The notes below the pieces were generated by a model. The model saw only the letters and a list, made by a program, of their open reading frames with translations. It had not been told where the DNA came from and searched no databases. A stretch of DNA of 64,000 nt from Candidatus Eremiobacterota bacterium (GTDB taxonomy: Bacteria > Vulcanimicrobiota > Vulcanimicrobiia > Vulcanimicrobiales > Vulcanimicrobiaceae): positions 841,300 to 905,299 of the forward strand of contig JAFAYE010000001.1 of the NCBI GenBank assembly GCA_019240525.1, in the 5' to 3' direction. The position numbers and the translations under genes are program-made. Shown piece by piece: positions 1 to 64,000 of the stretch. The stretch's first letter is position 1, and each line of letters begins with the position of its first letter.

Positions 1-1
1 C

Positions 2-166
2 TCGCAAGACGTCATGCGGCTTTTCGCGCGGCTCAACGACGAACAAGGCATCACGATCATGCTGGTGACCCACGAACCCGACGTGGCCGCCTATGCGCGA
101 CGAATCGTCACTTTTCGCGACGGGGTCATTACCGGCGATACCCTCAATGAAAGGCGCGCGGCATGA
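2..166 (+). CDS. ABC transporter ATP-binding protein, C-terminal end (partial)
   Basis: Frame 2 is open from the window edge to the TGA at 164-166. The translated tail contains LVTHEPDVAAYARRI followed by a short IVTFRDGVI strand. This is the H-loop (switch) histidine and the closing region of a LolD/MacB-type ATPase that energises lipoprotein or macrolide export. The stop codon overlaps the start of the permease gene by 4 bp (ATGA at 163-166), so the two are translationally coupled. The Walker motifs lie outside the window, so only the subfamily is inferred, from the neighbour. Confidence 0.85.
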   Translation, partial: SQDVMRLFARLNDEQGITIMLVTHEPDVAAYARRIVTFRDGVITGDTLNERRAA

Positions 167-1380
167 GGCTTAAACTAACGCTCCGAATCGCGCTGTCGGC
201 GCTCGTTCGCAACAAGGCTCGCTCGCTGTTAACCATGCTCGGCATCGTTATCGGCGTCGCCGCGGTCATCGTCACGGTGGCCATCGGCGTGGGCGCTCGT
301 ACGTCGGTGCAACAGAGCATTAGCAGCCTCGGTTCGAATTTGATCGTCGTGCAGCCCGGCAGCGTGACGCAGACGGGCGCGCGGACCGGCTTCGGTGGGG
401 CCTCGACGCTCACGCCTGACGACGGCTTGGCGATCGCGAAGCTCCCCGGCGTAGCGTCGGTCTCACCAGCGGTGTCACTGCGCACGCAGGTCGTCGCCGG
501 CGCGAACAACTGGCAGACGACGATTACCGGCGTTGCGCCAACCTACACGTTCATTCGCTCGTGGCCGCTCGCGCAAGGCGCCTTTTTCAACGAAAACGAG
601 GTAGCGTCGGCGGCAAAGGTTGCCGTGCTCGGCGCCACGGTCGTAGCCGAGCTCTTTCCGAACGACGACTCGCCGATCGGGCAAACCGTCATCATCAAAG
701 GGGCTCCGTACACGGTCATCGGAACGCTTACTCCGCTCGGTCAGAGCGGCCTCGGTACCGATCAGGACGACGTCGTCATGATTCCGTACACGTCCGCGAT
801 GGAACGCCTCACCGGCCTGACGACGGTTAACACGCTGATGATCTCGGCGGCGACACAGGACCAGATTTCTGCGGTAACTTCGAGCGTGACGCAGCTGCTC
901 GAGGCGCGCCATCGCATCGTGGCGCCGCAAGTCGATGATTTTCAAGTGCGCAACTTGCAAGCAATCGCGCAGACCGCGTCGCAGACCGGAACGGTAATGG
1001 AGCTGTTGCTCGCTGGTGTCGCCGCAGTCTCGTTGGTCGTCGGCGGAATCGGTATCATGAACATCATGCTCGTTTCGGTAACCGAGCGTACGCGCGAGAT
1101 CGGCTTGCGCATGTCGGTCGGCGCCCGTGCGGCCACGATCCTGCGGCAGTTTCTCGCCGAATCGGTCGTGCTATCGACAATCGGTGGCCTCATTGGGATC
1201 GTCACCGGTGCGATCGGGACGCTCGCAGTCGCCGCGTTGACGCATTGGCCGACGGCGATTCCGCCCCAGTGGATTCTCGCATCGGTCGCATTCTCTGCTA
1301 TGGTGGGCATCTTTTTCGGATACTATCCAGCCCGAAAGGCCGCGCAGCTCAATCCGATCGAGGCCCTGCGTTTCGAGTGA
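163..1380 (+). CDS. MacB-like ABC transporter permease
   Basis: This 405-aa inner-membrane permease has the MacB/LolC layout: one membrane segment near residues 20-42, a large periplasmic domain (about 45-270, MacB_PCD type) and an FtsX domain with three segments near 276-300, 325-350 and 365-390. The motif SVTERTREIGLRMSVGAR before the last segments is the coupling-helix signature of the family. It would form the membrane part of a tripartite-type exporter with the upstream ATPase (4-bp overlap). The following response regulator starts inside its stop codon (GTGA at 1377-1380), so exporter and two-component system are one transcript, which suggests a self-regulated export or stress module. 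The substrate cannot be told from sequence. Confidence 0.9.
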   Translation: MRLKLTLRIALSALVRNKARSLLTMLGIVIGVAAVIVTVAIGVGARTSVQQSISSLGSNLIVVQPGSVTQTGARTGFGGASTLTPDDGLAIAKLPGVASVSPAVSLRTQVVAGANNWQTTITGVAPTYTFIRSWPLAQGAFFNENEVASAAKVAVLGATVVAELFPNDDSPIGQTVIIKGAPYTVIGTLTPLGQSGLGTDQDDVVMIPYTSAMERLTGLTTVNTLMISAATQDQISAVTSSVTQLLEARHRIVAPQVDDFQVRNLQAIAQTASQTGTVMELLLAGVAAVSLVVGGIGIMNIMLVSVTERTREIGLRMSVGARAATILRQFLAESVVLSTIGGLIGIVTGAIGTLAVAALTHWPTAIPPQWILASVAFSAMVGIFFGYYPARKAAQLNPIEALRFE

Positions 1381-2045
1381 AAGCACGCATCGCCGTCGTC
1401 GACGACGAGCGGCATATCTGCGAGCTTCTGGCGATGGCATTGGGCCACCGCGGCTACGAGGTACGCTCCGCCGCGGACGGCGCGGCCGGTTTGGCATTGG
1501 TACGGGAATGGTCGCCCGATTTGATCGTTCTCGACGTGATGATGCCAAAAACGAGCGGAATCGAGTTGATGCCGTCCATTCGCCGGATCACCGACGCGCC
1601 TGTCATCATGCTCAGCGCGCGCGGCGAAGTCGAAAGCAAAGTCGAAGGTCTCGCGCACGGCGCCGACGACTATTTGAGCAAACCTTTCGAGATCTCGGAA
1701 TTGCTCGCCCACATCGAGGCGAAACTGCGTCGTCCCCACATCGAGAGCCGTTCCATCCTCGAATACGAGGGAGTCTTCGTCGACCTGAAGGAGCACATCG
1801 TCGAACGCGACGGCCGTCGTCTCGATCTTTCGCCCCTCGAATTCGATTTGCTGGTGACGCTGCTGCGTCGTCCGCGACGCGTCTTCACTCGCGAAGAACT
1901 GCTCGACGAAGTGTGGCGGGAGGCCGAAGTCGGGACCGGCGCGGTCGAGCGCTACATCTCGTATCTGCGCGGCAAAATCGACGAGGGCTTCGATCGCCCG
2001 TTGATTCACACCGTGCGCGGCACCGGATATACGCTGCGTGTCTGA
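1377..2045 (+). CDS. OmpR/PhoB-family response regulator
   Basis: The 222-aa protein has an N-terminal receiver domain (acidic pair D9/D10, phospho-acceptor D53 in LIVLDVMMP, switch Lys K102 in LSKPFE) and a C-terminal winged-helix domain ending in HTVRGTGYTLRV, typical of OmpR/PhoB. An in-frame ATG lies further upstream at 1245, but that would read 44 residues of non-family sequence inside the permease gene. The GTG at 1377 overlaps the permease stop by 4 bp and gives the usual family length. The next gene, the histidine kinase, overlaps its end by 8 bp. It is predicted to bind DNA and control this operon and possibly other genes. Confidence 0.92.
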   Translation: MKARIAVVDDERHICELLAMALGHRGYEVRSAADGAAGLALVREWSPDLIVLDVMMPKTSGIELMPSIRRITDAPVIMLSARGEVESKVEGLAHGADDYLSKPFEISELLAHIEAKLRRPHIESRSILEYEGVFVDLKEHIVERDGRRLDLSPLEFDLLVTLLRRPRRVFTREELLDEVWREAEVGTGAVERYISYLRGKIDEGFDRPLIHTVRGTGYTLRV

Positions 2046-3387
2046 CGCCTTTGCGCCGTTCGCGCGCCGGCTGACGCGCAGCTACGTCATCCTCGCTCTG
2101 GCACTGATCGTTCTCGTCGTTGCGGCCACGAGCGTGCTGGCTTTCCTTCTCGATGTCGGTACCTTGAACGAAGCGATCGCCGGCGACGCACACCGCCTCA
2201 CCCAACGCGCGCTCGCCTACCAGCGCGCGCACCAGCCGCTGCGTGCTTACGCTCCCATCATCGTTGGCGAAATCGGCGGTCCGCGGGTGGGCGTGCACGT
2301 GTATGACGACGATCACCAGCTGCTGGCGCGCAGCGAGCGCGGCCGCGCGGGACCGCCCGGGCGGTTTACGGCTGCCGTCGCCATGTTATCGGGAGTGCGC
2401 CCGGCTGTCGTGGATGTACCAGGAGGGACGATCGTCGTGGTCCCCGACCTCGAGGGCTTCGCGCGTTTGCTCGCACGCTATCTCGCGTTCGTCCTACCGA
2501 TCGGCGCACTCGCCGTCATCGTAGCTTGGATCGTTGGCCGCGCAATTTCGCGGCGCGCGATCGCTCCGCTGCACGACGTCGCGAGGGCCTTGCGCCGCAT
2601 CGCCGCCGGCGAACTTCCCGAGCCGCTGAACGCGGGCGAAAGTAGCATCCGCGAGCTCACCGCGGCATATAATGCGCTGGCCCATCGGCTCGCGGCCGCA
2701 ACGCTCGAGCGCGAGCGAAACGAGTTGCAGATGCGCCAGTTCGTCGCGGATGCCGGTCACGAGCTGCGCACGCCGTTAACCATCGTGATGGGTTATCTCG
2801 AAATTCTCCAACAAGGAATCGTCGGCGAGGCGGCGGTGGGCGACGTCTATGAAACGATGTTGGCCCAGAGCCGCCGGATGCGAGCCTCGATCGAAAAACT
2901 TATTCTCCTAGCGCGGCTGGAGCGGCCCCAGCCACCGCAAACTGAGGCGGTTGACGCCGGGGCGCTGACGCAACGTGTCGCCGAAGCGCTGCGTCCGCTG
3001 GCAGGCGATCGCATTGGCCTGACAATTCCACCGTCTTCCTGCATCGTCGCGGCCGATGAGGGCGAACTCTATGAAGCGCTGCGGAATGTGGTCGAGAATG
3101 CCATTCGCTACGCCCCCGAATCACCAATCTCAATCGACGTGTCATGCGAAAATTCGTTGGTGACGATCGTCGTCAGCGATCGAGGACCCGGCATGGAGCC
3201 CCGTGATCTCGAGAACGCATTCGATCGATTCTATCGCGGTGGGACGCGCAGCGGCGAAGGGTCGGGTCTCGGCCTCGCCATCGCAAAACGCGCCGTCGAA
3301 CGCATCGGCGGAACGATTGAACTCAAAAGCCGGCGCGGTCTCGGTACGCAGGTTACCATCGCGCTGCCGCGGGCTCGTGAGACGTAA
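2038..3387 (+). CDS. Sensor histidine kinase
   Basis: This 449-aa membrane kinase has two membrane segments (about 16-38 and 144-168) enclosing a periplasmic sensor loop, then a HAMP-like linker. The HisKA motif FVADAGHELRTPL carries phospho-acceptor H241. The ATPase boxes are N (VVENAIRYAPESP), G1 (DRGPGM) and G2 (GEGSGLGLAIAKR). It starts with GTG at 2038 and overlaps the response regulator by 8 bp, so they are a cognate pair. The periplasmic loop is about 100 residues and is not a domain I recognise. The gene converges on the following monooxygenase with only 4 bp between stop codons. Confidence 0.93.
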   Translation: MSDAFAPFARRLTRSYVILALALIVLVVAATSVLAFLLDVGTLNEAIAGDAHRLTQRALAYQRAHQPLRAYAPIIVGEIGGPRVGVHVYDDDHQLLARSERGRAGPPGRFTAAVAMLSGVRPAVVDVPGGTIVVVPDLEGFARLLARYLAFVLPIGALAVIVAWIVGRAISRRAIAPLHDVARALRRIAAGELPEPLNAGESSIRELTAAYNALAHRLAAATLERERNELQMRQFVADAGHELRTPLTIVMGYLEILQQGIVGEAAVGDVYETMLAQSRRMRASIEKLILLARLERPQPPQTEAVDAGALTQRVAEALRPLAGDRIGLTIPPSSCIVAADEGELYEALRNVVENAIRYAPESPISIDVSCENSLVTIVVSDRGPGMEPRDLENAFDRFYRGGTRSGEGSGLGLAIAKRAVERIGGTIELKSRRGLGTQVTIALPRARET

Positions 3388-3391
3388 CAGT

Positions 3392-4600
3392 TCACTGCGC
3401 GTTGACGTGCTCGGGACGAAACCCCAAGCCGACGAGCCGTCCCGGGATGCGAGGAAGAAAGGGCAAGAATCTCAGCACCGCTGGAAGCCGATGCAAGAAT
3501 GGCGTACGCCCCTGCGCCAGGACGCGTCCGATAATGTTGCGCTGAATAAAGAGCTGCAACAATTGCGTACGGCGAGCAGCCGATTCCCTACGCCGCTGCA
3601 CGGCCGCAAGGTCGCGCTTCGTAAGATCACCGCGTAACAGCTTTGGCGCTAAGATGTTCGCCGCGGCGACAGCATCTTGAATGGCGAGATTGATTCCGAC
3701 TCCGCCGATCGGCGACATCGCGTGCGCGGCATCGCCGATACAGAGAAGTCCGGGACGGTACCACTCCCGCAAGCGGTTCACCCGAACCGTCAGCAGTTTC
3801 ACATCGTCCCAGGTTTGGATTTCATCCACGCGATCGCTAAGAAACGGTACGATGGCTCCGATCTGCTTGCGAAACTCTTCGATGCCGCGTTCGTGGAGCT
3901 GCGCCTGCGTGCCCTTCGGAATGACGTACGCGCACTGCCAGTAAACGCCCCGATCGATCAACGCCATGATGCGCCCGTCGCGAATGTATCCGAAGGTTTC
4001 GTGCGGATCGTCGGAACGCTTGCTCAGACGTAGCCAAAGGACGTCCATCGGCGCACCGAGCTCGATCGGCTGCAAGCTCGCCTGTCCGCGCAGGGTGGAT
4101 TCACGGCCATCCGCGGCGATCGTAAGTTTGGCGCGAACGTCAAGCGGACCATTTGGAGTCTGCGCGCGCACGCCGGCGACGCGTCCGTCGTTCCATAGGA
4201 GTTCCTGCGCCCGCGCCTGCATCCGCAAATCGAAGCTGGGGTACTCGGCGGCCTTCTCGACGAGAAAGTTCAAGAAGTCCCACTGCGGCATGAACGCCAA
4301 GAACTTACAGCGCGTCGGCAAATGCGTGAAATCTGCAACGGTAACCAGCGTCTCACCGAGATTGCCCGATAACTTGGTTACCTCTTGATGTGGACGTTCC
4401 AGAAACGACTCGAGCACGCCCAACTCGTCCATCACGTCGAGTGTCGACGGATGAATCGTGTCGCCGCGGAAATCGCGCAGAAAGTCGGCGTGCTTTTCCA
4501 AGAGGACGGTCGAAACGCCGGCGCGAGCAAACAGCAGTCCCGCCATCATACCGGCCGGGCCGCCGCCGACAATGCAGCAATCCGTTGTGATTTCGCTCAC
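3392..4600 (-). CDS. FAD-dependent aromatic-ring-hydroxylase-type monooxygenase
   Basis: A 402-aa flavoprotein of the p-hydroxybenzoate hydroxylase superfamily. It has the N-terminal Rossmann motif GGGPAG at residues 12-17, the FAD/NADPH contact region DGRESTLRGQ and the second FAD motif CIGDAAHAMSPIGGVGIN. Length and motif order are complete. Such enzymes use NAD(P)H and O2 to hydroxylate aromatic or isoprenoid-like substrates; some inactivate antibiotics. Nothing in the neighbourhood gives the substrate. It is transcribed towards the two-component system and appears to be a single gene. Confidence 0.85.
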   Translation of the reverse strand: MSEITTDCCIVGGGPAGMMAGLLFARAGVSTVLLEKHADFLRDFRGDTIHPSTLDVMDELGVLESFLERPHQEVTKLSGNLGETLVTVADFTHLPTRCKFLAFMPQWDFLNFLVEKAAEYPSFDLRMQARAQELLWNDGRVAGVRAQTPNGPLDVRAKLTIAADGRESTLRGQASLQPIELGAPMDVLWLRLSKRSDDPHETFGYIRDGRIMALIDRGVYWQCAYVIPKGTQAQLHERGIEEFRKQIGAIVPFLSDRVDEIQTWDDVKLLTVRVNRLREWYRPGLLCIGDAAHAMSPIGGVGINLAIQDAVAAANILAPKLLRGDLTKRDLAAVQRRRESAARRTQLLQLFIQRNIIGRVLAQGRTPFLHRLPAVLRFLPFLPRIPGRLVGLGFRPEHVNAQ

Positions 4601-4723
4601 GCCGGCGTCTTTTTCGACGAATGCGCCGGTCAGCCCGGCGTGCCCGCTGCACGGGTGGCCGAGGGGAGACGCCCTCGAGCGGAGTAACTCCCCGTGCGAG
4701 CATGACTAGCGAAAGGCTCCGTT

Positions 4724-4945
4724 GTGGGAATTTCAAAGCAAAAGATTGATGCCATTTACGAGCTGCGTGAGGCCGCCGAAGAGAAGGCGTTGGCCGCGAA
4801 GAGCGTTGACGAGAATCCCACACCTGCAAAGCGCGACCAGCTTCTGAAAACGCAACTCGCACTCGAAGAGAAAACCATGGCGGCGATTTCCGTCTGCCAC
4901 GAATGCGCCCAACAGCACAAGGACGACGCGCCGCACGGTGCTTAG
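4724..4945 (+). CDS. Small helical protein with a CHECAQQH segment
   Basis: A 73-aa protein starting with GTG at 4724 after a weak AAAGG. It is mostly charged helix (rich in Glu, Lys and Ala) and ends in VCHECAQQHKDD, where two Cys and two His could form a small metal site. No family is recognised. An antisense frame of similar length (4733-4936) exists, but its composition looks like a shadow. The stop codon overlaps the end of the convergent RsbW-like gene by 4 bp. It could be a small cytoplasmic binding protein; existence as a gene is likely but not certain. Confidence 0.5.
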   Translation: MGISKQKIDAIYELREAAEEKALAAKSVDENPTPAKRDQLLKTQLALEEKTMAAISVCHECAQQHKDDAPHGA

Positions 4946-5325
4946 GGCAGGCGTTTGACCAGCCGCAGCGAGCGGCCATCGTCGGAAAACTCAACTTCGT
5001 CCAACAACTGATGCATGATGTAAAGCCCGTATCCGCGGAGCGCTCCGCGCACGGGCTCGATGTCGAGGCGGGGAAGAAAGCCTCGGCCGTCGTCCCGAAT
5101 CTCCGCAACGAGCCGCTCGCCGTCGTCGAAGCCCGTGACCGTCAGCGTCGATGCATGGCTGTGCTCGACAGCGTTTGCCAGCGCCTCTCCGATCGCGGTC
5201 TCAAAATCCGACAAATCGCGACCTGACAAACGCTGGGCTGCAAATTTTACGTACTCGCGGCGAGCCTCCCGAGCGCCGGAGGCCGAACATGGGAAAGATC
5301 CGCGATAACGACGAGCCACCCCCAC
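4942..5325 (-). CDS. Anti-sigma-factor-like serine kinase (RsbW/HATPase_c)
   Basis: About 127 aa. The C-terminal half carries the GHKL ATPase boxes in short form: the N box EAIGEALANAVEHSH, the G1 box EIRDDGRGF and the G2-like GYGLYIMHQLLDEVEF. This is the size and layout of RsbW/SpoIIAB-type kinases that phosphorylate anti-anti-sigma factors and hold sigma factors. The open frame reaches an ATG at 5415, but a good ribosome site (AAAAGGAGAT) lies just before two in-frame GTG codons at 5325 and 5319, so I start at 5325. No sigma factor or STAS partner is next to it; a SpoIIE-type phosphatase lies at 26230-28083. Confidence 0.78.
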   Translation of the reverse strand: MGVARRYRGSFPCSASGAREARREYVKFAAQRLSGRDLSDFETAIGEALANAVEHSHASTLTVTGFDDGERLVAEIRDDGRGFLPRLDIEPVRGALRGYGLYIMHQLLDEVEFSDDGRSLRLVKRLP

Positions 5326-5425
5326 GCGCCACTTATCTCCTTTTAAGCCGCCCGGTAATCTCGATAGCGAAAATCCACGACCTCTTCTGACGGGGGAACC
5401 GTCTGGAGAATCCAAAAACGTCCGT

Positions 5426-5878
5426 ATGATTAGATCGCGCTTGGCTTCACTTGCATCTCTGGCGGCGCTTTTTCTCGTTGCTTGCGGCGGATCGCAGCCC
5501 GTGGCTCTTACGGCTAATACGGCGGTTCAGCCAGCAACTCGCGCTCGGACGCAGACTTTTCGTGGGTTCTACTCGGCAAAGTTCACCGACGTGGTCGGCA
5601 GCACTCTCCCCTTTTCGTCTTTGTGCTTGCGGTTTACACCGTCCGGCGCTTGGCGCTCCGTACCCCCGAACTCGTTTAATAACGGAACGTACCTTCTGTC
5701 TGGCAACGAATTGTTTGCGTCGGCCCAAGCCCCATGGTCGCCGGTCATCTACGCAACCTTGCAAGGGACTATAGCCGGCACACATGGCTCCGGCTACTAC
5801 ATCGTCATGCAACCTACCGGCCCGCTCTATAGTGGCGGGACGTTCACCATAACGCGCGCGGGCCAGAAGCACTGTTAA
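5426..5878 (+). CDS. Putative lipoprotein, unknown function
   Basis: A 150-aa protein with an N-terminal signal and lipobox LVAC (Cys20) followed by GGSQP, so it is exported and lipid-anchored. The mature part is beta-rich, with many Ser, Thr, Gly and aromatic residues (for example SGNELFASAQAPW), and no known domain is recognised. Its last 35 bp overlap the end of the convergent gene at 5844-6203. It belongs to a cluster of three small secreted proteins between 5.4 and 6.8 kb. Confidence 0.65.
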   Translation: MIRSRLASLASLAALFLVACGGSQPVALTANTAVQPATRARTQTFRGFYSAKFTDVVGSTLPFSSLCLRFTPSGAWRSVPPNSFNNGTYLLSGNELFASAQAPWSPVIYATLQGTIAGTHGSGYYIVMQPTGPLYSGGTFTITRAGQKHC

Positions 5879-6203
5879 CGAGCGGATGTTGGCACAATCC
5901 CGGAACTAAGCGAAGGTGCACGGCCGTCGTAAAACCGGTATCCACTTGGATTGCGTCTGAAAATGCGCACGCTGAGCGCGTCTCAGCCTCAACGCCGTAA
6001 GAGCCTGACGCTAGACCCGTAAAACGGAACGAGCCATCCGATTCCGAGACCGTCTTTTGTATTACATTACTAGACGGTATTGAAACGGCGAATATGGGCA
6101 CCCCGGAAACGGATTTGCCCTTGTCATCGGCAACCGTCCCCGCGATCTCCGGTGCGGGCGATAAAGCTGCCAACGTCAGAATCAAGCAGACAACGAGGTT
6201 CAT
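5844..6203 (-). CDS. Exported carboxypeptidase-regulatory-like (Ig-fold) protein
   Basis: A 119-aa protein with a signal peptide (about 18 residues, ending near ALSPAPE). One beta-sandwich repeat of the CarboxypepD_reg type follows: IAGTVADDKGKSVSGVPI ... SDGSFRFTGLASGSYGVEAE. These domains are adhesive or structural rather than catalytic. A purine-rich ribosome site (GGGGGAG) lies 8-9 nt before the ATG at 6203. The 3' end overlaps the convergent lipoprotein gene. Confidence 0.75.
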   Translation of the reverse strand: MNLVVCLILTLAALSPAPEIAGTVADDKGKSVSGVPIFAVSIPSSNVIQKTVSESDGSFRFTGLASGSYGVEAETRSACAFSDAIQVDTGFTTAVHLRLVPGLCQHPLVNSASGPRALW

Positions 6204-6376
6204 CCTAGCTTCTCCCCCTAGAAATCGTAAGCGTCCAGAGCGTAAGCCTGTGACCCTCGCCTCGCTGTCCTTTTTATGTGCAACCGGAGACTTTTATAGG
6301 CAGCTGCCGTTAGTAAGGCAAAGGCGGTTACCCCTGCGAGCAGCCGTCAACGCAGATGAAACTCCGAAGACTTAAC

Positions 6377-6820
6377 CTACCCGGGGCAAGACTGGTTCGT
6401 TATCGGTAGGCGCACAATTCCGATCGCATGGCCGTTCTTATCAATTGCCTTAAACGGCACGGTTGCTGAACCGCATACTTTACCGTTGAAAACATCTTTG
6501 AATCGATTTTTATCGCCGTTATGGCCGACAACGTGGCAGTACCAATGGAATTTGGTATGCGAGTCGGCGGGAACGTGACAGGGTTGATTGTCAAACGTTG
6601 CATAAGCAATACCCTTGGCGCTAACAGCGACAAGTACATTATCACCTTTGTACGTAAGGGTTACCGGGCACGGCGATATGCTCGTCCCACCGCTGCCATT
6701 GCAAGTTCCGGTGCCTGCACGCAAGCCGGCGGCGTTAGAGCCGGTCGGGACGGCGCCGTTTGAACCTAAACTGGAACACGCCGTGACAGTTAGTGCCACG
6801 GCCAGGCTGAGAAACCGCAT
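6377..6820 (-). CDS. Putative lipoprotein, unknown function
   Basis: The frame is open upstream to 7003, but the ATG at 6820 follows AGAAGGAC and begins a proper lipoprotein signal, MRFLSLAVALTVTACSS (lipobox VTAC), so I start there (147 aa). The mature part has six or more Cys residues in pairs (GTCNGSGG, SPCPV, QPCHV, WYCHV, KVCGS, QSCPG), suggesting a disulfide-stabilised secreted domain. No family is recognised. It is divergent from the oxidase-permease gene at 7009. Confidence 0.68.
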   Translation of the reverse strand: MRFLSLAVALTVTACSSLGSNGAVPTGSNAAGLRAGTGTCNGSGGTSISPCPVTLTYKGDNVLVAVSAKGIAYATFDNQPCHVPADSHTKFHWYCHVVGHNGDKNRFKDVFNGKVCGSATVPFKAIDKNGHAIGIVRLPITNQSCPG

Positions 6821-6973
6821 TTGTCCTTCTAATCCTTCCAACGTGGCTGACGGTGTTTCTGACCTTTCTGCCCCGCTTTGCCTTACCCCCTGGCTTGGCG
6901 TCGGGGCGACGCCTTCATAGGCCACTCCCCCCAAGAGACCCAAGAAACCCCAAGAGCCAAGAGAGCGGGAGAA

Positions 6974-7005
6974 AGGCGCGCCTACGAACAAGATTAGGCG
7001 CACCT
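6974..7005. promoter_or_regulatory. Direct repeat of an AGGCGCRCCT palindrome before the oxidase-permease gene
   Basis: AGGCGCGCCT (6974-6983, a perfect 10-bp palindrome) recurs as AGGCGCACCT at 6996-7005, with a spacing of 22 bp centre to centre (two helical turns). It ends 3 bp before the ATG at 7009. Arrangement and position fit an operator for a dimeric metal-responsive regulator, but this is inference; no regulator is known. No clear Shine-Dalgarno sequence is seen at the usual distance from this ATG. Confidence 0.4.
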
Positions 7006-7008
7006 AAC

Positions 7009-8880
7009 ATGTGCCCTGTCTACCGTCTGTCCGCCCGCCTCGCGGGGCTTGTGCTGCTTCTCCTCGTCGCCTTGCCGATGCGCGTGCTCGCCGACGCCGA
7101 CGAGCCGGTTTCGCCAAACTCGACCAGCCTGGGGCTGCAGCCCCTCACCGGCGTTATTTCGCCGGCCACGCCGGCGCCGGGGGAGTCTACGGTATTTCAG
7201 CGGGCCGACGGCGCGTATCAAGCGATTCCCGCGGTTCGCGGCCGCACGAAGATCTTTCATATCGTGGAGCGCGCCGCGCCGTGGACGTTGCGTCCCGGCT
7301 TGACGGTCATGGCCAACACCTACAACGGCGTCGTTCCCGGACCGGTGTTGCTCGTCCATCAGGGTGACACTCTGGTGCTTGACTACACGAACGACGTGAC
7401 GACGCCGGATTCGATTCACATGCACGGCATCCATGGCATTTCCGATGCGATGGACGGCGTCGCGGGCATATCGCAGTCGCTCGTGCCTCGCAATGGCCGC
7501 TTTATCTATCGCTTCGTTGCCGATCAGCCCGGGACGTTTATCTACCACACGCACGATAATGAAGCGATGCTCGATTCGGGTTTGTACGGTGCGATTATCG
7601 TAGAGCCGGCGAATGCGCGGCCGGTCGAACGCGGGCTCGCGCATGACTTCCTCGAGATGATTTCGTCGTGGCAGATCCAGAGCGCCGCGGAAAACGAGTT
7701 CACGCTCAACGGTAAGGAATATCCGGCAACGCGTCCGCTCGACGTGCGTTCCGGCGAGCGCTTTCGCGTGCGCTGGGTGAATATTTCAGGCGAAGAGTTT
7801 CACACGATGCATACGCACGGGCACGATCAGCAGATCATTGCTCGCGACGCATCACCGGTAGATTACAACGATACCGAGGACACGGTGCTGCTGGGACCGG
7901 GACAGCGCGTCGACGTCGCAATCACCGCAAACGCGAAGCCGGGAACCTGGCTGGTCCATTGCCACGTCCTCGACCATATCGAGGACTCGGCGGGAATGCC
8001 CAGCGGCTTGATTACCGCGATTCATTACGCCGGTACGCCCAACATGATGACCGCGATGTATCGAGCAATGACGCCGGCATCCAAGCCGAGCGCGGGCGGC
8101 TTGAGCTTCGGAATGACCGTGGTGCTCGGGGCAATCGCCGGCTTCACGATCTTTCTCGGCTTGCCGATCGCGCGGGCGCGCCGGCTTTCGCCACAGACGG
8201 TCGCACTCCTCAATGCGCTTGCGATCGGGATTTTGCTCTATCTGGTCGTCGAGATCGCGCAAAACGCCATCGTTCCAATTTCGCAAGGATTGACCGCGTG
8301 GCGCTCGGGCGCGAGCCCGTTTCCGGTTGTATCGATCGTGGTCTTCGTTCTCGGCTTGCTCATTGGACTCGTCGGCCTGGGCAGTGCGGCGACGTACGTC
8401 ACTCGCCAAGCAGCGCAGCACGCCGAGAATCCCATCGTGCTCGCGGCATTAATCGCCATTGGAATCGGCGCGCATAATTTCGGCGAAGGATTGGCAATCG
8501 GCGCCTCGGCAGCGGCGGGCGCGACCGCCGTTGCCCTTGCGCTGATCGTCGGATTTGGGCTGCATAATGCGACCGAAGGGTTTGGCGTCGCCGCGCCACT
8601 GGTTGGGCGCGTCGTGCCGACGTGGGCACAGATCGGTCTCGCCGGTCTGGTCGCGGGGGGCCCTACGTTTATCGGCACGATCGTCGGCTACCGTTTTTAC
8701 TCGCCGACCCTCTCGATCTTTTTCCTCGCCATTGCCGTCGGCGCGTTGATCTTCGTGATCGGTGAGCTCTGGAGCGTCTTGCGGCGAAGCGGCCTCACCG
8801 GATTCGTGACCGCGACGATGTGCGCGGGTTTTCTGCTTGGACTGGCGACGGAGCTCTTTCTCGACATCAACGGCGGTTGA
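7009..8880 (+). CDS. Multicopper oxidase fused to a ZIP-family metal permease
   Basis: A 623-aa protein with a signal peptide (about 1-30) and two cupredoxin domains (about 75-205 and 210-345). All copper-site signatures are present: HMHG (H137, H139), HTHD (H180, H182), HTMHTHGH (H265, H268, H270) and HCHVLDHIEDSAGM (H317, C318, H319, H323, M330), so T1, T2 and T3 sites look complete. From about 365 there are seven or eight membrane segments. Two ZIP signatures lie in adjacent helices: AHNFGEGLAIG (H489, E493) and HNATEGFGVAAP (H519, E523). The oxidase would sit outside the membrane, joined to a Zn/Fe/Mn-type permease. The start at 7009 gives a good signal peptide; the frame is open upstream to 6853. 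An oxidation-coupled metal uptake or detoxification role is inference. Confidence 0.88.
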   Translation: MCPVYRLSARLAGLVLLLLVALPMRVLADADEPVSPNSTSLGLQPLTGVISPATPAPGESTVFQRADGAYQAIPAVRGRTKIFHIVERAAPWTLRPGLTVMANTYNGVVPGPVLLVHQGDTLVLDYTNDVTTPDSIHMHGIHGISDAMDGVAGISQSLVPRNGRFIYRFVADQPGTFIYHTHDNEAMLDSGLYGAIIVEPANARPVERGLAHDFLEMISSWQIQSAAENEFTLNGKEYPATRPLDVRSGERFRVRWVNISGEEFHTMHTHGHDQQIIARDASPVDYNDTEDTVLLGPGQRVDVAITANAKPGTWLVHCHVLDHIEDSAGMPSGLITAIHYAGTPNMMTAMYRAMTPASKPSAGGLSFGMTVVLGAIAGFTIFLGLPIARARRLSPQTVALLNALAIGILLYLVVEIAQNAIVPISQGLTAWRSGASPFPVVSIVVFVLGLLIGLVGLGSAATYVTRQAAQHAENPIVLAALIAIGIGAHNFGEGLAIGASAAAGATAVALALIVGFGLHNATEGFGVAAPLVGRVVPTWAQIGLAGLVAGGPTFIGTIVGYRFYSPTLSIFFLAIAVGALIFVIGELWSVLRRSGLTGFVTATMCAGFLLGLATELFLDINGG

Positions 8881-8979
8881 GCGCGCCGCCCTTGCGAGCG
8901 CGCCTCGCGTCGGCTATCATCGGTACCAACGTATCGTGAGTTTGACGGAGGGTGAAGCGAGATTTTCGCGGCTCTAGTT

Positions 8980-9678
8980 TTGCTGACGTGGCATGGTATC
9001 ACGCTCGGCGCGCCGGCAGCGCCGCTGCGAACCGTGCTCGGCGATCCGCTGCGCGTCATCGCGTTTGACAACGCTGCCCGCGACGTCGCGCGATATTGGC
9101 TCCCCGGCTCGAACTCAACGTATGTGCTCGTCGTCGAAGAGCGCGGATACGTCGTCAGTTTCCATACTTTTACCGATGAAACGCCCAGCGCACCAATCGA
9201 AACGGTGCCGCCGGATCCGTTCGGCGTTCGGCTAGGCCAAACGCTCGAAAGCGTGAAGGCCGCGCATCCCCAATTTCGCGATGGCGTTGACGAAAGCGGC
9301 GACCCGTTTCTGTTGGGCCGCCTTTCGTCAACCACTGGCGTCGAGTATTCCTTTGAGAACGATCGCGTTCGGAGCTTTCAATGGGCAATGTCGGCTCCGA
9401 TCGAAAAACCGGAGCTTGCGCCGCTGCTTGGAGCCAGCGGCGATGCGTTTTCCTCGGCAATTCTCGACATGCAGCAAAACGAGCGCGACGGAGTCGACTG
9501 GGAATATCGCTATCTCGCGTTTCATCCCTGCACGCAGACGGCTCGTTGGAAGCTCGAAAGACAATCGCTGCTGCGCAACGATGGGCGCGAATACGACCGG
9601 CTGCACGTCGTGTGCCCCGCGACGCAGGCGGAGCATGACTTCTATTTCGACATCACGAACTATTTTGGTAAATTATGA
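8980..9678 (+). CDS. Hypothetical protein, possibly exported
   Basis: A 232-aa protein with two similar halves, each beginning with a G(I/V)xLGxxxxxVxxxxG-like turn (GITLGAPAAPLRTVLGDP and GVRLGQTLESVKAAHP), suggesting an internal duplication. No catalytic motif is recognised. Only a TTG at 8980 opens the frame. A strong GGAGG (8947-8951) would instead suit an ATT at 8962, which would add a short hydrophobic leader (FAALVLL). Its stop overlaps the phosphoesterase start by 4 bp (ATGA at 9675), so the two are coupled. Confidence 0.6.
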   Translation: MLTWHGITLGAPAAPLRTVLGDPLRVIAFDNAARDVARYWLPGSNSTYVLVVEERGYVVSFHTFTDETPSAPIETVPPDPFGVRLGQTLESVKAAHPQFRDGVDESGDPFLLGRLSSTTGVEYSFENDRVRSFQWAMSAPIEKPELAPLLGASGDAFSSAILDMQQNERDGVDWEYRYLAFHPCTQTARWKLERQSLLRNDGREYDRLHVVCPATQAEHDFYFDITNYFGKL

Positions 9679-11021
9679 CGCGTCGATACGTCGCTCTTTC
9701 TCTTATCGCTGTGGCAGGATGTACGTCGAGCGCGCCGTCGGCGTTGCCCGCAATGCAGAGTCGAACGGCTTTGCGGGCGCTGAGTGCCACCGGCGCGGGA
9801 AAGATCACGCACGTCATCTACATCGTTCAAGAGAATCGCAGTTTTAACAATCTCTTTCAGGGCTATCCCGGAGCTGACACTGTTTCGAAAGGGCTGAATT
9901 CGAGCGGCCAGACGATTGCGCTCACGCCGGTTCCCTTGGAGAAGGTCTATCAAATCGATCATTCGGTCTATGCCATGTTCGATGCATGCAATGGAACGGG
10001 AAGCCTTCCCGGAACCGACTGCCAAATGAACGGATTCAACAACGAAGAATCGTCTGGCGGACCGCCCAATCCGCAGTACGTGTACGTGCCCCACGCCGAG
10101 TCGAAGCCGTATTTCGACATGGCCCACGAGTGGGTCGTCGCCGACCGGATGTTCCAATCACATCTCGACGAGAGCTTCGTGAGCCACCAATACGTCATCG
10201 CGGCGCAAGCGCAGTCGAGCGTCGATCTGCCCGCTTCGCTTATGTGGGGGTGCGCAGGCGGCACGTACGACGTGGTCCCGACGATTACGCAAGCGCGCCA
10301 AGAAGGCGCCGAACAACCGGCGTGCTTCGATTATACAACGCTCGGCGACGAGCTCGATAAGGCGAACCTTTCGTGGCGATTTTATGCGGTGCGCTATGGC
10401 GACGACAGCGGCGGCAACGGCGGAACGTGGTCGGCATACCAGGCCATCAAGCACATTTTCTACGGCCCCGATTGGAAGAAAGACGTCATATCGCCGAACT
10501 GGAAGTTCATTACCGACGTCCGCGCAGGAAAGCTGGCAAATTTTACCTGGATCACGCCGGAGTGCGCCGATTCCGACCACACGGAGTGCGGCGGTGGTTA
10601 CGGTCCGTCGTGGGTTTCGGCCCTCGTCAACACGGTCGGACAAAGCAAATTTTGGAAGAACACCGCGATCTTCGTTCAATGGGACGATTGGGGCGGCTAT
10701 TACGATCGCGTCCCGCCGCCGTTCAAGGACTACGACGGTCTGGGGTTTCGCGTGCCGCTCCTGGTGATCTCGCCGTTCGCAAAGGCGGGCCACGTCTCCC
10801 ACGTTCAGTACGAAACGGCAAGCGTCTTACGTTTTGCCGAAGATCTCTACGGCCTTCCTCAGCTCGCCGCTGCCGACGCGCGAGCGACATCTCCAGCCGG
10901 CGACTGTTTTGACTTTTCGCAGGCGCCTCGACCGTTCGTCAAGATCAAAGCACCCCATCCGGCAAGTTTCTTCATCCATCACCGCTTCGCCAACAGCTAC
11001 TTCGCGCCCGACTACGAGTAA
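9675..11021 (+). CDS. Secreted phosphoesterase (PF04185, phospholipase C/acid phosphatase-like) lipoprotein
   Basis: A 448-aa lipoprotein (lipobox VAGC, Cys16). The opening HVIYIVQENRSFNNLFQGYPG is the metal-binding start of the phosphoesterase family that includes non-haemolytic phospholipase C and acid phosphatase A. Later signatures are ITPECADSDHTE, WVSALVNTVGQSKFWKNT, FVQWDDWGGYYDRVPPP and VPLLVISPFAKAGHVSHVQYE. It should cleave phosphate esters or phospholipids in the envelope or outside the cell. A paralogue with the same plan lies at 51319-52662. It is translationally coupled to the upstream hypothetical gene. Confidence 0.88.
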   Translation: MTRRYVALSLIAVAGCTSSAPSALPAMQSRTALRALSATGAGKITHVIYIVQENRSFNNLFQGYPGADTVSKGLNSSGQTIALTPVPLEKVYQIDHSVYAMFDACNGTGSLPGTDCQMNGFNNEESSGGPPNPQYVYVPHAESKPYFDMAHEWVVADRMFQSHLDESFVSHQYVIAAQAQSSVDLPASLMWGCAGGTYDVVPTITQARQEGAEQPACFDYTTLGDELDKANLSWRFYAVRYGDDSGGNGGTWSAYQAIKHIFYGPDWKKDVISPNWKFITDVRAGKLANFTWITPECADSDHTECGGGYGPSWVSALVNTVGQSKFWKNTAIFVQWDDWGGYYDRVPPPFKDYDGLGFRVPLLVISPFAKAGHVSHVQYETASVLRFAEDLYGLPQLAAADARATSPAGDCFDFSQAPRPFVKIKAPHPASFFIHHRFANSYFAPDYE

Positions 11022-11033
11022 TCGCGCCGCAGG

Positions 11034-12044
11034 CTAATCTTCAGGCGGAATAAAGGCATCGCTTTCGATCAAGGCTTCGGATCGAAGATCGAGCCAGAAC
11101 GCGTGCGGAATCTTTGTCTGGAGTGATGTGTAATCTGCGAGCACCTGCGCAGGACTCGCGCAACCAACCACCAACGCCGACGCGACGTCGGGCGCGCTCG
11201 AAAACTGCAGCGCCGCCGTGCGAAGGTCGACACCGTGCCGGGCCGCAACCGCCCGCAGCCGTTCGCGTTTTTCGATTGCCTCCGCAGGAATCTTGTAATT
11301 TTCTTTGCCGTAATTGAACCGAGCGCTTCCGCTGATGAAACCGGCGTTGAGCGATGAGCCGACGACAAAGGTCATTCCGCATTCGCGCGCCTTGGGAAAG
11401 ACGTGGTGCAGAGCGTTTTCGTGATCGATCAATGAATATTGGCGGGCCAAGAGACACACGTCGGCGTCGGTGACTTCCATCAGCTTGAGGATGGGTTCGG
11501 GCGAGTTGACACCAAGCCCCCACCCCTTGATAACGCCTTGCTCGCGCATCGCGCTGAGCGCGGGAAACGCGCCGTTGCGCGCGATCTCAAACTGCTCCTC
11601 CCAGGGCCCCGGCAGCCATGAATTATCGGGTGAGAGATCGTGAACGAAAACGACGTCGAGTGCGTCGACGCCTAAACGCTGAAGACTGTCTTCGATCGAG
11701 CGCTTGACGCCGTCGGCGGTGTAATCGTAACGGAGATTATTCGGCGAAGGGCTGAACGGATAGTATTCTTTCCCGTTGTTGTCGCGCGACGCCGTTAGTA
11801 ACTTACCGACCTTCGAGGAGAGAACGTACTCGCTTCGCGCCTGCTTGTGCAAGAACGCGCCGAGACGCCGCTCGGCAAGTCCCAAACCATACCACGGAGA
11901 CGTGTCGTAGTAACGCACCCCGGCGTTCCAGGCGGCCTCGATTGTCGCATACGCGTCTTCATCGGTGACGTAGGCGAACTCGTTGCCAAACGGCACCCCA
12001 CCCAGCCCAAAGTACCGTTCCCCAAACAGCTCGGACGCCTTCAT
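11034..12044 (-). CDS. Aldo/keto reductase (D-threo-aldose 1-dehydrogenase-like)
   Basis: A 336-aa TIM-barrel oxidoreductase. The segment RYYDTSPWYGLGLAERRLG supplies the catalytic Asp and Tyr of aldo/keto reductases, and the barrel continues to a conserved VVGCASPAQV (nucleotide-binding) loop. The subfamily resembles bacterial L-fucose/D-threo-aldose dehydrogenases or pyridoxal dehydrogenase, which use NAD(P). The frame is open upstream into katG, but the ATG at 12044 begins 8 bp after the katG stop and fits the family start. The katG-reductase order suggests co-transcription from the katG promoter and a role in oxidative or carbonyl stress; that role is inference. Confidence 0.85.
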   Translation of the reverse strand: MKASELFGERYFGLGGVPFGNEFAYVTDEDAYATIEAAWNAGVRYYDTSPWYGLGLAERRLGAFLHKQARSEYVLSSKVGKLLTASRDNNGKEYYPFSPSPNNLRYDYTADGVKRSIEDSLQRLGVDALDVVFVHDLSPDNSWLPGPWEEQFEIARNGAFPALSAMREQGVIKGWGLGVNSPEPILKLMEVTDADVCLLARQYSLIDHENALHHVFPKARECGMTFVVGSSLNAGFISGSARFNYGKENYKIPAEAIEKRERLRAVAARHGVDLRTAALQFSSAPDVASALVVGCASPAQVLADYTSLQTKIPHAFWLDLRSEALIESDAFIPPED

Positions 12045-12052
12045 GCATACGC

Positions 12053-14278
<2,226 letters not shown>

Positions 14279-14305
14279 CTAATTCTCCGATGTCCTAGTG
14301 AAAAT

Positions 14306-14316
14306 GAATGTCATTC
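14306..14316. promoter_or_regulatory. Palindrome between katG and the Fur-family gene
   Basis: GAATGTCATTC is a perfect 5+1+5 inverted repeat in the short divergent region. The next-but-one positions also pair (A at 14304 with T at 14318), giving an A/T-rich symmetric site. Position between two divergent peroxide-response genes suggests an operator for the Fur/PerR-type product. The sequence does not match the Bacillus PerR box exactly, so this is inference. Confidence 0.45.
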
Positions 14317-14342
14317 TTAGGAAGACGGGAATACTGCCGGAC

Positions 14343-14765
14343 ATGGCCTCCTCCCTGCAGCCGTCGTTGCCGAAGAATTACGCGCTCATCTACGACATCG
14401 TCAAAAAGAGCGGCGTCGGGTGCCATCTCACCTCCGCGGAGATTTACGGAAAGGCGCTCGAGCGGCGCCCCGGCATCGGATTTTCCACCGTCTATCGCGG
14501 GCTTGCGCGCTTGCGCGATCTGGGTCTGGTCTCCGAGCTCAGCGTGCCCGGCGCCGACGCCGCGACCTATGAGCCCTCGGGAAAGCCTCACGCGCACTTT
14601 CGTTGCAGCGAATGCGGCGAGATCGAAGACGTCGCTTTTGCGATTCCGTCACGGACGATTCACGCGCTCGCGAGTCAAAACGGCTTTAAAATCGACAGCG
14701 AACGCGTGACCTTCATCGGCCGCTGCTCGGCCTGTGCGCGGCGATCGCGCTCTAAGGCGGATTGA
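14343..14765 (+). CDS. Fur-family regulator (PerR-like)
   Basis: A 140-aa protein with an N-terminal winged helix (TSAEIYGKALERRPGIGFST VYRGLARL region) and a C-terminal dimer/metal domain with KPHAHFRCSECGEIEDV and GRCSACAR. These supply the sensor His/Asp ligands and the two CxxC pairs of the structural zinc site. The frame extends to GTG at 14298 and ATG at 14304, but those starts would run through the palindrome at 14306-14316 and leave only about 22-28 bp to katG. The ATG at 14343 leaves room for a shared promoter. Divergence from katG makes peroxide-sensing repression of katG the likely role. Confidence 0.85.
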   Translation: MASSLQPSLPKNYALIYDIVKKSGVGCHLTSAEIYGKALERRPGIGFSTVYRGLARLRDLGLVSELSVPGADAATYEPSGKPHAHFRCSECGEIEDVAFAIPSRTIHALASQNGFKIDSERVTFIGRCSACARRSRSKAD

Positions 14766-14784
14766 TTCAGCGGCCGGCAGCGGC

Positions 14785-14874
14785 TGGAGGAGAGGGTGGG
14801 ATTCGAACCCACGGAACCCGCAAAGGTTCAGCGGTTTTCAAGACCGCCGCATTCAACCGCTCTGCCACCTCTCC
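14785..14874 (-). tRNA. tRNA-Ser (anticodon UGA)
   Basis: Read on the minus strand, GGAGAGG at the 5' end (14868-14874) pairs with CCTCTCC (14789-14795). The D arm is CAGAGCGGTTGAATG. The anticodon stem-loop GCGGTCTTGAAAACCGC carries TGA. A long variable arm follows, as expected for serine, then the T arm GTGGGTTCGAATCCCAC. A CCA end appears encoded (14785-14787). The discriminator base is U rather than the G usual for serine tRNAs. Confidence 0.95.
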
Positions 14875-15014
14875 ATGTTTCTGGCTGACTGCAGCTGATA
14901 ACTGTGAGAGTTGCTTTGTTTTGAACTCCTCGGCAAACTCCGCTCACCAGCGGTGGGCCGTCCCTGTACTCCAGTTTGGGCAGTGGGCCGCGCACACAAC
15001 GTGTTGCGGCGCCC

Positions 15015-16205
15015 TCACAACGACAAATGACCGTCGGTAATGACAGCTTTGCCGTCAACGGTCACCGTCACATCCGGAATATTGGAGGATAGCGCGAAGG
15101 ACGACGCATCGGAACCGCCTTGCGGCAGGTTATTGCCGATACCGGCGGTAACCCACCCCGCCGCCATTGACGGCCCTGCCCCCCACGTTCCCGCGCCGAC
15201 GCGAATCGAACGGTTCACCGGGAAATCTGCCCAGGCAAACTGATCGCGACCAACGGTGCCCGCGTCATAGGCTTTCTGCACAGGACCGAAGCCTGCGTCC
15301 GCCTGCATCGACGTCACGGAACCATTTGAAAAATGAACCGTCCAACCCACGAGATTGCCGGTATGAATTGGTTCCGTCCCGAATACGATCACGCCATCGG
15401 CCGTGCCGCCCTGGGGCAGCACGTAGACATCTCCCGCAGGAAGCTGCTTTTCAAGCGCCGCCCCTCCGCGCCGACGGTCTTCATCCGAAACCGACCCGTT
15501 ATTCATAATTGCCGACCCCGGCACGGTGCGGAAGGTAAAGTCCGTTCCGTTGGGCGCCGTCATGTGGATCCGATGCGATCCTCCGGTTGTCGCCCGACCC
15601 ATCGCGAGCGTATCGCGGCGAATTTGTGGATAGTCCGTATTGACGCCGCTCCAGAACAAATTCGCCAGTTCATCTTCGGTCACGGCGAATCTCGCAGCGT
15701 TCCCTGGCGAAGGAAACACGCCATTTCCAACGTTGATCTCGGGAATGTTGTGCTTCAACAGATACTGCTCGAACACGTTGTTAGCACCAGCTAGAACATT
15801 GAGTCGGGCCGGTGACACTCCAGCATTAATCGAGCGATCGACTGGGTAGGCAATATTTACGAACGCCGTCGCAATACTCGCCAGCCCGATCAAGTCCTTT
15901 GGTGGTTGACTATCGAACTGGTCGGGGACGCGTTGGAAGTACTGCTTCTTGAGCCTGTTGCTCCCGATATCCGTCACGGCAAATGCTCCGACCTCGCGGA
16001 TGGCCAGGGCAATGTCGTCAATGAGCTCCAGTTCGGACGAATCGCCAGTGAGCACGATAACATCGTTCGATTTGACTTGCAAAACGTCGTGAGCGATTTT
16101 GTCGGCGAGCTCCTGCCGTTTATCGGCGCTTTGAGCACTAGAATCTGTTGAGAATAGCAAGCAACAGAGTCCGATCGAGGTTCCAATCAAGAATATCGAA
16201 CGCAC
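15015..16205 (-). CDS. Exported M29 aminopeptidase-like protein
   Basis: A 396-aa protein beginning with a signal peptide (VRSIFLIGTSIGLCCLLF...SAQSA). I start at the GTG at 16205 because AGGAGGAATC immediately precedes it, not at the ATG seven codons upstream. The N-terminal half (VLQVKSNDVIVLTGDSSELELIDDIALAIREVGA split over about 30-65) and the overall fold order resemble M29 aminopeptidases (AmpS/aminopeptidase T). The metal-ligand segments of M29 (two Glu, then His-rich and Asp motifs near the C terminus) are not obvious, so it may not be a working peptidase. The region is less GC-rich than its flanks. Confidence 0.6.
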   Translation of the reverse strand: MRSIFLIGTSIGLCCLLFSTDSSAQSADKRQELADKIAHDVLQVKSNDVIVLTGDSSELELIDDIALAIREVGAFAVTDIGSNRLKKQYFQRVPDQFDSQPPKDLIGLASIATAFVNIAYPVDRSINAGVSPARLNVLAGANNVFEQYLLKHNIPEINVGNGVFPSPGNAARFAVTEDELANLFWSGVNTDYPQIRRDTLAMGRATTGGSHRIHMTAPNGTDFTFRTVPGSAIMNNGSVSDEDRRRGGAALEKQLPAGDVYVLPQGGTADGVIVFGTEPIHTGNLVGWTVHFSNGSVTSMQADAGFGPVQKAYDAGTVGRDQFAWADFPVNRSIRVGAGTWGAGPSMAAGWVTAGIGNNLPQGGSDASSFALSSNIPDVTVTVDGKAVITDGHLSL

Positions 16206-16293
16206 GATTCCTCCTAGGCTGAGCAACGTAAAACTTCTTGCACGCGCAGCGACGCTTTGGTTGGCGGCGCATCGCCGACGACGGCATCTGCCT

Positions 16294-16599
16294 CTACCCG
16301 ATCAATCGTGGCTTAAAGCCTAAGTGATAGGGGCGGATTTCGAATTCCAATAGTCCGGTCGTGACCGATTGATCCGTCCGAAGGATATCCTCGAGTTGCT
16401 CGAGCGACGCCGCCTGAAAGACCGACAAGCCACCGCTATTGTCCAAGAAAGGTCCACCGAATGCTAGCGTCTGCGCCTCGTATTGCTTTGTGAGGAAATC
16501 TCGGTGATCTCCCACGCCAACTTGCTCGTGAAACGGCAACTGATCGTTCCACCTCGAGCCCGGCTTGTACAGTACCGCATAGAATGGCAGCTCCGTCAT
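16294..16599 (-). CDS. YciI-like protein
   Basis: A 101-aa protein of the YciI/YCII (ferredoxin-like) family, starting MTELPFYAVLYKPGSRW. It continues with a HRDFLTKQ helix and the LAFGGPFLDNSGGLSVFQ strand typical of the family. The ATG at 16599 overlaps the stop of the upstream regulator gene by 4 bp (ATGA), so the two are coupled; an upstream ATG in the frame lies inside that gene and is rejected. Family members are small enzymes or binding proteins of unclear function, often beside SRPBCC proteins as here. Confidence 0.75.
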   Translation of the reverse strand: MTELPFYAVLYKPGSRWNDQLPFHEQVGVGDHRDFLTKQYEAQTLAFGGPFLDNSGGLSVFQAASLEQLEDILRTDQSVTTGLLEFEIRPYHLGFKPRLIG

Positions 16600-17393
16600 G
16601 CTACTTCCCAAGCCTCTTTGCCGCTTTCGACGAATGCCTTTAGCCCGTCGTCTAGTAGTGACGTCCATCCGCCACGATACATCTCTAAGGTTTCCTCGTC
16701 CACCTGACCTATGACACTGTGTTCCATCTTCAGTACGGTGGAGACGCCCTCCGATTCCAGGTCGAACGTAATTGTTCCAAACACGCAGCCGCCCATACCC
16801 ATTGCGCCTGCCATCCAGAGCTTCAAAGATGGCTCATACCTTGTCACTACCGCATAAAGGCGCTGGTTTGATCCGCTTGATTCGTAGAACCGTCCCCCTG
16901 CGCCACCTTCCAATATGAGGTTCGGTTTTCCATCTACATCATACGTGACGTGGGACCACCAGCTGGCAATATTCTTCGTGAGTGCCTCGAAGACGCGGTT
17001 TGGAGTCGCGCTGATCGTGACTTCGTGCACGATCGCGGCTTGAGAAAGGGGGAGAGAACCTGATTTCGGCACGGCGTAGGTCCCTTCAGCGAGTTTTCCA
17101 AGCTTCGAAAGTGATGCTGCCCAAAGCTGTTGATAAGGTGTCATCCAGCGCTCGTAAATACGACGCAAAGGTGCGGCATTGACATAGTTCCATCGCTCGC
17201 GTCCGGTGCGCTTTATCGTAATGAGGCGTGCGTTCTCCAAAACGTCAAGGTGCTTCATGACGGCAGTGCGGGACACTGGAAATCGTGCGCACAGAGCGCC
17301 CGTTGTCTGAGGTCCCGGCTTCAGAAGATCAAGAATCCTCCGTCGCGTCGGATCCGACAACGCGTTCCACACGATTTCGTCTCGCGGCGGCAT
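16596..17393 (-). CDS. ArsR-family HTH fused to SRPBCC/AHSA1 domain
   Basis: A 265-aa protein with two domains. An ArsR winged helix occupies about 1-95 (IVWNALSDPTRRRILDLL, then SRTAVMKHLDVLENARLI). An AHSA1-type SRPBCC hydrophobic-cavity domain occupies about 118-255 (HEVTISATPNRVFEALT ... GGWTSLLDDGLKAFVESG). The cavity domain could bind a ligand that controls DNA binding. The ATG at 17393 is chosen because the ArsR domain begins at once; the frame runs on to 17444. It is co-transcribed with the YciI-like gene through a 4-bp overlap. Confidence 0.85.
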   Translation of the reverse strand: MPPRDEIVWNALSDPTRRRILDLLKPGPQTTGALCARFPVSRTAVMKHLDVLENARLITIKRTGRERWNYVNAAPLRRIYERWMTPYQQLWAASLSKLGKLAEGTYAVPKSGSLPLSQAAIVHEVTISATPNRVFEALTKNIASWWSHVTYDVDGKPNLILEGGAGGRFYESSGSNQRLYAVVTRYEPSLKLWMAGAMGMGGCVFGTITFDLESEGVSTVLKMEHSVIGQVDEETLEMYRGGWTSLLDDGLKAFVESGKEAWEVA

Positions 17394-17485
17394 CGAAGAC
17401 AGGATAGCACATCCTGTGAATAATGTGCAACCCTTGGGTGACATTTACGTTCGTATCGCTTCAATGCTGCGGAACTCGGGCGTAT

Positions 17486-18379
17486 CTACCCCGTGGCCAT
17501 TAATAAATCGTCCGCTGCCTCTCGCTTTTTCGGCGCACACATTCTACCGATGGTTCCCATTGCAAAAATCACTCCCACAAGCAAGAAGGCCGCCGCAATG
17601 AGAATATCAGGGGGCGGTGACGATCGTGTGGGAGTGTCTCCTAAGAACGGACCAAGAAACCGTGAGGACGCATTAAACGCCGAGTGCATCAGGATTGCGG
17701 CGATCACCGACTGCCCTGAAGCATTGAAGGGTACTGCCATAACTAATGACATGCCGATCATGATCAAACCAAATACCAGCGCAGGAGAACTAACCCAATG
17801 CACGAGGAAGAGTGGCCAATGCCAGATTGCCCACAGAATTCCTACTACGACGCACGCCGCCCATGGAGGCATTGCATTCTGAAGGCGTGGCAACAGAAAT
17901 CCTCGCCACCCAAATTCCTCGAAGAGGGGACCACCCAGCAGATTGTAGTTTAACATCGGCACAATGATGCCGACTAAAACGCTAAAATGCCAATGCCATT
18001 CTTTCGGACTCCCCGAGGACAGCAGCGAAGGGAAGACTACGAAGAAGCAAAACAGTATGACCATGGGTGACAGTAAGATCCAAACGATCTTCTGAGGTTC
18101 ATTTGGAATGAATCGTACCGCACGCCAAGTTCCCGTCTCTCGAAAATGCACCCAATAGCATGCAAGGAATGGACCCAGAGTTCCAATGCATGCGAATACG
18201 GGTAGTGACGGCGCTATGTGCAGAATCCCCAGACCATTGCGACCCAGAACTAGTGGAATCCAAACGATCCACGAAAAGGCGCAGGCTATCGCGTAATAGA
18301 TTCCCGCAAACTTCCAGCGGGACGCGCTGCCGCGGGCGTTGCGTGCTGCGACAGGGGTCGCGGTTGATTCTTCACCCAC
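17486..18379 (-). CDS. CPBP-family intramembrane metalloprotease
   Basis: A 297-aa polytopic membrane protein. The three CPBP (Abi) motifs are intact: EEFGWRGFLLPRL (E154, E155, R159), WAIWHWPLF (H187) and MHSAFNASS (H232, N236). The family includes Rce1-like CAAX proteases and bacterial proteins for bacteriocin self-immunity or anti-sigma cleavage. Translation starts at GTG 18379 after TAGGAGAGAAC. No peptide-bacteriocin gene is visible nearby, so the substrate is unknown. Confidence 0.85.
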   Translation of the reverse strand: MGEESTATPVAARNARGSASRWKFAGIYYAIACAFSWIVWIPLVLGRNGLGILHIAPSLPVFACIGTLGPFLACYWVHFRETGTWRAVRFIPNEPQKIVWILLSPMVILFCFFVVFPSLLSSGSPKEWHWHFSVLVGIIVPMLNYNLLGGPLFEEFGWRGFLLPRLQNAMPPWAACVVVGILWAIWHWPLFLVHWVSSPALVFGLIMIGMSLVMAVPFNASGQSVIAAILMHSAFNASSRFLGPFLGDTPTRSSPPPDILIAAAFLLVGVIFAMGTIGRMCAPKKREAADDLLMATG

Positions 18380-18699
18380 GGTTCTCTCCTAATGATGTGA
18401 CTTGCGTCTGACGCGGTAGTACGCACGCTGACGCCGGCGGTCTGGGACCCTTGCCGATTCGCCGTTAGCGCCTGTTCGATCACCATGCCGTCGCAACAAG
18501 TACGACTGAGCGCGCTGCCGTTGGCATAACGTATGAACGCCTTAGGCACGCCTTCGTCCGCACCTTAGACCGTTCGAATTACCGCCATGCTAGCATGCGA
18601 GCATCACATATGCAACCCTAGCGTGACATATAGTCACGGCCGTTTCGTTCTGCCTGGCCCCAAAAAGTCAGCCAGATTTCCCGGACGGTCGAGAAGGGC

Positions 18700-18757
18700 G
18701 TTGACCCGGGCGCGCGACGCTAAACTCTCGAGAATGTGTCGACGGAACCGGGTCAAC
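18700..18757. repeat. 10-bp inverted repeat, 38-bp spacer
   Basis: GTTGACCCGG at 18700-18709 and its exact reverse complement CCGGGTCAAC at 18748-18757. The spacer holds a small TCTCGAGA palindrome. There is no T-run, so it is not an intrinsic terminator. It could be an operator pair or a remnant of a mobile element end. Confidence 0.4.
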
Positions 18758-18804
18758 TCGACCTTATGCCAGCAATGACTTCGCTAAAGTAAGCGATGGT
18801 CTCG

Positions 18805-18819
18805 CCGCTCTGCCACCTC
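18805..18819. repeat. 15-bp copy of the tRNA-Ser 5' region
   Basis: CCGCTCTGCCACCTC here is identical and in the same orientation to 14857-14871, which covers the acceptor and D-arm start of the tRNA-Ser gene. The flanks do not match. The two copies bracket about 3.9 kb containing the M29-like, YciI, ArsR-SRPBCC and CPBP genes. This looks like a possible attachment-site repeat or tRNA remnant; no integrase is present. Confidence 0.45.
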
Positions 18820-18839
18820 GTGGTGACGCGCGGCTCGTG

Positions 18840-19316
18840 CTATCTAGTCGCCTTGTACGTAAAGGTGACCGTTATTCCTGAGCTAGTCGTCACCTTCGCC
18901 GTGCCTTTGAGGACCTTTCCGATAACGCTTGCGTGGCCGCTTCCGCCCTCCACGGCAAAGGTAAACGAGGTATCGTTTTTCTTCCTAGACGTAATCTTGC
19001 CGCTGAAAGCATACTTCTGGGTATCGCTGTCAAACGTTAAGTAGACCGGTCCCGAGACGTTTTTCTTCTTCTGTGTGATTATAACTTTAATGGTCCCGTT
19101 TTGCTTCTGCCCTTTGGCCGAGCCCGTAACCGTCCCCTTATACGTTCCCGAAATCTTGTGGCCCGTATCGGGAACGATGCCGCTTTGCGGTTGTCCCTGA
19201 TTTAGCTCCTGCGAGAGCTGGGGCACCACTCCGGCCGGCGAGGCGATCCGGTTGCCCGAACATGCGCAGAGAGCGAGTGACACGAGCGCGGCAGCGAAAA
19301 TCGTTGGTCTAATCAT
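18840..19316 (-). CDS. Putative lipoprotein, Lys/Thr/Gly-rich
   Basis: A 158-aa lipoprotein: MIRPTIFAAALVSLALCAC gives lipobox LCAC. The mature chain is beta-rich and repetitive in Lys, Thr, Gly and Ser (ISGTYKGTVTGSAKGQKQNG, FSGKITSRKKND, TKVTTSSGIT-type strands). It looks like a single beta-barrel or sandwich domain. No family is recognised. It is 10 bp downstream of the AraC-family gene on the same strand and may be co-transcribed. Confidence 0.65.
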   Translation of the reverse strand: MIRPTIFAAALVSLALCACSGNRIASPAGVVPQLSQELNQGQPQSGIVPDTGHKISGTYKGTVTGSAKGQKQNGTIKVIITQKKKNVSGPVYLTFDSDTQKYAFSGKITSRKKNDTSFTFAVEGGSGHASVIGKVLKGTAKVTTSSGITVTFTYKATR

Positions 19317-19326
19317 GAAGAACTCC

Positions 19327-20190
19327 TTATCGACCCGGCTGGCCGAGCGGGGCCGGGCGCCCCGGTATTACTTCGGGAGGGGCCATAAAATGCTTCTCGG
19401 CCTCCTTCGTACGCGCGGTACGCCCACAGAAGCTCGCGCACTCGGCCGGCGTCATGCCTAGAGCGGTACGAAACACTTTGATCATATGACTTTGATCGGC
19501 AAAGCCCGCTTGAGCAGCTGCCTGCGACGCCGGCATACCTGAGAACATCAGATTCTTCGCATGAGCTACCCGCGAATCTCGTAGATCTTGAAGAATTGAT
19601 TTGCCGAAGAACGCACGGTAAGAGCGGCTCAAATGCGTTGGATGAATGCCAACTTCACGGGCTATCGATATAACGGAATGGTTGGTCTCTCTATCGTTCG
19701 TCGCGATACGCCTCGCGCCATTAAGCCACTCGGGGATAGCCTGCACCAGACCGCCAAAATCACGGCGCCCCGCAATCTCGTGCATGAGATTCGCCAGAGT
19801 GTCCTCAGAATTGTCAGCACTGCGTATGAACTTTTCAAAAACTCGCGACAGAACGCGGTGAACTGCTTTGAGGTTCGGAGCCACATAGTTGATATCGATC
19901 TCGACATTAAGGCAATGCGATGTCTCGAAGAAATGATCAGCGTGAATTTGGCCGCTGCTCCGCACAAGGATGGTGCCTGATTTGCAATGCTGCTCGCTAT
20001 CGGAACATTCTGCGAACTCGCCGCCTAAAACTAGCGCCCATGATGCGTTTTTGTGGGCATGAGGAGGAAGTCGATTGCCCGTCGGATGCAGTGTTTCGGT
20101 AAGCGTTATCGGACCGCAGCGTTGGACGCCTCGGACGCAGACGGAATATTCCCCCGGTTGATAACTCGTCACTTTTTTACTATCCAGCAA
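19327..20190 (-). CDS. AraC-family transcriptional regulator
   Basis: A 287-aa regulator with an N-terminal cupin-like sensor (LPPHAHKNASWALVLGGEF is the typical PHxHxxxxxxxxxxG strand pair). The C-terminal AraC DNA-binding domain has both helix-turn-helix units (SIAREVGIHPTHLSRSYRAF and AAAQAGFADQSHMIKVFR). The start is uncertain: TTG at 20190 is the longest; a GTG at 20172 is possible. It is divergent from the aspartic-protease-like gene with only about 25 bp between starts, so it probably controls that gene and its own lipoprotein neighbour. Confidence 0.85.
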   Translation of the reverse strand: MLDSKKVTSYQPGEYSVCVRGVQRCGPITLTETLHPTGNRLPPHAHKNASWALVLGGEFAECSDSEQHCKSGTILVRSSGQIHADHFFETSHCLNVEIDINYVAPNLKAVHRVLSRVFEKFIRSADNSEDTLANLMHEIAGRRDFGGLVQAIPEWLNGARRIATNDRETNHSVISIAREVGIHPTHLSRSYRAFFGKSILQDLRDSRVAHAKNLMFSGMPASQAAAQAGFADQSHMIKVFRTALGMTPAECASFCGRTARTKEAEKHFMAPPEVIPGRPAPLGQPGR

Positions 20191-20215
20191 AATCGCTCGT
20201 CGTTAGAATGCTTAG

Positions 20216-21055
20216 ATGCCGGCGCTAATTCTGTGTCTCGCTTGTTCATTATTATCTCTGCGGCCTCTTGCGATCCTTCACTTTGAATCCAACGGATTAC
20301 TGGTTTCCTTAAAAACTCGTGTATTAAATTCGCGCCCGCTACCTTTTACGCTCGATAGTGGTGCAAGTGCCTCGGTTGTTGATGAAACAGTATCTCACGA
20401 ACTTGGCTTACGTGCGGCAGGCTCTATTACCGGGCGCGGAGCGGGTGCCGGCGGGGTTCGGTTTGCGATCTATCGAGATCTGGATTTGACCGTTGGTCCC
20501 GTTCATTGGACCGCACGGCGCGCCCTTGGCGTTTCGCTAGCGAATGTAGGCACAAGTCAACGCGAGGCAGGACTCATCGGTGCTGATTTCTTTTTCGCCT
20601 TTGTCGTTCGCATCGACTATAAGCGCAATGAGATCTGCGTGTACAAACCACGGACCTACAGGTATGCCGGCCGAGGCTCAGGATTACCGATTTATTTTGC
20701 GCATCACCGTCCATTCGTCAATGTCCAGGTGAAAATCGTAGGCCGCGCGCCGATTTGGCGTTTACTCTTAGTTGATAGCGGTTCCGAAGACATGCTGGAT
20801 GATCCCGTCATCGCAGAGTCGCCGGGTGCGAAAACCACACGTGCGGGCACGGGCCTCGGTCGTGCGCTTACAGCTTACTATGGTCCGGTGCAATGGGCTC
20901 GCATAGGTCCTTACACGCTGCGTGGACTTCAGGGCACTAGCGGCGGCGTTCCGCTTATAGGACAGGGCGTACTGCGGCGATTCATCGTGACATTTGATTA
21001 CGCCCGCCGGCGCATCTATCTCGAACAACGAACCGCGACGCCCAGAGGCCCATAA
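20216..21055 (+). CDS. Exported protein with two retropepsin-like aspartic protease motifs
   Basis: A 279-aa protein with a short N-terminal hydrophobic signal. Two copies of the retropepsin signature lie in one chain: FTLDSGASASVVD (D47) and LLVDSGSEDMLDD (D187). Each is followed downstream by a hydrophobic-Gly strand (GLIGADFFFAF and PLIGQGVLRRF), as in pepsin-fold half domains. Retropepsins act as dimers, so one chain with two halves could form a complete active site, as in eukaryotic pepsins. The family is often annotated as a clan AA aspartic protease or hypothetical. It is divergent from the AraC regulator. Confidence 0.75.
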   Translation: MPALILCLACSLLSLRPLAILHFESNGLLVSLKTRVLNSRPLPFTLDSGASASVVDETVSHELGLRAAGSITGRGAGAGGVRFAIYRDLDLTVGPVHWTARRALGVSLANVGTSQREAGLIGADFFFAFVVRIDYKRNEICVYKPRTYRYAGRGSGLPIYFAHHRPFVNVQVKIVGRAPIWRLLLVDSGSEDMLDDPVIAESPGAKTTRAGTGLGRALTAYYGPVQWARIGPYTLRGLQGTSGGVPLIGQGVLRRFIVTFDYARRRIYLEQRTATPRGP

Positions 21056-21076
21056 GCGCGCGCGCAAGAAGCCCGA

Positions 21077-21544
21077 TTGATGCGTCGTCTGCAGCCGGGA
21101 TACATCTTTATGATCGCCTTTCCGCTCACTTGCGTCTTGATCGTCCTCGACGTAGTCGTTTGGTTAGTCGGCTTTCTACCGCTTCCGGATAGGGCCAGGG
21201 GGCCGCTGGGCATGACCGAAGCAGTCACCACGCTCTTACTGATCGTTGCTTCTGGGGCAGTATTCATCAGTATGGCCTCGGTTTTCGTTGCACGACAAGA
21301 AAACTTCGCCACGCACGTTGGAAGACTCCCCGCATCACCACGCCGGCGTGCCTTCACGCGCGCTGGCGTCGTGCCCCTCATCGGCGTAATCGTCGGATTG
21401 GTCTCAAGGTTACCTCTCACCAAGAGCGCCAAAGCGCCGTTGGAGGTAACCGCCGGCGTCATCGCGCTCCTACTGGTCGTCCCAATACTGATTAGTATGG
21501 ATCTTCCCGGCCTTATCGTGGCGCGGTCGAAGAAAACGCGATAA
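21077..21544 (+). CDS. Four-helix membrane protein, unknown
   Basis: A 155-aa protein with four predicted membrane segments (about 10-34, 47-70, 97-112 and 124-148) arranged as two similar pairs (GPLGMTEAVTTLLLIVASG and APLEVTAGVIALLLVVP), suggesting an internal duplication. Charged loops contain RQENFATHVGRLPASPRRR. No family is recognised. It lies 21 bp after the aspartic-protease-like gene on the same strand, probably in the same transcript. The antisense frame 21016-21462 is treated as a shadow. Confidence 0.65.
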   Translation: MMRRLQPGYIFMIAFPLTCVLIVLDVVVWLVGFLPLPDRARGPLGMTEAVTTLLLIVASGAVFISMASVFVARQENFATHVGRLPASPRRRAFTRAGVVPLIGVIVGLVSRLPLTKSAKAPLEVTAGVIALLLVVPILISMDLPGLIVARSKKTR

Positions 21545-21754
21545 AGGCTGGCATTGCCTAAGACTACTAGCTGAGAGCCCAGCGCGAGGACATTGACCGC
21601 CGAACCCCGAGCGCCCAGAGTCTCAAAAGATCGGATTACGCCCCTTAGTTTAAGAATAGGCGATGAGATTACGTGGAATTACACATACGAATACCACCAA
21701 GGGGAAGCGACGCGCGCTCGTGAACGCCGAACTTTCCCTGCGGAGAGGTGGAAC

Positions 21755-22729
21755 ATGAGTCGTATACTGATTGCGCCGCTGCTGCTCATCGCAACTACGT
21801 CGGCATGCTCTTCCGCTACCACGTCAACGCCCCCCACAATCCAAGGTGCTGCTTTCGTGCATCGTCAACCCCGCATGGCACGAGCGTCTTGGATCGCGTC
21901 CGGCGTGCGCACGACGACCCAGCCATTGCTATACGTTGCAGACACTTACGCCTACGAGGTCGCAGTCTACATGCAGCAAGGTCGCAACCAGAATCCAGTT
22001 GGCGAAATTACGAACGGCATCACGTTTCCCACCGGTGTATGGGTCGACCAATATCGTAATCTTTGGGTGTCTAATACATATGGCGAGTTAGAATCGAATA
22101 TTCTGCGGTTTCCTCAAGGGAGTACGAAGCCCGATCGGACGCTCGCCGATCCCAATTGGAACGCGGACGACGTCTGGGTAGCGCCTGACGGCAGCGTATA
22201 CGCGATCAACAGCGGATATTCCGGAAACTTCGAAATTGTCAAATATCCGCCCCACAAGACGGTCTCTCAACCCGTCGGTGATCCCTACTTGACAAGTGAC
22301 ATTACGGCAATCGCGGGCGACACGAGCGGCAATCTCTTTGCAAGCGGGCTCGGTGTTTCCGGGGGCGGAGAGGTGGACGAATTGCCTGCAGGTTCGACGC
22401 AGTGGCAAAACACGGGCATTCCGCTGATGGAACCTGGTGGTCTGGCCTTTGACCGAGAGGGCCATCTTGTGGTCAGCGACATCGGCCGCGAGGTTGTCGA
22501 AGTCTTTTCGCTCGGCCATAAGAAACCGCGAGAAATCATCCAGTGCAGCGCGCAATGCTGGGCGATCGCACTCAATCATCGGGCGAAGCGGCTTTGGGTC
22601 GACGAAGTCAACGATTTGAACGGCACTATCGACGAGTTCTCCTATCAGAAGGCACAGTTCGTCGAAACCTTAGCGCAACCGTCGAACTCCTATCCACTGG
22701 GCCTGGCAACAACGCCAGATCTTTATTGA
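21755..22729 (+). CDS. Beta-propeller (SMP-30/NHL-like) lipoprotein
   Basis: A 324-aa lipoprotein (TTSAC lipobox near residue 18). Repeated blades occur, such as LLYVADTYAYEVAVYMQ, FPTGVWVDQYRNLWVSNT, DDVWVAPDGSVYAINS and GGLAFDREGHLVVSDIG, giving a six-bladed NHL/SMP-30-type propeller. The frame is open upstream to 21593, but GGAGAGGTGG lies just before the ATG at 21755, which begins the signal peptide. A paralogue is at 24805-25827. Propellers of this type bind ligands or polymers; catalysis is not shown. Its end overlaps the convergent hydrolase gene by 7 bp. Confidence 0.78.
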   Translation: MSRILIAPLLLIATTSACSSATTSTPPTIQGAAFVHRQPRMARASWIASGVRTTTQPLLYVADTYAYEVAVYMQQGRNQNPVGEITNGITFPTGVWVDQYRNLWVSNTYGELESNILRFPQGSTKPDRTLADPNWNADDVWVAPDGSVYAINSGYSGNFEIVKYPPHKTVSQPVGDPYLTSDITAIAGDTSGNLFASGLGVSGGGEVDELPAGSTQWQNTGIPLMEPGGLAFDREGHLVVSDIGREVVEVFSLGHKKPREIIQCSAQCWAIALNHRAKRLWVDEVNDLNGTIDEFSYQKAQFVETLAQPSNSYPLGLATTPDLY

Positions 22730-24063
22730 CAGAGCGGCGCATCGCGCGCCTGGGGTACGGCGCCCAGTCTCTCATGTGTGCACATCCAATGAACCACGAC
22801 GTCGCTAAACTTCGTCTGATAGCGCGTTGGCGTCCCTTGTGCGTTGTCCGCATAGAATTGCTCCGGCGTTGCAGCAACCTGGAGGTTATGGTCCATCGCC
22901 GGAACTTCAGCGAGCGTCGCCAGTCCAGGATGGCCGTGATTAACAACCTCGACGATACGCTCGGCATCTTCTGGCGCGACGACGTAATCAGAGCTTCCGT
23001 AGACCACCAAAACGGGAACGCTGATGCGCGTCCACGGCTGGATGATGTTGAGCGCGGCGATTTGCTGCATATAGGGAGCCGCCACTGGATAGATTCCGTT
23101 GCGAATTTTGCATTCGGGGTCGGCAGCCTCAATTTCGGACTCCGGATCACGTGCGACCAGGAGCCGGTGCATGCAATACTCCTTGCTACGAAGCTTCTGA
23201 TCGACGACGTCCGGCGTGTCGCCCCCAAGTTCAAGCTGGCGGCTAAGATTCATCAACTCGTATTCAAACCAGTTGCGCCCCACCGCTTCTGAAACAACGA
23301 TCCCTGCCACGCGATGATCGAGAGCGAGTTGCGGCGCGATAATCGTACCGATGCTGTGACCCAGCAGGTAGATGTGAGCGGGATCTACTTTTGGATCGCG
23401 GCGCAGCGCTTCGAGGGCAATGGCGTAGCTGGCGTATTCGTCATGAAAGTCGACGTCATGGCAAGGCGGCCCCTGACTATCCCCGACGCCGCTTTTCTCT
23501 AGACGCATCGTGACAAATCCGGCACGCGCGAGGTCACGCGAGATACGCAAATAACCGTCCTCGGAATTGGACGCGACATCAACGGAGAAACAGCCGATGC
23601 CACCGATAAGCAAGACACCAGGCCGCTTGCCGATGATGTTATCCGGAACGTCGAGCAGGGTGCGCCGTAACGTTCCTTGGACGGTAATACTCTGATAAAG
23701 CGTCCGAACAGCAGAATCTTTTTCGTCGCGTGGCGTGCCTAGGGTTACGCTCACGGTCCGTGCGACGCCGTTGCGCAAGATTACGACTGAGATCGTTGTG
23801 CCGGCAGGGAGCTTTCGTACTGCCTGCACGACGTCGTTTGCCAGGCTCATCGGGACGCCGTTAACGGACCGTATGACGTCACCGGGTTGCATCTGCGCTG
23901 ACGCCGCCGCAGATCCCGGTACGACCGCCTTGACTCCCACTGCACCGGCGTTTTGCACAAGAACGGCGCCGAGAAGGCCATGGCGCGGCAACTCTGCTCC
24001 AACAGAAGGTGCAGGGACGAAACAGACCGTTACAAGGGCAAATACGAGGAGGGCGAGGCGCAT
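22723..24063 (-). CDS. Secreted PDZ domain-alpha/beta hydrolase fusion
   Basis: A 446-aa protein with a signal peptide (ending near SVGAE). A PDZ domain spans about 30-110 (GAVGVKAVVPGSAAASAQMQ, PGDVIRSVNGVPM). An alpha/beta-hydrolase spans about 145-425 with nucleophile S237 (LLGHSIGT), acid D359 (YGSSDYVVAPED) and base H392 (AMDHNLQ), so the triad is complete. The frame extends 8 codons upstream, but AAGGAAGG precedes the ATG at 24063. It lies 20 bp downstream of another exported-protein gene, so they are likely one operon. The PDZ part could recruit peptide C termini or partner proteins; the substrate is unknown. Confidence 0.85.
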   Translation of the reverse strand: MRLALLVFALVTVCFVPAPSVGAELPRHGLLGAVLVQNAGAVGVKAVVPGSAAASAQMQPGDVIRSVNGVPMSLANDVVQAVRKLPAGTTISVVILRNGVARTVSVTLGTPRDEKDSAVRTLYQSITVQGTLRRTLLDVPDNIIGKRPGVLLIGGIGCFSVDVASNSEDGYLRISRDLARAGFVTMRLEKSGVGDSQGPPCHDVDFHDEYASYAIALEALRRDPKVDPAHIYLLGHSIGTIIAPQLALDHRVAGIVVSEAVGRNWFEYELMNLSRQLELGGDTPDVVDQKLRSKEYCMHRLLVARDPESEIEAADPECKIRNGIYPVAAPYMQQIAALNIIQPWTRISVPVLVVYGSSDYVVAPEDAERIVEVVNHGHPGLATLAEVPAMDHNLQVAATPEQFYADNAQGTPTRYQTKFSDVVVHWMCTHERLGAVPQARDAPLCQ

Positions 24064-24083
24064 TGAACCTTCCTTATACCGGA

Positions 24084-24578
24084 TCAATAATATTGGATGT
24101 CTCGATAGAACACGCTAAATATTCGAACGTTGCGACTTCGCCCAAGCGAAAATCCAACGATTCGATCTTCATTATCGAGGGAAACGACCCAGGTGAGGGT
24201 CTGCTTGGGATACCGCACGCGAAAATAGGTCTCGACTTGGTCCGCTAAAATACGCCTCTCGAACGCGAACATCGACTCTGGGTCTCCCACCGCTCTAAGG
24301 AGAGTCGCTCCCTTAGCAAACATCTCAGGAGGCGCGAAAGCTTCCAACTGCGGTGCCAGTTCAGACCGATCGAAGGTTCCTCGAGCAATGGCGTCGAGTA
24401 CACGACGGGCACGATCGACCGTCGCGCTGTCGACAACAATTGGATCGGGCTCCGGGAACGACCGCGTTTCCCCCTGCTCCGTCGCATTCTGATCCTGCGC
24501 CGCAGCGACTCGATAAGAAGCCGCCGCGGCTAAGCTTACGACCGACGAGAAGGCAGTCACGAAAAAGCGACGCTGCAT
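24084..24578 (-). CDS. Exported protein of unknown function
   Basis: A 164-aa protein starting at ATG 24578 after GGAGG with a 9-nt spacing. The signal MQRRFFVTAFSSVVSLAAAA has a twin-arginine-like start and Ala-rich core. The mature part is helical (DRARRVLDAIARGTFDRSELAPQL) followed by a small beta region (RYPKQTLTWVVSLDNEDRIVG), resembling the DUF3887-like domains found before hydrolases. Co-transcription with the PDZ-hydrolase 20 bp downstream supports a joint role. Confidence 0.65.
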   Translation of the reverse strand: MQRRFFVTAFSSVVSLAAAASYRVAAAQDQNATEQGETRSFPEPDPIVVDSATVDRARRVLDAIARGTFDRSELAPQLEAFAPPEMFAKGATLLRAVGDPESMFAFERRILADQVETYFRVRYPKQTLTWVVSLDNEDRIVGFSLGRSRNVRIFSVFYRDIQYY

Positions 24579-24725
24579 GTCTATCGCCCTCCAAAATCGC
24601 AAGCGGTATTTCGGAGAGCGGGGCGCGCCTCCCTCGCCCCGACCCGTCGCTGAATTCGTCTATTCAGACACTCACACTTGCGGTAAGCATCTGATCTGCA
24701 AAAAGGCACCTAAGCGCAAGTTGAT

Positions 24726-24775
24726 GAATGAGTCATTCCCCCGCAGCCTTAGACTCGCTTTATGAACTAAAGCGA
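24726..24775. promoter_or_regulatory. Two palindromes upstream of the propeller lipoprotein
   Basis: GAATGAGTCATTC at 24726-24738 is a perfect 6+1+6 inverted repeat. TCGCTTTA (24755-24762) pairs with TAAAGCGA (24768-24775) across a 5-nt loop. Both lie in the 226-bp divergent region between 24578 and 24805. They could be operator sites; no regulator gene is adjacent. Confidence 0.35.
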
Positions 24776-24804
24776 TCGTGTTTACTCAAAAGGAGTATCG
24801 TTGA

Positions 24805-25827
24805 ATGAATAGGTTTGGTTTGGCTCGATACGCCAGTGCTCTGGTTGCACTCGCGCTATGCTCGGCCTGCGGGGGCGGCCCGTCGGTAGCGCCGACGACC
24901 GTGGCGCCCGACGTCCGGTACGTCGGCAGGACGCTCTTAGTGAACGGTAGGCCGGTCACCGCGGCGCGTCTGAACCCGCTGCCCCGTTACGCGACGATCG
25001 TCCCTGACGCGCGTGCGAGCTCCAAAGACTTTGAGTACATTTTCAGCGAGTACGGTACCTATGCGAGCATTTTCGATTACCCAACGAGCGTGAAGCAGGT
25101 CGGTTCCATTAAGGGCGATGGCGGCCAAGGGTGCACGAACGTGCTCTATGGCTATGGGAATAAGTTCTTCTGGAACGTCGGTGGTGCTACCCAGATCACC
25201 GAGTACCGCGTGATCAAGACGCCGATCAAGACCCTGTCCGTCAACTACTATTTTCCTTCTAGCTGTGCAATGGATTCCAATGGCAACCTCGCAGTCGGGA
25301 TCTTATACGCGACATCGTCGTTCTCCAGCGGCGGCGAGGTCGTGATCTTCAAAAACGCCAAAGGCTCAGGCACCGCTTATACAACCCCTCTGGACGAAGA
25401 GTTCTTCGACGGCTACGACAACAAAGGGAATCTCTTCGCCGACGGCTTTACCGGCGATCGCTCCGGCTTCGCGCTCGTCGAGCTTCCGAAGGGGAGCACG
25501 AAATTCCAAACGATTACCACGAGCAACAGCGTGAACTTCCCTGGTTCCGTTCAATGGGACGGCACGTATCTCACGGTCTTCGATCAGAACGCGAACGAAA
25601 CGTATCGGTACACCATCAGCGGAACGAAGGCTAAGTTGAAAGGCACCGTATCGTATTCGGGTTCCAGCGACTGCGCGCAGACCTGGATCGTTACCGGACT
25701 TCTCTATTGCGGAGATGCGGGTAACGACGGGGGCGAGGTTTTCAAATATCCGGCCGGTGGTTCCGCGATCGCGGTATTTACGGGCAAGTTCGACGTCCCG
25801 CTCGGTGCAACGGCAGCAGCGAAGTAA
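24805..25827 (+). CDS. Beta-propeller-like lipoprotein (paralogue)
   Basis: A 340-aa lipoprotein with lipobox CSAC (Cys22) followed by GGGPS. Repeats such as YGTYASIFDYP, SSCAMDSNGNLAVGILY, DGYDNKGNLFADGF and VELPKGSTKFQT match the pattern of the lipoprotein at 21755-22729, so the two are paralogues flanking the PDZ-hydrolase operon. AAAAGGAG precedes the ATG at some distance (about 9-10 nt). The function is unknown; a ligand-binding extracellular propeller is the likely fold. Confidence 0.75.
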   Translation: MNRFGLARYASALVALALCSACGGGPSVAPTTVAPDVRYVGRTLLVNGRPVTAARLNPLPRYATIVPDARASSKDFEYIFSEYGTYASIFDYPTSVKQVGSIKGDGGQGCTNVLYGYGNKFFWNVGGATQITEYRVIKTPIKTLSVNYYFPSSCAMDSNGNLAVGILYATSSFSSGGEVVIFKNAKGSGTAYTTPLDEEFFDGYDNKGNLFADGFTGDRSGFALVELPKGSTKFQTITTSNSVNFPGSVQWDGTYLTVFDQNANETYRYTISGTKAKLKGTVSYSGSSDCAQTWIVTGLLYCGDAGNDGGEVFKYPAGGSAIAVFTGKFDVPLGATAAAK

Positions 25828-25836
25828 ACGGATGGT

Positions 25837-26286
25837 ATGCCCTACCTGCGCATTACCTGTCCCGAAACGTCGGCGCAACGGCGCCGCGCCATTGCCGCCC
25901 GCCTCACCGATGCCGTGAATGACATCTTTTGGAATCCACGCAGCGGTCTCTCGCGCGACGACCTGCGAGAACGGACGACCGTGCATTTCTTGCCGTATGG
26001 ACCAGAAACGCTCTTCATCGGCGGCCGAATACCCGCGGAACGAGCCGCGCCCGATGTCACGGTGGAGCTCTCGGATTGGTCGATGCCCGTGCGAATGCAG
26101 CGCCGCATCGCTCGCGAATTAACGCCGATCCTCGCCCGACTGTTCGACGTGATTCCAGGGGATGAGGACAACGTCAACCTTCGCTTTCACTCATATCGGC
26201 CGACCGATTTCGCGGTAGGCGGCCGGCTGCTATCGGATATCGTTCCCGCGGTTCCACGCATATTGAAGCGCGTACTCTCGCGCTGA
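25837..26286 (+). CDS. Tautomerase-superfamily protein
   Basis: A 149-aa protein starting Met-Pro (MPYLRITCP), so processing would expose the catalytic N-terminal proline of the tautomerase family. It has two beta-alpha-beta halves (residues 1-60 and about 75-135; the second begins PDVTVELSDWSM). Length and fused-repeat layout match cis-3-chloroacrylic acid dehalogenase-like members. Arginines follow in both halves. The substrate cannot be assigned. Its last 57 bp overlap the 3' end of the convergent phosphatase gene, an unusually long overlap. Confidence 0.75.
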   Translation: MPYLRITCPETSAQRRRAIAARLTDAVNDIFWNPRSGLSRDDLRERTTVHFLPYGPETLFIGGRIPAERAAPDVTVELSDWSMPVRMQRRIARELTPILARLFDVIPGDEDNVNLRFHSYRPTDFAVGGRLLSDIVPAVPRILKRVLSR

Positions 26287-28083
26287 CTGCGTCGTGTCTT
26301 CTTCGTCAAACGCAGGTGCGTAACGCCGGGCCGCAACCTTGAGGACCGCGCGCGCTTGGCTGCCGCCACCCGGGTACGGCGCGATTTCAAAAGCATCCGT
26401 CAACGTGGAAGTGACGTAGAGCCCGCGACCCGACTCGCTGAAAGGGTCGGCCGGCAAACCGGTCACGTGCGAGAATCCGTGGCCCCGATCAAACACGTGC
26501 AGAACGGGCGCCGACATGCTCCAATCCACGACTATTTCGATGGGGCCGGGCGCATTGCGGACGGCATTTCCGACCAATTCGGTCAGCACTATTTCGGCAT
26601 CGGCTCGTTCTTGCGATGTCGCGCCTCGGTCGTGAAGCGCATCAAGGACTTCTTCGCGCACGCGACCGGCGGCGGCGACGTCGTCGGTGTTGAAGCGCCA
26701 GCGATAGGGTGGCGTGCTGAATTGCTCGGGAAGGCCATCGACGTTAACCACAAGCATTGCGATGTCGTCGCGTGGCGGAATGTCTCCGAGGAAAGCTGCT
26801 TGCAGCGCCCTTGCCGGAAACTGTGCGGCTCTAAACGCCCCGTCGGCGACGAGATTCCTTAAGCGAAATTCTCCCTGGAGCGGGTCGTGCTGAAACTCGG
26901 TGAGACCGTCGGTGTAAAGCACGAGCGACGAGCCGTCGGGAATAGGAACGGTTTGCGGAGCTGGGCCGCGACCCATACGAAGTCCGAGCGGCATGCCGCG
27001 ATCGGATAGCTCGGCAAGATTGCCGTCCGGATAGCGCAGCAATGCTGGCGGATGCCCCGCCGAGGCATAACTGAGGGTCTTTCCGATTGGATCGATGATA
27101 CCGACGAACGCTGTGACGAAGCCGTTGGGCTCGCTCAGATGCAGCGCCCGTCCCGCGGCATCCAGCATCAAGGTCGGGTTGGCGTGCACTTGTGCGATCC
27201 CGCGAATCACTTGACGCATGTTGCCCATGGTGACCGCGGCGTCGAGACCGCTTCCGGCGACGTCGCCAATCGACACCATTGCACGGCCATCGGTTAGTCG
27301 CATCGCGTCGTACCAGTCGCCGCCGATCATCGCCTCGCTTTTTCCCGGCGAATAGACTGCATCGAACGACAAACCGGGAACGTTCGGTAGCGAGCGGGGT
27401 AGTGACGCGTCTTGAAACGCTTGCGCGATGCGGTGCTCGTGCTCCCACCGCGACGTGCCCTCTTCGTTTAACCGGTTCAGCGTCGCCGCGGTCTGCTGCA
27501 GTGCTTCGTTAACTTCATCTTTCGCACGCGCCGTTTCTTCTAACTGCAGCACCGACCGTTCGTATTGCCGAGTGCGAGAATTCTCCGTGAGCAGCGCATC
27601 CCCGAGCACTTGAAGCAGCTCGCCGTTTAAGAGCAGCCGGCCGCGAGGCACTGGCTTCTGCTCTCGGGCAACGTTCCAGAGCCGTTCGAAACGAATGCCC
27701 GCATCGCGCGCCAAGCGCTGAACTTCCGAGAGCTGCGAGAAATCGACGAAAGCGTAGCCGCCGACCGCGGCGCCGACGATCGTTCCGTCGAGCACGAGCG
27801 ACGTGCCAACGACCGATAAACCATACGATTCTGCGACCACGACTGCTTGACGGTCTTCGCTTTGCGCCAGGCAGCGGCGCGCGCACTCCTCGAAGAGGCC
27901 GGGCTCATAACCTGATTCGGCTTCAAAGAGCGCAAAAAGCGGCGTCGAATGAATCGGCCCGAAGACGAGCTTTCCCTCGGTGTCAAAAAGCTTCACGGTT
28001 AAGTGGCACGCGCTGCCGTAACTTTTTAAGGCCCGCTCCCATAGAACGGAACCAAACAGCAGTTTAGTCTTCGTCAGCGTCAT
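26230..28083 (-). CDS. PocR sensor-SpoIIE phosphatase-RsbW kinase signalling protein
   Basis: A 617-aa cytoplasmic regulator. A PocR ligand-binding domain lies at about 5-160, with its Cys/His-rich core (LFEECARRCLAQ). A coiled-coil follows at about 185-225. The PP2C/SpoIIE Ser phosphatase at about 240-440 has metal Asp residues in MIGGDWYDAM and SIGDVAGSGLDAA and PPRDDIAMLVV at the end. The RsbW-type GHKL ATPase at about 465-600 has N box VLTELVGNAVRNAP, G1 DRGHGF and G2 SGRGLYVTSTL. It thus combines both opposing activities of a partner-switching module. The start at 28083 overlaps the KaiC-like gene by 20 bp. Confidence 0.9.
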   Translation of the reverse strand: MTLTKTKLLFGSVLWERALKSYGSACHLTVKLFDTEGKLVFGPIHSTPLFALFEAESGYEPGLFEECARRCLAQSEDRQAVVVAESYGLSVVGTSLVLDGTIVGAAVGGYAFVDFSQLSEVQRLARDAGIRFERLWNVAREQKPVPRGRLLLNGELLQVLGDALLTENSRTRQYERSVLQLEETARAKDEVNEALQQTAATLNRLNEEGTSRWEHEHRIAQAFQDASLPRSLPNVPGLSFDAVYSPGKSEAMIGGDWYDAMRLTDGRAMVSIGDVAGSGLDAAVTMGNMRQVIRGIAQVHANPTLMLDAAGRALHLSEPNGFVTAFVGIIDPIGKTLSYASAGHPPALLRYPDGNLAELSDRGMPLGLRMGRGPAPQTVPIPDGSSLVLYTDGLTEFQHDPLQGEFRLRNLVADGAFRAAQFPARALQAAFLGDIPPRDDIAMLVVNVDGLPEQFSTPPYRWRFNTDDVAAAGRVREEVLDALHDRGATSQERADAEIVLTELVGNAVRNAPGPIEIVVDWSMSAPVLHVFDRGHGFSHVTGLPADPFSESGRGLYVTSTLTDAFEIAPYPGGGSQARAVLKVAARRYAPAFDEEDTTQSAREYALQYAWNRGNDIR

Positions 28084-29599
28084 CGGCGCGCAACAGCGCT
28101 TCTAGGCCGGCGCGCCGCGTCGGGGCGCGCGATATCAGGCCGGCAAATGTAGAGAAGGGTGCCTTGGACGGAGGAATCACGCGCGGCAGCACGCGCATGC
28201 CGTGGCCCTCGACGATTTCACATTCGTGCGTGATCCGGTCGACCGGGTTGGCCCGCATCTTTGCGACGGTGAGGCCGAGCCGGAAGCAGTCGCCAAGCTC
28301 GATCCAATTCATGAGCAGAATGTTGTCGACGAGCGAGCTCATCGCGAACTCGCCCATCATCGAGGCCATTCCCAACATCTCGGGATTTTCGTGATTGTAG
28401 ACGGCCGCGATTTGCGATTCTTTCATTAGCGCCGTCAGGGCGTGGAAGAAGTCGCGAAAGATACGGCCATTCGTGCCAAGCGCCGATCCGTAAGTGGAAA
28501 GGCTGTCGATGACGACACGCCGCGGTTTGAACTCGCGCACCAATTGCTCGATGTGGTAGAAGTGCACGTCCACTTCGATTTCCTGCGGCGGCTCGTACTC
28601 CACGTGCACGAAACCGCTTTTGATCGCTCCGTCGAGGTCGATGCCGACGCTGGAAGCGTTGCGCAAAATTTGCGGTACCTGCTCGTCGAGGCTGAGCATC
28701 AAACTGTGCTCGCCGCACCGCGCGCCCTCCGCCATGTATTGCAGGGCCATCACGCTCTTGCCGACACCCGAGATTCCGGCGACAACGGTCGTACTGCCGC
28801 TGAAATATCCTCCGTTCAAGAGACCATCGAGACCGGGAATCCCCGACGTAACGCGCGTTGACGGATCGAAGGCTGCGGCATAATCGCGCCCCTTGCGCGG
28901 GGCCTGGACGCGGCGATAGACCCGTATCCCCTCGCCGTCGAGAATCCGGATCGTGTGGCGGCCCATTCGAAAATCCTGTCCTCGAGATTTCACGATCTCG
29001 ATCGACCGGCTTACGGCGCGCTGCGCTTCCTCGACGCGCAAGCGAATTACCGTATCGGCAATGGACTCCTCGGCGAGGGAGGGTTCGGAACCGTTGCCCC
29101 CGTTCAACGATGCTTCGACTGCGAGAATGGCCGTGAGATCCTCGCGCTGCAGTCCTTCGGTGAGCACGTGAAACGTGGAACGGGTTTCGGGCGTCCCATC
29201 GTTACCGACGAGTCTACCGACGCCGTCGATGAAGATGCGCCGGGCACCGATCTCGGCGGCTTCGGCGAGCAGAACGCTGTCGGCTTGCTGTAATTCCTGG
29301 CGCAAGACTTCACGCGTCGTAAAAATAATTTTCAGCCGGCCATTCCGTTCGAGCTCCTCGAGATTCCAGCCGAACTGCAAAGCGTCGCGCATAAGCTTAT
29401 GCGGCGAGACCTCGAAGAGCACGATGATGCCGGGTTCGCCAAACTCACTGGCACCTCGATAGACGAACTCGACGCCGATGGTTGTCTTTCCGGTGCCGAT
29501 CGCGCCTTCGACCAGGATCACGTTGCCGCGAGGGATACCGCCAGGCAAAATCTCGTCCAATCCGGCGATGCCCGTCTTGATCAGATCAGCCGATTGCAC
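28064..29599 (-). CDS. Two-domain KaiC-like ATPase
   Basis: A 511-aa protein with two RecA/KaiC repeats. Walker A motifs are GAIGTGKTT (about 32-40) and GISGVGKSV (about 275-283); Walker B motifs are ARRIFIDGV and RRVVIDSL. The second domain keeps the KaiC C-terminal region (AMSSLVDNILLMNWIELGD ... VAKMRANPVD). The adjacent Ser-Ser at 421-422 aligns with the KaiC autophosphorylation pair Ser431/Thr432. Length is like cyanobacterial KaiC. I start at GTG 29599, with GAGGTGG upstream; GTG 29608 is the alternative. It sits between a winged-helix gene and the PocR-SpoIIE-RsbW gene, overlapping both. No kaiA or kaiB is visible, so a clock role is not implied. Confidence 0.88.
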   Translation of the reverse strand: MQSADLIKTGIAGLDEILPGGIPRGNVILVEGAIGTGKTTIGVEFVYRGASEFGEPGIIVLFEVSPHKLMRDALQFGWNLEELERNGRLKIIFTTREVLRQELQQADSVLLAEAAEIGARRIFIDGVGRLVGNDGTPETRSTFHVLTEGLQREDLTAILAVEASLNGGNGSEPSLAEESIADTVIRLRVEEAQRAVSRSIEIVKSRGQDFRMGRHTIRILDGEGIRVYRRVQAPRKGRDYAAAFDPSTRVTSGIPGLDGLLNGGYFSGSTTVVAGISGVGKSVMALQYMAEGARCGEHSLMLSLDEQVPQILRNASSVGIDLDGAIKSGFVHVEYEPPQEIEVDVHFYHIEQLVREFKPRRVVIDSLSTYGSALGTNGRIFRDFFHALTALMKESQIAAVYNHENPEMLGMASMMGEFAMSSLVDNILLMNWIELGDCFRLGLTVAKMRANPVDRITHECEIVEGHGMRVLPRVIPPSKAPFSTFAGLISRAPTRRAGLEALLRADDADED

Positions 29600-30011
29600 G
29601 CAGCCCACCTCGCTTTTGAAGATGGCGATGATGAAAAGCCCGAGGCTGCCGAGAAAGAGTCCCTAAGATTCGTTGCCGCCCTGACCGCGTTGATGCGATG
29701 TCCAAGAGCGTCGTCAACGCGCGTTCTCGCGGACCTTCGGCCGTCAGAAGATATAAGCGCGCAGCATGGCTCGGGTTCTGTTTACGCTGGACAAGGCCGA
29801 CCTCGATGAACGCGTCGATTGCCGTAGCGACCGCTCCCATCTCGTATCCCACCATCGCCGCAAGCTTCTCGTTCGTGAGTAGCGTCCGTGGATGTCTGCG
29901 CAGAAACAAGAGCAGATCGAGCTCGCATGGAGTCTTGAAGGCGTCCGCATCCGCGAGCAAGCGCTTGATGTCGCTGTCTTTGAAAGGATCTGTCGGAGGG
30001 TCGCTGCTCAT
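29586..30011 (-). CDS. Winged-helix regulator opening the KaiC-like operon
   Basis: A 141-aa protein with a winged helix-turn-helix at about 30-110 (CELDLLLFLRRHPRTLLTNEK, MVGYEMGAVATAIDAFIEVG, then a LVQRKQNP wing). A basic tail is rich in Arg and His. The frame is open to 30266, but AGGAAC lies just before the ATG at 30011, and the upstream part has no family character. Its 3' end overlaps the KaiC-like start by 14 bp, so three genes (winged helix, KaiC-like, PocR-SpoIIE-RsbW) are coupled. It probably acts as transcription factor or adaptor of this pathway. Confidence 0.75.
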   Translation of the reverse strand: MSSDPPTDPFKDSDIKRLLADADAFKTPCELDLLLFLRRHPRTLLTNEKLAAMVGYEMGAVATAIDAFIEVGLVQRKQNPSHAARLYLLTAEGPRERALTTLLDIASTRSGRQRILGTLSRQPRAFHHRHLQKRGGLRAIG

Positions 30012-30111
30012 GTTCCTAGTCTCACTCTTCCCCGCTTGGTCGGGCTCCATTCTTGCGACGACGCCGAACTCACCCAGAGAGATTTGTCTTAGACACTTCG
30101 AAGCTGGTGTG

Positions 30112-32610
30112 ATGAAACGGACGCTTGTCATCGCCTGTGGTTTCGCGCTGACCCTCTTGATCGTAGGGCACGGACGCGCGCGCGCCGCAGAACCGTATGC
30201 GGCGTTCACCGCGGGAGCCCAGGCGCATCGCGGCCTCTTCACGATTTGGCAAAAAGAGGGCAGCACCTATCTCGAACTCGCACCGAACCAACTCGATACC
30301 GATTTCCTCGAAACGATCGTTCCCGGCAACGGAATCGGCCAGGATCCCGTCTGGTGGGGCGATACCGACTATCTTCCCACTCAGATCGTACGGTTCGAAC
30401 GGCGCGGCGACAGCATCGTGATGTTGTGGCGCAACTGGTATGCGCACGCCGGATCGAATCCATCGGCGTTGCTCGCCAACCAAGCCAACTTTCCTGATTC
30501 AGTCGTCGGCTTGGGCAAAGTCGCCGCGCAAAACCCTTCAACCGGAAACGTGATTTTCGACCTTTCTTCGCTCCTCGCGGATAATATCGATTTGCGCAAT
30601 GTCATCAATGGCGCCATTCCGCCCGACAAGGCATATCGACTTGATTCCTCGCTCTCCTATTTCGATAGCGTCAAAGCCTTTCCCGAGAACGACGTAATCA
30701 CCGTTGCGCAGACCTGGTCGACGGACGCGAGTCACGTGATCGATACTGCACCCGACGCCCGGCGCATCCTTATGCGGGTCGTCTACAACTTCGTCCAGAT
30801 GCCGCACGACGATTACCGTCCTCGCTTGATGGACGATCGGGTCGGTCTCTATGACGACATCTACATCGATTTCTCCAACGACACCCGCGAGCGACGACAA
30901 CTTCCGTATATCGTGCGCTGGAATTTCGACCCGGTCGACCGCAGCCGCACGTCCGATGCGCGTCATCCCATGATCATTTATCTCAGCGATACGGTTCCGT
31001 CCGAATATCGGAGTGCGATTCGCGACGCGTGTTTGGAATGGAACAAAGCCTTGGGGAAGATCGGCATCTTGAACGGCATCGTGGTTCGCAATCAGCCGGC
31101 CGATTCGAACTGGGATCCGGACGACGTCCGTTACAGCGTAATACGGTGGCTCGACGAGACGCAGCCGTCGTTCGGCGCCGACTCCCAGACACTCTTCGAT
31201 CCGCTCAACGGCGAGGAAATCCGGACCGGAGTCCTTATCTCGGCGGGCGTCGGCATCTCCCCGCGTCTGCGGTGGAAGTATCTGGTGGATCCCGTGCGAT
31301 ACGGTCGCGCGACCGACCCGGTTCCTCCCGCATTTCTGCACGATGCGATCTTTTCGACGGTGGTGCACGAGATGGGCCACAATCTCGGCATGCAGCATAA
31401 CTTTATCGGGCACGAAGCCTACACCGCCGCCGAGCTGCAAGACACGGCATTTACCCGTCAACACGGCATCACCTCAACCGTCATGGAGTACGCTCCGCTG
31501 AACCTCTGGCCGCAACCATACAAGCAGGGCGAGTTTTTTCAGACCACGATCGGACCGTACGATTATTATGCGATCAAGTTTGGATACGCAAACATTCCCG
31601 GGGCACAGACCCCTGAGCAAGAGGTTCCCACGTTACGGCGCTGGGCTTCGGCTTGGTCGAACCCGTGGACGCGTTACGCTTCGGACGAAGACGTGGACTA
31701 CGCAACGGGGCACGCCGCCGATCCTCGCGTGGAGCAAGGAATGCTAACCAACGATCCGCTCTCGTGGTGCAACGTGCAGATGAAAATGTATCGCGAGCAG
31801 ATCGCATCGCTCAATAGATATTGGCCCGCCGCCGGCGAGGCGTACGAGCAGGAACGGCGCATTTTCGACATGCTGCTCCGAGGGTACGACGCATGCGCGA
31901 CGACGGCGGCCCATTATCTTGGCGGCCAGTACCTTTCCTGGGCGCACGCCGGCGATTCCCAGGCCGAAATGCCGATTATTCCGGTAAGCTTGGAAACGGA
32001 GCGTCGCGCAATGACTATTCTCGACGCCTCGCTCTTCAATCCGAACGCATTGAACGTTCCGCCTTCAGTCTTAAACCGGCTTCGCTACACGGAATGGTCG
32101 GGATATGGCTATACCGGTTGGGAAGGTTACGGCAATCTTCCAAAATGGGCGTACGACCCGCCGGACCGCCACGATTTACCGCTCGTCGAGGAGCTGAACA
32201 ACGCACAGCTCAAGGCTGTCGATTATCTCTTTCAGCCGCTGGTGCTGCAACGGATCGATGAAAACCCCGCGGAATCGATGCGTCCAACGATGACGATTGC
32301 CGACCTATTTGACTGGCTGCATACGGGCATCGTCGGTAATTTGCACGCTGTGACGATTCCGTTGCTCTCGCGAAACCTACAGAGCAGGTACGTCGAACGC
32401 TTGGCGACCATTGCCATAGCGCCGCCGAAAGGCACGCCGCCCGATGCGCAAGCCCTCGCTCAAACCGAACTAACGCGAATCGCTCGCGACGCGGCAAACG
32501 CAATACGCAGTAATCACGACGCGGTGACCAGCGCACACCTTGCCGCACTCCTACGAGCGGCAAAGCACCCAATCCCAGCAAAGACAACGGACGCCGTGCC
32601 GAACATGTAA
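30112..32610 (+). CDS. Secreted zinc metalloprotease (DUF5117/DUF4953 family)
   Basis: An 832-aa protein with a signal peptide (MKRTLVIACGFALTLLIVG, cleavage near ARAAE). The catalytic zinc motif HEMGHNLGMQH gives H419, E420, H423 and H429, the metzincin HExxHxxGxxH pattern. The large N-terminal domain (FTIWQKEGSTYLELA) and the ITSTVMEYAPLNLW segment after the zinc site (Met-turn) match the DUF5117-DUF4953 proteases common in soil bacteria. The ATG at 30112 starts the signal; the frame is open further upstream. It is divergent from the KaiC-like operon across a 100-bp region. Confidence 0.88.
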   Translation: MKRTLVIACGFALTLLIVGHGRARAAEPYAAFTAGAQAHRGLFTIWQKEGSTYLELAPNQLDTDFLETIVPGNGIGQDPVWWGDTDYLPTQIVRFERRGDSIVMLWRNWYAHAGSNPSALLANQANFPDSVVGLGKVAAQNPSTGNVIFDLSSLLADNIDLRNVINGAIPPDKAYRLDSSLSYFDSVKAFPENDVITVAQTWSTDASHVIDTAPDARRILMRVVYNFVQMPHDDYRPRLMDDRVGLYDDIYIDFSNDTRERRQLPYIVRWNFDPVDRSRTSDARHPMIIYLSDTVPSEYRSAIRDACLEWNKALGKIGILNGIVVRNQPADSNWDPDDVRYSVIRWLDETQPSFGADSQTLFDPLNGEEIRTGVLISAGVGISPRLRWKYLVDPVRYGRATDPVPPAFLHDAIFSTVVHEMGHNLGMQHNFIGHEAYTAAELQDTAFTRQHGITSTVMEYAPLNLWPQPYKQGEFFQTTIGPYDYYAIKFGYANIPGAQTPEQEVPTLRRWASAWSNPWTRYASDEDVDYATGHAADPRVEQGMLTNDPLSWCNVQMKMYREQIASLNRYWPAAGEAYEQERRIFDMLLRGYDACATTAAHYLGGQYLSWAHAGDSQAEMPIIPVSLETERRAMTILDASLFNPNALNVPPSVLNRLRYTEWSGYGYTGWEGYGNLPKWAYDPPDRHDLPLVEELNNAQLKAVDYLFQPLVLQRIDENPAESMRPTMTIADLFDWLHTGIVGNLHAVTIPLLSRNLQSRYVERLATIAIAPPKGTPPDAQALAQTELTRIARDAANAIRSNHDAVTSAHLAALLRAAKHPIPAKTTDAVPNM

Positions 32611-32706
32611 CTCCTCGGCAAACGGGCACGCGCCGTCTTGCTAATCGGAATCCGGCGTGCGCCTTCTTCCTAAATCCAAACTCTGCATTGCTCCGTTACT
32701 CTGCTC

Positions 32707-33684
32707 GTGTTTGACGTTCTATCGATCGGCGTTGTCGCGCGCGTTACGGGAGTTTCAACCGATACCATCCGCGCATGGGAACGCCGATACGGACTCGTTT
32801 CACCCGCCCGCAATAAAGCGGGCATCCGGACGTACGTACGCTCCGACGTCGATAGGATTGCGCTCGCGCGGGCCGCGACGGGACTCGGCCATTCCATTGG
32901 GCGGATTGCGGAGTGTTCGAACGAGCAGCTTCAACAACTACTGGGCAGCGAGGTGCCGGCCGGACGAACGCCCGGTGCCTCCGCCGAAGCCGTCGCGCGC
33001 ACCTTCGACGCTCTTCTTCGATACGAAATTCAGGCAGCCGAGTCGATTCTTCGATCGGCCATGCTGCTCGCGCCATTCGACGAACTCTTTCGCGGAATAC
33101 TCTTGCCCCTGGTTCGAAAGATCGCCGAAACGTGGGGCCAGGGCCGCTTATTGGTTGGCCAGGAACACCTAGTTTCGTGCCTGGTACGTAACTTAGTCGG
33201 CAGTTGCGGGGCAGCAACCCGTAACGCTCGCTCGACCACGCGCATGGTTTTTGCGACCCCGCCGGGCGAACTGCACGAGTTCGGCATCCGCGTTGCGGCG
33301 TGTCTGGCGGCGGCCCGCAACGTGCACACGTATGTCCTGGGCCCGAACGTTCCGGCGGACGAGATCATTTCCGCCGTTCGCCAGACCGATGCCAACATCG
33401 TCGTCGTCGGGTGCACGCTCGATGGAGCGCCGTCCGAAACCCAAGCTTACCTACAAGCGCTGGAGCGAGGCCTTCCGACCCGCACACGGCTCTGGATAGG
33501 TGGCCGAGGTGCATCGCCGTCGTTAATTCGCGACTCCTCCAGCCGCACGCGGTGCATGTCGTCGTTAATTGATTTTGTCCAGCAGCTGCCTACGGACCAA
33601 ACGTCAACTGCTGCTGCGTTTGTCCAAGACGGCGTTACGCGTCAGTATGACGCGGGTAAGGGCGCCTACTTCACTTCACAATAG
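32707..33684 (+). CDS. MerR-family B12-binding regulator (CarH-like)
   Basis: A 325-aa protein. A MerR helix-turn-helix lies at about 5-70 (SIGVVARVTGVSTDTIRAWE RRYGLVSP region). A helical B12-cap domain at about 95-170 has the diagnostic Trp-x9-Glu-His (W143, E153, H154). A B12 Rossmann fold at about 178-290 has PPGELHEFG, where H190 is the cobalt ligand, and a GCTLDGAPS loop. These are the features of CarH light sensors, which use adenosylcobalamin and release DNA on illumination. The residue after the Trp is Gly, whereas Thermus CarH has His132 there, the light-state second ligand. Start is GTG at 32707. No carotenoid gene is adjacent. Confidence 0.85.
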   Translation: MFDVLSIGVVARVTGVSTDTIRAWERRYGLVSPARNKAGIRTYVRSDVDRIALARAATGLGHSIGRIAECSNEQLQQLLGSEVPAGRTPGASAEAVARTFDALLRYEIQAAESILRSAMLLAPFDELFRGILLPLVRKIAETWGQGRLLVGQEHLVSCLVRNLVGSCGAATRNARSTTRMVFATPPGELHEFGIRVAACLAAARNVHTYVLGPNVPADEIISAVRQTDANIVVVGCTLDGAPSETQAYLQALERGLPTRTRLWIGGRGASPSLIRDSSSRTRCMSSLIDFVQQLPTDQTSTAAAFVQDGVTRQYDAGKGAYFTSQ

Positions 33685-33705
33685 CGCTATAAATCGGAGA
33701 CAACT

Positions 33706-34653
33706 ATGGACCCTATGCATTTGCGACGAGCCGCATTCAGTTTCGTGCTTTGCCTGGGTGCGGGCACGTTGGGAGCATGCTCCTCGCCGTCCACTCAAAG
33801 CACTGGCCTTCCGGCATCGGGAGCGGGATCGGCCGTGCAATCATCGTACGCCTACGACACTGATTCACAAGACGCGAGCCGAACAACCACGGACCCCAGT
33901 TTCTTAAACCCGCTCGCGAGCAAACTCCGGAACAACGAAACGCTCGGTTTCGGTGCCGACAAGCTGTTAGTTTTCAGCTATCGTCAGCAATTCGACTGCG
34001 TCGTCGGGCCGTTCAGCGATCTCAACTCCATCGGTAAGCCCGCCGACATCGCTCCGCAACAGTTTGCGTCGCCGGAGTGCGACATTGGCATCGATTCAAA
34101 ACTCAACCCTCCCGGCAACCCAATAGCACAAACGGACACATTGTTCGTTCTCGTTCCATTCTTCGAGACCGACAAACACACGCCGGCGTTCACGCACGAA
34201 CTGGGCAAGGCCCTCAAGAAACTCTTCGGATTCATTCCCGACGCGTTTAAGCCGAACCCCGGCGTCCCGGTTCAATGCCCTGCACCTGCGGACCAACCTG
34301 GAACCTGCACGATGCATCCGCTTCAAATTAACCTTGGTCCGTTGGTGGTCGCGCTTGGCCTGCTCCCGGCCGGAACAAATCTGTACGTTCCGCTCGTCAA
34401 CCACGACCATCTCGTCAACAACTCGAACATTAACGTCAAGCCGGAATGGTGGAAGCTCGTCGTCGTTTTGGTTGAGAATCCAAAGGCGTGGCCGAATGCC
34501 GCAGGCACGACCGGAATCACGTCGGTAGCGAAGCTTCGGGCCGCGCAAGCGAGCAAAGAAGCCAGCGCCGACGTCGTCAGCAACTTCTTCCTCTATTTCA
34601 ACTCATACGCCACGCACGGCTCCAACCAGCAAATGCCGAAGATGCCTATGTAA
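33706..34653 (+). CDS. Putative lipoprotein, unknown function
   Basis: A 315-aa lipoprotein (LGAC lipobox, Cys25, followed by SSPST). It starts at ATG 33706 after CGGAG. The mature protein has several Cys (FDCVVG, PECDIG, VQCPAP, GTCTMH) and a long run of hydrophobic strands (LGPLVVALGLLPAGTNLYVP). No family is recognised. It begins 21 bp after the CarH-like gene on the same strand and could be transcribed with it. A strong hairpin follows the stop at 34685-34723. Confidence 0.62.
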   Translation: MDPMHLRRAAFSFVLCLGAGTLGACSSPSTQSTGLPASGAGSAVQSSYAYDTDSQDASRTTTDPSFLNPLASKLRNNETLGFGADKLLVFSYRQQFDCVVGPFSDLNSIGKPADIAPQQFASPECDIGIDSKLNPPGNPIAQTDTLFVLVPFFETDKHTPAFTHELGKALKKLFGFIPDAFKPNPGVPVQCPAPADQPGTCTMHPLQINLGPLVVALGLLPAGTNLYVPLVNHDHLVNNSNINVKPEWWKLVVVLVENPKAWPNAAGTTGITSVAKLRAAQASKEASADVVSNFFLYFNSYATHGSNQQMPKMPM

Positions 34654-34684
34654 AAGGCGATTACTTCGAAGACTGCCCAAAGGC

Positions 34685-34723
34685 CCTTGTCGCCGCGCTG
34701 CGTGAACCAGCGCGGCGACAAGG
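34685..34723. repeat. 16-bp perfect hairpin between two lipoprotein genes
   Basis: CCTTGTCGCCGCGCTG (34685-34700) pairs exactly with CAGCGCGGCGACAAGG (34708-34723) across the loop CGTGAAC. It lies 32 bp after a stop codon and 66 bp before the next start. No T-run follows, so it is more likely an mRNA-stabilising or attenuating hairpin, or a REP-like element, than a classical terminator. Confidence 0.6.
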
Positions 34724-34788
34724 CGCAGGTGCGCCTTCGAAGGCGGATAAGTTCCCCACCCACGCCACGCGAAGGACGGGAGAAGGCG

Positions 34789-35985
34789 ATGGGACGCTCG
34801 GCGATTCGTAATCTTGCAATACTTGCCGGCCTCGGCGCATGCATCGTTGCGTGCAGCCAATGGCAGGATCCCCGGCTGCCGCCGCTCACGTCATCCTCTG
34901 CGCGGAGCGCTGACGGCCGCGCCGGAGAGAACGCGATCGCGATTCGCGGAATTGGCAACGACCCGCGGCTCGATAAGCTCGTCACCGCGTTTATGTCGCA
35001 ATGCGGCGTGCCGAACGCCGAGTTGGCAGTCGCTAAGGCGGGCACGATTACTTTTTCACACGCTTACACCAACCCGGCGCGCGCGATTTCGACGACGCAG
35101 CGTTCGACGACGATGCGCCTGGCAAGCCTGTCGAAAGCTTGGACGAGCGCCGCGCTCTATAATCTCATCGTAGCTCGCAAAATCGAGCCGCGTTGGAAAG
35201 TGTTTCAGTATCTCGGCATTACCAAACCGCTTCCAGCACGCGCTCGGGTCGACCCGAGAGTCTACGACATAACGATCAACGACATGATTCTGCATGAGTC
35301 CGGCTGGGACGATCGCGTCTCGCACTTCGATCCGACGTTTGAAATGCGCCAAATCGCGCTCGCGCTTGGGCTCGATCACCCGATCGACCAGACCCAAGAA
35401 GTACGCTACCAGCTCCACGAGCCGCTCCAGGAAAAGCCGGGAACAACCTATGCCTACTGCAACTTTTGCTATACCGTTCTGGGAATGGTGGTTGCCAAAG
35501 CCTCCGGCCGGAGCTATCGGGCCTATCTAACGAAAATTCTGGGCTCCGAACTTCGTCTCAGCAACGTCGCAGTCTCGCCCACTGTCGGCGCTCGCCTGCC
35601 CAATGAAGTCGCAAAATACTATAATCCCTACGCTGGACTCTCAGCGCTCTATATAGATTCAAGGCGGAAGTACCCGTATCCGTATTCGGGCGACGGCATG
35701 CTCGATGAAGTCGCGCAAGGCGCCGGTGGGCTCGAAACCAATGCGGACTCCATGCTGGTACTCATGAAGCATTACATCATCTGGGGAGTTGGCACGCCCC
35801 CGCCTTTGGGTCAAGACTGGGCGCGTGAAGGCGAAATGCCCGGAACCAACACCTGGGCCGAGCAGCTGCCTAATGGAGTGCACTACGCCTTTCTTGTCAA
35901 CACAAACTCGTACGCTTATGGAACGAATCCTAACGCGTTCACGAACCTTCAATACGAAATCGAGGCGACGCTGCAGGCCCATTGA
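34789..35985 (+). CDS. Serine hydrolase of the beta-lactamase/PBP fold, lipoprotein
   Basis: A 398-aa lipoprotein (IVAC lipobox, Cys22). The class C beta-lactamase/esterase signatures are present: SxxK as S113-L-S-K116 (RLASLSKAW) and YxN as Y223-C-N225. The third motif near the C terminus is less clear (NGVHYAFLVN). Such proteins include D-Ala-D-Ala peptidases, esterases and true lactamases. GGGAGAAGG precedes the ATG at 34789; the longer frame to 34687 starts inside the hairpin and is rejected. Activity on antibiotics cannot be inferred. Confidence 0.8.
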   Translation: MGRSAIRNLAILAGLGACIVACSQWQDPRLPPLTSSSARSADGRAGENAIAIRGIGNDPRLDKLVTAFMSQCGVPNAELAVAKAGTITFSHAYTNPARAISTTQRSTTMRLASLSKAWTSAALYNLIVARKIEPRWKVFQYLGITKPLPARARVDPRVYDITINDMILHESGWDDRVSHFDPTFEMRQIALALGLDHPIDQTQEVRYQLHEPLQEKPGTTYAYCNFCYTVLGMVVAKASGRSYRAYLTKILGSELRLSNVAVSPTVGARLPNEVAKYYNPYAGLSALYIDSRRKYPYPYSGDGMLDEVAQGAGGLETNADSMLVLMKHYIIWGVGTPPPLGQDWAREGEMPGTNTWAEQLPNGVHYAFLVNTNSYAYGTNPNAFTNLQYEIEATLQAH

Positions 35986-35992
35986 CCGAGCG

Positions 35993-38176
35993 CTAGAGCA
36001 GCGCTTCTATAGTAACCGGCAATTCGCGGACGCGAACGCCGGTAGCATGGTAAACGGCCGAGGTGATCGCTGCAGCGACTCCGGCTAACCCGATTTCGCC
36101 GATGCCTCGCGCGCCGTGCTCGTTGAGATACGTATCGGGATAATCGAGAAACGTGACGTCCATACTCGGCGCGTCGGCATTGGTAGCGACGACGTAGTCG
36201 GCGAGATTGCTGTTGATCGGAGCGCCCGAGCGAGCGTCATACGTCGTGCGCTCGAATAGCGCCATCCCGACGCCCATCACGAGCGAGCCATGGATCTGGT
36301 TGCGCGCGGTGCGCGGATTGATGATCGTTCCTCCGTCAATAACGGTCACGATCCGGGCGACGCGTAGCCGGGCGGTTTGAGGCTGCCAAGTGACTTCGAC
36401 GAAATGCGCACCATACGAGTGGGCCGAGCGATCGGGCGGACCTTCCCCGAAGGTCCGCGAGCCTTTGCCCGAGCCACTGACGAGTGCGACCGCCGCGGCG
36501 GTGAGAACCTCTTGGAACGCAACGCGGTCAGCCGGCGAGTCTTTGACGACGATGTATCCGTCCTTAAACTCGAGCTCGTCCGCGCTGTGCCCAGCGAACC
36601 GCGCGCCGTTGCCGGTCGCGAGCCCAATGGCAGCTTTCATTGCCATGCGGGCGGCTTCGTTGACCGCCGGAACGACCGACGCGGTCGCCATCGAACCGCC
36701 TGACGTCGGCCCCGGAGGTAAGTTCGTATCTCCAATCTCGACGATTACTCGCTCGACGGCAATGCCGGTCACCGCGGCGACGAGTTGCGCGAGTACGGTA
36801 TACGTGCCTGTTCCAATGTCTTGGGTGGCAATTCCAACGAAGGCCGAGCCGTCGGCACGCAGTTCCACTCGTGCTTCCGCAGCGAAACGCGCGGCTAGCC
36901 ACGAGCAACCCGCCATTCCCCACCCGAGAATCGCGTCTCCGCGGCGCATCGAACCAACGCCGGCGGTCCTTTGCGACCAGCCGAACTTCTCTGCGCCGAG
37001 CGTGAGGCACTCGATATAATGGCGCGACGAAAACGGGATGTTCTGCTCTTGGTCCCGTTCGGGCTCGTTCCTGATGCGCAACTCCACCGGATCGATGTCG
37101 AGAACTCGCGCCAATTCGTCGTATGCCGACTCAATGGCGAATAACCCGGGAACGGCGCCCGGGCCACGCATCGCCGTTGGCGCTCCGACGTTACGCTTCG
37201 TCTGAGCGTTCGTGACGAGCAGGTTCGGCGTTCCGTAGAAGAACGGCGTCACCTCGCCGCAGTCCTCTTGGTACTCGTCGTAGAGGCTGCGATGATTCAC
37301 GTAATCCTGCCGCAGCGACGTCAACGTGCCATCGCGGCCGGCACTCATACGGACGCGTTGCTGCGTTCGAGCACGGTGGCCGGCCGACTCAAAATTCTGC
37401 TTGCGGCTCAGAACCAACTTGACAGGGCGGCCGAGACGGCGCGCCGCTGCGGCGGCGAGAAGCTCGTGCGGCCAAACCCACAGCTTCGCGCCGAAGCCCG
37501 AACCGAGAAACTTCATAATAACGCGGACGTTCTCACGGCGTTGGCCGAGCATTTCGCTCAGAACGTTTCGGCTGTTGACGACGGCTTGCGTGGTATTGTA
37601 CAACGTGATTTGCTCGCCATCGGGAACGGCGACCGATGCATGCAACTCGATTGCGTTGTGGGTTTGCACGGGCGTGACATACGTCTGGTCGACGCGCGCG
37701 TCGGCCGCCGCGAACGCCGCCTCAGGGTTGCCGCGCCGGCTCTGCTCCTGGGGATCGTCGTCAGCCGTGAGCTCGAGCGAAACGTTCGGCGGGCGCACGT
37801 CGGCGTATGTGACCGTAACGCATGCTGCCGCTGCAACGGCTTGCTCGAAGGTCTCTGCGATCACCAACGCCACATACTGCCCGTAGTAGCGAATAACGTC
37901 GTCCGCAAACGGCGGCCGCGACTCATCGATTGGACCGGCTTCCGGCGATGACTTGTAGAGCGCCGGCATATTGTCGCGATAAAAGATTTCGATGACACCA
38001 GGCATCTTCGACGCAGTCTTCGCGTCGATAGATGTGACCCGGCCACTCGCGATCGAGCTCCCGACCCCAATCCCGTACAGCATGTTTGCAAAGTTGTGGT
38101 CGGATGAATACTTGGCACTTCCCGTCAGCTTGAGCGGGCCGTCGATACGCGCAAGGCCTTGCCCGATCGCGCTCAT
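35993..38176 (-). CDS. Molybdenum-binding subunit of a PaoC/xanthine-dehydrogenase-family enzyme
   Basis: A 727-aa large subunit of a molybdenum hydroxylase. It begins with the short N-terminal aldehyde-oxidase domain (RIDGPLKLTGSAKYSSDH) and then the molybdopterin-binding domain (GSGFGAKLWVWPHE, GAPTAMRGPGAVPG, DIGTGTYTVLAQL, PPGPTSGGSMAT). The catalytic Glu is in GARGIGEIGLAG near the C terminus. The gene order FeS, FAD, Mo with 4-bp overlaps and separate subunits matches PaoABC aldehyde oxidoreductases, which hydroxylate aromatic or other aldehydes to acids. The first codon overlaps the FAD subunit stop (ATGA). Confidence 0.92.
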   Translation of the reverse strand: MSAIGQGLARIDGPLKLTGSAKYSSDHNFANMLYGIGVGSSIASGRVTSIDAKTASKMPGVIEIFYRDNMPALYKSSPEAGPIDESRPPFADDVIRYYGQYVALVIAETFEQAVAAAACVTVTYADVRPPNVSLELTADDDPQEQSRRGNPEAAFAAADARVDQTYVTPVQTHNAIELHASVAVPDGEQITLYNTTQAVVNSRNVLSEMLGQRRENVRVIMKFLGSGFGAKLWVWPHELLAAAAARRLGRPVKLVLSRKQNFESAGHRARTQQRVRMSAGRDGTLTSLRQDYVNHRSLYDEYQEDCGEVTPFFYGTPNLLVTNAQTKRNVGAPTAMRGPGAVPGLFAIESAYDELARVLDIDPVELRIRNEPERDQEQNIPFSSRHYIECLTLGAEKFGWSQRTAGVGSMRRGDAILGWGMAGCSWLAARFAAEARVELRADGSAFVGIATQDIGTGTYTVLAQLVAAVTGIAVERVIVEIGDTNLPPGPTSGGSMATASVVPAVNEAARMAMKAAIGLATGNGARFAGHSADELEFKDGYIVVKDSPADRVAFQEVLTAAAVALVSGSGKGSRTFGEGPPDRSAHSYGAHFVEVTWQPQTARLRVARIVTVIDGGTIINPRTARNQIHGSLVMGVGMALFERTTYDARSGAPINSNLADYVVATNADAPSMDVTFLDYPDTYLNEHGARGIGEIGLAGVAAAITSAVYHATGVRVRELPVTIEALL

Positions 38177-39168
38177 GGGTATCCCCGCGAGTCATTCTGG
38201 ATCACGAGGCTCAACGCGTGCATGACGCAGCGTTTGGCGAGCTCGACTTTGAACTCGTTATCCGGCTGAGGTCTCGCGTCGCGGAGCATGATCTCAGCCG
38301 CGATCTCCAAACTCTGCGCCGTTGGGGCGACGCCTTGCAGTGCACTCTCCGCCTCCACGCTGCGCCAAGGTTTGGTCCCGATGCCTCCCATTGCGATACG
38401 CACCCGTTCGAACGCGCCGTCATTGAAGGTCGCGACGACTGCCGCAGATGCGAGCGCAAACTCGTACGATGCCCTATCGCGTAACTTGAGATACGTCGAG
38501 CGTGCACGCGGGGACGGCGGAGGAAGCGTTACCGAAGTGATCAGCTCACCGGCTTCGAGAGTCGTTTCGCGATCCGGCGTATTCCGAGGCAACAAGAAAA
38601 AGTCGTCGATCGCAACCGACCGCTCGCCCTGCGTTCCCAGAATTTGGATCGTCGCCTCGAGCGCCGTGAAGACCACGTTTTGATCCGATGGGTTCGATGC
38701 GATGCAATCGTCGCTCGTTCCAAGGATCGCGAGATTGCGACTGAACCCGCCAATCGCGGAGCATCCGCTTTTCGGCGAGCGTTTGTTGCAAGCATAGGCG
38801 GGATCGCGAAAATAAACGCACCGCGTTCGCTGTAGGAGGTTCCCGCCGGTTGTTGCCATGTTGCGTAGCTGTGCCGAAGCCCCCGACAGGAGTGCCTGCG
38901 CAAGTACCGGGTAATCGCGCGCGACGTCCGGATGATAGGCGACGTCGGCGTTGCGAGCGAGCGCGCCGATCCGCAACCCGCCGCCTTCCGTGCGCGCAAT
39001 ATCGCCGAGCGGAAGGCGATTGATATCCACGACCTTCGGCGGAGCCTCGACGTTGAGCTTCATCAGGTCGATCAGCGTGGTTCCCCCGGCGACGAACTTC
39101 GCGCCACTAACGTGTTGTCGCAAGGCATCTTCGACGGTGGCCGCTCGCGTAAAATCGAAGGTCTTCAC
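38173..39168 (-). CDS. FAD-binding subunit of the molybdenum hydroxylase (PaoB-like)
   Basis: A 331-aa subunit with the FAD_binding_5 start (FDFTRAATVEDAL, FVAGGTTLIDLMKL) and the flavin loop GASAQLRNMATTGGNLLQRTR. A Cys-rich insert (RCVYFRDPAYACNKRSPKSGCSAI, about 120-145) can hold an extra Fe-S cluster as in E. coli PaoB. A CO_deh_flav_C tail follows. The start is GTG at 39168, overlapping the FeS gene stop by 4 bp (GTGA); the longer frame lies inside that gene. It passes electrons between the 2Fe-2S subunit and an acceptor. Confidence 0.92.
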   Translation of the reverse strand: MKTFDFTRAATVEDALRQHVSGAKFVAGGTTLIDLMKLNVEAPPKVVDINRLPLGDIARTEGGGLRIGALARNADVAYHPDVARDYPVLAQALLSGASAQLRNMATTGGNLLQRTRCVYFRDPAYACNKRSPKSGCSAIGGFSRNLAILGTSDDCIASNPSDQNVVFTALEATIQILGTQGERSVAIDDFFLLPRNTPDRETTLEAGELITSVTLPPPSPRARSTYLKLRDRASYEFALASAAVVATFNDGAFERVRIAMGGIGTKPWRSVEAESALQGVAPTAQSLEIAAEIMLRDARPQPDNEFKVELAKRCVMHALSLVIQNDSRGYP

Positions 39169-39638
39169 GCCTCGCCGCTCCGCACGGCCTGAATGGCGGC
39201 GACGATATTCTGATAGGCCCCGCATCGGCAGATATTGCCGCTCATGCATTCCGCGACGTCGGCGTCAGAAGGGCCGCACGGTTCGTCCAGCAACGCGGTC
39301 GCGGACATGAGTTGACCCGGCGTGCAGTAGCCGCACTGATATCCGTCGTGCTCGAGGAAGGCCGCCTGCATCGGGTGCAGCGCACCAGGGGCGCCGATGC
39401 CTTCGACGGTGACGATCGTATCGCCATCGTGCATCAGCGTAAACGCCAGGCATGAATTGACGCGACGGCCGTTGACGTGGACCGTGCACGCACCGCATTG
39501 ACCGTGGTCGCAGCCCTTCTTCGTGCCGGTTAGATCGAGTGTTTCTCGCAGCGTGTCGAGCAACGTCGCCCTCGAATCGACGTCGAGTTCGACGAGTTTG
39601 CCGTTGACGGTGAACGCGACGTGCGCCGTTTCGATCAC
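39165..39638 (-). CDS. 2Fe-2S subunit of the molybdenum hydroxylase (PaoA-like)
   Basis: A 157-aa subunit. The plant-type 2Fe-2S cluster motif is GCDHGQCGACTVHVNGRRVN followed by SC, and the second cluster lies in the helical domain (CGYCTPGQ and NICRCGAY). Both clusters are complete. The GTG at 39638 overlaps the upstream membrane-peptide stop (GTGA at 39635-39638). No Tat signal precedes the domain, so unlike E. coli PaoA this complex is probably cytoplasmic. It transfers electrons from the Mo site to FAD. Confidence 0.92.
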   Translation of the reverse strand: MIETAHVAFTVNGKLVELDVDSRATLLDTLRETLDLTGTKKGCDHGQCGACTVHVNGRRVNSCLAFTLMHDGDTIVTVEGIGAPGALHPMQAAFLEHDGYQCGYCTPGQLMSATALLDEPCGPSDADVAECMSGNICRCGAYQNIVAAIQAVRSGEA

Positions 39639-39826
39639 TTGCCGACGTGAAACTGCGTGACGTAACTCCAAAGTCCAAAAATCTTGAGTAACCAGATAAC
39701 CACGACGATAACGACGACGGCATTCAACAACGTCTTTATCGACCCGGCCATCGGTATGTACGTATTGATCAACCAAAGCAGGACACCGATGACTATCAAC
39801 GCTATGACGACTTCGATTAAAGGCAC
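39635..39826 (-). CDS. Thivi_2564-family membrane peptide
   Basis: A 63-aa protein starting at GTG 39826 after AAGGAGATCGTCC. Two hydrophobic helices (PLIEVVIALIVIGVLLWLIN and LLNAVVVIVVVIWLLKIFG) are joined by TYIPMAGSIK. This is the small Thivi_2564 family pattern, found widely in bacteria with unknown role. The upstream frame to 39913 is not needed. Its stop is coupled to the 2Fe-2S subunit start, an unusual partner; it could anchor or simply be co-transcribed. Confidence 0.8.
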   Translation of the reverse strand: MPLIEVVIALIVIGVLLWLINTYIPMAGSIKTLLNAVVVIVVVIWLLKIFGLWSYVTQFHVGK

Positions 39827-39854
39827 GGACGATCTCCTTATTCGGACGAGTAAA

Positions 39855-42380
39855 TCAAGCTTCGCGGAGCGCTCTGAAGAGGAGAATTCTATACCCTTCG
39901 CTCTCGATTCCAACCGACGTCACGCAGATCTCTTCGCGCGCAAGCACGGAGTCCGTCTCCCAGTCGTCGCGCTCGCTATTGTAAACGCGAGTGTGATAGC
40001 GAACGCCCGATTCGAGTAGCCCCGAAAGGTCGATTGGGACGTTCGTTGTCGAGTTACTAACATTGCCGACCAGTACGGCGAGTTCTCTTTCTCTGCGCAG
40101 CGCTACGACTCTCGCAATGCGAGAAAAAATCGGAATCGAATCGGAAACGTCCTCTTCGTAGAGCGAGTGCGTGAAATCGGTGTTGATTTCGCACGTCGTG
40201 AAGAGGTTGAGCGAACCTTGCGTACGCACCGCAAAGTACGATATCTCCCGCCGATGATACGGTAAACGCCGCAACGCCACCCATTTCCAATCCGCGGGGA
40301 TCAGCGGATTGATCTGAAGGCGATCGCCGGATAGCGTGAGACCGCAGACGCCTTCGATCGCGGCCCAGAGGAAGCGCGGAGGTTCCCACGGACTAAGACG
40401 CATACCCCGATTGACGAGTGAATCCCCATCGAACCACTCACTGAACTGTCCGGGGACGGTATTGTGCTTTCTCGGATCGCGCGCGTAGTGCTCGAACGAC
40501 GCTCGCAAGGCGTTTACCATAAACTCGGGATGGTATCGGGCTGCGGCGAAAGCATACCACCACGTTAAACCGGGCCAAACGCCGCCAAGCAGCCCTGCGT
40601 ACGCCGCTGGGTCGTATCGCGGATCGAGCGCCGAGGCGGTCCGCAGGCCCGCCTCCGTCCAAAAATCTGGTGAGTTCAGGCGCGCGATAACGCGAAAGCC
40701 CGTTTCATCGTCGCAGGTATGGAACATCACGGGGAACACCTCGTCGCCCGTGACGTCGGTGTGCGGATTCCCGTGAATATCGATGTTGAGATAGAATAGG
40801 CCCGTCTTTGGATTGATGAGATGCTGCTGCATCGCTGCGCGAATTCGATCCGATGCAGTGGCGAACGACTCGATCTCGGCGTCATTAGCATCGACCCGCT
40901 CGGCGAGATGCGCCAGTTCCTTGAGGGCCGCGGCGCATTCCGCATTGATTTCGGTCACCGCGCCGTTGATCGAATAGTTCGCAATGATATTTCGCCAGCT
41001 CGCGATTGCCCAAACGTTGCCCCTCGGATCGTCGGCATTGCAGACAACGAGCATCCGCTCATCCATCTGCGATATTATGTAGCGGCCGGCGCGAGCTAAC
41101 GATGGAAAGATTTTTCGAAGCCAATCCTCGTCGCCGGTCGTTCGGAAATGATGGTTCGCAGCCATGATAAAGAGCGGGGTGTCGTCATTGACATTGAGCC
41201 CATCGTCTTCTACGCGGCCCGTCAAAGCGTCGACGAACTCGGGTAGCTTGCCGTTGGGATACTGCCACGAGCTTATCTTATCCAAGACCGATCGCGAAAA
41301 AATCGGCATGAAGTAGTCGCAACCGTACACGAACCACGCGCAGTCACGGATGACCACGTTTGACATTACCCCGGGATCGTTCGTAAAAAGCCAGCCGTGT
41401 GGATACCGGGCCATGACCCGGCGCATGTTGACCTTGCTCCACAGCGCACCATCGTTGACGACCTCGTCAGGGGTGATGACTTCGCCTCGGTGGATCTCGT
41501 CTTCAAGCGTCGCCAGGGTTTGACGAAATGTATCGACCGCAGAAACGGCGTTGAAAGAGTCTAAAGCGCCGGCGACGTCCTGATCGTAGATGCCGGATTT
41601 GAACGCGAAAGATTCGCGCTCGCCGGGACCAACGCGAATATCGACTTGCAAGCTGCCGAGAATATCGCCGATTGCCTTAGTTTCGTTGGTCAAAGCATCC
41701 GTTCGCGAGGTGCTATACACATTTCCAAAGTCGAAACTGGTCTCGTACGCGCTCGGCTCGCGGGTAAGCGCAAAGACTCGCACCAGGCTGCCGTCGCTTT
41801 GATTTTTCGCAATCAGTCCAAAGACACTCTTGTCATACTGAGCGAAGACATCGTCGGTCGAATCGCCGCGCAGACGGGCGAACCCATTAACGCGCAGGTC
41901 TTGCTCCTGGGCGCCGCGATTTTCTATTTCGATCATCTGATAGAGCACGGAGGGATCGGACTCCGTGCCGTTTTGCATTGCCTGAAGCGGCAAAAACAAC
42001 GTTTCTGTAATGTATATCGAACCTGCGACATCGAACGAACGGCGCTGAAAGGCCGGGTGAATCTCGACCACGACCTCGTCGAGATTGAGCGACAGCGGCG
42101 TATATACCTTACGCTTTTCTTCAGAAGTACGCAATGCCGCATCCCGCAAAGGCCGCCCCGCTATGGCAAAGCGTACGGCAATCGAGCCAATCAGGGCGCA
42201 GCCTCGAGCGATGCAAAACACGCGTTCGACGTCGCCCGTATTTTTTGTATTGACCCAGAGCGACGTGTTGCCAAAACTCGGCCCCATTCCGAGGCGCCCC
42301 GCCGTGGTTCGATAACTGGGCAAGTTCCGGGTCGGGTCGAGTTGGTATGTGGACGATCGGGCCTCGCCGGTCGCGCTCAC
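39855..42380 (-). CDS. Amylo-alpha-1,6-glucosidase/(alpha/alpha)6-barrel glycoside hydrolase
   Basis: An 841-aa protein with an N-terminal beta-sandwich (about 15-270: FGNTSLWVNTKNTGDVERVF). A six-hairpin helical barrel (about 300-700) contains RDCAWFVYGCDYFMP, NDDTPLFIMAANHHF and VPGQFSEWFDGDSLVNRGM, and a C-terminal beta domain follows. Layout is like GH94/GH15/GH63-type or amylo-1,6-glucosidase proteins acting on alpha-glucans or oligosaccharides. Asp and Glu residues suitable for acid/base roles lie in those loops, but the family number is uncertain. No signal peptide. It overlaps the S8 protease stop by 4 bp (GTGA at 42377-42380) and lies 28 bp before the Thivi_2564 gene. Confidence 0.8.
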   Translation of the reverse strand: MSATGEARSSTYQLDPTRNLPSYRTTAGRLGMGPSFGNTSLWVNTKNTGDVERVFCIARGCALIGSIAVRFAIAGRPLRDAALRTSEEKRKVYTPLSLNLDEVVVEIHPAFQRRSFDVAGSIYITETLFLPLQAMQNGTESDPSVLYQMIEIENRGAQEQDLRVNGFARLRGDSTDDVFAQYDKSVFGLIAKNQSDGSLVRVFALTREPSAYETSFDFGNVYSTSRTDALTNETKAIGDILGSLQVDIRVGPGERESFAFKSGIYDQDVAGALDSFNAVSAVDTFRQTLATLEDEIHRGEVITPDEVVNDGALWSKVNMRRVMARYPHGWLFTNDPGVMSNVVIRDCAWFVYGCDYFMPIFSRSVLDKISSWQYPNGKLPEFVDALTGRVEDDGLNVNDDTPLFIMAANHHFRTTGDEDWLRKIFPSLARAGRYIISQMDERMLVVCNADDPRGNVWAIASWRNIIANYSINGAVTEINAECAAALKELAHLAERVDANDAEIESFATASDRIRAAMQQHLINPKTGLFYLNIDIHGNPHTDVTGDEVFPVMFHTCDDETGFRVIARLNSPDFWTEAGLRTASALDPRYDPAAYAGLLGGVWPGLTWWYAFAAARYHPEFMVNALRASFEHYARDPRKHNTVPGQFSEWFDGDSLVNRGMRLSPWEPPRFLWAAIEGVCGLTLSGDRLQINPLIPADWKWVALRRLPYHRREISYFAVRTQGSLNLFTTCEINTDFTHSLYEEDVSDSIPIFSRIARVVALRRERELAVLVGNVSNSTTNVPIDLSGLLESGVRYHTRVYNSERDDWETDSVLAREEICVTSVGIESEGYRILLFRALREA

Positions 42381-44224
42381 CGAGCTGCACGCAACAAGGC
42401 GATGCTGCGTTTAGGATCGATTAGCTTCAGTTTTCCGCCTGGTACTGTCGTAGCTCCCTCGAGGATCAGCGCACGAACCTGTCGGGGCGTGAGGGCCGGA
42501 TTCAGGGCGAACAATTTTCCCGCGAGATTGGTGACGTTCGGAGCGGCCATCGACGTTCCTGAAAACTTGACAGTATAGCCCTGCGGAATCTTACTGGGAA
42601 CGTGGAAGCCGTCGGCATAGACGGCTACGGTCGGTCCGTAACTCGTGAAGCTAGTCGAATCGCCGGCTTGATTGACGGCGCCAACCGTGAGCAAATTCGG
42701 GTAAACGAGCGAGCCTGGCACATCTTGCGCGAACGTTGCATCGTTATCCCCATTTCCGGCCGCCGCAACAAAAAGCGTTCCGGGCGTGTCACGGATCATC
42801 GCTTCGATTGCGGTGCGCCAAATGGCGTAAAGCTCCTGCGCTTTCTGCTTTCGCGCCTGCGGATCGGCGGTGGCATCGGTCTTTGCAAGCCATTGCTCGA
42901 ACTCGCTGACTTGATCGCCCCAACTCATATTGACGACGCGCACGTTGCGTTCGCGGAAGAACGCGCCGATCGCGGCAAAATCCTGCGCCATGCGCCGCGC
43001 CCATTCGACAGTTGGGGCAAATGCGAGATTCGGTAAGTTATCGTCGAACCGCGCTACGACAATTTGGGCTCCCGGGTTTCCGCGCGACGCGATTCCGGCA
43101 ACATGGGATCCGTGAGCGTATTCGCCCACGACGTCCATCTCGCGCTCGAACGCCGCCTCCTGCGTTGCATCGAGCGAGCGAAGGTAGGCGGCTGCAGCAG
43201 CGGCATCGGGCGAAACGATGCCGCTCTCCATGTCGCTAAACCCGGTCAGCAACTTCACGATTTTGGGATAGTCCGAAGCTACGTCGGCCGGCACGGGATA
43301 AAGATCCGAACTCGACGGCGTCCCATCGTCGGCGAACGCCAATCCGTGCTGAACCGCGCCGGCCCCCCCGTACATCCGCATCGGATAATCATGTGGATCG
43401 ACGCCGGAGTCGAGGATGCCGATGCGCACCGGCGCTTTTACTTGCGACGGCGCCAAGGTCACGTCGCGCATCGCCCAAATGTCAGGCTTGGTTGTGTCGT
43501 GCCGCGCAATGTACGCTTGCAAAATCTGCACGTCTTGTGGAAGAAGGGGCAGCAACACCAATGCGGCTCGCAGGCGCACGAGCTGGCGTCCGGAAGGACC
43601 GTCGAGCGTTCCGCTCTTCGCCGCGATGGGATCGAAGTCGTGAGCCACGTTCCCGACGACGCCATCTCGCGTCTGGACCGGCTCGAAGCCCGCCGCGTCT
43701 TTGACAGAGTCACCCACGACACTCCAGGGTAGTGCAAAGACGGCCGTGCGATCAGCCTGCGCAAAACTACCCGACGCGACTGCGAGCTCGAGGCGTCCCG
43801 CGAGCAGAGCGCGACTCGGCTTCGTCTCGGCGGCACGCAGCGCCGCGACCGTCACGCGGATCCCCGCCGTGTCACCCGACAAGAGCTGTCCCGCCAGGCG
43901 CGTAGCCAGATAATCGCGCAGCGTCGCCTTGTCGGTGATATCGTACTGCGCGAGCGTCTTCTCGACGTCGGATTCAACGGCGCGCAAGAATGGCGCGAAC
44001 GTGGCGTCGTCAGCGACCACCAGTTTGGATGGCGCCATCGGCATCGGATAGGCGAATCGCGGAAGCTGCGTCTCGTCGGTGACGATCGTACGTCCGCTCT
44101 GAGCGAGGCTCGCGAATTGCAACGGACTCGCCGACCAGCGCACCGGTCCGGCAAAGGTCGCGATCGGCGCTAGCAGCGCCAAAGCCTGAAAACAGGCGGC
44201 AAGCGCGATGGTATCTTTACGCAT
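42377..44224 (-). CDS. Secreted S8 (subtilisin-like) serine protease
   Basis: A 615-aa protein with a signal peptide (about 1-27, ending in FAGP), a long pro-region (30-260) and a peptidase S8 domain. Catalytic residues are D272 (VRIGILDSGVD), H371 (AHGSHVAGIAS), oxyanion N491 (AAAGNGDND) and S558 (KFSGTSMAAPNV). All are intact. An insert of about 90 residues lies between the Asp and His motifs. The ATG at 44224 begins the signal peptide; an in-frame ATG 11 codons upstream is less likely. It heads a minus-strand operon continuing through the glycosidase to the molybdenum hydroxylase. Confidence 0.92.
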   Translation of the reverse strand: MRKDTIALAACFQALALLAPIATFAGPVRWSASPLQFASLAQSGRTIVTDETQLPRFAYPMPMAPSKLVVADDATFAPFLRAVESDVEKTLAQYDITDKATLRDYLATRLAGQLLSGDTAGIRVTVAALRAAETKPSRALLAGRLELAVASGSFAQADRTAVFALPWSVVGDSVKDAAGFEPVQTRDGVVGNVAHDFDPIAAKSGTLDGPSGRQLVRLRAALVLLPLLPQDVQILQAYIARHDTTKPDIWAMRDVTLAPSQVKAPVRIGILDSGVDPHDYPMRMYGGAGAVQHGLAFADDGTPSSSDLYPVPADVASDYPKIVKLLTGFSDMESGIVSPDAAAAAAYLRSLDATQEAAFEREMDVVGEYAHGSHVAGIASRGNPGAQIVVARFDDNLPNLAFAPTVEWARRMAQDFAAIGAFFRERNVRVVNMSWGDQVSEFEQWLAKTDATADPQARKQKAQELYAIWRTAIEAMIRDTPGTLFVAAAGNGDNDATFAQDVPGSLVYPNLLTVGAVNQAGDSTSFTSYGPTVAVYADGFHVPSKIPQGYTVKFSGTSMAAPNVTNLAGKLFALNPALTPRQVRALILEGATTVPGGKLKLIDPKRSIALLRAAR

Positions 44225-44340
44225 TGCTCGACTCTTCGACGCCCGGAGAGCCGGCAACTACCTCGACGGGAATTGTCATGCACGCGCGCCGAAGCGAATC
44301 GTGATTTCTGCACGCGGCATACGTCGAACCGGAGGTCAAC

Positions 44341-45870
44341 ATGTCTTATAAAGTACCGCGACTTCTCTCGGGCGTTTTGATTTTGGGGCTTGCGGCGTGT
44401 CAGTCGAACGCCGTGCAGCAGACGCCCTTCCTTAGCGAAGAGAGCGCCGCAAATGTCGCGGCTGCGCAAAACTGCGATCGAAGCGTCAACGACACGCTCG
44501 CAAAAGTTGAATCCTGCATCCAGCGCGAGCGACTCTGGCGCCGATTGACGGTGTTTCAACGAATCGCCGACGCAAATCCGGGCAGCCAGGGCCACGGCAA
44601 TCGCGATACCGGAACACCCGGATATCGCGCCTCCGTTGCCTACGTGGCCAAGGTGATGCGACGCGCCGGCTATGACGTCCGGATCCAACAATACGTCTAT
44701 ACCACGACCGAACTCGCCGGCACGCCGCAGTTTCGCGTCGGCAATCGAAACTACGCACTCGAACGGGACTGGTTCGTCGCGCGCGGCTCGGGGACCGGCG
44801 ATGTTGACGGACCGATACAGCCGGCGAACGGCGCCCACACTGGGTGTTCGTCCGGCGATTACGCCGGTTTTCGGCCGGGCAACATCGCATTGCTCGCGCG
44901 CGGCCCCTGTGACCCCGATCTGCAGGTGGAAAACGCCCAGGCGGCCGGCGCGGCGGCCGTCATCCTCTATAATATGGAAACGGGCGCTTCGCAGACTCGA
45001 CTGATGGATGCGGCGAGAATTCCCGTTGTGGGAGCCGCGTCGAATGTCGTCGGGAATGAGCTCGAAAGCCGCTACGAATCCGGCAGCGCTCCGACAGCAC
45101 GCATCGAGATCCGCACTCGGCAGAGAAGCGATCTCGACTACAACGTTATTGCCGACTCGAAATTCGGCGATCCCAACCGTATCGTCGTCATCGATGCGCA
45201 CCTGGACGCGATCTACGGTGCCGGAATGCTCGACAATGCATCGGGATCGACGACGATCCTCGAGATCGCGCTGGCCATGGCGAAGACGCCGACACGCAAC
45301 CGCTTAAGGTACATGTGGTTCGGCGGGGAGGAACTGGGCTTACTGGGGTCTCGCTTCTATACCACGCATTTGGCTCAAACAGAGCTGCGCAAAATCGCCT
45401 TTGATGTTGACGCCGACGTGACGGCTACTCCGAACTTCGACATTCTCATCGCCGACCCGGGGCACGCCACGAAGGTGAAGCGATTCCCCAAGAATGTTGT
45501 TCCGCAATCGCAGCTCGGCAATGACTACTTCTACGATTTCTTCAAAGCCGGTGGAATAGTCTCGCGCCCGGCCAACTTCGGCAACAACGGCACCGATTCG
45601 TTCGCCTTTAGTCTTGTCGGAGTTCCGAATACCGGCATCCTCACCCAACAAGACTGTTGTAAGCACACATGGGAAACGCAGCTGTGGGGCGGCGTCCGCG
45701 GTAACTACGAAGGCAAGATCCCGAGCTTCAACGGGGGCTGCGTCGATTATCCGCACCGCTGGTGCGACAACCTTTCGAACAACGATCCGTTCGTGCTGGA
45801 ACTTGCCTCCAAAGCTACCGCGTACGTTACCTTTGAGCTAGCTAACCGCGCGCGCTTTCCGCGGCGATGA
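44341..45870 (+). CDS. M28-family aminopeptidase with PA domain, lipoprotein
   Basis: A 509-aa lipoprotein (lipobox LAAC, Cys20). The PA (protease-associated) domain spans about 165-245 (GDYAGFRPGNIALLARGPC, AQAAGAAAVILYNME). The zinc peptidase spans about 265-500 with ligands H287 (VIDAHLDA), D298 (GMLDNASGS), E330/E331 (WFGGEELGLLGS), D357 (FDVDADV) and a late His in CCKHTWETQ. This is the Vibrio/Streptomyces aminopeptidase pattern: removal of N-terminal residues from peptides outside the cell. It is divergent from the S8 protease, so endo- and exopeptidase may share a promoter region. Confidence 0.9.
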   Translation: MSYKVPRLLSGVLILGLAACQSNAVQQTPFLSEESAANVAAAQNCDRSVNDTLAKVESCIQRERLWRRLTVFQRIADANPGSQGHGNRDTGTPGYRASVAYVAKVMRRAGYDVRIQQYVYTTTELAGTPQFRVGNRNYALERDWFVARGSGTGDVDGPIQPANGAHTGCSSGDYAGFRPGNIALLARGPCDPDLQVENAQAAGAAAVILYNMETGASQTRLMDAARIPVVGAASNVVGNELESRYESGSAPTARIEIRTRQRSDLDYNVIADSKFGDPNRIVVIDAHLDAIYGAGMLDNASGSTTILEIALAMAKTPTRNRLRYMWFGGEELGLLGSRFYTTHLAQTELRKIAFDVDADVTATPNFDILIADPGHATKVKRFPKNVVPQSQLGNDYFYDFFKAGGIVSRPANFGNNGTDSFAFSLVGVPNTGILTQQDCCKHTWETQLWGGVRGNYEGKIPSFNGGCVDYPHRWCDNLSNNDPFVLELASKATAYVTFELANRARFPRR

Positions 45871-45873
45871 GCG

Positions 45874-46173
45874 TTAGCACCACCGTCCGGGAGTCCAGTA
45901 CCATCCATGGCGCGGCTCGTGAACCCAGTGTCCCTGACACCAAGCGCCGCCGTGACGGACCCACGAGCCCGACACCCAAGTATAGCGTCCGCCATACCAG
46001 CGATAGTAACCGCCTACCCAAACGTAGCCGCGACCCGGGCGCCCCGGCACCCGCTCGACGACGGCTGCGGGTGGCCCCGTCTGCACGTAGACGTAGCCTG
46101 CCGTCGCCGGCACTGACATTGCAAAAGAACCCGCGGTCGCGAGGATGACCGCCACCAAAACGCTCTTCATCAT
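45874..46173 (-). CDS. Exported YXWGXW-repeat-like protein
   Basis: A 99-aa protein with signal peptide (MMKSVLVAVILATAGSFAMS, cleavage near ATAGY). The mature chain is dominated by Tyr, Trp, Gly and Arg with repeated WVxGxYxWxxGRYxWVxGxW units (YVWVGGYYRWYGGRYTW, then WCQGHWVHEPRHGWYWTPGRW). This is the YXWGXW repeat family of small exported proteins of unknown role. Its stop lies 4 bp from the convergent M28 gene end. Confidence 0.82.
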   Translation of the reverse strand: MMKSVLVAVILATAGSFAMSVPATAGYVYVQTGPPAAVVERVPGRPGRGYVWVGGYYRWYGGRYTWVSGSWVRHGGAWCQGHWVHEPRHGWYWTPGRWC

Positions 46174-46293
46174 GTGTTTTCCTTTCTACGCAAATCATAC
46201 AACATACCGAATACCGACAAAACCGACCATGCCAAGTAGTCTGGTCGTTCTTCGAAGCCGGGAAGCGGTCTCTTCCTGGAGAATCGCAATTTT

Positions 46294-46857
46294 ATGAATA
46301 TCGCCGTCTTTCTCTTTACGCTCCTCGTTGCGCAGCAGTACCCCATTCAACAACCCGGGCCGATTCAGGCTCCAAAAGGACCCTGGCTGACGCCTGGGCA
46401 GATTCAAAAACCGGGCCCGATTCAAAAGCCGGGTCAGATCCAGATTCCCAGAGGGATCCAGGCAATCAAGACGACCACGCAATCCTGCGGCAAGAAATAC
46501 ACCGTCGGCTCCGATGCCCTTTTTGCCTTCGATAAGTATACGCTTTCGCCCGACGCGGAGAAGACGCTGGGCGTTCTCGGGCCGATGCTCGAGAAGTCGG
46601 CGCACCAGCCCATTCACATCGTTGGATACACCGACGCGATCGGCTCGGTGGATTACAACATCACGTTGAGTGAGGAGCGCGCGAAGACGGTGCGCGATTG
46701 GCTGGCAGCGCACCGCTACATCCCCGCCTCCACGCCGTACGTCGGTCGGGGCAAGGCCGACCCTGTTGCGCCGAATACCAAGCCCGATGGATCGGACAAT
46801 CCACTCGGACGTCAAAAGAACCGGCGCGTGGAGATTACGGTAGGAACGTGTCGGTGA
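46294..46857 (+). CDS. OmpA-domain protein with proline-rich repeat linker
   Basis: A 187-aa exported protein: short signal (MNIAVFLFTLLVAQ), then a repetitive linker of PGPIQ/PGQIQ/KPGPIQ units (about residues 17-55). An OmpA C-terminal domain (about 65-185) contains HIVGYTDAIGSVDYNITLSE, the RAKTVRDWL helix and RQKNRRVEI, the usual peptidoglycan-binding residues (Asp in YTDAIG, Arg in RRVEI). It would tether the envelope to peptidoglycan. Its stop overlaps the following lipoprotein start by 4 bp. Confidence 0.85.
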   Translation: MNIAVFLFTLLVAQQYPIQQPGPIQAPKGPWLTPGQIQKPGPIQKPGQIQIPRGIQAIKTTTQSCGKKYTVGSDALFAFDKYTLSPDAEKTLGVLGPMLEKSAHQPIHIVGYTDAIGSVDYNITLSEERAKTVRDWLAAHRYIPASTPYVGRGKADPVAPNTKPDGSDNPLGRQKNRRVEITVGTCR

Positions 46858-48038
46858 GGCTGCTGCCTCTCGCATGCGCTCTTTTGATGGCGGCGTGTGC
46901 TCGCGCCGGCAGCCCCACGCTCCCAAACGATGCGACGCAGGCGCGCCAGGGGGACTTACACTCGGCGACCGCGACGTTCAAACATCTGCTTAGCTTTAAT
47001 GGTTCCGATGGCAAAGCGCCCGACGCCCGCCTCGTTGATGCCGGTGGTGTGCTTTACGGCACAGCCTATAGCGGCGGCGTGCATGACGAAGGGGCTGTTT
47101 TCGCGTTTACGACGTCCGGCAAACTTACGGTGCTCCATAACTTCAAAGGCGACCGCGACGGCTCGCTCCCGTTGGCGAGTCTCTTAAGCGTTAACGGCAC
47201 GCTCTACGGCACGACCGTGAACGGCGGCGGCGCCAACGGTGAAGGTGTGGTGTTCGCCGTCACAAGCTCGGGGGCAGAGAGCGTCGTGCATCGTTTCTCG
47301 GGCGGGAGCGACGGTGCGAATCCGTACGCCGGCCTCGTCAATCTCAACGGCACGTTGTATGGGACGACCGCGGGCGGCGGCAGTTCGTCGGCGGGCACCG
47401 TTTACACGATCTCAACTTCCGGAAAGGAAACGGTGATCTACGAGTTCGGACACCGTCAAAACGACGGTGCGACTCCAGTGGCCTCACTGACCGAAGTCGG
47501 TAGTACGCTTTACGGGACCACGGAGTATGGTGGCACGGGATGTGGCTCGTCGGGCTGCGGCACGATTTTCAAAATAAGCAAATCCGGCTCCGAAAGCGTC
47601 GTCTACGCCTTTAAAGGAGGAAGCAAAGACGGTTCGCAACCGTCATCGTCCCTCGTCGATCTAAATGGAACTCTTTACGGTACCACCACCTTCGGGGGCG
47701 CCGCGAACGCCGGAATCGTGTTTAAGGTTTCCCCCGCGGGCGCCGAAAGAATCGTCTATAATTTTCAAGGCGGAACGAAGGACGGCGCCGAGCCGCAAGG
47801 ATTGTCGGTGCTCAAGGGGACGCTCTACGGGACGACTTTCGCGGGCGGCTCGAGCAACCTCGGGACGCTTTTCGCGCTGACGACGGCCGGTAAAGAGAGC
47901 TTGATTCACACGTTCAAGGGGGGAATCGACGGAGCGATGCCGCGTGCTCCCCTATTTGCCTCGAACGGCACGCTCTACGGCACGACCGCTGCCGGCGGCG
48001 GCAATCAGGCCGGAACGATTTTCAGCATAACCCCGTGA
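46854..48038 (+). CDS. GloVer-repeat lipoprotein (TIGR03803-type)
   Basis: A 394-aa lipoprotein (MAAC lipobox). About eight tandem repeats of roughly 45-52 residues each contain a GTLYGTTxxGG turn followed by GTVFxI and a VxYxFKGGxDG strand, for example LNGTLYGTTAGGGSSSAGTV. This is the GloVer repeat found in large secreted proteins, probably a beta-propeller. The start is GTG 46854, which has AGGA 8 nt upstream and overlaps the OmpA stop (GTGA). The function is unknown; coupling to the OmpA protein suggests a surface complex. Confidence 0.85.
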   Translation: MRLLPLACALLMAACARAGSPTLPNDATQARQGDLHSATATFKHLLSFNGSDGKAPDARLVDAGGVLYGTAYSGGVHDEGAVFAFTTSGKLTVLHNFKGDRDGSLPLASLLSVNGTLYGTTVNGGGANGEGVVFAVTSSGAESVVHRFSGGSDGANPYAGLVNLNGTLYGTTAGGGSSSAGTVYTISTSGKETVIYEFGHRQNDGATPVASLTEVGSTLYGTTEYGGTGCGSSGCGTIFKISKSGSESVVYAFKGGSKDGSQPSSSLVDLNGTLYGTTTFGGAANAGIVFKVSPAGAERIVYNFQGGTKDGAEPQGLSVLKGTLYGTTFAGGSSNLGTLFALTTAGKESLIHTFKGGIDGAMPRAPLFASNGTLYGTTAAGGGNQAGTIFSITP

Positions 48039-48053
48039 GCACGCACGGGCGAC

Positions 48054-48725
48054 TCAGCACTTCCGAGTGAGACTGTAACCACCGCCGCTCATATGCTTGC
48101 CGTCGGGTGAGAGCGTTAGGGTGTGATTCCCGTAATAAGTAAACGTTACCGTGTTGCCCTTGAGACCCCAGTTGCCTGAGACTCCTTCGCTATCGGTTAC
48201 GTTTCCCGTGAGATCCATCGTGAACGTTAGCTTGGAGTCGCTGTCGGAGACCCACGTGCCGACGAGGTTCGTGGTGGCGCAGCCCGTCGGTACGGGAGTG
48301 GGTGTCGGGAGTGCCGCCAGCGCCGTAATCGCGCCGCCGTAAAATTTATGCGCGACGTCCAAGCACAATGCGTCAGCGGTATATGGATTGTCGGGTAGCT
48401 GCACGACGCACGTGAACGTGACCACGTATCCCGTCGGCAGTCCGTAGCAACGCACCGCGGCCGTCGCCGTCGGCGTACCGGCGATGCCGTTAGTCGAATG
48501 AGCTACCCAATCGCCGCTGCCGGGACTGGACTCTTGCGCGTCCTGCAGGAACGCATCGAGCGACGCTCTGGCCTTCGCGCCGCAATCGGTTTGCGTCCCC
48601 TCCTGACTGACGTGGCGAATGCCGGCGGCAATATCGACCGAGGCCGGAGCCTCCGAGCCGCACCAAACGAGTGCCGCGAGCAATCCAATGGCTACGATGG
48701 CGCCGCGCCGAATGTTGCCAGTCAT
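48054..48725 (-). CDS. Exported protein, tandem paralogue A
   Basis: A 223-aa protein with a signal/anchor (RRGAIVAIGLLAALVWCGS). Residues about 35-130 share a pattern with the upstream neighbour: KARASLDAFLQDA, then GDWVAHS, AAVRCYGLPTGYVVTFTCVVQ and ADALCLDVAHKFYGG. A Pro-rich linker (LPTPTPVPTG) leads to a C-terminal beta domain (NLVGTWVSDSDSKLTF ... GGGYSLTRKC), resembling lipocalin-like or DUF-type stress domains. It starts at ATG 48725, overlapping the paralogue stop by 4 bp. Confidence 0.65.
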   Translation of the reverse strand: MTGNIRRGAIVAIGLLAALVWCGSEAPASVDIAAGIRHVSQEGTQTDCGAKARASLDAFLQDAQESSPGSGDWVAHSTNGIAGTPTATAAVRCYGLPTGYVVTFTCVVQLPDNPYTADALCLDVAHKFYGGAITALAALPTPTPVPTGCATTNLVGTWVSDSDSKLTFTMDLTGNVTDSEGVSGNWGLKGNTVTFTYYGNHTLTLSPDGKHMSGGGYSLTRKC

Positions 48726-49126
48726 TGCTGGCCTCCGAAGGCGGTCGCGAGCTTGCCGCAGATGACGCTCGCTGATTCGGTCGCGGGAGGCGTTTGCGCG
48801 GCGCACGTGAGCGTCACGAGGTAGCCGTGGACCGCATCGAGCGGATAGCAGTGAACCGCGGCGGCCGCAAAGGAGTTGCCGGAAGCATCGGTGGCCCCGA
48901 GCCCCTCCCAGTTGCCGGTATCACCGTATTCGGCGGCCTTTCCCAGCACCGAGATCAACGCATCGCGCGCCTTGCCATTGCAGGCGCTCAGCGGCGCGTC
49001 CTTGACAACCGTACGCGCGCCGATGAAGAAATCAAGCGCGGCGGAAGCGGGCCGGCCGGTCACGCCGACCGCGAGCGACAAGCCAACCGCGACCACCGTG
49101 AGCCGAGCAACGATCATCTTCGACAC
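48722..49126 (-). CDS. Exported protein, tandem paralogue B
   Basis: A 134-aa protein with signal peptide (MIVARLTVVAVGLSLAVGV). The mature part matches the first domain of the downstream gene: KARDALISVLGKA, GNWEGLG, AAAVHCYPLDAVHGYLVTLT and ASVICGKLATAFGG, with conserved Cys and CY positions. It lacks the C-terminal beta domain. I use GTG 49126 because CGGAGG lies 6-7 nt upstream; ATG 49117 is the alternative. The pair arose by duplication; the function is unknown. Confidence 0.65.
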   Translation of the reverse strand: MSKMIVARLTVVAVGLSLAVGVTGRPASAALDFFIGARTVVKDAPLSACNGKARDALISVLGKAAEYGDTGNWEGLGATDASGNSFAAAAVHCYPLDAVHGYLVTLTCAAQTPPATESASVICGKLATAFGGQQ

Positions 49127-49217
49127 AAGCGACCTCCGTAAGCGAACAGATGCGTTAGACGGCTGCAACGCGCTCCCCTACGGGAATGCCGGACCCGCTG
49201 ATGCAACAGCCCGGCAT

Positions 49218-51305
49218 ATGCGACGAGCGATTGGCCTTCTGAGTTGTTGTGTGTTTCTCGGCGCCGCCGCGCCGAGCGATCCTTTCTCATGGCTGGAAGA
49301 CGTGCATGGCGCGCGTGCGATGGCGTGGGTTCACGCACAGAATGCAAGAACGCTCGCCGTCCTCGAACGTGACCCGAATTTTTCGACCCTCTACAACGAA
49401 GCGCTCGAGATCGCGCAAGCGAAGGATCGCGTTCCGGTGCCGCAATTCTTGGCGGGCGCCATCTACAACTTCTGGCAAGACGGCCAGCACGTCCGCGGCA
49501 TTTGGCGACGCACGACGGCGTTGGGGTTCGCAAGCGCCTCGCCGCCGTGGACGACGGTCCTGGATCTCGACGCCATCGCCAAGGCCGAGCGTGCCAACTG
49601 GGTCTGGAAAGGTGCCGATTGCCAGTGGCCGCGTGAGACACGCTGCATGGTCTATCTCTCCGACGGTGGTGAAGACGCAATCACCGCGCGCGAATACGAT
49701 CTAACGACCGAAGCCTTCGTGCCGGGTGGTTTCACGCTCTCGCGCGCAAAGCAGCGAATCGCTTGGGAAAATGACGACTCGCTGCTGGCCGCGCGCGAGT
49801 GGTCGCCCGGAGAGCTAACGACATCGGGGTATCCCTACGTCGTCAAGCGCTTGGAACGCGGGCAGCCGCTCTCGAGCGCCGTTGAAGTCTTTCGCGGCGC
49901 GCCGTCAGACGGCGGGTACGGGGTCACGCCGATCGTGCTGCACGACGGCGCCGGAGATACGGCGGCGATTATCGAGCGGCCGCTCTCGACGTTTACGTCG
50001 GAACATTATCTGTTGACGCAACGCGGCGCGCAACGGCTCGACGTGCCGCTTCTGGCACAGACGGCCGGCTTGGTCGACGGGCGCCTGCTCTTCACGTTGC
50101 AGCAAGATTGGAGTGTCAACGGAGCGGTCTTTGCGCAAGGATCGCTCGTCAGCATCGATCTTGCGGCGGCAATGGCCGATCCGCAGCACCTGCGACCCTC
50201 GCTCGCCTACGCCCCTGGTCCGCGCGAGTCGCTCGACGCGGTCGCGCAAACGAGTTCGCGTTTGCTGCTGACGACGTACGAAAACGTGCGCGGGCGCGAG
50301 TGGGTCTACACGCCGGTCGCCGGTGGTGGCTGGTCGAAAAAACGCCTCGACCTGCCGGACGATTCCTCGGTCGTCGTCAACGACGCCGATCTTCACGGCG
50401 AGAGCGCGTATATCACTACAACGAGTTTCTTGACGCCATCGACACTCTGGCACCTCGACGCGTCGAACGCTGCACTTTCGATCGTTCGCGTCTCGCCGGC
50501 ACGTTTCGACGCTTCGAATAGTGCCGTCGAGCAACGCGAAGCAACGTCGAAGGACGGCACGCGTATTCCATATTTCATCGTGCACCCCAAGGGCATGAAA
50601 CTCGACGGCAAAAATCCGACGCTTTTGTACGCGTACGGCGGTTTCGAAGTTTCGCTGACGCCCAATTACAACGGAATTTTAGGTAAACTGTGGCTCGAGC
50701 GCGGCGGGGTTTACGTTTTAGCAAACATTCGCGGCGGCGGCGAGTTCGGACCCGCCTGGCACCAAGCCGGACTCACGACGCATCGTCAACGCATCTACGA
50801 CGATTTCGCCGCTGTCGCAAAGGACCTGATCGCGAGGCGAGTTACGAGCCCACGGCGCCTCGGCATACAAGGCGGATCGAATGGCGGCCTGCTGATGGGC
50901 GTCGAGTTCACCCAGCATCCCGAGCTCTTCCACGCGGTCGATATTGCGGTACCGCTGCTCGATATGTTGCGTTTCGAGCAGATCGAAGCCGGCGAATCGT
51001 GGACCGGCGAATACGGCAGCGTAGCCAATCCGGTGCAACGCGCCTTTCTCGCCTCGATCTCGCCCTACAACAACCTCAAGCCCGGCGTTCGCTATCCCGA
51101 ACCGCTCATCTGGACGACGACGAAAGACGATCGCGTCGGACCGCAACACGCTCGCAAGTTTGCCGCCAAACTGGAAGCGATGCATATCCCCTACCTCTTC
51201 TACGAAGTAACCGAAGGCGGCCACGGAGCGGGCGCCAATTTACGCGAACAAGCGCTGACCAGCGCGCTGCAATGGACCTATTTGATCCGCAAGCTAATGT
51301 ACTAG
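49218..51305 (+). CDS. Prolyl oligopeptidase family serine peptidase (S9A)
   Basis: A 695-aa exported enzyme (signal about 1-18, LLSCCVFLGAA). A seven-blade propeller gate spans about 25-400 and the S9 catalytic domain about 430-695, with nucleophile S554 (QGGSNGGLLMG), acid in KDDRVGPQHARKF (D637/D638) and base H669 (EGGHGAG). The N-terminal DPFSWLEDVHGARAMAWV is diagnostic for the S9A subfamily, which cleaves short peptides after proline. The ATG at 49218 begins the signal; the frame is open further upstream without family sequence. Confidence 0.92.
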   Translation: MRRAIGLLSCCVFLGAAAPSDPFSWLEDVHGARAMAWVHAQNARTLAVLERDPNFSTLYNEALEIAQAKDRVPVPQFLAGAIYNFWQDGQHVRGIWRRTTALGFASASPPWTTVLDLDAIAKAERANWVWKGADCQWPRETRCMVYLSDGGEDAITAREYDLTTEAFVPGGFTLSRAKQRIAWENDDSLLAAREWSPGELTTSGYPYVVKRLERGQPLSSAVEVFRGAPSDGGYGVTPIVLHDGAGDTAAIIERPLSTFTSEHYLLTQRGAQRLDVPLLAQTAGLVDGRLLFTLQQDWSVNGAVFAQGSLVSIDLAAAMADPQHLRPSLAYAPGPRESLDAVAQTSSRLLLTTYENVRGREWVYTPVAGGGWSKKRLDLPDDSSVVVNDADLHGESAYITTTSFLTPSTLWHLDASNAALSIVRVSPARFDASNSAVEQREATSKDGTRIPYFIVHPKGMKLDGKNPTLLYAYGGFEVSLTPNYNGILGKLWLERGGVYVLANIRGGGEFGPAWHQAGLTTHRQRIYDDFAAVAKDLIARRVTSPRRLGIQGGSNGGLLMGVEFTQHPELFHAVDIAVPLLDMLRFEQIEAGESWTGEYGSVANPVQRAFLASISPYNNLKPGVRYPEPLIWTTTKDDRVGPQHARKFAAKLEAMHIPYLFYEVTEGGHGAGANLREQALTSALQWTYLIRKLMY

Positions 51306-51318
51306 CCTGCGGTGGCGG

Positions 51319-52662
51319 TTACTCGCTGTCCGGCGCGATCAACGAGGGTCGCTCGTGCGCAAACAGCGATTCTCGATAAGGGGCCGGGATCGGCGTGAAA
51401 GCGCGCGGTTTCTGAGTAAAATCGAACACGTCGAGCATGCTCGCCGCACGCGTATCGGTGAATCCGCGCGACGGCGGCCCAATCGGCGGCAGATTGAAGA
51501 TCTGCTCGACAAATTTGAGAATGCTGCCGTATTCATATTGTGTGTGCGAAACGTAGCCGGCCTTCGCACCGCGCGCGATGCGTGCGTAGGGCGAGATAAC
51601 GATGCATGGCACTCTGATGCCCAGGCCCCGGAAGTCGAGTTGCGGGGGCGGCACGTTATCGTACCAACCGCCCCAGTCGTCCCACAGCACGAGGATCGCC
51701 GTCGACTGCCAGTACGCGCTCTCGCCAATTGCGTTGACCACCGAACTAACCCATGACGGGCCCCGGTTGGCGCCGCTGCCCGTGTGATCCGAGTCGCGCC
51801 AGTCCGGCGTCACCCAGGTAACGTCGGCGAGCGCACCACGCTGCACATCCGTAAGCACGCGCGTCTGCGGCGCGACGACGTTCTGCCAATCGCGCCCGTG
51901 ATAGACGCTTTGAACCGACGAAAACTCCGACCAAACTTTGCCGATGCGGCCTAGCGGTGCGGCATAATACTTCCAGGAAACACCGGCGGCGTCGAGCGTG
52001 TCGGCGATTGTGGGAAAGTTGCTGTAACACGGGAATGGACCGTTGAACCGCTCGACACGGCGTGCGTCGAGGGTAAAGGTGCGAGTTCCCGGCGGAGCTT
52101 CGCAGCCCCATTTCAAAGTATCGGGCGCGTCGACTTCGGCGATCGGCGTCAGTTTGATGTTGGTGTTCGCCGCGATCAAGCTTAGGTGCGCGGTATAGCT
52201 TGGACCGAACTCGGTCGGAAACATACGATCGGCCAAGACGTATTGGCGTGCCATTGCCCAGTACGGAGCCGACTCTCGTCGAGGCACGTACGCATAGGCG
52301 AAGTCCGCGCGCTGTCCATAGAAGTGCTCGTTCTCGAAGCCGTTCATTTTGCCGCCGTTCCAGCCGCTGATCGAGTCTCGCCAATTATTTTCGATGCCGC
52401 CCGGATTCTCGAGCGCGGTCGGATGCAGCGGGATCCTCCTCGCGCCCGCGTAGCCGAATGTCGGCGCGTCGGCTCCAGGAAAGCCGCTAAAAAGATTGTC
52501 GAAGCTTCGGTTCTCTTGAATGATAATTACGACGTGCTTGATGTAACGTTCCGGCGAACCGCCCGCGACGGGCGTCGACCGGGGAACGACGCCCCCGCAT
52601 CCGACCAGCCACGCCGCCCATAGAAGAACCGCGGCTCGGAGCGAACGCCGGCGTAAGCACAT
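51319..52662 (-). CDS. Secreted phosphoesterase (PF04185) lipoprotein, paralogue
   Basis: A 447-aa lipoprotein (VGC lipobox, Cys22). The family opening HVVIIIQENRSFDNLFSGFP and later motifs VTPDWRDSDHTG, WVSSVVNAIGESAYWQST, LVLWDDWGGWYDNVPPP and VPCIVISPYARI match the protein at 9675-11021 point for point, so both keep the metal-binding residues. The enzyme should hydrolyse phosphate esters outside the cell. It converges on the prolyl oligopeptidase gene (13 bp apart). Confidence 0.88.
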   Translation of the reverse strand: MCLRRRSLRAAVLLWAAWLVGCGGVVPRSTPVAGGSPERYIKHVVIIIQENRSFDNLFSGFPGADAPTFGYAGARRIPLHPTALENPGGIENNWRDSISGWNGGKMNGFENEHFYGQRADFAYAYVPRRESAPYWAMARQYVLADRMFPTEFGPSYTAHLSLIAANTNIKLTPIAEVDAPDTLKWGCEAPPGTRTFTLDARRVERFNGPFPCYSNFPTIADTLDAAGVSWKYYAAPLGRIGKVWSEFSSVQSVYHGRDWQNVVAPQTRVLTDVQRGALADVTWVTPDWRDSDHTGSGANRGPSWVSSVVNAIGESAYWQSTAILVLWDDWGGWYDNVPPPQLDFRGLGIRVPCIVISPYARIARGAKAGYVSHTQYEYGSILKFVEQIFNLPPIGPPSRGFTDTRAASMLDVFDFTQKPRAFTPIPAPYRESLFAHERPSLIAPDSE

Positions 52663-52680
52663 CGTAAAGCGCTTGCGGGC

Positions 52681-53145
52681 CTAACGATTGCCTTGCGATC
52701 CGCCGCTTCTGAGCGGCGACTCGCTGATCGCTCCCGCTTTGCGAATGGCATCGACATCATTGACCAACGCCTGGCCGACGTTGTCTTGCGGGGGGCACGT
52801 GAGATCCGGCGAGGTCCATCCCTGCCACGTCACATGGGTTGACGAACCGAACGAAACGCTCTTCATGCAGGGAGCCGTCGCCGTATTCGCTTTGCGAGCC
52901 GCCGCGAGGTCGCGAAAGAAACGAGCCGCGGTCGCGGCTGGTACCGTAAATGCTTTGGCGGCGCTCGCCGCGGCGCCGCCCTTGTTTTGCAATGTCACCG
53001 AGGCTTTGCCATCGGACGAAACCGATATCGTATAGCCGTAAGCGTTGGTCGAGCCGGAATTGACGATCACCGCGCGATCGGCGGGTGCGGCAGCCATGCA
53101 TGCCACAATCGCCAGAAGCAGCGTCAGAGTTGCGCGCATTTGCAT
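52681..53145 (-). CDS. Small exported protein of unknown function
   Basis: A 154-aa protein with signal peptide (MQMRATLTLLLAIVACMAAA). The mature part begins DRAVIVNSGSTNAYGYTISV and continues with an Ala-rich helix and a Cys pair (APCMKSV and DLTCPPQ), resembling a small secreted beta protein. GGGAGG lies 8 nt before the ATG at 53145; the frame to 53394 is rejected. It starts 1 bp after the stop of the inactive-looking sedolisin and is probably co-transcribed with both sedolisins. Confidence 0.65.
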   Translation of the reverse strand: MQMRATLTLLLAIVACMAAAPADRAVIVNSGSTNAYGYTISVSSDGKASVTLQNKGGAAASAAKAFTVPAATAARFFRDLAAARKANTATAPCMKSVSFGSSTHVTWQGWTSPDLTCPPQDNVGQALVNDVDAIRKAGAISESPLRSGGSQGNR

Positions 53146-53146
53146 T

Positions 53147-54457
53147 CTAAAAACCTCCCGTTCCGTTTGGCGTGCCCCAACCGGTCGCCGCGTCGTAGCC
53201 GCTGCTGCCGGCCACGTGATGGTACGCCGATGTCGGCCCGTGACGCCAGATCCACAACGGAGCATTCGCGCGTGCCGACGCAGGACCGAGTGCGAAAAGC
53301 GCCGCGACGATCGCAGTGCCGATGCCGGTTCCTCCCATCTCTTGCCAGCCGGCCGGCGATTGGTAAACGGCAACACCGGTTGCGGGATCGGCAACCGCCG
53401 ATATATCGACGACCGCGCGAGTTTTACACGACTTTGCGTGCTGCCATTTCGGCTTGGTCACCAAGGCGCTGCAGCCACCGCCATTTCCCCAGGCGCGCTC
53501 GATCCAGCCGCGGCCCGACGAGGTGGGCAACAGCGACGTCCCCCCGACACACACGACGGCAGCATACGCGCACGGCCCGCGACTTCCGGGGCCCGCGCCT
53601 GCACTAGCAATCACGGCACGTGCGGACTGCCGATACCCCGCGGCGCTCGCGTTCTCTTCTTTACCGCCGTAGGAGTTCACGATCGTCAGCGCGCCAAGCG
53701 CGGCGGCGGCATTGTTACCGATCGAAAGGTCCGAACTCTTGTTGCTATTCGTCTGGACGAGGATGATCTTGCAATTGGGGCACGTTGCCGAAATCATGTC
53801 GAGATCGAGCGCCGCTTCCGCTCGCCAATCGTCGTTGGAATCAGCATTGAATTTCGGTAGCCCGTTTGCGCGGCCGCTCTGATTGACGATTCGCAGGCAG
53901 CCATTCGAGACTCCGCACGCGGGCAATCCCATGTTCTTGCGGTAGACCGCGAGATCGCCGGCCGCTTCAGGATAGCCGTACGCATCGACGACCGCAACGG
54001 TCGCGCCTTTTCCGCCGCTCTTTGCCGCTTGCGTCAAATCGTAGGCCGTCTGCAAATCGGAGGCGCAGTACGGCGCGGTTCGATTGCACGCGGGCGCCGA
54101 AGCGCGCGATGCGCCGGCATCCGGGCGAAGTATCGCGTCGCATTCGCGGCGCCCCGCGGCTGCGGGTTGCGCGCAGGCGTATCGTACTGCCGGCTTTGCG
54201 GCCGACCCTTCGGCCGGCGCGGCAGTACGTTCGCGCGGGTTGGAAATGGGAGCTTGCGCGTCGTCGGTCGAGTCGTCGTTAGAGGGTTCGGACGCAGCGC
54301 CGCCCGGCGCCGATTGAGGTGCTTGCATCGTGGCTTGCGCCGAACTCACCGGAAGCGGCGTCTGTTCCAGCGAGCTCCCGGCGCAGGACGCGAGCGAAAC
54401 CGTGGCCAGCAGCGCGATGAGCTTTAGAATGCTCCGACCCCCGCCGGCGTTCCCCAT
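53147..54457 (-). CDS. Sedolisin-like (S53) lipoprotein with lost catalytic residues
   Basis: A 436-aa lipoprotein (LASC lipobox, Cys25) homologous to its upstream neighbour. The S53 Glu-Asp pair remains (E214 and D218 in RAEAALDLDMISATCPNC), but the nucleophile region reads EMGGTGIGTA where the family has GGTSxxxP, so Ser is Gly (G378). The oxyanion Asp of the ASGDxG loop is Ala (ASAGAG, A288). It is therefore probably not a protease. The reading frame is intact, so it may bind peptides or act as inhibitor or scaffold. The ATG at 54457 gives a normal lipoprotein signal but overlaps the neighbour by 34 bp. Confidence 0.8.
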   Translation of the reverse strand: MGNAGGGRSILKLIALLATVSLASCAGSSLEQTPLPVSSAQATMQAPQSAPGGAASEPSNDDSTDDAQAPISNPRERTAAPAEGSAAKPAVRYACAQPAAAGRRECDAILRPDAGASRASAPACNRTAPYCASDLQTAYDLTQAAKSGGKGATVAVVDAYGYPEAAGDLAVYRKNMGLPACGVSNGCLRIVNQSGRANGLPKFNADSNDDWRAEAALDLDMISATCPNCKIILVQTNSNKSSDLSIGNNAAAALGALTIVNSYGGKEENASAAGYRQSARAVIASAGAGPGSRGPCAYAAVVCVGGTSLLPTSSGRGWIERAWGNGGGCSALVTKPKWQHAKSCKTRAVVDISAVADPATGVAVYQSPAGWQEMGGTGIGTAIVAALFALGPASARANAPLWIWRHGPTSAYHHVAGSSGYDAATGWGTPNGTGGF

Positions 54458-55770
54458 CCGGTTGGTCCGTCGAACCCGTGATCGGCGGTGCAGATGTAGA
54501 CCACGTTCGACGCGCACGTGACGCCGAGTCCCTTATCGAGATTGTTGCCGGTTATCACATCGTAGACATGTCCCGTGTGGTGGCCCCAGAGATACGTGCC
54601 GCCGTGCTGCCCCGCCGCGTTACCGGCCAGCGCGTACACACCGATAATGATTTGGGTCGATGCGCTCGTGCCGCCGTAGTACCCGAAGCAGTTGGGCGGC
54701 CTGCAGCCGTTCTCTTCCGAATTGTACACGATCACCGGTGTGCGCAGCGATGCGGTGGCCGACGTGTCCGCCGCCGAACGCATTCGACAGCCTTTGTCGG
54801 TCTGCCACGGCGGTTTGGCGATCTTCGTGCTGCAGGCGCTTCCCGTCGCGCCGCAGGGACCGCCGCATTGGTCGAACGTCCAGTCATTCCAGACCGTTTC
54901 GGACCAGCCGCGTTTGTTGTGCGAATCGCGAACGAGATGCGTGCCGCCGACGCAGACGACGTACGTGTACGTACACGGCTGAATCGGGCCGCCACCATAT
55001 CGACCGCCGCCGCCGTTGTCACCGGCTGCGGCCGTAATCACGACGCCGGGCTGGTGAAAGATCGAATTATCTGAGCCTTCCGGACCGGAGCCCCAGGAGA
55101 CGCCGATATACTTTGCACCGAGGCTGCCCGCGGTCCTGACCGACGTGTAAAGATTGCTGGTGTAATTGTTATTCGCCTGAACGAGAATGATTTTGCAGTT
55201 TGGGCAGATCCCCGAAACCATGTCGAGGTCGAGTGACTGCTCGCCCTTCCAATCGTCGCTGAGCGGCGGTTCGACGGGCAACGGTGCCGAGTGCCCCTCT
55301 TGATTGACGATTCTCAAGCAGCCCGTTTGCGTGCTGCACGCTTTGAGACCCATCGTCTTGCGGAAGTAGGCAAGGTCGGAGGCGGCGTGCTTGTACCCGT
55401 ACGCGTCAACGATCGCAACAGTTTTTCCGCTGCCGGCGGTGAGCGACGGAAGATCGTAGGCCTTCTGCAGATCGATCGGACAATAGCCTAAGCTAAATGG
55501 GCAGGTCTCGGCATCGTCCCGAGCCTGTGTCGCCATTTGCACGTCTGGCCTGACGTCGGTTCGTACCAAGGCCAAGCATTCCATTCGCTCGGGAGCGGCA
55601 GCTGCGCAGAGCGCTCGAACCGGATTGGCACCAACGAACGGAATGTCGCCGTCGCCGGTCCCCGTCGCCGCAGAGCCCGGAACAAACGATTGATGCGTAC
55701 CCAGCCCCGAGCATGCCGCAAGCGCGATGACGGTTAATACCGGTAAAGCTCGATGGATTGCACGATTCAC
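54424..55770 (-). CDS. Sedolisin-family (S53) protease, lipoprotein
   Basis: A 448-aa lipoprotein (LAAC lipobox, Cys20). Catalytic residues of S53 serine-carboxyl proteases are present: E177 and D181 (KGEQSLDLDMVSGICPNC), oxyanion D251 (AAAGDNGGGG) and nucleophile S369 (YYGGTSASTQ). The short pro-region and many Cys residues suggest disulfides. Family members work at acid pH, which suits an acid-soil organism; that is inference. GGGAGG precedes the ATG. It is the first gene of a three-gene minus-strand run with the degenerate copy and a small exported protein. Confidence 0.88.
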   Translation of the reverse strand: MNRAIHRALPVLTVIALAACSGLGTHQSFVPGSAATGTGDGDIPFVGANPVRALCAAAAPERMECLALVRTDVRPDVQMATQARDDAETCPFSLGYCPIDLQKAYDLPSLTAGSGKTVAIVDAYGYKHAASDLAYFRKTMGLKACSTQTGCLRIVNQEGHSAPLPVEPPLSDDWKGEQSLDLDMVSGICPNCKIILVQANNNYTSNLYTSVRTAGSLGAKYIGVSWGSGPEGSDNSIFHQPGVVITAAAGDNGGGGRYGGGPIQPCTYTYVVCVGGTHLVRDSHNKRGWSETVWNDWTFDQCGGPCGATGSACSTKIAKPPWQTDKGCRMRSAADTSATASLRTPVIVYNSEENGCRPPNCFGYYGGTSASTQIIIGVYALAGNAAGQHGGTYLWGHHTGHVYDVITGNNLDKGLGVTCASNVVYICTADHGFDGPTGWGTPAGVGAF

Positions 55771-55836
55771 AGAGGCCTCCCAACGATTAACGCGGCGGCG
55801 CCCACCGCCGTTTCCAAGTAGGTCCCCAGACTTCGC

Positions 55837-56379
55837 ATGCGAGCGGGGGCTGCACCTACGCGTTGCCGCATTCCGACGCCGCTCCGTTACGATTTGTTGA
55901 TTTTAGGCAACGTCGAGGCAATCGTTGCCTGCAAATTCGTCTCAGCAAACGCTCAGAGACGATGCAAACCGAGCGATGCTCTGCTCGTCGAAGCGGCCGC
56001 GCAGGTGCGCGCCTATTTTAAGCGCCAGCTTGCGCGTTTTGAACTGCCGCTCGCACTGGACGGCAGCGAGTTTCAAGTCGCGGCGTGGCGGGCCGTTGCC
56101 GCGCTCGCGTTCGGCGAATTCGTTTCCTATGCCGAAGTCGCGCGTGCAATCGGGCGGCCATCGGCGCACCGCGGCGTCGCCGCGGCAATGGCGTTGACAC
56201 CGCTGGACCTCCTGGTGCCGGCGCATCGCGTGATCGGAGCCGACGGCCGCATCAAAGGCGCTGGTCCGACGTCGCTGCGATTTCGCCTCGCCCAATTCGA
56301 ACGTTCGCACTCTGCGGCGCGGGCGCGTACGCCACGTTTTCAATCGTTTCCGCCAAGAACGAGGCCTGATAGGCGATGA
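55837..56379 (+). CDS. Alkyltransferase-like protein (MGMT fold, active-site Cys replaced by Ala)
   Basis: A 180-aa protein with the C-terminal O6-alkylguanine-DNA alkyltransferase domain (about 78-155): FQVAAWRAVAALAFGEFVSY, the Arg-finger helix HRGVAAAMALTP and the active-site loop VPAHRVIGADGRIKG. The normal PCHRV is PAHRV here (A129), so it cannot accept alkyl groups. Alkyltransferase-like proteins with Trp or Ala at this site bind damaged bases and hand them to nucleotide excision repair. The N terminus is a short ribonuclease-like domain. The 3' end overlaps the convergent acyltransferase gene by 128 bp. Confidence 0.82.
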   Translation: MRAGAAPTRCRIPTPLRYDLLILGNVEAIVACKFVSANAQRRCKPSDALLVEAAAQVRAYFKRQLARFELPLALDGSEFQVAAWRAVAALAFGEFVSYAEVARAIGRPSAHRGVAAAMALTPLDLLVPAHRVIGADGRIKGAGPTSLRFRLAQFERSHSAARARTPRFQSFPPRTRPDRR

Positions 56380-57499
56380 TGTCGCCGACGAACGGAAACT
56401 GCGGATGCCGGCGTTCCGGCGCCAGTGCGTAATGCTCGCCGTCGCGTTGGAGAATGTTCCAGCGCTGCATTAGCGGCAACGCTCTGCGGATCATCGTCTT
56501 CGCATTACGCCGTAGCTCCGGATCGACGAAGAGCGACGGCGGCAACGCTGCGAGCGCCGTTTCCACGGCGCTAACGGCTTGGCCTAATGTAAAGCGATCC
56601 GTTTGCGAATGCAGCCAGGTGCCGAGAAGCTGACTTGCGGTCACCGGGCGCACGGCGGCGAGCGTCTTTCGCATCGGCTCAATACCGGCGCCATCGAACC
56701 GAACGATGCGATAGAGCATCGGAAGCCGGCGCGAAACGAACGGATCGTAGCTAACGCCGGCAAGGTAGATCGTCGCCAGAGGCGCGAGGCGCTCGATGAC
56801 GCCCCGCATCGGCAGCATGCGCCCATTGACGGTGTAATGACCTTCGGGCGTGAGGTAGAACGTGCCGCCGCGACGCACGATCGCCTCCATTCGAGCCAGA
56901 TCGCTTTCGAGCAAATCGCGAGTTTCGTCGAGAATTTCGCGCCGGTACGGTTCGCGAACGGTCGTAATCTTGACCACTTGCTGCGCTGCGGTGAAGAGTT
57001 CGCTACGCCAGAGATCCGAACTGATCGTGCCTGGTGGAAAGCGCGCCGCCACCCGCTCGTCGAAGATTTCGTCGACCCGCAGCGGTCCGTGTCGCCGTTG
57101 TGCCGCCCAGGCAAATGCGGCGACCGCTCGCGAAGCGAGCTCGTTTTCCAGCGGCAAGAGTCCAAGCGAAACGAAGAGCTGCCCGGCGTCGAGACGGCGC
57201 AACACGAAGCGCAGCCACTGAATGCGCGTGGCGAGAAAGCCTGGTTCGTACATGCGGCGCGAGCTCGCGGTGAAGATCGGATGGCGCCATGGGCCACTCT
57301 CGACGGTCGTCGTGGAAACGATTGCAGGTGATTCAAAATCGTGCTGATGGTTGGCGATGATGAGCGTCGCGCCGCGCCGGCGCGGAACTCGACCCCAATG
57401 ACGAACCCGATACGCTGTATGGTCCCAAACATAGTTGCTGAGAATTGCAGCCGCCCGCAGCGGAACGGCCCAAAGCGATGAAATCGCCGCGTTGGCCAC
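56252..57499 (-). CDS. PlsC-like acyltransferase
   Basis: A 415-aa protein with an N-terminal hydrophobic helix. The acyltransferase block I is ANHQHDFESPA, where the usual NHxxxxD is NHxxxxE, and block III is FYLTPEGHYTVNGRMLPMRG (Glu-Gly kept). A further domain of about 150 residues follows. It probably transfers acyl groups to glycerophosphate or a lipid-like acceptor at the membrane. It starts at GTG 57499, 10 bp after the upstream lipoprotein stop, so both may be co-transcribed. Its 3' end overlaps the convergent alkyltransferase-like gene by 128 bp. Confidence 0.72.
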   Translation of the reverse strand: MANAAISSLWAVPLRAAAILSNYVWDHTAYRVRHWGRVPRRRGATLIIANHQHDFESPAIVSTTTVESGPWRHPIFTASSRRMYEPGFLATRIQWLRFVLRRLDAGQLFVSLGLLPLENELASRAVAAFAWAAQRRHGPLRVDEIFDERVAARFPPGTISSDLWRSELFTAAQQVVKITTVREPYRREILDETRDLLESDLARMEAIVRRGGTFYLTPEGHYTVNGRMLPMRGVIERLAPLATIYLAGVSYDPFVSRRLPMLYRIVRFDGAGIEPMRKTLAAVRPVTASQLLGTWLHSQTDRFTLGQAVSAVETALAALPPSLFVDPELRRNAKTMIRRALPLMQRWNILQRDGEHYALAPERRHPQFPFVGDIIAYQASFLAETIENVAYAPAPQSANVRIGRGEIAATSDQRL

Positions 57500-57509
57500 C
57501 GACGAGGCG

Positions 57510-58184
57510 TTACTGTTTGGTGGCGTCGATCAGCACGATTCCGCGTCCGCCGAAGTCGCGGAGTTCATCGAGCGCGGCGACGGCTGCGCCGATCGGCGTG
57601 TCGGGATTCGTCGCCTCGGTGATCGAGAATCCAGTTTGCCTTTTCGCCTGAGCGTCGATTGGGTCGCGCAGCATGCTGGGAACGTGCTTGAAACGTCCGA
57701 TCAGGCCGAGCATCGGGCCGGCCTTTTCGTCGAGCGTTTGCGGATCGACCACCATCACGACAACCCCGTGAGGCTTTCCCGCCTGCGTTCCTTCGAAGGC
57801 GACGAAGTCGACGCCAAGATCGCGCGCATGCGCGCGAGCAGCGTCGATGCCGTTACCGCTTGCGGCGAGATGATAGCCGTTTGGCGGATCGGCGCTCAGG
57901 CCTTGCAGCCATCCTTCGAGCACCGACATAAACGCTTGCGTACCCGCGACCACATCGTGACCGTCGTACCGGCCGGCGCCCTGCGCCAGCACCGCACTGT
58001 CGCCGGCGCCCGGCCGCTTGTTGATGGTCATGTGCCACTCGCGCGTCGAGAGAACTTCCGATCCCCCGAAGATCGGAAAAGCGATTGGATTGGTCGACGA
58101 ACCTGCGGACGCACTGCGGCCGCCGTTGGAACACGACGCAAGCGCGACGACGGCGGTCACCATGACCAAGCACGAACGAATCAC
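57510..58184 (-). CDS. Putative lipoprotein, unknown function
   Basis: A 224-aa lipoprotein: from GTG 58184 the signal reads VIRSCLVMVTAVVALASC with Cys18. The frame is open to 58265, but that would run into the dioxygenase gene on the other strand. The mature part is alternating beta/alpha (EVLSTREWHMTINKRPGAGD, HGVVVMVVDPQTLDEK, GRGIVLIDATKQ). No family is recognised. It is followed after 10 bp by the acyltransferase gene. Confidence 0.62.
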   Translation of the reverse strand: MIRSCLVMVTAVVALASCSNGGRSASAGSSTNPIAFPIFGGSEVLSTREWHMTINKRPGAGDSAVLAQGAGRYDGHDVVAGTQAFMSVLEGWLQGLSADPPNGYHLAASGNGIDAARAHARDLGVDFVAFEGTQAGKPHGVVVMVVDPQTLDEKAGPMLGLIGRFKHVPSMLRDPIDAQAKRQTGFSITEATNPDTPIGAAVAALDELRDFGGRGIVLIDATKQ

Positions 58185-58233
58185 CTGTCGCGCATTCGAG
58201 GAGAACCTCAGGACCCCCCGTAAGGTTCGGCGA

Positions 58234-59007
58234 GTGCCTGGTTTGTCGTACGGCTCATATCTCAAGGTCGGTGAACTTCTCCGGCTTCAGCGCCCGCTTT
58301 CCACGCCGCCGCATCACGACGAGATGCTCTTCATTGTTATCCATCAGGTATACGAACTCTGGTTCAAGCAGCTTCTCCACGAGCTCGACGCAACGATGGT
58401 CGCGCTCGACGACGACGATCTCCTTCGCGCCGCCAAGCGCTTTCACCGCATGCACTCGATTCAGCGACTCATCGAGCAGCAAGTTGACATCCTGGAAACG
58501 ATGGCCCCTCAGGAGTTCAATCAATTCCGTGACAATCTTAACCCCGCGAGCGGCTTTCAGTCAGTACAGTTTCGCGAACTCGAATTTGCCGCAGGCCTTC
58601 AACGAACCGACGTTTTGCAATTCATCGAGCTCGACGATGCGCAGCGCGCGAGTTTGGAACGTCGTGCGAAGGAGCCGTCGCTCTACGACCGGGTCAAGGC
58701 GTTGCTTGCACGCCGGGGATTCGCCGTCGCTTCGAGCGAGGAGTTGGTTCAGAGCTTTCGCCAAATTTACTCCGACGAAGCGCAGTACTACGACCTCTGC
58801 CTCTTGCTCGAAGATTTGATCGAGCTCGACGAGCGCTTCTTGCTTTGGCGCGGGCGTCACATTCGCATGGTCGAGCGCATGATCGGCCAAAAACATGGCA
58901 CCGGCGGCTCCCCAGGCGCGCGATACTTGGAGAGAACGCTCGAGCAACGCTTCTTCCCCGAGCTTTGGGAGGTTCGCACGTATCTGGGTAAAGGGACCGG
59001 CGGATGA
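58234..59007 (+). CDS. kynA: Tryptophan 2,3-dioxygenase
   Basis: A 257-aa haem enzyme that opens the indole ring of tryptophan to N-formylkynurenine. Family motifs are LSYGSYLKVGELL, HHDEMLFIVIHQVYELWFKQ, the RFHRMHSIQRLIEQQ helix and the C-terminal RHIRMVERMIGQKHGTGGS with the haem-ligand His and substrate loop. GTG 58234 (AAGG 8 nt upstream) starts the enzyme directly at the conserved region and leaves about 50 bp to the divergent lipoprotein. An ATG at 58162 would overlap that gene. The stop overlaps kynureninase by 4 bp (ATGA). Confidence 0.92.
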   Translation: MPGLSYGSYLKVGELLRLQRPLSTPPHHDEMLFIVIHQVYELWFKQLLHELDATMVALDDDDLLRAAKRFHRMHSIQRLIEQQVDILETMAPQEFNQFRDNLNPASGFQSVQFRELEFAAGLQRTDVLQFIELDDAQRASLERRAKEPSLYDRVKALLARRGFAVASSEELVQSFRQIYSDEAQYYDLCLLLEDLIELDERFLLWRGRHIRMVERMIGQKHGTGGSPGARYLERTLEQRFFPELWEVRTYLGKGTGG

Positions 59008-60143
59008 GGCGCGAGGATTTTCCAATTCTCGAAACGTCGGTCTACCTCGTGAGTCATTCCATGGGCGCTGCGCCGTTGGCGGCGCGCGTCGCGCTCGATG
59101 CGTACTGGGACGAGTGGGCCGCGGATGGTCCCGAAGCCTGGGAACGCTGGCTGCCTCGCATCGCGCAAATTGCCGACGGCATCGGAAGGCTCGTCGGCGC
59201 TCCCGCCGGTACGTGCTTCCTGGGTCCGAACGTTTCAATCTTGCAAGCGGCAATCGCTACCTGCATCGACTTTCGCGGCGATCGAAACCAGGTCGTCTAC
59301 GAGGCCCTTCAATTCCCCTCGATCTCGTATGTCTGGCGCGAGTGGGAGCGTTACGGCGCGGTCGTTCGGGTCGTCGATTCAGATGATGGGCGAACCATTC
59401 CGACGGAACGCATTCTCGCTGCGATCACGCAAAAAACCGCGATCGCCGTGCTATCGCACGCATACTACATTTCGGGCGCCATCGCCGACGTGCGCGCGAT
59501 TCAGGCGCATTGCCGCGAGGTCGGCGCGCTGCTCTGTGTCGACGCCTATCAAACGACGGGGGTCTTCCCGTACGACGTATTGGAGTGGGATCTCGATTTG
59601 GTAACCGGCGGATCGCACAAGTGGCTGTGCGGCGGTCCGGGCTGCGGCTGGATCTATGTGAAACCCGCGCTCGCCGAACGGTTCCGGCCGGCAATTACGG
59701 GCTGGATGGCGCACGCGCGGCCCTTTGCCTTCGAACCCGCGCCGATCGTCCATGCCGAATCAATGTACCGGTTCGGTCACGGTACGCCGACGATTCCCGG
59801 TTATGTCGTTGCGCAGCCGGGACATCAGCTCGTTGCATCGGTTGGCGTCGAGCGTATTCGCGAACGCAACGTTTTTCTAACGCAAAAGATCGCGGCAATG
59901 GCGCAGGAGCGAGGACTGCGGATCAACTCGCCGCTCGACCCCGCGCGCAGAACGGGATGGATCGGCATCGACTTCGACGAGGCCGAGCGAGCCTGTCGCG
60001 AACTGATCGCGCGCCGCGTCTTTGTCGACTATCGCCCGGGCTGCGGAATACGTGTCGGGCCACACTTCTATACGGAGCCGGCCGAGATCGACGAATTCTT
60101 TCGCGTGCTCGAATCGGTCGTACCGCACTTGGTGTCGACGTGA
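59004..60143 (+). CDS. kynU: Kynureninase-like PLP enzyme
   Basis: A 379-aa fold-type I PLP enzyme. The start YLVSHSMGAAPLAAR matches the kynureninase SNSLG-x-P loop, and the PLP lysine lies in GGSHKWLCGGPGCGW. DAYQTTG provides the cofactor Asp. Its coupling to tryptophan dioxygenase (4-bp overlap) supports cleavage of kynurenine to anthranilate and alanine. A formylkynurenine formamidase is not in the window, so it must be supplied elsewhere or by slow spontaneous hydrolysis. A class-V aminotransferase of other specificity is the alternative. Confidence 0.85.
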   Translation: MRREDFPILETSVYLVSHSMGAAPLAARVALDAYWDEWAADGPEAWERWLPRIAQIADGIGRLVGAPAGTCFLGPNVSILQAAIATCIDFRGDRNQVVYEALQFPSISYVWREWERYGAVVRVVDSDDGRTIPTERILAAITQKTAIAVLSHAYYISGAIADVRAIQAHCREVGALLCVDAYQTTGVFPYDVLEWDLDLVTGGSHKWLCGGPGCGWIYVKPALAERFRPAITGWMAHARPFAFEPAPIVHAESMYRFGHGTPTIPGYVVAQPGHQLVASVGVERIRERNVFLTQKIAAMAQERGLRINSPLDPARRTGWIGIDFDEAERACRELIARRVFVDYRPGCGIRVGPHFYTEPAEIDEFFRVLESVVPHLVST

Positions 60144-61492
60144 ACGTGTCATCGATGATCGTCGATCACACGAAAATTGGCGCCGCATTCCGGCGCCTTT
60201 CGATTCCAATTGCCATTCAAATCCTGGGCGACCAGTTGCTCGGAACGGTCGACACGATCGCGATCGGAAGCATGGGTGCAGTTGCGCTTGCAGGGGCGAC
60301 TGCCGCCAACACCATCTCTACGACCGTCGTCTTCGCGGCGTCCGGTTTCATGAGCGGCACGTCGCTGGTCGCGGCGCAGCGCATCGGGGCAAGCGACATT
60401 GACGGTTTCGCCCGCACCGTTCGAGCCGGCGTTGCCGTGCCGCTCGCCCTTGGCATCGTCGCATTTTTCACCAGTATTTTCGGAGCCGCGCCGGCGATTC
60501 ATGGGCTGGTCGGCGCGCTGCCCAGCGCGCATGCCAGCTCCATTTACCTGATTCTTCGCTGCGCGTCGATGGTGCCGATCGTAGTCTCCGGGACGCTGAT
60601 CGTTGGCTTAGGCGCGGCCGGCAATCGCCAGCTCGGGATCCTCGTGCTCGTTATCGTGAACTTAATTCACATCCCGCTCTTGGTGATGCTTGGCCTGGGC
60701 TGGTGGACTCACCATCCGTTGGGCATCGTCGGCGCCGGCATCTCCTCGCTTCTTTCCGAAACGATCGCGGCGTGCTACGCCGTTGGCTACGTCGCACGGC
60801 GCCCGGCGTATCGAGTCTTTGCCCAACGCGAGATTTCGTGGAGGATCGCGCAGCGCTGCGCGCGTTTGGGTTTGCCTGAGGCGATCTTTTTGCTCGGCGT
60901 GTCGGTTCCCGATGTCTTTATCGTCGCGATGCTGGCCCCGCTGGGTGCCATGGCCGTTGCAGCGTTTCGCGCGTTGAACGTCGTCTCCGACCTGACGTTC
61001 GTTGTTCCCAGTCCGCTGCAGAGTGCAACCCAGGTCGTCATCGGCCAACGGCTCGGCGCGCGTGACGTCGCCGGGGCCCGTTGGTTCTTCGATCGAGCGC
61101 TGCGCATTTCGTTCGTGGTGACGACCTTGACCGGAGCAGTTGTCGCAGTGCTCGCGTGGCCCTTGGCGTACGTGTTTACCCTCGACGCGGCGATCGCGAG
61201 CATTGCGGCATGGCCGCTTGCGCTCCACATGCTCACGCTGCCGCTCAAAGGCTGGGCGATGGTTTCGCTGGCGCCGATTCGCGCATCGGGCGACACGCGC
61301 TTTTCGATGATCGTGGGAATCCTCTGCAGCGCGCTGGTCATTCCATTCGCGTGGATCGGTATCGAGAAGCTCCATCTCGGTCTCTATAGCGTCGCGCTGG
61401 GCTGGACCGCAGCCTGGGCCGTGCGCGCGGTGCTCACCCAATGGAAACTGCGCGACGGAGCGTGGATGCGGCGGGCTCCGCTCGCCGCTTAA
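60140..61492 (+). CDS. MATE-family efflux transporter
   Basis: A 450-aa polytopic protein with 12 predicted membrane segments in two related halves (SIPIAIQILGDQLLGTVDTI near the start; LGLPEAIFLLGVSVPDVFIV opening the second), the MATE pattern. The start is GTG 60140, overlapping the kynureninase stop (GTGA); the much longer frame seen upstream lies inside that gene. Coupling to the kynurenine-pathway genes suggests export of a pathway product such as anthranilate; this is inference. A drug/Na+ or H+ antiporter is the family function. Confidence 0.88.
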   Translation: MNVSSMIVDHTKIGAAFRRLSIPIAIQILGDQLLGTVDTIAIGSMGAVALAGATAANTISTTVVFAASGFMSGTSLVAAQRIGASDIDGFARTVRAGVAVPLALGIVAFFTSIFGAAPAIHGLVGALPSAHASSIYLILRCASMVPIVVSGTLIVGLGAAGNRQLGILVLVIVNLIHIPLLVMLGLGWWTHHPLGIVGAGISSLLSETIAACYAVGYVARRPAYRVFAQREISWRIAQRCARLGLPEAIFLLGVSVPDVFIVAMLAPLGAMAVAAFRALNVVSDLTFVVPSPLQSATQVVIGQRLGARDVAGARWFFDRALRISFVVTTLTGAVVAVLAWPLAYVFTLDAAIASIAAWPLALHMLTLPLKGWAMVSLAPIRASGDTRFSMIVGILCSALVIPFAWIGIEKLHLGLYSVALGWTAAWAVRAVLTQWKLRDGAWMRRAPLAA

Positions 61493-61507
61493 AGAATACG
61501 CTGGACG

Positions 61508-62794
61508 ATGGCCTTCACCGAGGGATTCATCTCCGATCTGGTCGGGCGGCGAGCCACCATCGACGAACTGCCCATCGGCAAGGTCGCCGACTTTCTCGTC
61601 GGCACGCCCGACGCCGTCTTTCCCGAGATCGACGGCCTGGTCATCAAGACGGCCCAAGGCTTACGCTACGCGCCGATCGATACGGTTGCCGACGTCGATC
61701 GAAACGGCCACGTCGCATTAACGATCGCGCCGAAAGAGCCGGCACCTCCCGAGCGAGCGGAGCTCTACCTCGTCGCCGACTTACTCGATAAACAAATTGT
61801 CGACGTTGACGGCCGCAAAGTCGTGCGCATCAATGACATTGAGGTTGCAAATACGGGCGGCCACCTGCGCGTCGTCGCAGCCGATGTTGGGCTTGCCGGT
61901 CTGTTACGGCGGCTTGGGCTGCGTTCGATTGGCCGGCGCATTCTGCCGCGCGTGGAGAACGCAAGACGTTCGATGATTGCCTGGGATTCCGTCGCGCCGA
62001 TTCGCGACGTCAATCCTTCGCAAGTACGACTCTCCGTCAAGCAGAGCCGCCTTGCGCGCCTTCATCCTTCGGAACTCGCCGAAATCATCGGCGATCTTTC
62101 ATCGCGCGAAGCACTTGCCGTTGTCGGCCAGCTCGACGACGAGACGGCCGCCGACGCGTTCGAGCATCTCGACGCGGAAACGCGCAAGAATCTCATCGAC
62201 GATATCGGCACCGAGCGCGCCGCCGACATCATCGAAGAGATGGACGCCGACGACGCTGCCGACCTATTAGCCGAGCTTCCGGAGGAGCAGCAAACGCAGC
62301 TTCTGGCCGAAATGAGCTCCTACACCGCGGGCGGCCTGCGCGAACTCGTCAAGTACCCCGAGGATACAGCGGGCGGAATGATGACGACTGACTACGTTTG
62401 GATCTACCCGCATCGCACGACCGAGGCGACGATTCGAAAGATTCGCGAGATCGCACCCGCCTCGGAGTTCATCTATTATCTCTACGTCGTCGACAAGGAA
62501 GATCGTCTTCTCGGCGCACTCTCGCTGCGAAGTCTCTTGCTCGCGCTACCAACGGCCTTTATCGATCGAATCATGGAAACCGATTTGGTGACCGTGGCAC
62601 TCGACACACCCGCCGTCGACGTAGCCTCGACGATCGCCAAATACGATCTGCTCGCGGTGCCGGTCGTCAACGATGCAGGTATACTGCTCGGGATCGTCAC
62701 GGTCGACGACGCCATCGACGCGATCATGCCCGACGACATTGCAAAAAAGCTCCCGCGCGTCCGGCGTCACCATTCGCGCCGCGCGGCGTCGTGA
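61508..62794 (+). CDS. Soluble MgtE N-domain/CBS protein with PRC-barrel repeats
   Basis: A 428-aa protein. Two PRC-barrel-like domains lie at about 8-75 and 85-150 (ADLLDKQIVDVDGRKVVRIN). An MgtE N-terminal helical domain at about 180-285 has repeats such as LVGQL-DDETAADAFEHL and IIEEMDADDAADLLAELPE. A CBS pair at about 300-415 includes YYLYVVDKEDRLLGALSLRS and VPVVNDAGILLGIVTVDDA. The MgtE channel helices are absent. It may be a Mg2+- or nucleotide-sensing regulator, often beside NRAMP-type transporters in other genomes; here a regulator gene follows. Confidence 0.85.
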   Translation: MAFTEGFISDLVGRRATIDELPIGKVADFLVGTPDAVFPEIDGLVIKTAQGLRYAPIDTVADVDRNGHVALTIAPKEPAPPERAELYLVADLLDKQIVDVDGRKVVRINDIEVANTGGHLRVVAADVGLAGLLRRLGLRSIGRRILPRVENARRSMIAWDSVAPIRDVNPSQVRLSVKQSRLARLHPSELAEIIGDLSSREALAVVGQLDDETAADAFEHLDAETRKNLIDDIGTERAADIIEEMDADDAADLLAELPEEQQTQLLAEMSSYTAGGLRELVKYPEDTAGGMMTTDYVWIYPHRTTEATIRKIREIAPASEFIYYLYVVDKEDRLLGALSLRSLLLALPTAFIDRIMETDLVTVALDTPAVDVASTIAKYDLLAVPVVNDAGILLGIVTVDDAIDAIMPDDIAKKLPRVRRHHSRRAAS

Positions 62795-63927
62795 AGCCGG
62801 AGGAGATTGTCGAATTCAGCGAGGGTCTTGCGCGGGTCGCGGCCGCGGGAGGCGGCCCCAAAGCCCTGGCATCGTTTCTGGCCCAGGCGACCAACGGCGC
62901 CGTGTTGCTCGAGGACGCGCAATGGCGGCAACTCGCCTCGGCCGGGACCGGTGCGATTCCATCGAGCGGTCGCGCCGTCGTCGAATCCGGCGCGCCCGGG
63001 CGAGCTCGGAGGGTGACGGTTGGGGATGTCGATCTTGGCTGCCTCTCACTCTTTGGCGACGTCGCGCCGGACGCGGAGCTGCTCTTACGGCTGACCGCCG
63101 CGACGATCGGCATCGAACTCGCGCGCGACGAAGGCGCGCTGCGCAAGCGGAACGGCGACTTCTGGAATGCGCTCTTCGCGCACGACTTTCACGATGCGAG
63201 CGCCGCCCGCGACGAGGCTGCAGCGCGCGGGATCGTGCTCGCACCGCACTACATCGCGGTTGCGCTCGAAGTCGACGGCGGTGAGACCGCAAGCTCCAAC
63301 GGCTTGCGAGAGCTGCGCGCGTTGGCGACCGATGTCTTTCGCTCGAACGACGCCCACGTCGGCGTGCTCGAGCGGGGTGGAACGCTCTTCATCTTCGCTC
63401 CCGCGGCGCGGACGATCGACGCGAGCAATGCGAAGACCGCTGCCGCGCTCTTGCCCAAGAGTGCGGCGCGCCGCAAGGCCCAACTGCGGTTTTCCGGCGG
63501 CGTGGGGACGGTTGAGCCATTCTCCCGATTCGAGGCGAGCGCCACGGCGGCGCAGGCGGCGCTCGCCATTGGGCGGCGCATTCACGGCGACGGTCGCGTG
63601 ATCGCGTACGACGACCTTGGCGCGTATCGCTTGCTGTACGAAGGGGCCGACGCGTCGCGTTTGCAGGTGTTTGCATCGGAAACCTTGGCGCCGCTTCGCA
63701 ACTACGACGAAAACCATCAAACGGAGCTCGAGCGCACACTCAAGCTCTATTTCAAAACCGGACAGAACGTAAAGACGGCGGCGGCGCAGTTGAACGTGCA
63801 TCGTCATACGGTTTTTTACCGATTGCGCCAAATCGGGGAAATCTGCGCACGCTCGCTCGATAGCCCGCACGACCAGCTCACTCTTCGCTTGGCGGTGGCC
63901 ATTGATGAACTCAACGACACGAACTGA
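62791..63927 (+). CDS. PucR/CdaR-type transcriptional regulator
   Basis: A 378-aa protein with a GAF-like N-terminal half, a central CdaR GGDEF-like domain and the C-terminal PucR helix-turn-helix NVKTAAAQLNVHRHTVFYRL followed by RQIGEI. Such regulators often control nitrogen or purine catabolism. It starts with GTG 62791, overlapping the MgtE-like stop by 4 bp (GTGA); the longer frame upstream is inside that gene. The next gene, a probable glutamine synthetase, begins inside its last codons, which fits a nitrogen-related role. Confidence 0.85.
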   Translation: MKPEEIVEFSEGLARVAAAGGGPKALASFLAQATNGAVLLEDAQWRQLASAGTGAIPSSGRAVVESGAPGRARRVTVGDVDLGCLSLFGDVAPDAELLLRLTAATIGIELARDEGALRKRNGDFWNALFAHDFHDASAARDEAAARGIVLAPHYIAVALEVDGGETASSNGLRELRALATDVFRSNDAHVGVLERGGTLFIFAPAARTIDASNAKTAAALLPKSAARRKAQLRFSGGVGTVEPFSRFEASATAAQAALAIGRRIHGDGRVIAYDDLGAYRLLYEGADASRLQVFASETLAPLRNYDENHQTELERTLKLYFKTGQNVKTAAAQLNVHRHTVFYRLRQIGEICARSLDSPHDQLTLRLAVAIDELNDTN

Positions 63928-64000
63928 GTGGCGGCGCCCAGCCTCAAAGCGCGACGTCGTTCGACTGGCGCGCGAGGAGAACGTACGCTTCGTGCGACTG
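63905..64000 (+). CDS. glnA: Probable glutamine synthetase, N-terminal end (partial)
   Basis: An ATG at 63905 opens a frame that stays open to the window edge: MNSTTRTEWRRPASKRDVV, then RLAREENVRFVRL. The last part matches the N terminus of type I glutamine synthetases, where it is followed by QFTDILG. It overlaps the end of the PucR-type gene by 23 bp. Only 32 residues are visible, so the assignment rests on that segment. Glutamine synthetase makes glutamine from glutamate, ammonia and ATP. Confidence 0.7.
   Translation, partial: MNSTTRTEWRRPASKRDVVRLAREENVRFVRL

Follow-up and report, generated by a model that had tools for sequence, protein, structure and literature searches.

Multicopper oxidases coupled to permeases

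Fet3/Ftr1 of yeast is an iron-regulated system in which a three-domain multicopper oxidase (MCO) is coupled to a separate permease of the Ftr1 family, which is unrelated to ZIP. The protein described here likewise couples an MCO to a permease under what appears to be iron regulation, but its MCO has two domains, its permease is ZIP-like and both lie in one chain; because the permease is ZIP-like, it may work like Fet3/Ftr1 but is not Fet3/Ftr1. In ammonia-oxidising archaea, MCO1 and a ZIP protein are encoded by adjacent genes, for which a Fet3/Ftr1-like copper uptake has been proposed and which were moderately induced by copper limitation (PMC7785015). The genes of Nitrososphaera viennensis (NVIE_000600/000590; PMC7785015, PMC5817080, PMC5767755), compared here by their published description, resemble ours in that a two-domain MCO is genetically coupled to a ZIP-family permease, but they are two genes and the metal proposed is copper.

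The gene at 7009-8880 (+) of a 64,000-nucleotide stretch from a Candidatus Eremiobacterota bacterium (contig JAFAYE010000001.1, positions 841,300 to 905,299; hereafter the window) encodes an MCO and a ZIP domain in a single polypeptide. While the two-gene arrangement was known already, no paper on a single-chain MCO-ZIP protein was found among the openly licensed papers searched. An earlier, sequence-only reading of this DNA had known of no description of the architecture, which agrees with this search for the single chain but not for the coupling as such, the gene pair being published and pairs occurring in six phyla (see below). We propose, with a probability of about 0.5, that the protein is a single-chain oxidase-permease that serves iron acquisition and whose expression would be repressed by iron.

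One uninterrupted frame across the class

The frame at 7009-8880 is free of stop codons and encodes 623 amino acids plus a stop. From the N- to the C-terminus it comprises a signal peptide, a two-domain MCO, a Met-rich linker and an eight-helix ZIP domain; the signal peptide-like hydrophobic N-terminus (7009-7095, aa 1-29; this and all following protein features on the + strand) is evident from hydropathy and is a helix in the structural model. The oxidase and the ZIP domain thus lie in one open frame, as the sequence-only reading had stated, and the same frame recurs in independent genomes. In about 70 of 117 genomes of the class of uncultured soil bacteria to which the window belongs (Ca. 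Eremiobacterota), several of them few-contig assemblies, a single stop-free frame spans the oxidase-ZIP junction, with identities of 45-82% (down to 45% between families). This ZIP domain was found in 75 of the 117 genomes, always in the fused frame except at contig ends and in a few broken copies, while in other families of the phylum the oxidase half alone was matched, weakly (34-37%).

The relatives compared are mostly metagenome-assembled genomes, which could speak for a sequencing or gene-calling artefact that fused two genes, but the uninterrupted frame in about 70 genomes, its presence in few-contig assemblies and its conservation down to 45% identity refute this; we reject an artefact or chance join of two genes, the likelihood of which is practically nil. 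The stop codon or frameshift between the domains that the sequence-only reading had named as a refutation was not borne out in these genomes. A few copies are interrupted: one carries a single in-frame TAG (G116, contig C320), another is split inside the oxidase (G112, contig C22), and these and a third (G119, contig C97), with in-frame stops or apparent frameshifts, reflect either mistakes of assembly or the decay of the gene within a single genus.

The gene context in the window holds nothing metal-specific near the fusion gene. Among the upstream neighbours are genes for a two-component system and an FAD-binding protein; those on the other side include genes for a phosphoesterase, an aldo-keto reductase and a regulator of the Fur family. 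The gene of this regulator (14298-14765, +) is divergent from a catalase-peroxidase-like gene (KatG, read from the sequence; 12053-14275, -), and the two are perhaps a PerR-type pair. Elsewhere in the window, a KaiC-like double ATPase (28064-29608, -) adjoins a SpoIIE-type phosphatase with a histidine-kinase-like ATPase domain (26230-28083, -).

The oxidase half

The two cupredoxin domains were matched by Pfam Cu-oxidase_3 (7297-7614, aa 97-202; whole-protein E 2.9e-29) and Cu-oxidase_2 (7687-7983, aa 227-325; E 1.2e-27). All the copper motifs HxH, HxxHxH and HCHxxxH reported by the sequence-only reading are present (HMH at aa 137-139, HTH at 180-182, HTMHTH at 265-270 and HCHVLDH at 317-323), as are the ZIP signatures HNFGEG (489-494) and HNATEG (519-524). 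Domain 1 contributes His137, His139, His180 and His182 of the trinuclear site, and its HTH motif is without a T1 Cys, while domain 2, with its HCHxxxH motif, contributes His268, His270, His317 and His319 together with the T1 ligands His265, Cys318 and His323, so that the T1 ligands are confined to the C-terminal domain. When 43 distinct fusion sequences were aligned, these 11 copper-ligand positions were invariant in 43/43, as were six ZIP positions; the T1 axial Met330 was variable (Met in 26/43).

By the published scheme, in which type B MCOs have the T1 site in the C-terminal domain and form a homotrimer with a trinuclear site common to two protomers (PMC13151041), we assign the oxidase on its sequence to the type B two-domain MCOs. 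Like SLAC and the Cellvibrio CjMCO (PMC13151041), it has T1 in domain 2 only and eight trinuclear-site His, but these characterised type B enzymes are soluble and lack the transporter domain that the fusion has. Its best PDB matches are two-domain laccases; in 2zwn and 3g5w, the solved structures nearest to it in sequence, the T1 Cys belongs to domain 1, unlike in the fusion. The claim of a complete laccase therefore needs qualification: all copper motifs are there, but because type B enzymes trimerise to complete the trinuclear site, the oxidase half is of the trimer-forming kind and not a complete stand-alone laccase.

Oxidation of phenols has been described for a type B two-domain MCO (PMC13151041), and it could be argued that the substrate of the oxidase is an organic or some other compound, the ZIP domain being an ordinary zinc importer and the fusion merely anchoring the oxidase in the membrane. 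In line with anchoring, the genome G025 encodes the same oxidase (L065:3794-5119; 62% identity) with a single membrane anchor in place of the ZIP domain. This explanation seems rather improbable to us, in view of the invariance of the six ZIP metal-motif residues, the repeated joining of MCO and ZIP, and a DtxR-type operator (see below), which would be out of place for a gene controlled by zinc (Zur) or for a laccase. The operator likewise speaks against zinc import by a chain whose laccase has an unrelated task.

The permease half and its topology

The membrane domain (8107-8868, aa 367-620) was recognised as an eight-helix ZIP fold by Pfam, NCBIfam, structural models and hydropathy. Pfam Zip matched aa 470-582 (E 1.3e-6), with scores of 28.3 to 28.9 bits that fall below the curated cut-off of 35.1, as do those of the stand-alone relatives L075 and L078 (34.1 and 33.4 bits); NCBIfam ZupT matched the ZIP part alone with an E of 7e-9, and a profile search of PDB sequences also found BbZIP (3e-5). 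The whole-protein AlphaFold model is modest (pLDDT 69), with the eight ZIP helices visible, and because the matches listed in its fold search were all MCO-type proteins, the ZIP domain was folded alone. Although the resulting model is of low confidence (pLDDT 62), its top seven PDB matches were all BbZIP with a probability of 1.00, the next best being 0.30. These matches and both helix motifs agree with the earlier identification of the membrane part as ZIP; because the Pfam score is under the cut-off, we call it, on sequence and model, a divergent ZIP-fold domain.

The fusion has in common with BbZIP (PDB 7z6m, 5tsa, 8ght) and E. coli ZupT the eight-helix fold, the HNxxEG motif of helix 4 and a metal motif in helix 5, and differs in the HNATEG sequence of helix 5, in a Thr for the helix-6 Glu and in the attached N-terminal oxidase. 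In the metal motifs of helix 4 (HNFGE; 8473-8487, aa 489-493) and helix 5 (HNATE; 8563-8577, aa 519-523), the residues H489, N490, E493, H519, N520 and E523 were invariant in 43/43. The equally invariant Thr553 aligns with the helix-6 Glu of BbZIP, which we take to be a metal ligand of its binuclear centre. Mean Lys plus Arg was 7.8 in inside loops vs 2.5 in outside loops, which fits eight helices with the N-terminus outside; the oxidase is therefore predicted to lie on the outer face.

Between the two halves, the linker (8038-8106, aa 344-366) is about six-fold enriched in Met (12.4% vs 2.1% elsewhere, 43 sequences). It is a possible Cu(I) site, which an iron model leaves unexplained.

An iron-repressor-type operator

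A palindrome of the IdeR/DtxR type, TTAGG-N4-CCTAA (TTAGGCGCACCTAA, 6994-7007), ends one base ahead of the ATG of the fusion gene, and a weaker copy (AAAGGCGCGCCTAC, 6972-6985) lies 22 bp before it; a tandem weaker copy 22-23 bp off is also present in many relatives from the genus, and often in a sister family (f3). The palindrome occurs once in the 2.8-Mb window genome, at the fusion start (reversed control, 5 occurrences). Across the window and 23 related loci (310 kb), there were 22 exact copies and 22/22 stood at the fusion start; among 30 genome-derived fusion loci of families f1 and f2, the box was exact in about 24 and had at most one mismatch in 29. The published IdeR box is the 19-bp TTAGGTTAGSCTAACCTAA (PMC10317159), and the fusion box fits its positions 1-14; the window does not contain the complete 19-bp sequence. 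A wider regulon scan at 2 mismatches gave background only (254 sites vs 870 in the reversed control).

In family f3, the fusion gene forms an operon with a DtxR-family gene that it abuts or overlaps. The box precedes this operon in 11/11 loci, with one mismatch or none. The f3 regulator has the domains Fe_dep_repress, Fe_dep_repr_C and FeoA. According to a previous study, Met10 and Cys102 are iron-sensor ligands and Asp and Glu manganese-sensor ligands (PMC10317159), and the f3 regulator has the iron-type equivalents (EMYLK, ACRLEH). In the window lineage no regulator gene adjoins the fusion, but the window genome encodes a regulator of the iron type (EMYMK, ACILEH; about G000:C1:764.8-765.5 kb, minus strand) that is 45% identical to that of f3. 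Both stand beside an adenosine deaminase-like gene (confirmed by Pfam in f3, read from the sequence in the window genome), and this common neighbour supports their orthology. The second regulator of the window genome is of the manganese type and is joined to an NRAMP gene that has no box.

Other genes under the same operator

In most genera without the fusion, the box is found in front of a gene for an NRAMP importer (L149-L152, L174, L177). Of the 117 genomes of the class, 60 have only the fusion, 34 only the box-type NRAMP, 17 both and 6 neither, a complementarity with a Fisher p of 5e-11 when kinship among the genomes is ignored; three of these last six genomes belong to the genus and are < 70% complete.

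A third target of the box is a mono-haem protein of ~370 aa (containing IPLFAHQYGVTCEKCHSVIPHL), which is Cyc2-like in that it comes near the Cyc2 signature AxPxFAR[QK][TY], CxxCH, PxL, with His for Arg. Loci with this protein under the box include L154:3357-4469, L155, L157, L159, L163, L165 and others; it was not found in the window genome at the threshold used. It is possible that it is an iron-regulated outer-membrane cytochrome-porin in Eremiobacterota.

MCO and ZIP in other lineages

A plasmid search returned no record in which one place covered 80% of the fusion, but adjacent genes for an MCO and then a ZIP protein, often overlapping, were found in Bacillota, Actinomycetota, Deinococcota, Pseudomonadota, Cyanobacteriota and Halobacteria. 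We examined separate MCO-ZIP pairs from bacterial and haloarchaeal plasmids (L067, L069-L074, L181-L188). Like the fusion, they have a two-domain MCO directly upstream of ZIP, often with a DtxR/MntR-family regulator, which was near 7 of 15 pairs (in Rubrobacter, two Deinococcus, Arthrobacter, Haloprofundus, Salinigranum and Pseudosulfitobacter, the last annotated mntR). Unlike the fusion, the seven pairs that were aligned have a type C MCO (T1 in domain 1) and a ZIP protein of ~390 aa from another subfamily, which suggests that the MCO-ZIP association arose more than once. A single chain was found on a plasmid of Deinococcus sp. KNUC1210 (NZ_CP092195.1, L068:3554-5362), with a two-domain MCO whose T1 site is in domain 2, as in the fusion; however, ZIP comes first (39-276, MCO 331-574), the HCH motif of domain 2 has Gln in place of its first His, and ArsR, CDF and P-type ATPase genes adjoin. 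This ZIP-MCO fusion is independent of that of the class.

All four pair-linked regulators that were aligned are of the manganese type (Asp8/Glu99-like ligands). The importer that takes the place of the fusion, NRAMP, is often a Mn2+ carrier, and ZIP carriers take divalent ions. These findings would suit manganese or mixed Mn/Fe uptake, in which Mn2+ would enter through ZIP and the oxidase, instead of preparing the substrate, would clear away competing Fe2+ or Cu+ by oxidising them. Against this stand the iron-type Met and Cys ligands of the regulator linked to the fusion itself, the Cyc2-like protein under the same box, and the window genome's possession of a manganese-type regulator with its own NRAMP outside the box; we regard this alternative as unlikely.

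Copper handling was also considered, either as oxidation of Cu+ to Cu2+ followed by import of Cu2+ through ZIP, or as protection against copper. The proposal for the archaeal pair and its moderate induction at copper limitation (PMC7785015) point this way, as does the Met-rich linker. Two-domain MCOs with the T1 Cys in domain 2 were moreover found fused to a membrane domain of another kind, DUF4396 (L076:2942-4906, L077:3026-4870), and in Variovorax this fusion adjoins cueR and a heavy-metal ATPase and is apparently copper-related. The finding of an operator and a linked regulator of the iron-repressor family nevertheless weakens the reading of copper uptake; DtxR-type regulators can respond to several metals in vitro, but Cu2+ fails to activate IdeR (PMC10317159). 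Also against copper, NRAMP replaces the fusion, and none of the fusion neighbours scanned is a copper-regulator gene. Altogether we hold a role in copper handling to be improbable.

Proposed function

The sequence established one chain with intact copper sites, a ZIP fold and an operator of the iron-repressor type, which in genomes that lack the fusion stands before NRAMP. The sequence-only reading suggested that the protein could oxidise and import a metal, which the architecture supports, and left the metal open; because of the IdeR/DtxR-type box, the DtxR-type regulator and the replacement by NRAMP, iron is favoured, then manganese, and the evidence points away from copper. Import of iron or manganese, all readings together, is likely, whereas oxidation-coupled import of iron falls at or somewhat short of even odds.

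In the iron model, a Fe2+-sensing repressor of the DtxR family would shut the fusion gene off when iron is plentiful, and the protein would be made upon iron shortage. The oxidase would be held at the outside of the cytoplasmic membrane and would probably be trimeric, since this type of MCO completes its trinuclear copper site between neighbouring chains. There it would bind ferrous iron and oxidise it with O2, and the metal would be handed to the attached ZIP channel and moved inward, much as in Fet3/Ftr1, although here the permease is of an unrelated family and shares one polypeptide with the oxidase. Somewhat more tentatively, we picture a one-polypeptide ferroxidase-permease in which an iron-repressed type B MCO would oxidise Fe2+ in a trimeric head and feed it straight into the covalently joined ZIP channels; it would be the counterpart of Fet3/Ftr1 in bacteria and could replace NRAMP.

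The hand-over is the weakest step of the iron model, since the usual cargo of ZIP carriers is M2+. It would be paradoxical to oxidise Fe2+ first if Fe3+ were not channelled, and otherwise the oxidase would serve selectivity or protection. The low Pfam Zip score, the replacement of the helix-6 Glu by Thr and the variable axial Met also count against this model, as do the linker, which suggests Cu(I) handling, the multiple metals to which DtxR-type regulators can respond in vitro, the lack of a regulator gene beside the fusion in the window lineage, and the 17 genomes with both fusion and NRAMP.

The coupling of an oxidase to ZIP is a repeated one, seen as a gene pair, as an MCO-ZIP fusion and as a ZIP-MCO fusion. 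The question of why a cell should oxidise a metal before a divalent-ion carrier becomes testable in one protein, and the archaeal MCO1 and ZIP pair gets an alternative reading, iron or manganese vs copper or hydroxylamine (PMC7785015, PMC5767755). For type B two-domain MCOs, which are poorly understood, metal acquisition emerges as a likely physiological role.
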